Below are positions 1 through 64,000 of a stretch of DNA of 64,000 bases, piece by piece. The DNA is taken from the NCBI RefSeq assembly GCF_036417845.1, contig NC_089980.1, forward strand, positions 40,422,501-40,486,500. Reading direction: 5' to 3'. Position numbers and translations under genes: made by a program. The notes beneath the pieces are model-generated. The model searched no databases and was not told where the DNA came from. It was given only the letters and a program-made list of their open reading frames with translations. Within the stretch, counting starts at the first letter, position 1; each line of letters starts with the position of its first letter. The stretch is from Apteryx mantelli. Lineage: Eukaryota; Chordata; Aves; Apterygiformes; Apterygidae.

Positions 1-1315
1 GACAACGCTCTCTGTGTGCGGTTATTGCGTATGTATCTTTCATTTGTGTGTTCGTATAATTCATGGTGGTGCAAAATAAATTTCTGTGTGAAGTGTCCTA
101 ATAGATGAAGTGAGGCTATAATATTCTTCCAGAGCTTGTTCATTACCATATGCACTGGCACGGAGTCCAGAGGGAGAGGAAGACATTAAACATTAAGCAA
201 AACAATTGCTGTCATCCTCCAGAGGGACTAGCTTTGTAAACTCTTGTGTTAACACTATACAAAAGACTTGAGTATTAGGGTAAAATTAGAACGATAAAGG
301 GAGGCAAACATCTCATCCTCAACTTCATGAGATTTGGTTGGATAACTAACAATATGTGGATTTTCATCCTAAAAGGACAGAACTCGTCCTCGCACAGCTG
401 CAGATTGTACACCCCTGAGAACTAATTGTCACTGGCAAACATAAAAGACGACAAAACAAAAAAACGTTTCCAGTGTTTTCTATCCACAAAGCTGAACCAC
501 TCCCCTGTGTGTGTTTTCAATTTAACTAAAATAGATCACTGTGTGTAAACAGCCACTCTATCTGCATCATTCATATTTGATGGACTAGTCAGTATAACAG
601 ATACTTTTATCCATCCCGTAAGCAATGAGAAACTAGACACTTCAGTGCCTTGTGCTCCTCTCAGTTAACATGAGTGGCAGCAGCTGTTATTCTAGGCTCC
701 TTAGCATGTAATGTTTGATGGAAAGACAGGAAAATTGGAGATGTGTTTAGTGGAATCAGGTATAACAAAAGTAACTTCCATGACCAAACACTCCCAGGAG
801 GGTACATAGGAAAGCTCTTGCCAGGTTTGTTAACAGCAGCCCAAGCATTTTTTTCTTAGGCTTTAGAGGCCATATGATAATAGTACTCCTATCAGGTTAA
901 AAAGTAAATTACAGAAGAGATACCACATGATCTCAAGATGACTTCATTTATTTTGGCAGGGAAGCTCAAAGGTGGCCTAGAGCACTGTGACCAGAGATGA
1001 TTGTAAAATATGTATTGGGTAGATGGGCTTGTGTTTCAGATTCGGTTTTACATGTATGACCTCACATGCCTATTAAAATAAGAGGTATGTGAGCAGACAT
1101 TTTAACAGTTTAGAAGCCAAGAGGAGATATTGCCACTTCCTTCTGCTTGGAGGGCAAGAGTAGCTAATTGACATGAGAACAAACGTAGCATTTAAGAAAT
1201 GGCAGGTGAAGGAAGGCAATCCCTCCTGATCTGTGCATGTACCAAAATAAAGGAACTCCTGGCATGACCTAGTTGAAGGGTTTGCTGGTGGTTGCAGTGC
1301 AGTATAAGAAATCCC
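1..1315. other. Intergenic, nothing recognised
   Basis: AT-rich sequence with no exon-like open frame flanked by splice signals and no repeat I can name. The short minus-strand frame near its end (about 83 codons) has no recognisable content. Confidence 0.5.
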
Positions 1316-1532
1316 ATTAAACATAAGAAAAGTGTTTTTTTATAGTGAGGGTGGTCAAGCACTGGAACAGGTCACCCAGAGCGGCTGTGAAGTCTTCATC
1401 TTTGGAGATATCCAAAACCCAGCTGGGCAATGCCCTGAGCAACCTGCTGTAGCTGCCCCTGCTCTGAGCAGGGGATCAGACTGGACCATCTCCTGCCGTC
1501 TCTCCCGACTTCAACTGTTCTGTGAAAGGGAA
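1316..1532 (+). mobile_element. CR1 LINE 3' end fragment
   Basis: The stretch carries the typical end of a chicken-repeat-1 retrotransposon: 'gtgagggtggtcaagcactg', then a segment like 'cccagagcggctgtgaag', 'ggagatatccaaaacc', 'ctgagcaacctgctgtag', and 'ctgctctgagcagggg' before 'cttcaactgttctgtg'. These follow the order of the avian/reptilian CR1 3' untranslated region from memory. Only about 0.2 kb is present, as expected for a 5'-truncated insertion, and no reverse-transcriptase frame is retained. The boundaries are approximate. This is one of the main reasons for placing the sequence in sauropsids. Confidence 0.82.
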
Positions 1533-4500
1533 GTTGGCAAGGCAAGGCCAGAGACAGGAAAGGATATCACTCAAGCGTCACAGGTGTCTGGCAGCAGGCT
1601 AGGGAGGGATCATGTAGACAGACCAGGAGAAAAGAGCTTCCTTTCCTTCTTTTGAGTTTCCCCCCTGACCACAGGCACCTTTGGTATTAGAGTTTGGGGA
1701 TGGAGGGAAAGAGAAAGAGACTCCATGGCCAAAGTTTTGAAGGTCTGAGACGTAGAAGCAGCAGGTGAGAAGGAAGCCGCCTAGCCTGTTTTAGGACATA
1801 CCCCAGGGAAGCTCACTAGACCTCCCACCAACTGGAGTTTTAGCGTGGCCCACCCTGAAGACTAAGGAGTTAATTCAGTTTCTTCATTTGTGGCCTTGCT
1901 AGAGAGGGCAGTTGCAGCCCGATTTTAAGTCTCTGTTCTGAAGCAAGAGCTGACAGAAAGAAAACTGTAACTTTTATCTTCTCCTTTGGGAAGAAACTGG
2001 AAAAGGTTTGCACGAAGGTCATTTTAATATTAAGCCAAAGCTCCAAGAGCCACCAGACAAACAGTTCTGTTTTTCCAAATAAAGAATTAGTAACTACATG
2101 GATATAAAACTTTCTCCTCTCATTTTAGCTAGCTGGTCCTTCCTTATTCCCAAGGGAATACAGTCATTTCTTGGGCATGTTTTTACACATGCCACTGAGA
2201 TCGGAACAGCAAACAGCCTGTGCTCGCTTAGAGGTTTTACAGCATGGGGCCTCTGTAAGGACTGAAGGAGCAGAGGATGAAAATACCCAGTGCAGAGTGG
2301 GAATGGGCCTCAATTAAATCCACACCTTGAGGTATCCTGAAGCCAGGACTACCTTCAGCTTCTGAAAGTCTCTTTGGTGGGTGTTATAACTTGCTTACAG
2401 CTAAGGTGGGAAGATCACTTCTCTCAGTTACTAAAAATACAGTCAGGGAAACATTACCCTCCAAATCACTTTAATATGCATCACGCTGCCACATATACTT
2501 CATGACTCCATTTGCATCCTATGGGTCAATTCAGTTCAAATCTACTGCCACTGCCAAGTTCACGCAGCTAGTAGCTTTTCCCTCACACACCCCAGAGAAA
2601 CAGGGAGAACAGAGGACAAGAAGGTTTTCCGTGAGGCTCCTATTGAAAAGCAAAGATGCAGCTCCTCTTCTGCCCAATATCATTGCTTGCAATCACTGAA
2701 GGCAGACCGTAAAGCAGAGAAAATTGCTCGGGAGGCACAATTACAAACTAGTCGACTTAAAGCTGCATTTTTAGATGAAATCAGCCCGATCTTGAGACAT
2801 GATCCATGAGATGTAAGCAACATGGCACCACGTTGAAGGGTTCCCATTTTCTTGCAAAGTGAATCAGTAACTGATGATCACAAGGCAATATGGATTACAG
2901 AAATACCACTGAGGTGACCTCCAGCTATGAAGGCCACATGGAGGACATACACAGAAGCACCATGAGAGATAAGAAACAAGGGGCTCTGGCTCCTTCCCCT
3001 TCACCTCCACATGCAAAAGTCTGCCACAGATAGAGCCACAGGTAGAAGGAGTTGCCCTTTCTCTGTACCTTATCCCCTCCGATGGTAAGTACAGCTGGAA
3101 ACTCATCCAAGCTGCACATTCTGCTGTGCACTACAGCTGGCTGGATACAGGAGGAGGAGTATACTGCAGATTCTTACAAATATGATGCTGTTCCCAGACT
3201 AACAAAGCTTAAAATTCCTTTTGGGTGCTCCAGAAAAAAGCAGGACCTTTCTATTCTATATGTCTCTCCTAAGAGTGTCTAAAGCCCTGAAAATTAAGCC
3301 TTCAAGGATTTGTATGTATTCCTTATCTTAAACTATTGCTTAGCAACAGACTTTAACCAAGGACTTGTCTGTGAAACTGCGAGGTATATCCACATATGCT
3401 AAGTGCAAAGCCATAAACACACCTTTCCAAATTATCTCTGCTAGGATCACATATGTAGCTGATGATCAAACTGAGCAGAAGGTTATCAGTGGTATATGCT
3501 CTCGGTGCTTTTGCAATGCTAATAAAGTGATCTTGACCCGAGTGAATCCAAGCCTGTTCACTGCAGAAAAGGTATCTGTGCATACCAAGTAGTCTGCACA
3601 CAGAACAAGTGCACAGCAGGAGTCAATATGATGCTGTTTTGTGACTACTCCTCCCACATGGAGCAAGGCGATCTACGTGTTTATATAGTAAGCATTAGGT
3701 GTTCCACTGATAACATTAGTATGTGCACGCATAGCAAGAAGAACTCGGCTTTAAAAAAAAAAAAAAAAAAATCTGTCTTAAACATGACTTTAGATATCAT
3801 CTAGGTAGCTATCAATCCAGCTATTCTATTAATCCATTAGTAGGGCAAAGCTTAATACCATTAGCATATCAGAAACTGGATTCATCAGATAGATAGTCCT
3901 GAGTTGTACTTTTCAGCCATGTTACACAGGAACTAATTTTCTCTTCCAGCTACCAGGCCATAATCTACCACTGTAAGCCACAACATAAATATAACCCACA
4001 TCTATATGCAAGATTGGGCCTGGAAAGAAATGTGAGCACAGGGGGCCTTCTTACCTCTCTGCTAAAAGTTGTATCAAACTCAAGAGGTTGGCAATGTGCT
4101 TAAGCAAGGGTTGTACTGTGGAGAGCTCACAATCACCCCTGTAGTTAAAGGATCCTTTCCTTTGCATAGTTTTTTTTCCTATGACACAGGAAGAGGAGAT
4201 GAATGTCACTTTATATTTAGGCTCAAGGGAGATGAACCACTTTCCTGCACTGAGCAGGGGTAAGAGGCATTGAATAAAGCAAGTGCAACAGCTGTGAAAT
4301 AGCCAGTCCAGATATAGGGAGAGAGTCAGGTAGGGAGTCTGCAGCCCTCCTCCCACATGCACTAAGGAAATGCAGGTACAGGTGTGGCCCACCACACACT
4401 GTAGAAGCACACACTGCTGTCCTCCTCTCTCCAGTGGGTACCCACTGTCCCCAGTGCACCAGCATCACAGCTGCGTGTGCACATTTCAAAAGGGGAAAAG

Positions 4501-7500
4501 ACATGCAAGGCAGAGTTTCAGAAGTAAAGAGGAAGTTCATCAGACTCTTGAAGTGGTTTTGTTCAGCACTGGCTCTCCCTCTAGTTTCACAGTAATTGCT
4601 AAACTACCTTTTACGTGACAATGTTATAACAGCCTACATCGTCAGAGTGCTTGGGGAGGCAGCAGGTAACCCCAGATGATCCTTATCTTTGCTGCCACAT
4701 GCCTGTAACACCTTTGCCTAAGGCAAAGGCAAAAGCAAAACACACGACACTCCTGTTGGTGCGGTGCAATGTGTTGCTTGGGGTCCAGGGTATTTCCGAA
4801 GACACAGAGTAAAATCCTTAATGTCCAGTCAGAGCTACTGCAAAGGAAGAAAAGCCCTTCCAGTTGGAGGAAATGTGAAGCGCTGAACAGTAAAGAGCAG
4901 ACAGCATATTACAGTAGTCCCCTGTGGGCAGCCCTGTTGTAAACAGTATCATCTCAGAGCTAACTTACAACTGAGCTGCACACTAGATTTGCGGCAGCTT
5001 TAGAAATTCCAGATTTTGAATGATTCATCTGAGACCCTTCATAGGCTCTAAGCACTGAGAGCAGAAGCTGCAGAAGTGCAACCCTTCTGCACTCAAGAAC
5101 ATAACAGCTTAAGACATGCCCATGTTCATGGCCATGTTTGCAAGAGTGAAACGGATACTCAGTTCTGAGATGCACTGAACACCCACATCTCATGCTGACG
5201 TCAAAATCGTAGGTGCTCCAGCTTTACTCAGTTTCTCACCAATTAAAAGGAGAACTGGGAATAAAGAGAGACAGGAGAAAGAGCAGGATACCCCTTCCAT
5301 CCCCAAATCAAACCTCAGTGGTTGCGGCTTACAGCCCAGAAAATCAGATTTAGCCACATTTCCAAAACATAGATACTTTCCTGGTAGCCCACCCAATCTG
5401 GGAAGGAAGCGTATAGCCCTGCTTGGGATGGAGGGGAAGAAGAGATTGTCCTATGCCAGCAGGATCAAGCCACTCTTGTCAGTGCTCAGTAAACACAAGA
5501 AACAGAGGGGATTAAAATCCTTTCTGAAACTCTGATGACAAAAGGAAACAGCTATCCCATTATCCTTGTGCAGGTAAATATTTGAAAGCACCTATAAAGA
5601 AAACTCAGTCATGCGTCCCCTGCTACCTTGAAGGCAGCTGCATGAGTACAGTGGCAGCCACATTTATCCAAACAGCAACACAAGGAGGTTGAATACACCA
5701 AGTTTACAGGCAGCGATATCTGTTGATTCCTACTGAGTGCTACCATTTTATATAGATACCTGTTTTTTTAAATCCATGAAAGAATGTATTTTGCACTACA
5801 AGATGGGAATGCCAATATCACAGTGTCTGTCTTTTAAAGGGAGAAGAGGGAACAGCAAAGCCACCTACTCAGAGGGCAACCCCAGGGTTACATCAGCAGA
5901 AACATAATTAGTGGCAACAAAAATTACAAATGAGATATTGCTGGTTTTTTGAGTTATTCATCAGTCTTTTCCATCCATTCAGGGAAGAAAGAGAAGACAA
6001 TGTAACTGCTTCTCACAGCAACTCATTAAACCAGGCACCACAGATCCACTTACAGAAAAGGCAATTTGAGAGCAAAGGCCAGCCCTTAAGCTGACAGAAG
6101 TCAAGAATTGTCTTCAGCGGACACTAGCTGAAGCGTTAATTGTAGGGCACAAGCACGTAAGCTGCTGACTTCTCCACACTGGAGCAAATGGGGTGGGGGG
6201 CAGGAGGGCTCCAGGATCAGGGTCTTGCTTTGAACCTTTCTCAGAGAGCTAAACTAAGCCAACGGACAAATACCAGGAGTGATAGCTGCTTGCTGGGCTG
6301 CCTGTCTCCCTTACGTGAGATGACACAACAAGCAGTAGGCAGAAAATGTGCTTTGGGGGCTCCTTTCTGCTCCTACTGGCTTTGCAATGGTAACACTGCT
6401 GACCACAGTGAATATGCACCTAATAATTACCACTATGGAAAGCGAGCAAAGGAGCAGGTCTGCTACAGCATTCAGAGAATGATAGTTTTACTTAGGAGTT
6501 AATTTCCTTTCCTGAACCAGTATTTCCAAATGCCTCTCAAAACCCCTTCCAGGTCCTTTCTGTGCTGAAGGGGGGGGTGGGGAAAGGTCTTCCCAACAGA
6601 CCTGTGCTACCAGCAACTCTGTTTGGCAAGTCTGACACGGTCCAGTAAAACAGGCAAGAACCCTTTACACCTTCTCAAACTAGTAAATTGCACGTAATTC
6701 ATCTGCCCAAAAGGGCACCTACGTATAATTAGACTCCTCAACGTGCACTTTATCACAGTCATTTAGATGGCGTACAGAGCAATCTATTCCTTACAGAGTT
6801 CTACAAAAATGTGGTATCAGACAACCTGCACATTATGGAGAGCTCACAACACAGAAACAGATGGCCACTTAAGCTCTCCTCTACCTTAGGATGCAAGTTT
6901 CATCCAATCTCTGCAGCAGCAACGACCTTTAGATTATTCAGATCGCAAGGGAGTCCGAAGTCTGATCTGAGATTGGATTTCATCTGTGCCAGGCACTGTA
7001 AAACTGCAGGGTCCTTCCCCGCAATGTTTACAGTTTAACTAGGTAATGGCTGGGATTACTAACACAGAATGGGGATGCAGCTTGTCCTTGGATGTGCAAC
7101 AGGGCACAGAGGGGGACTAAAATAGAAGTTGCGCTTCCTTAATATCTCCACAGAACTGCAGGCAAGCTAGGAAGCATGCAGTCCCTAACAGCAGTCTCCT
7201 CCCTCACCCCTCAAGAGGCCTGTGCTGCAAAGATTGCAAGCAGGCCACTGGCAAAATTGGTTGATACCCACTAGATCACATTATTGCCAATATTTAAAAT
7301 GATTCCCATGTGCCTAAGTGCAGTAAATCACTATTTTATCTCAGATCCTTAGCTAGTTACTGATTAGCAGAGCCTACAGCGTCACCACAAAGAGTTTACA
7401 TGGATGGCGCTCACAAGATGATGCTCACCGCAGGCACAGGTAGCATGGGTACTCGAACGTTTACCAGTCCCACCTAACATGGAGGTCTCCTCCAGGTGGA

Positions 7501-7869
7501 CGCAGCCCTTTGGTGACAGCCTAAAGTCTTCCTGTAGCAAGAAATACCGGAAGATATTGCAGCTTTCTGCTCTGATGTGTCTCAATCAAAGGGAGATTTA
7601 TCATGCCTGACAAGGGTGTCTCTCCCACCCCTGCATTTCCCCATTTGTCTTTACCTCCTTTGAGGCAGCTACACCCATCTGCTCCACCCTCTTTCTGCCA
7701 ATATCTTTCCATTACAAAAAGAAACAACACAAAATTAGTTTTCCCCTGGGTGTGTAGCAAGGTGGAAAGCACCACATGAGCCATGAGGAACTTCACAGAG
7801 AAAAAGACGTAGTTTTCCCCCAGTTTCCTTTGTTTCTCACAGCTCTCCTATTTCTGTTACGCCATATCT
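1533..7869. other. Intergenic, no supported gene
   Basis: More than 6 kb with only short scattered open frames on both strands and no recognised protein. In human the next gene past STPG4 on this side is TTC7A. I looked for its conserved C-terminal TPR exons on the plus strand and did not recognise any. A homopolymer A run lies at 3753-3771. Confidence 0.5.
3753..3771. repeat. A homopolymer, 19 bases
   Basis: An uninterrupted run of A follows 'ctcggctt'. It could be the tail of an unrecognised retroposed copy or a simple slippage tract. Confidence 0.9.
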
Positions 7870-7875
7870 TGTTTG

Positions 7876-8062
7876 CAGGGCTCCTTGCACAGGGTGACTG
7901 CCGCAAACCGCTCCGCTCGCAGTGGCAGCTCGTCCTCCAGAAGGCGACCCGAGGGCAAGAGCACACCACAGCCACCACGTGCGCCTGCTTCGGCTCCCCT
8001 TCTTTCAGCGTTACCCAGGTACCAGGCCTGGTGCAGGCCCTCTTCTCATCTGCCAAGAAAGC
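7876..8062. other. Small CpG-rich block, possible exon
   Basis: In an AT-rich setting this block has many CpG dinucleotides and is open in several frames on both strands. On the plus strand it sits between an acceptor-like 'cttgtttgcag' and a donor-like 'acccag/gtacc'. On the minus strand a frame runs from an acceptor-like 'tgctttcttggcag' at about 8060 to a TAA near 7860, containing segments such as GLHQAWYLGN and LPSGRLLEDELPLRAERF. I cannot match either reading to a known protein. It could be an exon of an unrecognised gene, a terminal exon on the minus strand, or an isolated CpG-rich fragment. Confidence 0.2.
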
Positions 8063-8070
8063 AGCACCAC

Positions 8071-10669
8071 ACAAGACAGCTGTAAAGCAACAGCTGAGTC
8101 AAGACAGGATTTTCCCTCTCTTAGCAACCAGATGCTGCACTTACGCAGTACATCAGCATAAGCACACGCATTGGTAAGGCCAGTCAGCAGATGAGACCGT
8201 GATGTGCAGGACTCCAAAGCTACCATACATCTTCAACTCAAACTGAGAGGCAGCACATTTATTGCCTTTCAGAGCTAGTTCAGTGTTTCCCAAGCAAGTC
8301 TCAGCCACAAAACTTTGTGGAAAGCTTTTCTTGTCTGAGGAGCACCAGGAGCCATATGGATACAACACTACCAGGAAGGTCTCTGCTGATGACAAACAGC
8401 ATGACATGCCCCCATTCTACCAATCCCTCTCCATTAACACAGCCCCAGATTTTCCACGACTTCTCTTTTTTCTCCTCTATGTCAGGCTGAGCAGTCAAAA
8501 AAGCATGTCACTTCCCTAATCTTGCCAAAAAGTTTCTGGTCCCTATAAATAGCCTCAGCAAGCTTTACTACCCAGTTCCTGACATATTTCTTGCAGAAGC
8601 TCAGTGCCACCGGACATGCCCAGTCATTGGCATTTGTTTCACAGCACACCTCCACCTGCGAGGTGCCCGAGTCCCACACCGTGCTGGGCAGCTGATGCCG
8701 TTTGCTCCAGCATCTCTCTCCTTCCTTCTGCCTTCCCTCTTCTGAACTGCACTACTGGCAGCAGGAAACAGCACAAACAAAACTAAAATACCCCCCCCAC
8801 ACACACCAATGCTTCAGACCAGCAACCCAGCAACCATTTGTTAGACTTCAGATCTAATCTTGAGCTTAGTGAAAGTTAGTAACGCTTCCAGAATGGTTAC
8901 ACACATTCAGCAAAGAGCAACAGTGACGAATTTAATACATTGTGGATTTATATACTTCCTTTAAACTTATTCCACACTTTCCTTTGACTGTGCCCTGCTT
9001 AACTTGTAGTATTAAGGCCCTATTATTTATTTCACTCATCTAAGCAGAAACATAAAACTTCAGCCCTCTCTGGGAACATACTCCAACATATCTACAGCAC
9101 ACATGCAGCATTTAATGAAGAAACTATCCTGTATTTTTAGAGCTACTTTAAGAAAATCATTAAAACCAAAAAAAGTAAACTTTGCATCCCTGTGAAGTGC
9201 TCAGTCTTAGAAGCCTCAGGAAGGAGGGTCCTTGCACCTTGCAAAGCAACTGTGTTGGTTAGAAAGCATTTCTGAAACATTTAAAAACAGAACAAGGAAA
9301 TAATGGCCACTCCTGATTTAAAATGGCTGAACTGGTTTTCCTTGAGTCTACATGCATGAAGCCGATTTCAAAATGAAACTGTCTGGAAGAGTTCAGCTCA
9401 ATATGTTGAGTTTCAAAAAGTTGTAAGCAATTGTAAGTGCCAGAGAAGGAGCAAAGATAGAATTAAAAACACTTTAGCAACCTTAACCAGTGCAGAGAGC
9501 GCTACTCCCATCAGATCCCCCAAATCCAAAAGGTGCTTAACACACACACATAGTGCTCACTACTTTACATTATTCATTGACCAAAGTACAATACTGAATT
9601 AGTGACATATAATACATTTCCATAGCTTGTTCCTTCTTTTATTGCTGTTAAATTAGGGTTTTCCTTTAGTTTTTAGAGCCTTCTTTTCAGATGAACATTT
9701 AGCTAATCATTGTTTGTTTGTTAATCAAGTTTGTTTCTACTTGCCCTGCCACAAGGTTGTTCAGCTTTGGGGTTTTTTTTTTTTAGAGCAATTCTTCAAC
9801 CTCTCCCCCTCCCCAGTTCCTAAATGCTTGCCCTTCCCCTGAGCCTCCTGGCCTGTAACTCTCACTTCACTTTCCATTTCTCCCCAACTTCCTCTCAGAT
9901 TTCCCCCCTTTCTAGTCCCTCCCCAGCTCCCTTATTTCCCTTCAACCCTCAATGCCGAGCAGCACAAACACTGGCAGAGCACTGGCCCGGGCTGCCCGCA
10001 CCAGGACAGCCTCTCCAGGCAAACACCTGAAGCTGGCTGCCTCCCTGCTGCAGAGACAGCTCCTCTGACACATTATCACCACACAGGCCCTCTGCTTCAT
10101 CCCTTGTGCACGGCACACACTGCCCAACCTCACAGCTACTCACCTTCTAACCACACACCTTGCTCTGAGCCATGACTCTTTACAGCCTCCTCTTGCCTTC
10201 AGGAAGGAGCTACCCACCAGAGCCTCACAATAAGAGCAAGCCCTCCCCCAGCCAGCTGAGAAAAACAGGCTTTTTTTCTTCTCCACTTGCTCCAGGCAGA
10301 AGGAGTCTCCCTTCATTAGGCTGAGCAGACCACACACCCCCCCCCCAGGTGCCTGGCTCCTGGCGAAGGCTGGATCTGGCCTGTTATGAACAGGAGGGTC
10401 TCCTACTGTCAATGTGTTATGTGGCACCACTTCTCACAGTATCCTTGCACCAAGTGTACTGTCCATTAAAAAGTCAGTTTTTGTCAACAATGGCCCCATT
10501 TTTCTCTGGATGGAGAGCAGGAAATAAATATGCTCTTTTGGGTATTCCTTGATTTTTTGGCAAAGGTAGATGGTATACAGCAAGTCCAACGTGATCAGAA
10601 AACGTGTCTGGAGAGAGGGGACATTGCCTTCCCTCAGAATCAGTAGTTTATAAATTGGCACACTGATGT
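8071..10669. other. Flank downstream of STPG4, no gene seen
   Basis: No recognised coding exon. About 9795-9950 is a pyrimidine-rich tract made mostly of C and T runs. A good minus-strand donor context (AGAAG/GTGAGT) occurs near 10143, but I cannot tie the open frame next to it to any protein. Confidence 0.4.
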
Positions 10670-10675
10670 TTTATT
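10670..10675 (-). terminator. STPG4: Poly(A) signal of the STPG4-like gene
   Basis: A canonical AATAAA on the minus strand follows the TAG stop of the terminal exon with no intervening base. If used, the 3' untranslated region would be only about 20-40 nt. A later signal cannot be excluded. Confidence 0.6.
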
Positions 10676-10789
10676 CTAAAACCCAGCTGTAGTGCTGAAG
10701 ATGATGCTGTGCTCCTTACCCAAGCTAGCAATAGTTTGTGGCTGCTTTGGAAACTTTGTGGGCTCATAGGCTCCAGGTCCTGGTGTATC
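10676..10789 (-). CDS. STPG4: STPG4 terminal exon (PGPG repeat and C-terminus)
   Basis: The acceptor is 'ccatctgtacag' followed by GATACACCAGG. The 114 nt give 37 codons plus TAG, starting in phase 0 with [16 protein letters not shown], then [13 protein letters not shown] and TTAGF. The TPGPGAY core and the FPKQ..TIA segment match the C-terminus of human STPG4 as I remember it. An internal GTAAGG after SLG resembles a donor, but reading through it keeps homology (KEHS against human QEHS), so I call it coding. Confidence 0.88.
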   Translation of the reverse strand, partial: DTPGPGAYEPTKFPKQPQTIASLGKEHSIIFSTTAGF

Positions 10790-13700
10790 CTGTACAGATG
10801 GAAAAAACAAGAAACATCAAATAAATGAGGGAGGAACAAACAGCAAACTCCCAAATTAGGACTCTTAGAAAAGGACCTCATTTTTGAGTATTGTGTTGCA
10901 GAAGTGCCTGAAACCTCCAGAGAAGAACTGAGCCTCCATGCCATGTATCTTTGAATAGCCATTTTCACCCAGAAATCTCAAAAGTAGTCTTCAAAGGATG
11001 ACAGTATCATTATTTCTACATATGAGCGGGGAAAATGAATTGCAGAAAGATGAAATGACTTGCCCGTGGTCAACACACCGTTTCCATTCGAGCGCACTAC
11101 TGAGCCATGCTGCCTCCAGAGCCCAGAAACGATGTCCAGGAAGATCTCCAGAGCTCGCATATTTACAAGCATATACAATCCAACTGATTCAGTTCAGTGA
11201 TTCATGCACTTAGAAGGAAGCACGGGCATAAATCTCTGAAAAATCAAAGTTACGTATAAGAGACAGGGTGAGAGTGAAGTGACCGTGGCCACTGATACAC
11301 CCAGTGAGAGAAGAAAGAAGGTAGATGGGTTGAGAAGTCCAGAGAAACCAGAGAGACCCTTAACATCGTGGACCTCACTCCCCAATACTATCCCATCCAA
11401 TTATCTGCTTTATCCCCTCTCGTTCCAGCCTGTTTCAGTCCCTTGCAACTGCCTTGGCCCAAATTTAGGTTTTAATAAACTTAAGGAGTGAGGAGAGAGG
11501 CCTCCAGAGAGAGGAAAAGGAAGGGAATGGCTGCAGACTGAGGAGGAGAAGGCTACTATGTCGTTTGCCCTGGGGCCTGAAAGAGCATTCGGCACGCCTG
11601 GTCACAGCACAGCTGCCTACTCATTGCCAGCATTTTATACAATGTTGCATGTATGTTATTGAAAATACAAGGCCCTGCTATTGATGGTATGTTAACCCAG
11701 AAAGAGAAATGGTGGAAAGGTGCAAAATCTGTTCCAGAAGTTAGTTAGTTAGTTAGTTAGTTTGTTTGTTTAAAAAGACCCACTATTTTCTTTCTTGTTC
11801 CTAACAGTTTCATTACATCAAGATTGCTATCCTGATATGCCTCTTCAAGCATCCAGTGCTTTTCACTGTCTCCCATAGGCTATCATGGTTTTTCTCAGCC
11901 CCTCCTGTTCCTGAAAAGCAACAAAACTGAGTTGCCTTCCTAAAAAGATAAATTTGTCTGCATGCCTCTCTCCTCCCCCTTTCTCACATATACCCAGACC
12001 AGAAAAATCTCTCAAGCTCAATTGTCACAGCCAACCTATTGCTATATACCATGCTGATAACCGTGACTAGGATGATTCGAGTGGTTGCCAGCCTCAGCTG
12101 GATTTACATAAATGGCTGAAATGCTTGCACCAATGCTCAAAAACCTCAGTGCCAAAAGCCCATTGTTTCTGCCCAGGTAACCTTCTTTAAAAGTATTTTC
12201 TTTCCACAGCCAAAGTCTCACCTTTCTCAGCCTCAGGAAATGTTTCCGAAACTGATTCTTCGTAATTGTTTCTTTTAGAGATGACCCTGAGTGATTAATT
12301 TCAGGCTGTTGAGACACACTATTTATCGGATAATATTTCAGATTACTCACTGAGTGTACTGGCAGCATCCTGGGTACTTTCAACTGGAAACATGAGCACA
12401 GAGCGCGAGATGGTTCTTTCTTTATTTCATAGTGACCTGGTCCTGGGCCTTCTTTCTACAATAACAAATAAAGACAGATTTCTTAAGCGGTAAATTCCTA
12501 TTATGTCCCTTTCTCAAGTAACTCACAAAAATTTCTAGGTGGTCTCAAATTAGGGTGAAACATTTTGCTTAAAAATTTACCCAGTTATAGTAATGAGTGG
12601 TGCTGCATTACAGATACATACGCATCATCTATTCCACATCCTGATCCCTGCCACTGCTCACAAGGAGCCAGCCAGCACGAGGCAGGAGCAAGCCCCGCAC
12701 TCAGCCGCACACGCAGCACTGAATGGCTCCTTGGGTACTTCTGCCCCAGGTCTCATCCAAGCTGTGTCAGCCACTGACTGGCCTCTCTTTGGTCAGCCAG
12801 TGAGTCAGGGGCAGAAATGGCACAAGTCCTCATTCCCAGCCCTGCAGACCACTGCAGTTTTGAAAAGAGGTCATGAATCACTATTTTGTAATTTTACAAT
12901 ATAATGAGTTCTGAGACAACAAACTGCAACCCCATGATCTGCACTCTGCTCTTAGTATCACTGTCGTCTTCTAGTAGCTAGCAACAGAAACAAGAGTAAT
13001 ACAATTGATTTTTATTTCCCACTTTTTTCAGGAATACTACTCTAAAAAAAAAGAGCAACCATCAGTCATCTCTTTTGCAGTGATGGTGACCAGAGTATGG
13101 AGCAGTGCGTGACTGAGGCCACACAGCAAGTCACTTTCTGTCCATGACTTACGCACCAGATGGGGCAGGATTTTGGTCATTCAGCAAGGCCAAATTCTCA
13201 TTTCAGTTACTTATATTTTCTAACTTATTTTCTTTTACTCATTCCTCGCTCTTGGCAGTTAGCAGGGCCAGGATTTCATTCTTTGATATTGAAAGGGATT
13301 CCAAGCCAGAGCAGCAGTTTGCCCAGGCATCTATTACAATATCAGGGCCTACATGTTAATGGGTCTGTGATAAAGGCTAGGATCTATCAGCAGGCATGAG
13401 CAATTTAAACAAATTTCAAAAGAAACCCTGTCTTCCAAAAAAAAAAAAAAACTTTCTCCCTACAGGATTTGCAACCACTCAACCATTGAAGAGGTATGCT
13501 AGTGCAGAGGGAGCCTGGAGTGAAATTCAATATGAAGTAATCATAAACCATTTAATTGATATTATCCAAGCTGAAAAGTAATGCAAGTAAGCAAGTACAA
13601 ATAAGTGACAGTGGATTTCTTTTTAAACTGTTTAGCTTTAAATGTGCAAAGTATTACCTATAAAACTTCCGTATCTATATAGGTATATAAGCGTTTTTCA

Positions 13701-16700
13701 TGTTATTTTGAATTTTATAGGATTGTAAAACAGAATGTTTTAGGAATAGGATATTGAAATAAGATAATGATCTCCCGCAGCTATAGAAATTAAGAAAAAA
13801 AACAGAGATGTGTATACATATTCTTCTCCAAGGAACAGATAAATGTAGTGTGGTCATTGCTGTCTTCAGAGAAAGAATCATTGTGTTGCATTCTGTGGTT
13901 TTCTAAGTAACATTCATCAAATGGAGGGGATATGGACAGAGATGGAGTCAAGCATGTGCTAATTGGCCCCAGGGCTGGCTTGAATGTCCAGACACCTGTG
14001 ACAATTTAAGTAATAGCTGATAAGGAACTCTTCATAGTACTTATTCTTAGGGAAACTGAAAACAGTCTCCCTTCTCATACATATTTCCTTTTCACCACTG
14101 TCTAAATAGACTGAAGACAATGGTCAGCAAGGTTTATTTTTGCTGGATGTAGATCATTATGATTATCATGTTAATCGGGTTGCTTGCATTTAAGATATTT
14201 TATATAGAAGATAAATTACATCAGACGAGTGATAATGAGTAGAAAGCAGAGGGAATAAAAATCTTTTTTCTCCAAATCTAGGCAGATGGGAATGACAGGT
14301 TAAATGAATGACAGGTGCCAACAGAGACACATACAGCTCTGGAATAGAAATTCCATGATCTTAGTGGGGAATTCTTGGTCAACTAAAGGCAATAAATTGA
14401 CACCCTTGCATTTGTCAGAAAGACCCTACTTTCCTCACAGACAGAAATTTCAAGCTACCATTTCAAGTTTTTGTGATTTTTATAACCTAAGCCTATGAGA
14501 TCCTTCCCTCATGAAATGAAGGTTGACGCATGCTTTGCCTTTGCAGCCTATGATAGGGGTCATTTCCCATTTTATCTCCCATAACTGCATGCTGGCTGTT
14601 TGCATCTTCTCATCTCTCCAGCCCTCTAGCTGTGTGTCTTCCACAATTTAGTTGTAGACCTGGAATATTACAATGATTTTGTTTCTACTCACTAATATAT
14701 TATCAGGATAAAAACAGACCCATTTTAGAGAGCTATTATCTCCATTTAAGAGGCAACAAAACTGAAGCACCTAGATATTAAGCAATATACTCACCTTTAC
14801 ACATTTAGCCAAGAGGAAGAACAAAAGCCATTACTCAAATGAAGGAGCATATTTCCTACCCTCTCTATTCTGATGCCAACTGACCTTGACAACACAGAAC
14901 AACATTTTCTCATATGTGGTTTTGCTCTTTACATTTCTTTTTTGTTTTGCTTACTACCATAATTGTTTACTTGAAGTGTTTGGTGTTAATTACAGTAAAC
15001 ATTTTTCCATTTCTGTGCAGATGGAAAATGCACTAGAATATAACTGCATGGTTCAAGTTTATCATCTGCTCATCTCTTGACAGAGATCAATATAGATTAG
15101 AGGTAAGTCTGTTTATCCATATTTATTTTCAAAAACCAAAATGATATGCAACAGATTTATAATTAAGCTGAAGTGATGATGTTTTTGTATAGCTTAGTTA
15201 AATGGATTTGCCACCATGCATTAGAGTAGAAGCTATAAAAGCAGACCAGATGTTGCACTTTTTTTTTCCCCTTCTGTGCTGCAGTTTGCGTGAGAATCCT
15301 ACATCCTAAACAAAGCTTGAGGTCAAAGTTTTCAAACCTGGGGATCTAATATTAGTCTTCTAAAGTTAGGTGGCTTGATTTAGAAAAGGAATGAACAGCC
15401 CCAGCTAGCATTAAAATCTGAATTTACTCAGCGATTATGTGCCCAAACACAGTGGTATCTTTAAGTTCCCAAGCCTGTTGCACTCAAAGTTTCTCATGTA
15501 GCTTTTGACTTGTTGCTCAGACATTTACATTTAGCCATGAGTAAAATGAGCAGAGCTGTAATACTGTTAGGCCTATTTTACAGGTGAGCTGCAGCAGGAC
15601 TCCTGCACAGTATGTTGCTCTACCAAACTAATGTAAGCCCTCCCAAGAATCCTCAGTATACACAGCCTCCCTTGCTACACACAGAAAAGTCAGCAAGGCA
15701 CAGCTTGGCACTTGCACATACCTCAGTGCCGTGGCCTGCAAGCTGTGAGATATGCTTTCATATCCCCATACTGCCTGGTTTGAAGGAGGGACTGGAGCTC
15801 CCTAGCTACTTGCAGTGTGTACTAATGCTGCCTCCAAAATCATTTTCTCTTTCTTCTCTGTCACTCTCCCTCTCTCTGTCCTTAGAAACAAGCAAGCAAC
15901 CAAGCAACCCCCAAAACCCAACAGCGCATTGGTAGCATCTTCAGGGGATCTCAACAGAATGGTCCCAGAGGTGGCTGGGAATGCTTTAAAGCTTTCCAGC
16001 TTGCTGAGATAATCTACCTCACCAGTTCCACTTGGAGATCGTGGCCTAAGCACAAAGATCAAGCAGGACACTTTTTACATCAGATGTCATAGGTCCAAAC
16101 AGCTGAAGGCTGCTTTACTTCCTTGCATGGCAGCTAACGCTGACAGGATAAAAGCCCTACAGGCTCAGAAAATTCAGGAGATGATACTCAGAAAGTTTTG
16201 TAAGAAGTATCTCCTATATTCTTCCTTATTCTCTCCAGTATCAGCTCAGGGAAGGTCCCGCTGACTTTGCTGGAAATATTTTGGTGAAAGCAGGAGTCAG
16301 CCTGAGGTATAAAAAAGATAGATTGCATAAGACAATACAAAGCACCTGAGACTCAAAGACATAAACAAGTATCTTTGTGTTCAAGACTCTGGTATCAGCT
16401 GGTTTGGCAAGCATTTTACCCTGTTCACTTACTGAGGACATAAGAGTACACTGGGCCCATGATTCTCATCTTCTCACTTGCTAGAGTTGGACAGAGCTAG
16501 ACTTTGCAGGTAAAATTTTGTCCTCACTGAACAGAAAGGGTGTTTTACCATTGTCTTTGGTGGAGTCAGGATTTCACAAAATTTCATATTCCATGCACAA
16601 TGAAATCACTCTGGTTAGTCATGAGACAGAGACGCCAGGAGTGTAGTCCTCACATCATGGAAAAAAATAGACTTGGGCAAGGACGTATTAAAATCAAATT

Positions 16701-19700
16701 ACACAATTGCTTCCACGCAGAGCTGTTTTCTCCAATTGCTAGCCACAGTCATTATGTGCCCTGGGTGACTCATGGACCTTACGTTGCCCATCAACAGCAA
16801 AAGCCATTTGGAGTTAGATAAAAGCCCTTAAAACGTATTCCTTAAAATGTATAGCTCACAATATTTTGAGCATCAGTAACTGTGATGTGAATCATCTGAT
16901 GCATTGAAAGTTTGTTTATTGCTACTTCAGTTTTTAAACAAACAGTATGCCTAATAGCTCTTAGAAACTGCAAGATGGACCCAATCAAGCAATAAAGAAT
17001 CTGCACTGATGTTGATTGAGAGTGTTTTTGCTCAGTGCATTCAGACTATAGCAGCCTGGCTTTGCAATATGCCACACATCCAGCACTTCCTCAGTTCAGC
17101 CAATAGAATGAGCATGTAACAAAGGAAAATGTTCTGCAGTGCTCATGTCAAATTATTATTTTTAGAATTAAAAGGAGATTATTTCTCAGTTCTGGGGTTT
17201 CTTTAATTTCAATTGGCTCTTTAAAACAATGACTTACATTTTGAGCTTCCATACTACTCATACTATTTTTGCTCATGCAAGCACTTTTAGGGAAGTTAAT
17301 ACACAACAAAGGAACTTCTTATGAGTAATGGTTTCAGAATAAGCAGGGATTTTTAAAGAAATGTAGTTGCTTGCTCTACACTAGGATTTTTTAAATTGCC
17401 TAAGGACATCATTAGCATCTTTAGGCAGTTATATATATATATATTTTAAAACTGTCCTTTAGTCTCTTGGACTGATTAATGGAACATTTCTTATGGTGAA
17501 TAATTCAATGCCTTGGAACAGTATTCCAATCACAGCTGATTATAAATTAACACTCATTTTAACTGATGCAGATAATCATGCCAATGTCACAGCAAATACA
17601 TTGTCAAGCATTACGTATGGATAGTATAATGTAAACAAGAAGCTGAGAACTCCATTATCTGCTGGTGCGTCACTATCAGTGATTTCTAAATATATCATCA
17701 TTGTTTAGACCGCATTCAGACTGCCTAGAATAACGTGCTACTTATAAACAGCAGATGCAATTGTTTTCTTAGGTGGTGTAATTAGCAACAAAAAGTAGTA
17801 AGGTCTTCTTTACTACCAGTCTAAATGCTTGCTCAGGATATTGGAAAACAAAGTATCTTCCTTGGACTCCCATGATAGGCCATACTTCCCTTCCAACAAA
17901 TAAAGAAATTTGATTAAGAGGAAAGAAACAGCACAAAACTAATAAATAAATTTGCATTTTTATACAGAATCAAAATAAAACATGAATTCTTGTAGCACTG
18001 TGGACCTTAGTTTTCCCTCCCTGCTGTTGTGAATGACCAGTAGAGATACAGGCCTTTTTGCACCACTTCCTTTCTTTTCCCCCTCCAAGGATTCACATCC
18101 ATATTTTGTGAGATAACAAAGTCCCAGAGTAAGCAAATGCATGCTTGCATGTTCTTTCCAGTCTTCAGAGCAAAATGTTGCCTGTCATCTTTTTTTACCA
18201 TAGTCCCCCTGTCTTTGTTCATAAATAGAGCTGCTGTGGGGCTCTGTGAGATTCTTCTTCTCATTTCTTTACAGCTTTTTAACTAGTAGCCTTTCAGCAT
18301 ACAAATGAGTTTAGACTTTTCAGAGCAGAATTACAAATGGATATTTCATTCCTGAGATACTCTGATTCCTGCTCTTCATTCATAGAAACAGATGCAAGGT
18401 AGTATTTTACTTGCTATGTATAAAATAAATACAGACTCACACTGCTGAGCTAAAGTACTGTAGTATATATAACATATAGTGGCCCCATTTTTTTTGTCAA
18501 TGTCACATTAAAGGCTTATTTCTGATTAGACTTGTTAGAGACTCATGTAAGGCTCTTACATTATTTCAGGATCTCTGTTATTTCCAGGTGACAGGAGAGC
18601 TAACTAGGAGCACTAATTAGGAAATTCCCTTCTGATACGAAGCTCAAGTCCTATTTATTTCACTTGTTTGCAGGACATAGACCTCGCAGTGGACTATTCC
18701 GTGACTCAAGTTTTCCTCTACATATTCACATTTCACTTTAAGCCCAAACAACCAAAACCCTCACCACAATCAAAGCAATTCAGAAAAGACATTTCTAGTT
18801 ATATTTGGATGCTGATCTCAGCCATTAAGAAAATATATAGCAACTCTGTGGAGAGGAAAAACACTGATGTTAAAATAGCCCTAGCATATTATGTAATGCA
18901 TTTTCTTTGTATTTATATGTTTGTTTCTAATAGCCATTTTATTTTTACCAGGAAATGAGCTGGAGTCTATATTTTTGGACAGATTATTCGATCCTCAATT
19001 CTGTTCCAAACCAAAAATAAATAATATTTTTAGCCACATCAAATTCGGGTAATGTTGATTAATTATGACAGCTTTGCCTGCTTCTCCAGAAGTTTCAGGT
19101 TACAGGTCACATCTAGAATGAAAATGTACATTTTCCTGTACAAACCAAATGGATCTTGGAATACCCAAGTAAAAAAAACAACTTCCACTAGTCAATTTTG
19201 AATTATAATTTTCCATAAAAGCATCTTATATGTGTCTCCAGAAGTAAAACCATCGTCTTTAAAAGCTGTGGTCCTAAGTCTGTTTATAACCATGAGGTAG
19301 GTTAATGTATATCTATTTATTACTCTCACCCTCCCCCCAACCTTATTTTTGTTTGTTCTGTTTAGTCAGGCATAGAATGACATTTCTGTGCATTCAGAAC
19401 ATCTCAGGCTTTTTCATGTAGTACTTCTAACAGGTCATTTCACTCAGCGATCATATTTTGACATTTGATAAGTAATTAAGTAAAGGAAAGAACAGCTGTT
19501 AAGAAAATGCTTGGTGACAGTCTGTAGATGATTTAAGGCCAATTCACGAATCACATAATCCCCATTTAAATCTAAAATGTCATGAGATGAACAGCAAAAA
19601 ATTGCATGATGCTTTTGTAGTCTAACAAAGAATTAGTCTTCATCAGCTTCAATATCTGAATGTGCCATCAAATACTCATGTGATCCTCTATGAGAAGCTT

Positions 19701-22700
19701 AGACTCCCATATCCTACAGAACACATAATAACCTTACGACAAACAGTAAATACAATAAACAATTACAAAAGAAGGAAGTTTACTGGATTTCTTTCTTAAA
19801 CTCCAGCAGCGTTCTTCCTTAGCTTTCATGCTATTTATTTTTGCATGTCAATAACTTAGAACAAGAAATCAGATAGATCAAAGCTGGTATATTTGAGATA
19901 AAAATGATTGGTAAGCTAAGAATAATACTATGGTCAAGATAGAGAAGAGGAAAAAAGAATAAGCAACATGGAAAAAGCATGACAAAAGTGGCAGAAGACA
20001 AAGGAAAGCAGGTTTATGAATGAAAAGCATTCTGAAAAGTCAGCTGACCAGAGTTTTGGCAGATCTCATGTACACAGTAACTGTTACTTGCACAGCAGCT
20101 AAACCTTGCTGATACTGACCCAGTGATGATATAATGACCACCAATAAAAGTGGATTTTTGGTTTTCATAATATGGAAGGGAAATATACAATTTTACTCCT
20201 CTAAACATACCTTTTTGAAGATTTTCTTAACCGGGTCTTAGCCACAGTATTTAGAATGATATTAATAGATATCTCTTAGCTCTTCAAGAATTTTGACCTC
20301 AAATGGCTGTGGTAGTAGGTGGAATATGTGCCAACCCACATAATAGCCAGCACATGCCATACTGTCAGTACAAATACTGCCCTTCTACTGCTACAACTAC
20401 TTCATTGAAGACTGATTATTCCAGGAGAAGGATTCAATTTGTGATAATTAATAATGGCTATAACATATGAGCCAAAAGAGAAATAAGAAACAAGGTACAA
20501 GCACCTAATACCATACCCAATAGACACTGACTGAAACAGAGTTGTAGCAGTCTCCCAGAGAAGTGGAAAGGCTTGCCATGTGTCTTCTGTGCTTGCAGAT
20601 GCATTCCTGCCTACATTTGGCAAATTCAAATATCCTGGTCAGAGGAAGATATGAACAAGTCCATTTGGCTGGATGCTGTTACGCCACATGGGAATGCTTT
20701 TTAAATTATTGAGATGTTTTCCCCTTCCAAGCTTCCAAAAGGAAGCTTGCCATTGGGCAGGCATGGGCAAAAATTACATTATGCTTTTAGAACCAGGAAG
20801 AGTAGCATGGTTTTCCAGCACTGAGTACATGGACCATGTGGGGAAGTACCAAGACACCTGCTAAATACAGGGTCCTGGTGCACAGGGGAAAGAAAACAAG
20901 GGAACTAGTGAGGGAAGACAGACATGGGCATAATCCCACTCAGGCAAGCACATCGCTGAAGTGGTAGAACAAATGCTACAGTGTCAGAGCACTAGAAAAA
21001 GAAGTGTCAAAACTTCACTGAAGAGGACTGGAGTGCTCAAGGCAGAAGCCGCATAATGTCCATGTCATTATGACAACCACAACTGGATTACAGGGAAGGG
21101 CAGATGGGGACTTCATGCAAGGGACCATGTCTGCAGCCTGCTCGAGTGATGGAGAGGTTTCTCTGGGGCAGTGCCAGGTCTTACCCTCATCAGCAATTCC
21201 TCAGCTTTCCTGAAACTGTAATGCCGCTTCAGAGACCAAGTTAGGCTTTCAGTGTTAGCAGCAGAGAAGGGGAAAAGCATAACCAGACTATGTTTGGAGG
21301 CCTGTGCTTCCTCCCACTGTGCTAAAACAAAAAGTGTTGATACTTCCTTAAATAAGAGTTGGACTAATAAAAGACTGGGCCCCTAAATTATAAGCCTTAG
21401 CAAATTTGACTTGGGAGTGATTAGTTAAGCAAAGATGATTAATGGGGAAAGGCATTTCCCGGCATGTTCAGGAGATCTGAGGACACCAGGTAAAACCTGG
21501 AGCCCTTAATCCTGACAGTCATGAACCATCAAGATCACTGTTAAAGACTGTTTCTTTTTTTAGTGAAATGAATGTTGGAAATATGAAATGCAGAAGGTGA
21601 CATACAGCAATAGACTGTTAATAGCAGCCTTCTCCTGGCAGTTAATACCAGGATTAAAAAATTAACTGGAAAGTAGGACTTGTGTATATTGTTATGTTTA
21701 TAATTCAGAATTAATGCAGAACTCAGAGACATTGCTTTTACAAAATCCTTTTCCTGACCATAACTGTATTTCAAGCCATTCACAGGATGCTGATATGCAT
21801 TTATGAAATTGAAAAGCTAGCCCCCATAGATAGTTTGTGTTGTTATTATTATGATGAGATTTAGAAGGAGAGCAATCGCTTTTGAGATTACATAGGGTAT
21901 CTGGTATAAATATCAGCATGGACACCATTTATAACTATGTGTTAGCTTGAGGTTAAATGAGAAGGGTTTCTGGCACAGGACAATTATACAGTAAAATAAA
22001 CAGGAAGTGTAAAGCCATTCTCCAAACCAGCAGCCAAACAGATCTAATCTGTCAATAAAACATACCAGATTTGGGCTGAAATTCCAAGGCTGGAAGTGCA
22101 ATTTTAAAGGATGCTACAGCTCATTTGTTGCAAAATATTGTAAAGTGGCAGTATCAATAACTCATTTAAGAAGTTGCTGTTTACACAGAATGACTCTCCT
22201 ATCAAAATAGGCTTCCTGGCATTGAGCAGCTAATGAGATCCTAGAGGATTTTCAAATAAAAGGTTAGCATTTATTTAACTGAGAAAGTCTGTCCCTTGAT
22301 AATTTGTACTAACACAATCCTTTGCTATACTTTCAAATAAACACTGAGGAACTGTACTGATGTTTATTTTATTTCTTAAAGGTACTGTTCTTTCTAGAAC
22401 TATGAATGTGACAGATACAACACAGATAATTTCTTTCACAGGATAAAGTCCTCCTCTCATTTCCATCAGACATCTAGAAATTAATGGTATCTTCAGATTG
22501 TTGATTGGCAAATAGATTCTCAAAGGAAAAAGGGTCTATCTACTGCGACAAATACAGCCAGGACCATGGCTGAGTTGAGCATGAATTCCTGACAGGGGAA
22601 GGACAAAATGTACACAAGCATTATCGCTGATAATTCTGGTTTTTAAAAAGTGAATTAGCAGCTATAATAAATTGCCTTTTCCAGTAGGAGCTTCTGTATA

Positions 22701-25700
22701 TATATATTTGTGTATATATTTCCAGATTCATTGCCAAGTATACATCAAATGATCCCAGGAGACATGTTATTAACTACTCTGCTTATAAACTGATGAGAGG
22801 GGCTTTAGCTGGAGCTCACCCCATCTCCAGCTGCTGCAAACTTCTCCTAATCAAAGATGACAAATCCTCGGACCTCATAAAAAGCCTTGCAAGGAGCATG
22901 TTGTCCTTGAAATGCACCTGGTTATGCCAAACTTGAAGGTGGAGGGTAGGGGGGGGCAAAAATGCAGAAGTGTTGAGGGAAGTACCACCCACATTTTCAT
23001 ATTTCAGATGACATCCAGCGGAGTACTCTCAGCAGTGTTGTTTTCACTTTTCAGTTGTGCTGGGGGAAGAGCAATCTGCCAGGGCTCAGCCTACTCACTG
23101 CCTTCTTTCTACCAAGTGTGCTCCATGGGGAATATGTGGGCAGCAGCCCCTGAGCTCCCCAGAGCAGCAGGACTGCACTTCAGCCCTCCTTTACATGCCC
23201 TGTACTCAATGAGTGGCTGCCTAAGGGGCAGTGCTGCTATGGTTCAGGCAATAATAAATATAAATGATCAGTTCTTATTGGGCCATACTGATGTTTGAAA
23301 CACAGTATGTGTTTCCAGTTTAAGAGTGAAGACTGTTGGTTCGGGCTGCCTGATTATAAAGTTAATCATGAGTAGATGTCCAGTAAGTTTTGACATTTCA
23401 TCTGACTGTGAATTATCACCTTGCTTTGTTTCAAGCAGCCTGCCGGAATTGCTTGCTCTGAGACTGAAGGTTTTCCTTTTATGGCTTACAGATTTTGTGG
23501 CTAATTGTGAAGAAAGCCGTTTTTGGAATGCCTGGGCAATACATGCGTGAATCACAGCAGTAAGCCATTGCTTCTGTCTCCTAACATGTATCATGGAACT
23601 ATTTTCTTCCATTCCTTTTGTAGTACAGTACATTCCACACTGTGAATCATTTTCATGCAAAAATAGAAGCCAGTGATGACTCTATGTTCACTTCATAACA
23701 GAAAATCAAGAAATGGCATCCCATAATTAAAGTGCCAGGTTTAGTGGAGTTGAAATGAACTGCTGTGCAGACGGGTTTGAGTGTCAGCTGCAGAGAGATT
23801 AATAGAGGCCTAAGCAAATGTTTCCTAATAAAATGTGATTTAAAAAAAAATCAAGTTCTGGTCCTTGAGCAAGATCTAAAATACCACATAAATGCTTAGT
23901 GCCAGGTCCAAAAAGGGGCTTGGATATTGTAACACTTAATAATGACATACCTAAAAGTAAAATGAAGTGCTGTCATTTACAATGCAGAGTTAGGTGCTTA
24001 TGTTCCCTGTGCAGTGAAAGAGGGGAGCTAAACAGCTAAGAATTGGATATACAATCTAAAACATGCTGGGGTGGGGGAAGTGAAATGCTTAGGCCAGGCA
24101 ATATTTTGGCTGTCTCTTCCACAGACCCTGTCTATTTTGCAAACTGGTTCTGCTGAGCTTTGCCTCCTGAACATGAGCCACTCTGAGTGTAGTCCTCAAC
24201 AGTGGAGTGCCAAGCCTGAACTAGTAATCCTCCTGGGAGTCTGAGTATATTAACTCAGGCTCATTGCCACCCTAATATGGCTAGTCAGCTTCTGGTCAGC
24301 CTGGAGCTTGCACCTGCTTGGGATGAGAGCAGAGAAAGTCTACGCCTTCCTGCAAAAGATCATGTAGACATTCCCTTAGGTACCTAACTCAGGCCATGAC
24401 AGATGATCATTTTGTAAAGACTGGCACTGACTGGAGACTTTACTGTTTTCCAGCTGCTCAGTGCGGGCCATTATTTAGTTCTGCTGGAGGAAGGGACTGC
24501 ATTAATGCTTCCTTTTCCAATTCAGCAATTCAGTCAGGTCAACTTAGATACCGACTGTTTAAGCTCAGTGACTTTGTCCAAAGTAGTTGCCCCTGAGGTA
24601 ATACTCTAGTGGTAGAATAACTTGGGTATTCTTCAGTGAAAATTCATCCAACTGGCTTTTTTTACAGGAAGTTCTGTAACTGGAGGGTTATTAAGTGAGG
24701 CACAGGTGTGAAATATAGCTAGCTCAGAGTTACACAGGTTGTCATTGTTACCATAGGTCTAGCTGGCAATTTAATAAACAGCATACTGAATATTTTGAGT
24801 GAAATGCTAAAATGGAGCTGCAGTGGCCTTGATTCTGATCTCTTGCACTAAAACAGGAATTGTATTACAGAAGCCAGAGAAGTCATGTGATAGAGTGCTA
24901 TTACTGATGATCAGCCTCAATACTGCAAAGGCTGAAGGCATTTTAAGTTTTATGGAATTGCAATTTAAGCAAGAAAGGAATTTTAGCCAATCATTTTCCT
25001 GCCACATGGATATGACATGCATCTAGTCTACTCACTCCTGTCTTAAGCTGAAGAAATATTCATACTTTGAGTCATCTTTGATCTCAATTCATCTTAACCA
25101 TATCTCCAAAATATACCTCCTCCTAAATCTGGTAGATGCTTAGATGCTGCTCAGTTCTTTTAAAACCTTACAAGGGAAGAAAAAAAACATTGTTTATCTT
25201 GTCTATTTTTTATAGGATGTTTAACAATAGCAACAACATACATTGCTTTTCAGTATGCACACCACAAAGGGCCTTCAAGATTGAATAGTCACAACAAGAA
25301 AGCTGAGGAGCTTTAATAGCTTTCCTGAGAGATTTTGGCCAAAATCCTGTAAACATAAGCCCATGTGTCACTCTTCTTCCATGAGCAGTCTCATTAACAC
25401 TACAAAAACAATCACGCAACACAGTTCTTCACAAGCTTTGCTTAAAGGATCAATGCCCTAGTGTACTACAGAATACAAATTGTATATGCTGCAGGCATAT
25501 GAACAAACTGTCATGAGGGTAACAGGATATCATGCATCAGCTGAGATGAAGTTACTATTGATTGTTATGGCATTAACAGATAAGCTTATTACATTTTTCT
25601 GTAATATTTTAAACAGTTACTAATGCCATATTTGTGGTTGTCACTCACACTGAAGTCAAAAGAAGGGAACATCATCAGTGCTTGAACAGCTTCTAAGTCC

Positions 25701-27910
25701 ATCAGCTTAATTTAAACTCAGCTTCTCCTGCAGTTGAAATTAAGGAACTAGCTTTGGCAATGAAGCAGCTGCAGTGTGGGCACAGATTCTGTTCTGCTAG
25801 CCTTGCTGCAGGAAGGGGCAACCTCTGGGATAGGATTAGAATCAGTACCTGGGGCAGGTAGCTTCTTCAGCCACCACAGCTAGATTGACTTGTTGAGCTG
25901 ATGTGGGGGCTAAGCTGATGTGAATTACTTTGCCTGTGCTCACACCATACATACAAAGTTCCTACACCTCAGCTGACACATGGCAATTTATGTACGTGAC
26001 TTAAATGTAAGGTATTATTTTTGCATTTCAGATATCTGTGCATATTTTATTAGTAGGAATATTAATTTGCATAGTACTTACTGGAGTGAAGTAATTATTT
26101 GAGAACTTCTGGACAGCAGAATGAAACATAAACTGCCTAGGTTTTAAAAAAGAAGCAAGTATGGTCATTTGAGTAACCACTGTTACTGTCACTCTCAGTT
26201 CTTGCAATGGTTTCTACCATTTTTATATAACTATACAAAGTTATATGCATATGTATATATATACTATATATATAACAAAATGACTTTGTTTTTCATTCTG
26301 GATGCTGTCAGGCAATACAACAGAATTTACTGCAAACTGCCCACTCATGTACACAGACAAGCCTGAGGTTTTTTACCTTCAAAATGGATTTTAGCCAGCT
26401 CCGGTCTGAAAGTTGTGATCACTGTGATATCTACCTGAGCTATGTGCTCTGCAGAAGCAGAAGCCCTATTTTTTCATGGTGTTGATTGGAGACAGCCTCA
26501 AATGGAAACTACTATTTGAGTCCCAGTTCAGCAAAGCTCATGCTTGACTTTCAGCACAGGCTTCAACCTCTTACTTGAGTTAATCACACACTTAATTGTT
26601 TTATTGAATGAGTATGGACTTAAGCATGTGCTTAAAAATATGCTGAATCAGGACCTATCCCAGAGATGATCAAGATACTGGCTTAGGGCTTAATCCAGAT
26701 ACCACTGAAGTTAATGGGGGACTTCAGTGGGCTTTGGTTGAAGTGTACAAATGAGAGTCACAGGTGTGCTCTAATGTAGAAGTACACAAATCAGTTTTCC
26801 TGTCATGTAATTTGAATCTGATTTACTTACTTGGAAGCAAATGTGGAAACTGGAGGAGAGCTGATGTCATACTGTCCTGGTGCAGTGTTGATATCCTGGA
26901 AGAAAAAGTCAGTATAGAAAAGAAAATGATAGGACATGGAAGTCTGACTTTAAGCTACTGATTTCTTCCCCAAGTTCAGACTCACAAAGAAGGCCCATCA
27001 TTTTGCACAGATATCTTTCAAAGTTCTGATCTTGCTTAAGCACAGTTCCCAATAAAGCTGAGATTCTAACACTTCCCTAAAATGTGTTAACACTAACTGA
27101 ATAATTTCACAAAACTTTTCTGAACAGTGGAATAATGTTTATATTTATTTACCATAAGCATCCTTTATAGGACCAAGCTGGGGAAAAAGAACTTAGACAG
27201 AAAGTAGGTAACAGTCTTCTAAGGGTCACTGAGAAGAAGAAAAATAAGAACAAAACAAGGTGAATGAAGCAGCAGCAGCAGCTATGCTTTACACAGAAGG
27301 AAGTGCAGAAGTTGCATATGCATGAGTGTTTTGGGATTGCCTGTACGCACAAAGGGGAGGCTGGTGGTAAGGCCTGGTGAAATAGGGCAAGTAGACAACA
27401 AATGGGCCTTTGACTATGCCACCCAAAGCTCTACCTGGGGTGAATAAAAAATAATTTTATATAAAAAAAAAGTTAAAACATAGAAGCAAAATGTTGTAAG
27501 GAACACATTTTAAAACTCAGGTGTAGTAGACAATACAGGCCCTGTATTGTCTACTGAATAGTGATCCCTACAACCCTCACCCACTTACACTCTGAAACAT
27601 ATAAACATATACATCTATTTGTGTATATATCATATACATAAATATTTACCTTGTCTTTAAAACATAAGGTGCTGGGACATCTTCTTGGTAAGTTTTTAAA
27701 TGAATATGTTGCTAGCTTTTTCCCTGCCAAATCTATAAAAGTAGGAGGAGCGTATGCAGAAACACTTGGTAGTGAGTTATCAGCTGTTCGTTCGTAGATG
27801 GGTATTCACCTTCTGCCTTCTCCTTTAAAACTGTATGTGGGCTTCATTGGGTTGAGCTGGGCTTCTTGAAGAAAATCTCGTACTGCATAAGTACCTTGTA
27901 TTGGTGTTGG
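10676..27910 (-). CDS. STPG4: STPG4-like gene (partial: four exons found, one in-frame stop)
   Basis: The gene encodes a sperm-tail PG-rich repeat protein. Mouse STPG4 (GSE) has been reported as a germline/early-embryo chromatin factor linked to paternal DNA demethylation; nothing here tests that. Four exons read in order as the human protein does: a TPIQGTY...[16 protein letters not shown] region, a LATYSFK...STLCFKDK region, APGQYDI, then [12 protein letters not shown]...SCFQ, and [15 protein letters not shown] to the stop. Exon phases agree: 0/0, 0/2, a gap, 0/0, 0/stop. Still missing are one small exon of length 3n+1 between 26831 and 12455, coding the segment just before the first PGPG motif, and the N-terminal exon(s) upstream of 27910. 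The exons found give about 181 of the roughly 250 codons expected. The gene lies just downstream of CALM2 on the same strand, as in human. A TGA at 27808-27806 interrupts the first exon found. Confidence 0.85.
11005..11105 (+). repeat. MIR-like SINE fragment
   Basis: The order 'tatcattatttctacatatgag', a GGGGAAAATGA-like segment, 'gcagaaagatgaaatgactt' and 'gcccgtggtcaacacac' mirrors the MIR core (…ccattttacagatgaggaaa…, …agtgacttgcccaaggtcac…). It is strongly diverged and lies in the last STPG4 intron. Confidence 0.5.
11741..11772. repeat. TTAG/TTTG microsatellite
   Basis: Five TTAG units are followed by TTTG units and TTTA. A simple repeat in an STPG4 intron. Confidence 0.9.
12351..12455 (-). 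CDS. STPG4: STPG4 internal exon with first PGPG motif
   Basis: The acceptor is 'tttgttattgtag' followed by AAAGAAGGCCC; the donor is CACTCA/GTGAGT. The 105 nt give 35 complete codons (phase 0/0). The translation begins [16 protein letters not shown] and continues with [24 protein letters not shown] followed by SCFQ..VPR is the arrangement of human STPG4. It joins in frame to the terminal exon. Confidence 0.9.
13437..13451. repeat. A homopolymer, 15 bases
   Basis: An uninterrupted run of A after 'gtcttcc', intronic. Confidence 0.9.
14725..14830 (+). repeat. MIR-like SINE fragment
   Basis: 'gctattatctccatttaag', 'caacaaaactgaagcaccta' and 'gatattaagcaatatactca' follow the order of a MIR core (…attatccccattttacag…, …aaactgaggcac…, …gttaagtaacttgcc…). 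It is highly diverged, so the assignment is tentative. Confidence 0.4.
17431..17445. repeat. AT dinucleotide repeat
   Basis: Seven AT units followed by T-rich sequence; short and intronic. Confidence 0.85.
22696..22719. repeat. TA-rich simple repeat
   Basis: Alternating TA with a TTTGTG interruption, intronic. Confidence 0.75.
26243..26275. repeat. TA-rich simple repeat
   Basis: Alternating AT/TA with small interruptions inside an STPG4 intron. Confidence 0.8.
26525..26755. repeat. Sauropsid palindromic interspersed repeat remnant
   Basis: The segment holds 'ttcagcaaagctcatgcttg' on the left and 'aagcatgtgcttaaaaatat' followed by 'gctgaatcaggacc' on the right, so the ends are roughly inverted copies. 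It is followed by 'ccactgaagttaatggggga' and 'cttcagtgggctttgg', itself an inverted pair. From memory, such 'aagcatgtgcttaa' and 'tgaagtcaatgggag' modules recur in turtle, crocodilian and bird DNA. I cannot name the family. It ends only about 75 bases from an STPG4 exon. Confidence 0.45.
26831..26895 (-). CDS. STPG4: STPG4 internal exon (PGQY motif)
   Basis: The acceptor is 'actgactttttcttccag' followed by GATATCAACAC; the donor is TCCAA/GTAAGT. The 65 nt give 21 codons plus two bases and read [20 protein letters not shown] with a final S. Human STPG4 has SPGQYNV followed by a proline/valine segment and a YAS at this point. Both splice signals are strong. The next exon must start with one base completing the split codon. 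Confidence 0.85.
27525..27555. repeat. Near-perfect 31-base palindrome
   Basis: A 15-base arm (agtagacaatacagg) at 27525-27539 is followed by one base and its exact reverse complement at 27541-27555. It lies in the STPG4 intron between the 261-nt and 65-nt exons, about 95 bases from the 261-nt exon donor. Confidence 0.95.
27650..27910 (-). CDS. STPG4: STPG4 exon, 261 nt, with an in-frame TGA
   Basis: The acceptor is 'tactttttgtcctaaccag' followed by CCAACACC; the donor is AAAGACAAG/GTAAAT. The 261 nt are 87 codons in phase 0/0. The first part reads [18 protein letters not shown], then [16 protein letters not shown]. It then meets TGA at 27808-27806 and continues in the same frame with [37 protein letters not shown] and a C-rich tail ending CFKDK. 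Human STPG4 reads TPIPGTY, LNPVIATYNFKNEGRKKPP and KKQVATYSFKDK, so homology continues on both sides of the TGA without a shift. An intron hiding the stop would have to be under about 70 nt with no good acceptor, so I read it as a real nonsense codon in this sequence, or a sequencing error. Confidence 0.85.
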
Positions 27911-28231
27911 CTGGTTAGGACAAAAAGTAGGGGAGATTTTTGTGCAGCTTATTCTCCAAAGACATTGTAAATGTAAACTCTCATTTAAATTTTGTGTTTT
28001 AATTAAAACATTACTCAAAGACTGATGAAAACACATACTGATATTGGATCCTAATTGTTTCACTGGCGAATTTTTGAAAATGGAGGGGTGTGTCTTCTAA
28101 TGAAAGTTACTGAAATAGCTAATCAGTCCAGAGCTATGGTGTGACATGTTTACAAGCTAAGAGAAGCCTCTTACCTGGAAAGACCTGAGCCTCTTCCCCA
28201 GAGCTGTATCAGGTCAACAATGAAATGTTGC

Positions 28232-28316
28232 CGTTCAGTGTCACTGGCCAGAGAAGGTCTGCCTCTCCGCTTTGCGGAAACAAAGTGCAATTAAAGCGGA
28301 GGACACTATCTGAACG
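28232..28316. repeat. Compound stem-loop sequence
   Basis: Inner arms CTCCGCTTT (28265-28273) and AAAGCGGAG (28293-28301) are exact reverse complements around a 19-base loop. Outer pieces GTTCAG-TGTC (28233-28242) and GACAC-TATCTGAAC (28302-28315) can also pair, with a bulge on the left side. It is unusually CpG-containing for the surrounding sequence. Function unknown. Confidence 0.6.
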
Positions 28317-28663
28317 ACTCCTTTCATCCTACTTTGTTAATAGTGAATGAAACTATTGGGATTTTCAGTGAAAACTTCCTACTTTGATTAGGTACAGAAG
28401 AGAAGGCTGGGTAAGGGCTGAAGAAAATAAACAAGAGAGTTGAATATTGGATGCATTTTCCCCCTGCTTCTGATATAAAATGTAATTGTGCCAGATGTTC
28501 TCTGAAAACTACCAGTTTGCTTAAGACTACTCAGCAAATTACCTCAGCAGTTGCTTGCCTACACTCCACAGACACAGATTGCAAGGAGGCGCTGTTCTCT
28601 GAGTCAGCTGCAGCATGGGGGCTTTGGATAGACACTTCCAAGGTGTTTTGTTAGCCAACAAGT

Positions 28664-28681
28664 AAAAAAAAAAAAAAAAAA
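28664..28681. repeat. A homopolymer, 18 bases
   Basis: An uninterrupted A run after 'caacaagt'. Confidence 0.9.
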
Positions 28682-31600
28682 TTTAACTGCTAATATAGGA
28701 GACAGCCTGATCTGTATGACGAGTAAGAACCACAGATATGAAACCTTCCCCTCAGACAATATACCCTAATTTCCCTGCTTTTGTAGCAAAGATTACTTTT
28801 CAACAAGGACATTTAATAATCATTTTATACCTCTCTTCAGTAGCCAAATAGAATTTATCAAAACCTTGTCAAAAAAACCCCCATCCTTAAGTGTAATTTA
28901 TGTCACATAAATGTTAAGTCTACAGCATGGTAATTTGGGCCATTCTGTGGTGGACCTCCACCCTAGATCACATCGAGATTTCTTCAGAGTACATGGGTAT
29001 GTTTCTCCTTACCTAAACCTTCCGTAGAGAGGGGGACGACACAGGCAAGTTCAAGGGAAAGGTGAGGGGAGGAAGCTACCAGAGGGAAAAGGAGATAGCA
29101 GTACATCAAGTCCTGCCTGTTCCCATCTTCAGAGTTTATAATACAATGCCACATTTCTGCAGCGTCTCTTCCAAAGCCCAGTCAAGAACCACAAAAGGGT
29201 TTTTAAAGGTTTTAGGGGAAGCCATTGTCTGCAGAAACCCCTCACAGCATCAGTGCAATTATGCTGAAGTTATGCTGCTATAGCATGAGTGTTCAAAGGG
29301 GATGGAAGAACTAGCACAAAGGCATAACTTTGCCTTGGCATTACATTCCATTTCAAAAATTAAGAAAATGTTTCCTGCTGCTGGAATAATGAATGATTAA
29401 AAGAACAGGGAGACTCACTTAAGGTGTTTGTTTGCCACTGCTTTCAGATGAACTTGCAAACTGGCCTGTAAATCTGGCTGGCAGGGATAGCTTCCTCATG
29501 GCAAAAGTCACCAGAAGACACCTTTAATTTTGGGTAGCTTTTTAAAATATAATGCATATATATCAACATTAATTCCAGGAAAATGCCTAGAATTCCCAGA
29601 CTTGAAGAGGCAAATCAGTTATGCAGTTCATCTCAGTTCTACCACATTAAAAAAAGAAACTTCAAAAAATTCTTATGACGTAGGAATGCTTTGTGAATCA
29701 ATCCCAAATATTATTGGAAATTTTCATACACCCTAACCCATTAAGAAGCTTTATTTTTAAGCATATTTGAGGACTTTTGAATCAATGGGAATACTTCACT
29801 GAATTTAGCACTTCAGGTTAGACTTTGAATGAGTGCCTAAATTATAATTTCCCTATTCTATGTGAATGATTATTGGTAACAGAAGCCTTTCCACTATGAA
29901 TACAGAAAGCTTCAAAGGAATTTTTCCAAAGGAATCTTTCAAAGGCTTCAAGTTTGATTAATGCTAGAAAAACTAAAAGTGCCTTTTTTTTCTTTTTTAA
30001 GAGAAATGAACTTACTTGTAGTAGTTAGAGGTTTAAATAACTTAGAAATAGGAGAAAAACAAAAAAAACCCTGCAGCCTTCCTGGGTTTGCTAATGATCT
30101 AATGCTTCACACAGGGGAAAAGAAGATCTTAACAATTCTTTTTGCCTTATTTATTTCAGTTTACTGTAGCTGAGTGTGAAGAAGGCTTATTTTTTTATTA
30201 TATAGTAGGAAAATAAAGGTCTCATTCCAGAAACAGCCTTTTCTTATAGAGTCCTACCCAAGGAGAAAGCTAGCAGAAATGCCTTCCCTTGAAGGCTGGT
30301 TAGTTGCATTTTTCTGATTGCTGAAAAGCAGCATATGACTTTTAAGATGGTACTATGGGACCAGGCATGTATTGTTGTAAAGACACGGCAAATTGGTGAT
30401 CTGCACTCGGAGCTTCTCAGACAGGGAAGAGGAACACTTGGCTGAATGATGACCATGAGGTTGTCTATCATGCAAGTAACCAACCAGCACCATAAGAAGA
30501 TGGCCAACTTAATGACTAAAGGGAATGAGGCTGTAGGTCATGCTGGGATTGTTTACTGATCAAGACGTCTGTTACTACTGACAAAAGTAGCAGTTACTGA
30601 TAGAAAAGTTAATGTAATTTCTGAGTAAGTACTTGCCTACTCCAAGTCTCCAGCTCTTAGCTGCAACATGAGGATTGCACAATTGGAGCAATCGATATAA
30701 AGAGCAGATTCTATCCCAAATGCAGGGGGTACTAGAAATGTAATAACAAGCTTAACTAGCATCCTTTCAGTTTGAGACCATTAGGACTTCCACAGCAGGC
30801 AACCTTCAGGAACCAGCCAGGGACTCAGCGAGTAAGACTTCCATTAAAGATGGAAGTCTCAGTAATATTCAGAGAATGGTGTTGGATTTTGACTTGTAAT
30901 GGTTATTAGATGTTTGCATCATTTTCTTTTCCTCCCAGATTCTTCTCCGAGCTTTATTTTATATTCATTCATCCTCCCTTTTCCCTGTCCCCTTTTCTTT
31001 CATTCTTATTTCCAGCTCAGCTCCTCCTAAGAAAAGCCAAACCACCATGTGCTGTCATTACATGATACTGCATGATATCCTGTGTCTGTTTGTATTATTT
31101 TATAGCAGGAACTATCTGCTACCACTAAACTGGAGACCCATTCTTGATTAGCCTATTCAAACTATGGCTAGTGCTTATTAATAACGTAGAAATTGTCTCT
31201 TCTTTAGGCTATTAGTGTTACAGCTGTTTTTACCAAATCTTTTAGGTCCTTCAAAAATCTGATCTTAAGGTATTCCCTTTGGACTAGATCTTTGTGCAAT
31301 TTCCTTAAGTGTTATCTCAGGGCTCTCTCCAGTTCAAGGCACCAATATAAGTGTTCTGTTCTGCATAATTCATATTCAGAAAGCAATAGGAGGGTTTTTT
31401 TCTGTTTTTTTTTAAAGGAACAGCCAGAAAGGAAGCCTCGATTTCAAAATAAAAACAGCAATTTATATCACCTGAAGGTGATACTGTCTGCCATTAAAAT
31501 TGCACTTAACGGAAACTGGAAATTCAGGGTTCCTCGATATCTCCTTGTGAATCTTAGTTCGCAAGTTTATTACAAGTCCTTAAAAATGCATTTATTTTAG

Positions 31601-33242
31601 TGTAGACATACCTATTTGAGACTCAGTTCTTCAAAAATACAGGGTAAATAACCTGACAAAGTGTGACTATTGTTGTGAATAATGATTAAGAACTTTTTTC
31701 AAAATCAGGAAATGAAGTAGTCGTGCGATGGTTGTTCTCATTCCAGTCACAAGTCTGTATTCATGATAAAATGATAGGTAAAAGTAGAAAAAGATAGCTG
31801 AAGAGATACATATGAGCTAAAAATTTACATACTTTGAGGTAAACTCTCCACCATCTCTCTCTCTGCCCCAAAGTTGATTTTCTCTCCTTTTCAGTGTTCT
31901 GTTAAGAAGCACAGATTTATTATGCAGCACTTACATTATTTCAACCACTATCCCTTTCGGCTGACAATTTCTTACTTAGACTGCACATCCCAGTGTATTT
32001 GTACCTCACTTGTCATGTCAAATATCTACTTTTCTCATTTGAAAAAGAGTATGCTTACTTTTAAAGATTCACTTTACAGAAGTTCTTTGGTAAACTGAAC
32101 ACTTAATTAAAAGTTTCTGTATTACTAAAATAATTTCACAGACTAACTTGGAATTAGAATTAAGCTTAAGTATCTATTAAGACATGAAGACTCTGATGAG
32201 AGAAAAAAAAATGCAGTATTTAAAGGAGAAATTTGACAGTATCCCTAGTCATTTTTTCCATCTTATACTGTCAATGCCTGGCAACGATGACTAATTCTGA
32301 GCCAAGGAAACTCTTAGTTATACAACAGATACTGTTTTAGTAACAGTTCACTATAGCTTGTCTCTTAATTGGACAGGATTACCTGAGAGACACAGTACAG
32401 CTATATCATAAAAGTATTACATATATCAGGGCAGTCACTTTGCTACTCCTTACATCCAACTTATTAACTAGCAACTCCTGAAAGGGACCACTGTGATGTA
32501 GCACAGATTTATCTACGTTACCCCTGCAGAGCCAAATCCTTAGAGATCAACAACTCTGAGACTAAACACCCAGTCAGCATTACTTCACACGGGTCCAAGC
32601 AGCTGTGCTCCTGTATTATGCTCTGCTACTTCCCAAGCTATGGTCTCCCTCAAATGGTTTGCCTTACCCTTACCTCATTGGTATGCTCTTAGCCTTCAAC
32701 TTGCTTCTTCCCTGACCCATTGGCTGTCCCTAGTTTACTAGCTACATCTCAACAGGCTACCACAAGCTCATGAACTACTATTCCTCATACAGTAAAATAT
32801 TTTCCACAGGAAATTCCACATAACCACAACTGATTAGGAAAGTACCTTTTCAAGAAAGCTCACAGACTCTGCTGCTGAAATAGACCTCAAGCTGAAACTT
32901 GGCTTGAGGTCCATAGTGTCCCAGCATCTCCTCTCATTGCTTCTTTACTATCTATAGTCCTGTTTGATGATTCCTATCACTACTTAGAGCAAGTTACAGG
33001 ATCCTTGTTAAGACTTGTCAGGCTGAAGCAGCAGCTGCTTAGCTGCTTTTGCTGGAAAGGACAACCATATATAAGCACCCTACCACAGTCATCCTTCTAT
33101 TACACTAGTAGGGGCATTGTGACTTAGCACACATCACACCATCACTTAAGGACAGTCCTTAGCCACAACATCTCACACAGCCTCACCCTCCAATTCAGAA
33201 AACAAGCTTAAACACCGCTGGGGGTTTTACCACAATGTTGTA

Positions 33243-35607
33243 CAGGCACACCTCGTTTTATTGCGCTTCACTTTACCGCGCTTCGCAGATATGGCATTTT
33301 TTACAAACTGAAGGTTTGTGGCAACTCTGCATTGAGCAAGTCTATCAGTGCCATTTTTCCAACAGCAGGTGCTCACTTCATGTCTCTGTGTCATATTTTT
33401 GTAATTCTCACACTATTTTAAATTTTTTCATTATATCTGTTATGGTGATCTGTGATCAATGATCTTAGATGTTACTGTTGTAATTGTTTTGGGGTGCCAT
33501 GAACCCACCCATATAAGACAGCAAACTTAATTAATAAACATTGCGTGTGTTCTGACTGTTCCACCAACTGGCCGTTCCCCTGTCTCTCTCCCTCTCCTCA
33601 GGCCTCCCTATTCCCTGAGACAGAACAGTATTGAATTTAGGCCAATTAATAACCTTACAATGGCCTCTAAGTGTTCAAGTGAAAGGAAGAGTTGCATGTC
33701 TCACATGAAATCAAAAGCTAGAAGTGATTCAGCTTAGTGAGGAAGGCATGCCAAAAGCCAAGACAGGCTGAAAGCTGGGCCTCTTGCGCCAAGCAGGTAA
33801 GTTGTGAAGGCAAAGCAAAAGGTCTTGAAGGAAATTCAAAGTGCTACTCCAGTGAACACACACATAAGAAAGCAAAACGGCCTTACTGCTGATATGGAGA
33901 AAGTTTTACCGGTCTGGATAGAAGATCAGACCAGCCACAACATTCCCCTAAGCCAAAGCCTCATCCAGAGCAAGGCCCTAACTCTCTTCAGTTCTGGGAA
34001 GGCTGAGAGAGGGGAGGAAGCTGCAGAAGAAAAGTGTGAAGCTAGCAGAGGTTGGTTCATGAGGTTTCAGGAAAGAAGCCGTCTCCATAACATCAAAGGG
34101 CAAGGTGAAGCAGCAAGTGCTGATGCAAAAGCTGCAGCAAGTTATCCAGAAGATCTAGCTAGGAGAACTGATGAAGGTGACTATGCTAAACAACAGATTT
34201 TCAAGGTAGACAAAACAGCCTTCTGTTGGAAGAAGATGCCACCTAGGACTTTCATAGCTAGAGAGGAGAAGTCAATGCCTGGCTTCAAAGCTTCAAAGGA
34301 CAGGTTGACTCTCTTGTTTGGGGCTAATGCAGCTGGTGACTTTAAGCTGAAGTCAATGCTCATTTACCAATCTGAAAATCCTAGGGCCCTTAAGAATTGT
34401 GCTCAATCTACTCTGCCTGTGCTCTATAAATGGAACAACAAAGCCTGGATGACAACACATCTGTTTACAACATGGTTTACTGAATATTTTAAGCCCACTG
34501 TTGAGACCTACTGCTCAGAAAAAAGATTCCTTTCAAAACATTACTGCTCATTGACAAGGCACCTGGTCACCCAAGAGCTCCGATGGAGATGTATGAGATT
34601 CATGTTGTTTTCGTGCCTGCTAACACAACATCCATTCTGCAGCCCATGGATCAAGGAGTCATTTTGACTTTCAAGTCTTACTATTTAAGAAATACATTTC
34701 GTAAGGCTAGAGCTGCCATAGATAGCGATTCCTCTGATGGATCCAGGCAAAGTAAATAGAAAACCTTCTGGAAAGGATTCGCCATTCTAGATGCCATTAA
34801 GAACATTTGTGATTCATGGGAGGAGGTCAAAATATCAACACTCACAGGAGTCTGGAAGAAGTTGATTCCAGCCCTCATGGAGGACTTTGAGGGCTTCAAG
34901 ACTTCAGTGGAGGAAGTAACTGCAGATGTGGTGGAAGTAGCAAGAGAACTAGAATGGGGAGTGGAGCCTGAAGATGGGACTGAATTGCTGCAATCTCCTG
35001 ATAAAACCGATGAGGAGTTGCTTCTTAGGGAAGAGCAAAGAAAGTGGTTTCTTAAGATGGAATCTACTCCTGGTGAAGATGCTATGAACATTGTTGAAAT
35101 GACAACAAAGAATTTAGAATATTACATACACTGAGTTGACAAAGCAGCGGCAGGGTTTGAGAGGACTGACTCCAATTTTGAAAGAAGTTTTCTTGTGGGT
35201 AAAAATGCTTTCAAACAGCATTGCATGCTACAGAGAAATCTTTCCTGAAAGGAAGAGTCAATCAATGCGGCAAACTTCATTGCTGTCTTATTTTAAGAAA
35301 TTGCCACAGCCCCCCCAACCTTCAGCAACCACCACCCTGATCAGTCAGCAGCCATCAACATCAAGGCAAGACCTTCCATCAGCAAAAAGATTATGACTGG
35401 CTGAAGGCTCAGATGATTGTTATCATTTAAGCAATAAATTTTAATTAAGGTATGTACATTTTTAGACAATGCTATTGCACACTTAGACTACAGTATAAAC
35501 AACTTTTATATGCACTGGGATACCAAAAAATTAGTGTGACTCACTTTGTTATACCTGCTTTATTGTGGTGGTCTGGAACTGAACCTGCAGTATCTGAGGT
35601 ATGCCTA
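33243..35607 (+). mobile_element. Tigger1-like DNA transposon (Tc1/mariner, pogo group), nearly full length
   Basis: The left end begins 'caggcacacctcgttttatt' and the right end finishes with 'tgaggtatgccta', the inverse of the Tigger terminal repeat. TA dinucleotides flank both ends (33241-33242 and 35608-35609) as the expected target-site duplication. At 2365 bp it is close to the roughly 2.4 kb of mammalian Tigger1, and most of the sequence follows the Tigger1 consensus as I remember it: the 5' segment with 'gcaactctgcattgagcaag', the full transposase region and the 3' tail. Tigger elements move by cut-and-paste using a DDD transposase. The copy lies between STPG4 and CALM2. I cannot measure identity here. 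Confidence 0.93.
33660..35396 (+). pseudogene. Tigger transposase, frameshifted
   Basis: The start is ATGGCCTCTAAGTGTTCAAG (MASKCSSER), the usual beginning of Tigger transposases. A deletion of about two bases soon after shifts the frame, and TGA/TAG codons follow. The longest intact piece is 33804-34667 and holds the CENP-B-like DNA-binding region ([12 protein letters not shown]) and the first catalytic block ([12 protein letters not shown]). The original frame resumes after a shift near 34530. The two remaining acidic codons are still visible in other frames: LLLID.APGHPRA near 34540-34580 and SILQPMDQG near 34630-34655. Later pieces 34862-35134 and 35136-35396 cover the C-terminal third. 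Not able to make an active enzyme. Confidence 0.9.
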
Positions 35608-35609
35608 TA

Positions 35610-37525
35610 CTACACAAGTTTGTTCTTGCTGTTGTAGTAGGGAGCGTAAGAAGCTTCACCATGTTTAACAGAACTAGATCAGGGTTAGTATTTTAGCAAG
35701 CTGTCAGGAGCTGAATTTGCAATTTTAGAGCATTCCTACGCATCTAGAAGTTTGCCTAGAATGACTTAAGGACTGTAATACCTAGACTGTTTCACAGTAT
35801 TGAAAATATCTTCAGATGTGCCTCCAAAGTATTCAAATATGAGATCAATGCCATTAGCTGCCACCATTTTACTAATGTATGCCTCAAGAGATATATTATT
35901 CTATTAACAGGAAGCACCAAAAAGTATTACCCCCATTCTGCAGTTAAAGTACTATGTAAAATAGGGCTAGAAGACTTCAATATTGACCCCCCCCCAAAAA
36001 AAATCAGCCATTGCATTATATCAGCAACACAGACATTAAACAAAGATAGCAACTTTGATTCTTGTGACCAAACACTGAATAGGGTGCAGCTAAAATGGGA
36101 CAGTAAATAAAAGGTGCCTTCCTTCAAATAAGCTTCATTTATTCATCATGTGAAAGGCATCTGTCTTAGCCAAGGCAGTCTCTAACAGAACCCTCTCCCT
36201 CTCAACCCGTCAGACACTTTCAAATCATGCTGAATTGAAGGCAAGCAAATGCACCCTCTTGTCAGATCTTAGTTTGCATTACTTACCTCTAAAAAGGTAA
36301 CATTCAGTACTCCCAAAATTTAGAATCTGAAGCGTTGGTTCTTGTACCCTGTCAAATCCTTCTCATCCTACGCTAGTTTAAAAGCAGATGTCATATGTCC
36401 AGCCTGCTAGGTTACAGGAGGAAGACTGGATAAGAAACAATTGGTCACTTGTTTGGTCACTCATTTTATAGGAGGCAAACCCTAACCGGTATTGTATTTA
36501 GATTACATGAACTTTCCGAATCCAACTGCCAATATGCAAGGTACTATTCTAAGAAACTGATGCTAGCAAATGAAATACTTTCAGCATGCATCCCCTGGAA
36601 GATCAGTAGATCTACTTATAGATGTTATAGAGCAGGGCTTTCCAGGCTCAGTGACCATAAATTCATTTTATCTAGTATCTCTGAAATCAGGGTTATCAGC
36701 TGCCCAATTTCACTATTAAGACCCCACAGATGTTATAAAAGCTGTAAAACATTAGCAAACTGCTCTGCTGGGACCAGTGAGGGCTACCAGAAAGCAGGGG
36801 CCAGTGCTTTGTTTAAAGGCAGCCAGAAGCCCCAATTAAAATAACAATATCATGTAAGATTAGCCAATTCTTGCACAGAGTAAAGAGAAGTGGCACAAGT
36901 CATATCTGGCATGCTGTTGAGGTCTTTGATTTGTCCTTGGTCAAAATAGGTTTGATTAAAAAAAAAAGTTCTGAAAGCTTTGACCACAAACTAGTGCTAC
37001 AGGCACTAGCAGATCAGTAAGAGAAGGTTTTTCTAACATACTTTGAGCTGATCGCATCCTGAAAGGCAAAGCACTGACATAGTTTCAGAAGAGTCTAGAT
37101 GTGATACTAAGTTACCCCAATGTACCAGATGATAGGGAATAAACTCCAAATAATTAAAAGAAAGCAAACAGGTTTAGTTGTCTGAACAAGGAATTTTAAT
37201 TTTAGGTCAACTATTGAACTAGGTCAACATCCAGTTCACAATGTCTACAAATAGTGGGCATAACCAGTCACTACGGTAAGTTTATTGAAGCACCAAGCTC
37301 CACACAAGACTGTAAAATACATTTTAAACTACTAGTAAGAAAGCTTCTCCAAGTCAACAATACTATTAAGGGCCAGAGTTTAAGGTCTAAGTTTTCACCT
37401 TCCAAGCTATTTTAAGACAGCCAATCCATTGCATAAGCAAACCAAACTGCTACATACTGAAATATTAGAGCAGCAACTGTATTGAACAAATTCTGTAAAT
37501 AATTCAAGGATACATTGAAACAGTA
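35610..37525. other. Intergenic between the Tigger element and CALM2
   Basis: No recognised gene. A 131-codon plus-strand frame at 36449-36844 has no splice context or known match and I treat it as chance. A C run followed by A lies at about 35987-36003. Confidence 0.5.
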
Positions 37526-38396
37526 TGGGTAAATTGTAATTTTTTATTGGAAAACAAATATACAACTTGGAATGGATCTGAGGCAAATCGTGCCATAAGC
37601 AGATTTTTGAAAATAAGTGGCTAAACAAAGTTTAAAAAGCATAGTAACAAGAGGAGAAAATGTTCTCTGGTATAGGACCAGCAGTACAAAAAAATTGTGT
37701 ATGAGTACCTGGATAACACACCCGTTTTGCATTAGTGCAACTTTTAAGTTTCATATTGTTGACTGTCAATCGTCCACAAAGTTAAGACTCCACATTTCAA
37801 CAACATGTTACAGGTATGGCCACAAACAAGTTACCATGAAGCAAGTTAGGAGAGATTTTTTTACAGTGCATTAGCTGTTTCACTATGTACTGTTCACATG
37901 GTTTTATCCTGCAGATGAGTGCAAGAGTCCTCATCCTCCATCACAGAAAGCAGAATAAACTATCTTGTATGTATGGGAGAACTAGAGCCAGCACGGTGCT
38001 TTAACTAAGGAATAGCTAATGCACAGTAAACCCTAACTTACTTTATGTAACTTGTTACATTAGTCATACCTAAGTCTCCTAAAGAAAGCTTTTTTTTTTT
38101 TAAACAGACAACCCAGATGTTCCCTCATTTAACCAACTCCATCTAACTTTAGATGTGCAGAAGGGCTTAAATATCCAGAGTAAGCCACATGCAACATTTG
38201 TTACTTTGATCAATTTTCCAAAAATCAGAACAATGACAGTAAGATAAAGGAGAAAAACATGGAGGAATGGCCTTCTAATTACTATACATGCATATTCTTT
38301 TGACAGTAAGGGAAAAACCTTTTACAGATAAGTTACAAACAGAGAAAAGGCAAATAAACAATTTTGTACAAGAAATTTAACACATTCTGTACATCT
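37526..38396 (-). other. CALM2: CALM2 3' untranslated region
   Basis: Immediately after the stop codon the minus strand follows the human CALM2 3' UTR as I remember it: GATGTACAGAATGTGTTAAA, then TTTCTTGTACAAAATTGTTT. Further on are a block around GTTTAGCCACTTA and AATCTGCTTATGGCAC, and the final GTTTTCCAATAAAAAATTAC. About 870 nt long. It is this 3' UTR rather than the coding sequence that separates CALM2 from CALM1 and CALM3, which encode the same protein. The poly(A) cleavage end is inferred at about 15-20 nt past the signal. Confidence 0.88.
37543..37548 (-). terminator. CALM2: CALM2 poly(A) signal
   Basis: AATAAA on the minus strand inside the conserved CALM2 3' UTR end ('ccaataaaaaattacaattt'). 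Confidence 0.88.
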
Positions 38397-51534
<13,138 letters not shown>

Positions 51535-51680
51535 GGTGGCTCGGCCTGGCTGTGGGGTGTGGTGGAAACTAACGGCTGCACAGACCACAGCAGCTACCTG
51601 CCCGCTCTACGGCTCGCCTCACACTGAGCCCTGCCCGGCCGCCAGCAGTGCCTCATAAACCTCCTCACAGCCCGCCCGGA
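51535..51680 (-). promoter_or_regulatory. CALM2: CALM2 5' UTR and core promoter (inferred)
   Basis: A TATA-like TTTATG on the minus strand at 51659-51654 and a GC box (CCGGGCGGG) at 51679-51671 suggest initiation near 51625-51630, giving a 5' UTR of roughly 90 nt. The start site is inferred from these elements alone. Confidence 0.5.
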
Positions 51681-51982
51681 TCGCTCCGCGGCGCTCCCTC
51701 CCCCTCCCCTTTCCCCCTCAGTGAACGGAGGTGCGAAAGAAGTCCCGGCTCGCCGCGCTCTCCACGGCAGAGCCTCCCGCACCCCGACTGTGCCCCCTTC
51801 CCGTCTCCAGGCCCCCGGGCCTCAGCAGAGGAGAGGGTGAGATGCGGGAAAGGGGCGGTTTTCACCCGCAAGGCGGCGCGGAGCGGGGGGGCAGAGGGCC
51901 GGTTGGGGGACTATTTCTCTGGGCGGAGGAGGATTTTAGAAAAAATGCCGAGGAGTGCAGAGACTCCAGAAGGAGGGCGCTG

Positions 51983-52011
51983 ATTGGCGGGTTCGTACCT
52001 GCAATGCGTCA
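51983..52011 (-). promoter_or_regulatory. CALM2: CCAAT box and CRE-like site upstream of CALM2
   Basis: On the minus strand CCAAT (51987-51983) and TGACGCA (52011-52005) lie about 350-380 bp upstream of the inferred start site. TGACGCA is a one-base variant of the CRE/AP-1 half-site family. Role inferred only. Confidence 0.35.
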
Positions 52012-52147
52012 CTTGGACATGCACGGTCTGGGCTGGGAAGCGGTTACCCCTCCCCCCGCCCGCAGTGCGCGAGGTCCGGCGCGGCAAGGCCGGGCCGGGC
52101 CAGGCCGGCGCCGTGCGGCGGCCCGGGGGTGCTCCCGCCTGCCCTGT

Positions 52148-52164
52148 CCCCCCCCCCCCCCCCC
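52148..52164. repeat. C homopolymer, 17 bases (G run on the CALM2 sense strand)
   Basis: An uninterrupted C run inside the CpG island about 0.5 kb upstream of the inferred CALM2 start. On the minus strand it is a G17 run able in principle to form a quadruplex. Homopolymer length is also prone to assembly error. Confidence 0.85.
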
Positions 52165-52426
52165 GCCCCTGCGAGCACACAGACGGGGGATGGTCCGGGC
52201 CAGAAATCCGCCCGTCCGCACCGGAAAGGCAGGCGTTGCAGCAGGGAGTGCCGGGGTGGGTAGAGCCCACAGTGCTCTGCTGCTGTTGACACACGTGTGA
52301 TGAGCGGGAGTGGCGGCGGCCTTTGCAGAGTTGCGGGGCGGGGGACAGGGGCCTCGGCGGCGGCGCTGCCCAGGGCTTTCTGGAGCGTGACTGCCACACG
52401 AGGACGAGGACGAGGAGCCCTCCTGA

Positions 52427-52452
52427 GCCGCAGCGAATATAAACGCTGCGGC
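52427..52452. promoter_or_regulatory. Perfect inverted repeat flanking TATAAA
   Basis: GCCGCAGCG (52427-52435) and CGCTGCGGC (52444-52452) are exact reverse complements around AATATAAA, which includes a plus-strand TATAAA at 52438-52443. It could be a core promoter pointing away from CALM2 or a protein-binding palindrome. No transcript is visible in the sequence itself. Confidence 0.45.
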
Positions 52453-52496
52453 TGACGAAACGTGCGGGCTGCGCTCCAGCACGTCGCTCGAGGCGG

Positions 52497-52520
52497 CAGC
52501 GGCGAGTGTTGCCGCCGCTG
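52497..52520. repeat. Short GC-rich hairpin
   Basis: CAGCGGCG (52497-52504) and CGCCGCTG (52513-52520) are exact reverse complements around an 8-base loop, 45 bases past the TATA palindrome. Confidence 0.7.
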
Positions 52521-52739
52521 TGGTGCGGTCCCACCGCTACCAAAGCGAGGAGAGGGGCTGAGCTTGGAGCAGACCCCCAGCGCAGGCCCTGCCAGCGCAC
52601 CATCCGGAGCCGCCCGCCCTGACGGAGCCGTCCCAAGGCCTTGGCCCGCCCCGACGGGCAGAGGGACGAGGACCCAAAATTGGCTCGCGTCTCCCTTCGT
52701 GCTTTACCTTGAGACTTCACCAGAGTATATCTGAGAAAT

Positions 52740-55700
52740 GTACCCCTGAGAGCACATTATCATAAAAAATTTCAAGTCTTACCTCACCATGCTCCAGAAA
52801 GCCTCACCCACAGAGTTACTAAATGAGACTCCCTCTGTATCCAGCATAGTCCAGAAAAATTCTCACCTCGCTCTCTAAGACAGAGATGCTTCATCACTAG
52901 TAGCATTGTTTAAAATAACAGATTCCCATATTACAGACCAGAGAGTCTCTTTGCACACGCACCGTGGTCTTGTGCCTGGGAACGACAGATGGCCAGCTAC
53001 TTTCTCAGCTAAGATCTCGGGTCTTTGTAAGGGATTTCTCTAAGATATTTACTTACTTTTACTTACTTCAGCCAAAATTTCCAAACTGGCAAATAAATTT
53101 TCAAATGCATATAATGCAGCTAAAATCAACAGATAAGTCAACAAATAGCTGTCACTTTTGCTGAATTCAGTAAAACTAGGGCTACCCAGCATCTCTGAAG
53201 ATCACAACACTTATTTTGGAATCATAAAATTTAAGTTTGAGGGCCCAAATCTGAATTTTATGAATTGTTGAGAACAAATTACCAATCACAGTATGATAAA
53301 AATGATCCCTTTCCATTCTATGGCTATTGCCATAGAATTGTCTAGCTGACATTTGTACAATACTTACAGATTTATTCTATACCTATCCATGCGTTATTAC
53401 AAAAAACGAGCAATTGCTCTCACTTTATAAACTAAAGATGTTTCATTCATCACTGCTCTTTGTAGTCTTTATGGTTTATAGGCCATATAAATAGGATGCA
53501 CTTGGGAGAGGACTAGCACAAACAAGCTCTTTGCAAAAAATTCTATGAGTTGTTCCTTCTGAATATTAACTGAAATTCTCAGGCCTGCTCTCTATTCAGA
53601 ATTAATCTCATGTTCACTGAATTCAGGAACAAAGGAGAAAAACAGGACAAGGCCTTGTTTCTCAAAGTATTCAGAGACCCCTTGTTCAGTGTCAGAACCT
53701 CTCATCCTCACCATCCTACATTGTCATCACAGGGAACAGAGAAAACAACACAGTAAATTTTAAATTTGGCTTTCAGTCTTGAAATCTAAACTTACCATTT
53801 TGTGATACTTTTGCTTCTTAGCCCTCCTTTCCACTTAAACATATTTAGAGCTGTCCAAAAAACAAACACATCTAACTATTGTCTTTTCAGACTCTGATAA
53901 CATTTTTAAATGTAAAATGTATGACTAGATAAAAAAATACTTTCTAGAGAAAGCAATAAATGCTAAAGTTAGTTACGTATGCCTCCTTATACATCTGCAA
54001 TATAAAACAGTAGTAATTCCTTACCTATGGTCAGACTATTCTCAATGCAGCTAGATTAGGCATAAAGATAGTTTAAAGCTATTTTACTCCTCCCCATCCC
54101 CCCTTTTGTACAGCTTTACGGATTGCTCTGGTGTTCCCAACTTCCCTACAATCCCAGAGGCGTGAATCACTGCTGGCAAATTCTTGACCAAAAATTCATC
54201 ACCCGCTCTAACTTTGGAGTAGGACTCAGGGGGCCTGTAAGCCACACAATCAAATCTAGAGCAGAATTTGCGCTAGCACGAGCCCAGAGAGTGCTGCTCT
54301 GTCTACGTGGAGCAGAACAATCCTGTGTGGAGACACTAGCTTGGGTCCGAGGAGCAATACAACCACATTTGCATAGTGCTGTGCCTGACTTATTAAGGTC
54401 TGCCTGGGTAAACCTAATTAGCCCCGCTGCAGCATTGCACTGACATAGCGGCAGTGGTTCCCATTCCAGAGCTACCCTTTGTTGTCTTTGTGCTTACAAG
54501 TTGCTCAGTATGGACATGTCTGCAGCCATTAGCACTCCACACTGAACACCTATTTATAAGCACGGTCCATAAGGCAGTGCGTGCACATAGCAGCACATAG
54601 GTTAATCTTAATATTTGGGGATAATTGTAAGTATCTTGGCAATAGAAAATCTCTCCCTTTATGGTACTCATTTGCTTTCCATTACTGTGTTAAATAACTG
54701 CCTTATTCTTATGTGCATTTATCCTCACAATATCTCAGAGTGACAAGATATTGTAGCACCCAGCTTTACAGGTGGGTTATTCAGGTACCACGACTCAACT
54801 CAGTGAATCAATAGAAATCAGGTATACACATATTTCTGCAGAGCAGGTCCTAAGACATTTGTCCAAAAGTAGATAGAAGGGCTGTACTGAGACCATATGT
54901 TCTGTCTAAGTCCTGTGCCTGGAATTTCCTATTGGCTGCCTCTGTGTCATCAGAAACACTGAGGCAATAGGAGACATGAGGCCTAAGGTTTAAATAAAAT
55001 TTCTGCTCTCTAATTATGGCCTGGAGAGTCTGCAACAGAGCAAGGACTTGAGTACAAGTATTTCAGGTCTCAAAACCTGACCACCATACCTTTTTTTTCT
55101 GTCCATTAAACTATTGGATATGAGTCATTTATGAAATAATTCATACTTTTTTAGTTATATTCAGTTTGCTTTACAGGTTGAAGAAGTGGTCATTAAGATA
55201 ATCCTCTTTCTGCCTTGTATTTCCTATGCCCTCTTCTTCCTTGATGTATTTCTTTCCCCTTTCCCTGTTCTTATGTGTCTCTTTTTTTCCATCTGCATTT
55301 TCCTTGAGCAGTACCCATTTCCTGTGGGTTTCATTACCACCCCCATCCTGATTCCATCTGTTGAAGAGATCAGCAGTGAAGTTAACTTGCAATTACACTA
55401 ACAGTGATTTACACCAAGAGTTAAAGTGGCATCACTCGGTATTAACATGAACATCCCCATGAAATTAATGGGAGAGAGGAGAGCTTGTCCCTCTCACAAA
55501 CAGGTTGTCACCAGTCTCAGGTAGATAAAGCAGCAGCTTCTCAGATATTGAAGGCCGTGTCCTTTCTCTGTAGCCACAAGGAGTTGAATTCCTTTAAAAC
55601 AGCCTGGCTGACGTTCTGTAGAATCTGCATGTGCCATGTGAGGCACAGAAATACATCAAATGCCTGGATGCAGCTGCAGGCTAGAAGTTTGACACCTCTG

Positions 55701-58700
55701 ACAGAGCAATAATGAGAACTGACTGTAATTTCTCTGTCACAATGGTCCAGTATAGCTCTACTGACTTGGACATTTTAATGTGATCATTTCTCTCTCAGGT
55801 ACGTAATTTAATAGATTTGTCAATGCTTGTGTGGTGTACATTTTTTTCATGCAGAAATACAGTCTTATATAAGTCCAGTTCCAGGACTGTGGCAACAAAT
55901 TAGAAAAGCAGGTTGAGGTACAAGGTTAGGTGAGCTGTATATGCCAGCAATTTTCGCAGTTACTTTATATGGTATATTTAATATTGTGTAAATTCAGTTT
56001 ATTCTATAGTTTTAAAAATACTTTAATGGGTTATGTTTAATGACGTATATGGAGCACTGTGCAACAGTATAAAATGCTATATTTGCCTCCTCAAGTTTTG
56101 CTATGTCATTTTTATATAGATTATAGTAATAATCTGAACAACCTAATTAGAAATTATTTGCAAATTGTATATGTGAATTTCTCTGATAAGGAAAAAAAGG
56201 GTTCTTTACTTAGAGTGAGTGCTAAAACTTAACATTTAACTAACTTCTACATATAGAAGGAAAATAGCTCATGACTGATTTTGCATAATCAGTCTAATTT
56301 TTTTCAGCTTTGTCTATAATAGAGCTAGAGAACCTGCCACCCTGAGAAAGGGCTTTATCTCCCATTCCACTTTAAATCATACAGCCAATGCCTTATTTGC
56401 GTAAAACTAGGCTGTAAATCAATATATAACCACTCAGATGTACTTGGAAGGCCCGTTCAGTCTTCAACAAGGAAAAAGGTCTTTGCTATATTCAAAATTT
56501 TAAGGCACTAAACGAGAAGTTCTTATTTCCAGTATTCTGATAGCACATATTGATCATACACGATCCAGATTCTGAGAATTTGAAGGAATTGGGGCAACTG
56601 CTCGTCCAGCTAACCTTGCCTCACCTGGATGGTAGCAGCTATTCAGATAAAATACAGGTTTGTTGACTGTATTAAGTGGAAGACACCTCCTCTAATACAA
56701 ACATGGTTGTGAGAATAGCTACACTTCCCGTATGTGTTTTAACACCTGGCTTTATCCATTGTGTATGATGAATGAACCATTCATACCTAGACTGCATAGT
56801 TTCTTCAAGCCACTGGGAATGCAGTCTTTTTAATATGCAATAGTGCAGAGGATTCCTCGCAACACTTTGACTTCAATAGGAAGCACATAGATAAGAGCAC
56901 TGCATTTAATCTCAGGATGGTATGAGTCCCAAACAGAAGGGAATTCATCAAATGCCTTCAGAATATCATGGTGTATAGCTATGTCAATGCTGAAGGCAAT
57001 GCAGACGTCCGAATTAGCATTTAACTAACTCAGGCATAGATAGCAAGGTAGCTCTAGCAATGTGCGGCTTAACGTGAACCCTCAGACCCACTCGAGAAGC
57101 CCTTCAGCTTTGCACTTGGTGAGTTCAGAGCCCTACTGTGGTGATTACATGGCTCCTCTACTCAAGGCTAGGTATTGTGAAGCTGATTTAGGAGGGTCTA
57201 TAAGACTGAAGCTGTCCTTAACTATGAAGAAACCATTTGCTAACATGATACAGATACCAGCGTCCAAAAACATAGACAGGCGCACTTACACAAAACTGAG
57301 GGAGACTAAAGGGAGGTATGAGGAAAACGGCTAGTTGACTCCAGACTATGATTAAGAGTAGAAAGCTAGGGGGACTCAGACCCCCACCCCCGTCTTTTTT
57401 TTGAATGAGGATAAAAAACTGCTTCCATTTTATGAAGATTTCTGGTGGAACATGGTCCATTAGCCTACAGTATTCTATGGATTTCTGCAGGGAAAACATA
57501 ACTCCAGGTTTTCATCTCACCAACATATAATTCTGGAAGCTGGTCCTCAGAGATGCAGAACGTGGGAAAGCAGGCTGGGCGGAGACCATAGGAGATCCCC
57601 TTTCAAAACCATGCCCTGAAGTGCAAAAATTGATGGCCGTCAACACAACTTATGAGCAGCATCTTGCCTTTCTCTTGTTTCAGACTGTAAAATACCTTAA
57701 TAAGAGGGAAAGCATAAAAATTATATGTGCTCCAAGGTAACAGAAATGTGCCTACTAGAGATCCCACAGTTGTTATTTATGGGACAGTCCTGATTTCAGG
57801 GACTGAATAGCATAACAGTTACAAGAGGTAGTATAAAATGCAGCATATTCCAATTTCTTCAGTTTCTGCCAAGGCTTATTTTTCTTTTGTTTGAAGACAT
57901 CTGAGAGAAAGTCTTCAAGTGCCACCTGCACTGCCACATGTGGGCCAGAAGCCTTCATCCTTGGCAACTGCTACACGGTTCCTATTGCCACAGAGCTTAC
58001 AGCTGCGCTGACTGGGTCGTAAACTGTCTGAATTGTGTGCTGCATGTCCGCCGGCACAGTGACCAACCTTAGTATACAACGGACACTCTCTTCACTTTGG
58101 GGAATACAACTCACAAAGTACTTGCAAATGAGCAGTGGCTAGAATTTTGCCATTTTCTGGGGGAAAATGCATAAAATATGCTTATTCACTAGACAGACTA
58201 TGCCATTGTTACAGATTGGTTTCAGTTTGCCTAAAGCTGAGCCCACAAAATACAGAATGAAGAAAGAATACAGTGGAATTAACGAACTTGACAAAATGCT
58301 TCCAAGTAAGTAGTGCTAAAAGTCTTACTTAAAACTTCCCACAGTGTGGAGAACTAGGAAGACAATGATTAAGGAAGAATGTGGTAATTCTCCATTTTGA
58401 AGGCAAGCAATAGCAGGAGAAAAAAAATGCTTTTCCAGGTCTGAAGACAGTTAGTTTTGGTTATTTTCTACATGGGAGTTTTTCATTCTACCATTTTTTT
58501 TCTTTACTAGCAAACAAAAATAACAAAATAATAGCTCACTCCTGTTAAAAAACTACTGGGGGAGGCAAAGCAGTGCTTATAAGAGAATTATTGCTATAAC
58601 CTGAATTAGGCCATAGTGCCAAATACCTCTGTGATGAAAACCAATATAATAAATTAAATATGTAAAATATTATAAACATATATATAATATTTAAATACAA

Positions 58701-60430
58701 CAAATCAATATAATAATGTTTTCTCATCACTTTTTGTTGGGGAAATGAAAACTCACAAAATATTTTGCACACTTCATATTAGAGACACATGACAGATTTA
58801 CAGTAGAACATAAAAAAAATTTGCTTAAAACTGGTACAGCTATACAGACACTTGCTGGAACTGAAGGTTAGAAAATGTTTTCATTTCCTAACGACAACAA
58901 TGAATGAAGCATTAATGCTTAGTGACTATGCACGTTTCAAATATAATAGAGTCTGACTAGACTAAACACAGTATATCTGCTTCCATTTTTCACCTAAATA
59001 GTCATTCTGTTTCACTAAACTGAAACTGCTCTAAAAATTCAAAACATGTCTTTTATTCTTGTGCTGTAACATCCTGCACTTTGGAAGTGATTTCTTCCAA
59101 GCGGTAACAGTTGTAGAACCCTACCTCTCTTGAAGTCGGTAGGAGTTTTGCCGGTTTTCTTTCAGTGGGTCACATCTTGAGCATCTTACTCAGTTTTTCC
59201 TTTATCTGTAATCAGGTATGCTTTCATAGGAGTTTATCCATTTAAGGACTGACTAAATGCTGAACAAACAGTTCAGAATTTGGCTGTCTTTTACGAATAA
59301 TGATTCAAAGGTTTGGTTTAGCTACAGATGAGCCTGAGCCACAAAATCTGAATCAGGATCCTGCCTTTGGCAACTTTACATGGCAGAGATTTGTTTCCAA
59401 CATCTTTTATTTCAGCCAAAGCTTGGCCTGAAAGTTCTTGCATAAGACAAACTGTGGAGCAGAAGCATATATCACTGCTCAGGATGAAGTGCGTACCAAG
59501 ATAGTCTGCAGCCATATGCCAGCTTGCCATTGACCTTTATCTGCATAAATAGTCGTGACCTTTGGGCTGCTCAAATTAGTGCTAGCTGCTCTAGCAGTCA
59601 AGTATCACAGCCCTGCAGTGTTCAGACCACATCTCTTTCTCTCTAACCACTCACACTATTTCCTTCACTAGGAGATGGAGGTAGACAGGGGCACAAGGCA
59701 GCTTTCTTACTTCTGTGGACATCCTCTGTATCAAAGGAAGTCCACAAATGGCTGTCTAAGACCATGCTAAAGCCTCTGCATTGACTGAACAACATGGAGA
59801 AAACAGAGTGAAGGATCTGCCAAACAGCATTTAGACTCTCACTTTCCTGTAAAGCACAATAAGAGTTCACCCTCATTCTTGCTTAAAGTACTCATTTATC
59901 ATGTCCTTTCATTATCTTATATTACTTCTAAAATAAGTCCTAAAAGAGTTTTAAAATCAAAAGAAATATAATAGTTTGCTTTAAAACTGTAATAGTTCAC
60001 TGAAACACAGATCTCTATAACATTTAAAATCTACTTTTTATTCAGTGGACTGTGAGTTGTATATGTCTGATGCGCATTATTTACTCAGTAGACCAAAGCT
60101 AGAATGCTCTCTCACGTAAATAAACATTTAGTTCCATTTCAAAATACATCATTTGTATCCCTGAAACCATGGCAGTTTTAGTAATTCTTTTTTGAAATAA
60201 GTATTTGCACAGCTTTACAAGCACATTTTTTCACAGTGTTTAAAAGAGACCCTCTGGCTGCATAAATGACAACATTGACTAGGCCTGAAAAAAAAAAGAA
60301 TGTGATACTTTTAAAGGTATGAAGCAGGAAAAAATACAAACACTTTCATGGCTCTTTAAAAAGAAGACTGCACAGACATTTCAAGGGGAGTTTTCTATGC
60401 CTAAAATTTGCTCCAAAGCTATTGTTTTCT
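52740..60430. other. Upstream flank of CALM2, no gene recognised
   Basis: About 7.7 kb of AT-rich sequence. In human the stretch between CALM2 and EPCAM is gene-poor, which agrees. A weak MIR-like segment is possible near 54710-54790 ('tatcctcacaatatctcaga'). No exon with matching splice sites was found. Confidence 0.5.
59127..59172. repeat. Fragment of a sauropsid repeat ('tgaagtc..taggagttttgcc')
   Basis: 'cttgaagtcggtaggagttt' followed by 'tgccggttttctttcagtgg' resembles a module widely seen in turtle, crocodilian and bird DNA (tgaagtcaatgggagttttgcc…gacttcagtggg) as I remember it. The family is not named here. Confidence 0.4.
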
Positions 60431-60436
60431 GATTTC

Positions 60437-60852
60437 TTAACTAAAGATTTTTTTCTTTTTGGCTATTTTAGTCATGGGACAGCAGATTCGAAGCATATTT
60501 TTCAACATGATGTAAATTTTACTTGCATGATGCTGTAATAATTCAATCTGACTCATATTAAACATTCTAGAGACTTTTTTAATTGCACCAAGGAAAACTG
60601 CTAGGCAAGCACCAAGATAACGTATACGTAATCCCCCTGTTTCTGAAATTACATTTAAGGAAGCCATCCTGCAAATATGAGTGGGAGATGTGTGCTTAAG
60701 CACATGCTTGCATTCTTTGGCAAATGTGTTGAAAATTAACCACCAGTTTTGCTGCATCACGTCCTTCAACTCTGCATGAATGTCTAAACTAGAGTGGTGA
60801 TTTGGGATGAACTGAATTTCAGTCCAGGTTTTAGGAATATCTTTCAGGAAGG
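60437..60852 (-). other. Open reading stretch of unknown identity
   Basis: The minus strand is open for about 138 codons from just after a TAA near 60855 to a stop at 60437, with segments such as PFLKDIPKTWTEIQFIPNHH, LKDVMQQNWWLIFNTFAKEC and GACLAVFLGAIKKV. The same frame is open again upstream to about 61147, interrupted only by TGA at 60883-60881 and that TAA. It resembles no family I recognise. It may be a decayed gene, an exon, or chance; it has no convincing acceptor before it. Confidence 0.2.
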
Positions 60853-61409
60853 GCTGTTATGCCATCTGCATGGTCCTTGGTCAGCCATCCAAAAAGCAAG
60901 TGTTCAGCCACTCTCCCAAGAGGATGATGTGGATGAAGGCCATTGAGACCTGGGGGGATGCAAGACCTGCAGTTATGTCTCTGTGCTGTGCGTTTGGAGT
61001 GGGCACAAGAGAGCATAAAGGCTTCTTGCTCCTACTCCTGTGAACAGTTGCATGGAAACAACTTTCAAAGTCTGTCTGCCAAACTAAGGTGTCTCCCTCT
61101 TTACTTATGCCTAAGATAGGGCATTTATGTTTCAACAAGGGAGCAAATCAGTAGAGGCCTGGTCTACAACCTTCTCCTCTACAGCCACAGAACCCTTTAC
61201 CCACAAGCCGTGTTACAGCTGCAGAGAGGAAGAAACGTGGGCTACCCTGGTTGAAACACTGGCAGTACATCACTGCTTACAGCTGGAATTCTTGGTGCCA
61301 GCTTTCACCAATGACAATTTGGGACAGGAACAGGAAACCTCACATGATTATGAGATCAACTTTTTTTTTGCTTGTTTGGTGCCCCCAGACTAGCACAAAG
61401 CTGCTGAAG

Positions 61410-61619
61410 TTAAGATTTATGATTGCTTGCAAAAATTGAACTTGAGCCATGACTTTTAGCTGGTTCTTTTGTGTTATCTTTTATAGCAATTCCAATACCA
61501 CATTCATTTGAATTTTTTTTAAAAGCAATTTGGTTTGCTTTCATTTGTTCTTCATTTCTTTCAGCTATCCCAGCTTGATTATCTGTGACTGTACCAGGAG
61601 CAATTTTAACTTGAGCCAT
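61410..61619 (-). other. Small open frame of unknown identity
   Basis: 69 codons with start context AAAATGG. It begins MAQVKIAPGTVTDNQ and is rich in polar residues with few stops-prone codons. No known match, no splice partner found. Possibly a first exon, a remnant, or chance. Confidence 0.18.
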
Positions 61620-64000
61620 TTTTGAGTAAATGAGAAGTCAATACATGTGTTTGCAAAGCAGGTTTAACATGTGTCTTTCATCTGTGATTAATATGAAATC
61701 TATTGAGCTACATAAATAAGTAATTCACTTACAAACTGTCAAACCAGTAGTAATTTCTTCCCCTCAGAATTTAGAGCACTGAGGTATCCATTTTTATTGT
61801 TTTATTTCCTTTTGTTTACTTGGAGATAAAAACAGACTGCTAAACAACTTTCTCTCATAGACAAGGAAGGGCTGCTTGGTTACTGTTCTCCTTTGTCCAT
61901 AGGCCACTACGTACAATGTACATCTGCGCTGGATCTGCATAAAAATGTAGAGTGGGAATAAAAGAACCACTTTGCCTGTTACTTCTGTTGTGGTGGTTTA
62001 TGCATGTGAAGTAGACTCCTGCTCGGCCTTCTGGTTTGGATCAGAGCCCTGTGAAATGTGCATCATTTCTACCGAGAGACTATGAATCTGTTTCTGCTCT
62101 CATGCAAATGAAATTAGCAGAGTTATATGAGCATAAAATCAGGGGCAAATGAGAGGAAACTTGTTCACTCTTTTGTGCTTTTATGGAGTTGTGCTCCTTA
62201 AATACTAACAAGGCAACGCTCTCATAAGAGATTGAAAGCATGTCATCAGGCACCTGGCCTTGAGAGAACTATCCACAGCACTTAAGACTTGTAAGCTTTC
62301 TGTGCAATGCACATGGATTGCTAGGTCTCAAAAGGATGGTTTAGAAGAAAATAAACTCCCCAAATTGGAAAGCCCCTTAGAGCTAAGAAAAAGCAAGCAT
62401 TAAGCACAGGGGGTCTAGATGAAATCCCATCCCCTCTTCAGCTCACCCCAGGGGCCTAGATCAGTGCTGTAGGAAAGAGTCTCCTTATGACCAGGGATCC
62501 TTCCCTAAAAGTAATTACTCAGGACTTCTCTTTGGAAGAAATGATCAGAGTGCTTTTCCTCACAACCCACCCAGGCATCATTTTCAGGCTGTGTGCTATA
62601 GGTGGAGATGCTGGTACTGGGCTAAAGCTCTTTACCTGTGGGAATTTGCCTCCCTCCACCGTATGTAAAGCCCTGCAGAAGCCATTGTAGTCTCTGGGAA
62701 CTGGGGGTGGAGAGAGAAATGGAAAAAATCTTGTAGCAGAATATATTTAGCTTCCATCTCTTCCAGAATGATCCTTCACACCTCTCAGTTAAGCTTATCC
62801 AGCCCTGTTTTGAGCAGTGGAAGTGTAGAAAGCTCTGCCGGGTTTGGTGCATTGGTGAAGGGGCCTGGATTTATATTTCAATAAAGCAGCCTCAATACTG
62901 AAAACATAAAAGGGACTCCCCAGTTATTTGATAAAAGACATTGTAAAAACAATCCATGTGAGAGAGGCTAAGTTAATTCCTAATATTATTTAGCTATACT
63001 GAAAGGAGAGTAAAATTTTATGGCTGTGCAGAAATCAAAAATGGGATCAAGATCACTGGCTAAAAGGGCAGAAATCACATTCACTAAGTGGCCTTTTGCC
63101 TGTGATGTTTGTTCTTTACTGTTTTTCACTTAACAAGACTGCAAAACACATTACTTAAAGAGTGCTGTTGTATGCAGAGAGTAACCAGATCGTGGTTATC
63201 TGCTGTAACCAAAATGCTGACATTTCTAAATGGACATTATTTATTTCAGCTACTTTGACTAAGGCCATTTCATATGGAAATAATTAAGAGGCAGAATGTA
63301 TATCATAACAAAGGAATGAGAAGAAAGATCAGGAAATACAAGCAGATTCAATAATTCTCTAAAAGTGGGTACAGTATTTACTGTTAGTGATTTTAACAAA
63401 TCTAAGACCTAAATTACCACAGGAAAGCAGACATGACTCTGAATAGCAAATAATCTTATGCAATCTAAGAGGAAACAGTTTACATTAATGTTTAATTTAA
63501 AATTTAGGTCCAGGATGAAAAAAAGATGCATCTTATTTCATATGCATACAAAATGGTAGGAATCTGAAAACAAAGAGTTTAAAAAGTGGCCAAAACTGAA
63601 AATTACAGAGAAATAAAACGCCAATAGGAAATCAAAACCATGTAGTCTGTATGGATTCCCTTAAAAGCAAGGGGAAAATATAAATGTGCATAGGAGAACT
63701 TTCACAGAGATTTTCACATTCTTCTTGAGATCAATTTAAATGCAATTGGAATATAAAAAAAGGGTAATGAACAAAATCTATTTCTAAAGCAGTCTTGCGT
63801 ACAAGAAATATCGGAGTGGGGGAGGAAATTTTTGTCACTACTACCAGAGAATGAGTAAGGTAATTATCAGAATGCATATATTGTAATAAAGAATTCTGAA
63901 ACACCATTTAATACTTTTTTCTGGTGAAGTAATTAAATGAATAGAATATCAGCACTAAACTATATGAGATAGACAAGACACTGCATCCATCATTACAGCT
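61620..64000. other. Intergenic, nothing recognised
   Basis: AT-rich; no exon, RNA gene or repeat that I can name up to the end of the window. Confidence 0.5.

Follow-up and report, generated by a model that had tools for sequence, protein, structure and literature searches.

A Tigger1-type transposon family in a bird genome: probable horizontal acquisition and signs of GC-biased conversion between neighbouring copies

Introduction

In the sections of the literature drawn on here, Tigger1 is treated as a mammalian pogo element and TIGD1 is assigned to the DD32D type (PMC7325037). Transfer of Tigger elements between turtles or crocodilians and eutherian mammals has been described, and Tigger was also counted in one bird species (Guan et al. 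2022, PMC9219625). These cases resemble the family reported here in that a Tigger element has crossed between animal lineages, whereas transfer into or out of a bird, or amplification within one, is not described in the portions of that paper considered. A survey of 307 vertebrate genomes, as far as its excerpted text goes, gives at least 975 horizontal transfers, 24 of which, a rare minority, involve mammals and birds (PMC7070016). Within the extracts of the literature on Tigger and horizontal transfer that were covered, no Tigger1 wave in a bird was found described, and an earlier report is possible.

The second system to which this locus can be compared is that of neighbouring Alu elements, for which the range of gene conversion is quoted as about 10 kb (Aleshin and Zhi 2010, cited in PMC8230782 and PMC6598467). 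On the strength of these quotations, the likeness is that interspersed copies homogenise in relation to distance, and the difference is that the range observed here extends from 46 kb to 2.3 Mb, that the repeat is a bird DNA transposon and that the shared changes are GC biased. Neither the element nor the process is of a new kind; what looks new is the host and the distance covered. We lean, by a small measure, towards the view that a dead, horizontally acquired mammalian Tigger1 forms a live network of GC-biased conversion in a bird, linking copies up to about 2.3 Mb apart, which is more than 100 times the quoted Alu range.

The host and the neighbourhood of the element

The window is the whole stretch of 64,000 nucleotides that was analysed; it lies on C3 of a host genome of 1.504 Gb. 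The preliminary description had named a bird or reptile as host and had seen in a mammalian host a case against its reading; the host is a bird. For its beta-globin exons 2 and 3 the scores are 231-243 bits with 12 beta-globin chains in the PDB and at most 202.5 bits with the other chains among the matches listed (the best 60 of 73). From their entry codes we take those 12 chains to be avian, and the next ones to be turtle and mammal. The chromosomes are bird-like, with lengths of 223, 173, 141, 91 and 88.5 Mb and one small chromosome of 4.3 Mb, and C44, which extends beyond 84 Mb, may be Z. At window positions 1321-1535 there is a chicken-like 3′ end of a repeat that we take to be CR1. The transposon sits beyond the 3′ end of a calmodulin gene, which the preliminary description had identified as CALM2 by synteny.

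Elsewhere in the genome, two overlapping cytochrome b-like matches with 37-48% identity and internal stops are found at C5:76869227-76870207. The search brought up no further match and hence no mitochondrial contig, and the stretch is apparently an old mitochondrial insertion.

The window element and its transposase

The element is bounded exactly, and the TA dinucleotide at either side can be read directly from the sequence (Table 1). The inverted-repeat match between its ends consists of a 12-bp core, CAGGCAcACCTC / tAGGCATACCTC, and both CAGGCATACCTC-type inverted ends and a TA target duplication are thus present in this copy. The window copy measures 2365 bp against 2419 bp for the family consensus, from which it differs by 17 deletions (55 bp in all) and one 1-bp insertion, and its reading frame is broken into pieces of 288, 84, 124 and 92 codons. 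The Tigger1-like element with terminal repeats and TA duplications that had been reported for this interval is therefore confirmed, and flush TA/TA flanks were counted by script in 20 of 30 aligned copies of the family.

Table 1. Features of the window, in window positions
Feature	Position	Strand	Basis
5′ TA target-site duplication	33241..33242		read from sequence
Tigger1-type (pogo, Tc1/mariner) DNA transposon copy, inactive	33243..35607	+	ends, frames, Pfam, family alignment
5′ terminal inverted repeat, 12-bp core	33243..33254	+	sequence and family ends
Transposase remnant, 288 codons: HTH_Tnp_Tc5 and first part of DDE_1	33801..34664	+	frames, Pfam
Tract common to window copy and copy C3:40808054-40810429 (L002, 352 kb away)	33948..35028	+	alignment, tract scan
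Older tract common to window copy and copies L002, L003 and L004, 0.35-2.0 Mb away on C3	34068..34242	+	alignment, tract scan
Transposase remnant, 84 codons, shifted frame: second part of DDE_1	34505..34756	+	frames, Pfam
Transposase remnant, 124 codons	34760..35131	+	frames; without Pfam match
Transposase C-terminal remnant, 92 codons, shifted frame	35118..35393	+	frames; without Pfam match
3′ terminal inverted repeat, 12-bp core	35596..35607	-	sequence and family ends
3′ TA target-site duplication	35608..35609		flank sequence
Calmodulin gene exons	38400..41260	-	tblastn with calmodulin; last exon weak match

Pfam recognises HTH_Tnp_Tc5 (5e-12) and DDE_1 (5e-22 and 5e-17) on the first two pieces of the window transposase; the remaining pieces tested gave no Pfam match, and the window fragments show these two domains only. 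A more complete picture is provided by the family copy L012, whose 623 open codons contain the Pfam domains CENP-B_N, HTH_Tnp_Tc5 and DDE_1 in this order. Its translation matches the solved CENP-B DNA-binding domain weakly (E 0.0005), and 32 residues, counted by eye, lie between the second and third catalytic D, which is the DD32D spacing.

The family has in common with human and other mammalian Tigger1 the CAGGCATACCTC ends, the TA target, a length of about 2.4 kb, the CENP-B_N, HTH_Tnp_Tc5 and DDE_1 domains and DD32D, the length and ends of Tigger1 itself being presumed. It differs from Tigger1 in its host, a bird, in the presence here of deletion forms of 1.79 and 0.33 kb and in copies that are presumably much less diverged than those of human Tigger1. 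A presumed human Tigger1 consensus is identical to the bird consensus at 2389 of 2415 positions (98.9%), with 18 differences in 2301 non-CpG sites, a comparison that is a lead only. This presumed Tigger1 sequence was not simply copied from the window, since at the sites where the window copy departs from its family it sides with the family in 156 of 162 cases. No mammalian or other Tigger relatives were obtained from the viral, genome, phage and plasmid contig sets. The label Tigger1 chosen in the preliminary description fits the DD32D spacing, the domain order and the likeness to the presumed human consensus, and it is from architecture and this presumed sequence that the identity to Tigger1 is drawn.

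The family in the host genome

In one search of the host genome 40 copies were scored among 790 candidates. Pattern counts that allowed up to 3 mismatches, with the reversed pattern as a control, gave 238 genomic matches for the 5′ ends, 289 for an internal 36-mer and 160 for the 1083/1717 junction of the 1.79-kb deletion form, each against 0 in the reversed control. A count of copies, as had been proposed, thus arrives at hundreds, and with 0 in the reversed controls it is not due to chance. Three forms of 2.4, 1.79 and 0.33 kb coexist, the smallest of which (about 333 bp; L038, L040, L053, L054 and L061) joins consensus 1-158 to 2243-2419. Essentially full-length copies were found at 11 of the 20 places fetched by the 5′-end pattern, two of these being the places of L019 and L021. 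The first 30 copies, which had been picked for their likeness to the window copy, include one with a frame of more than 600 codons; none of the other 29 has a frame above 426.

The non-CpG difference to the 2419-bp consensus averages 3.9% (SD 0.6%, range 2.8-5.9%, 54 copies), and pairs on different chromosomes are almost without shared changes (mean shared 0.005, 730 pairs). The alignment leaves out L034, of which just the 5′ end is present, the 0.33-kb copies L038 and L040 and the interrupted L051, and counts once the places of L019 and L021, which were fetched again as L042 and L043. Because the forms coexist, the frames are mostly broken and most pairs share almost no changes, we infer one past wave of amplification that stopped.

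Two copies carry additional features. L051 (C2:28393351-28396450) has an insert of about 1.2 kb at the deletion junction of the 1.79-kb form, and this insert contains a CR1-like 3′ end; CR1 was therefore apparently still moving after the Tigger wave. Directly adjoining L016 (C2:122849669-122852086) at either side is a direct repeat of about 205 bp with 83% identity, as though the element had landed where two units of an older tandem repeat met.

Origin of the family

The best reading, and one that we consider probable, is that Tigger1 entered the bird lineage horizontally and that neighbouring copies then converted each other. An intact Tigger1 element would have been acquired by the bird lineage, and its transposase, equipped with a CENP-B-type DNA-binding domain, a Tc5-type HTH and a DD32D nuclease, would have cut and pasted the element into TA sites and mobilised the internally deleted forms as well. 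The preliminary description had proposed that a Tigger element was transferred horizontally or that a sauropsid Tigger lineage had gone unrecognised, and the 3.9% divergence of the copies, measured among bird sequences, supports this proposal. It had set against its own proposal an old amniote family inherited vertically, which the same non-CpG difference does not bear out.

Among vertebrates, pogo-like elements and TIGD genes occur widely, as would suit an old Tigger family passed down vertically across the amniotes. Birds and mammals have, however, been separate for about 320 My, an interval that would erase likeness at the level seen here in 54 copies and for which the neutral expectation lies far above the observed element divergence. 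Because the copies differ by so little from their consensus, the family is far too young for the bird-mammal ancestor, and vertical inheritance, rejected on account of copies that lie about 4% from a common consensus, is highly improbable. If bird DNA changes neutrally at 1-3e-9 per site per year, the wave would be about 13-40 My old, an uncalibrated estimate. Human Tigger1 is presumably older, judging by its copy divergence; if this is so and the presumed identity holds, the bird clock would have to be slow, or else Tigger1 was still active in the donor at a late time. As one genome does not reveal donor or direction, Tigger1 may also have reached the bird and the mammals separately from a third group, for instance an invertebrate, a parasite or a different reptile, or have passed from bird to mammal; again if the presumed identity holds, the bird and mammal amplifications would go back to one very recent source. 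Movement of Tigger between animal lineages is inferred to be common, with arthropods suggested as helpers, in the part of the study that we draw on (Guan et al. 2022, PMC9219625). Such a route is itself a sub-case of horizontal transfer, and we give it a minor though appreciable chance. Near-identical repeats that lie close together can also confuse assemblers; against contamination or an assembly artefact stand copies on many chromosomes (of up to 223 Mb), each with distinct flanks and TA duplications, on which grounds contamination was rejected. A homogenisation confined to copies within 2.5 Mb of each other is moreover not what misassembly or polishing would be expected to cause, and an artefact of either kind has next to no likelihood. 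Should horizontal entry and a Tigger1 wave in a bird be true, they would constitute a clear case of transfer with hundreds of copies for dating.

Mosaic structure of the window copy

The nearest relative of the window copy shifts along its length, with distant copies at both ends and L002 in the middle. Within consensus 722-1812 the two copies show 5 differences in 1081 sites (99.5% identity over the central 1.08 kb), whereas outside this tract there are 59 in 686 and 52 in 568 (ends about 91%); far pairs differ by an average of 7.5% within the same consensus interval. L002 is 0-0.8% different from the window copy across about consensus 751-1750. The tract is read as a recent gene conversion with this neighbour, by which the middle of the window copy would have been rewritten recently relative to its own age, at about 6% of the usual between-copy divergence. 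The three copies most like the window copy among the 40 scored are also on C3, and all four lie within 2.4 Mb. This mosaic sharing with neighbouring copies is a feature absent from the preliminary description.

Tract sharing between neighbouring copies

A tract was defined as a run of shared derived sites without mismatch and compared to a null obtained by shuffling alleles within columns; it was called significant when above the maximum of 300 shuffles. The strict scan, in which CpG, CA and TG sites were masked and L053/L054 were dropped, covered 52 of the several hundred copies. Significant tracts were found in 14 of the 22 pairs closer than 2.5 Mb and in 0 of the 1304 other pairs, and same-chromosome pairs beyond 2.5 Mb yielded none in 254. 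By distance, the tract-bearing near pairs are 4 of 4 below 100 kb, 4 of 6 up to 500 kb, 3 of 6 up to 1 Mb and 3 of 6 up to 2.5 Mb. The significant tracts are up to about 2.3 kb long and link copies from 46 kb to 2.3 Mb apart. Eight of the 22 near pairs are without a significant tract under the strict mask, including the window copy and L004, which are at and not above the threshold; the near pairs are non-independent, as 6 of the 22 come from the window's cluster of four, and the sampling began with 30 copies picked because they resemble the window copy. Sharing within 2.5 Mb has a mean of 0.054 against 0.006 after shuffling, a value reached in 0 of 5000 shuffles (17 pairs, 44 copies). The strict scan supersedes an earlier one with a looser mask that included L053/L054 and gave tracts in 19 of 1431 pairs, made up of 18 of the 23 near pairs and 1 of the 1408 others.

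The flanks of neighbouring copies are unrelated, and homology ends at the element ends in the pairs checked, L053/L054 excepted; for the neighbour copies fetched later the comparison covers part of one flank. Of 8 extra pairs selected by position alone, the 6 fetched comprised one duplication, three pairs with tracts and two without, the last being L059/L060 and L061/L062, of which the latter overlap within the 0.33-kb form alone. A duplicated chromosome segment carrying the element apparently accounts for L053 (C4:55249010-55251475) and L054 (C4:55290961-55293430), which are inverted, about 42 kb apart and 99.96% identical over 2462 bases, flank included; the inverted duplication is either recent or an artefact of assembly. 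Since likeness breaks off where the element does in the remaining pairs examined, segmental duplication is rejected for every pair with compared flanks apart from this one, and as a general cause it is hardly credible.

Gene conversion and local hopping

The pattern as a whole is in keeping with interlocus gene conversion that is GC-biased and extends to about 2.3 Mb. Copies less than about 2.5 Mb apart on one chromosome would repeatedly have paired and copied stretches between each other, with G and C favoured over A and T, so that the middles would be homogenised while the ends, lying beside unrelated flanks, would mostly keep their own mutations. In 12 of 14 tract pairs sharing is greater in the interior than at the ends (pooled odds ratio 5.7), as would be expected if a tract has to stop where homology does. 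The W>S:S>W counts are 159:68 for changes shared within clusters against 154:192 for private ones (odds ratio 2.9, p 1.6e-9), and 369:452 for the 25 copies without a sampled neighbour. These counts leave out alleles seen twice or more elsewhere and still include the duplication pair L053/L054 (3:0). There is little or no GC bias in L010/L047/L048 (13:15), L015/L058 (8:6), L055/L056 (6:6) and L059/L060 (6:5). An earlier count of 893:168 shared against 820:508 private was inflated by pair counting and possibly by decayed CpGs, and is superseded.

Local hopping is known for the related Tc1/mariner elements, and a transposase that reinserted copies near their source would make neighbours close relatives without any gene conversion. 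Relatedness does drop with distance and the flanks of neighbours differ, both as such hopping would have it, and in L029/L030 and L019/L021 the likeness spans almost the whole element, with ends as shared as the middle. Against it stands the mosaic nature of the sharing: L047 and L048 have one differing column over about 2.3 kb, yet a single 60-column bin close to the 3′ end holds 23, and the window copy and L002 are alike in the middle and not at the ends. Furthermore, the full-length L025 and L015 share long tracts with the deletion-form copies L057 (65 kb away) and L058 (77 kb away), respectively, both of which carry the 1083/1717 deletion known from several chromosomes, L058 with an extra change at the junction. 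The GC bias of shared relative to private changes is likewise not predicted by hopping. As the main cause it was given up on the mosaic map and the deletion-form neighbours and is now unlikely, a minority of local hops being possible.

If gene conversion between dispersed repeats does operate over megabases, it would locally distort both the ages that are estimated from transposon divergence and the subfamily trees, and such repeats would be natural probes of the chromosome regions that meet in repair or meiosis. The mosaic tracts would then also show directly how GC-biased conversion acts beyond allelic recombination.

The four copies of the window's cluster, L001-L004 (C3:38.5-40.8 Mb), are GC-rich and among the most diverged of the family, with 4.9-5.9% non-CpG difference from the consensus against the mean of 3.9%. 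Both properties perhaps stem from repeated GC-biased conversion.
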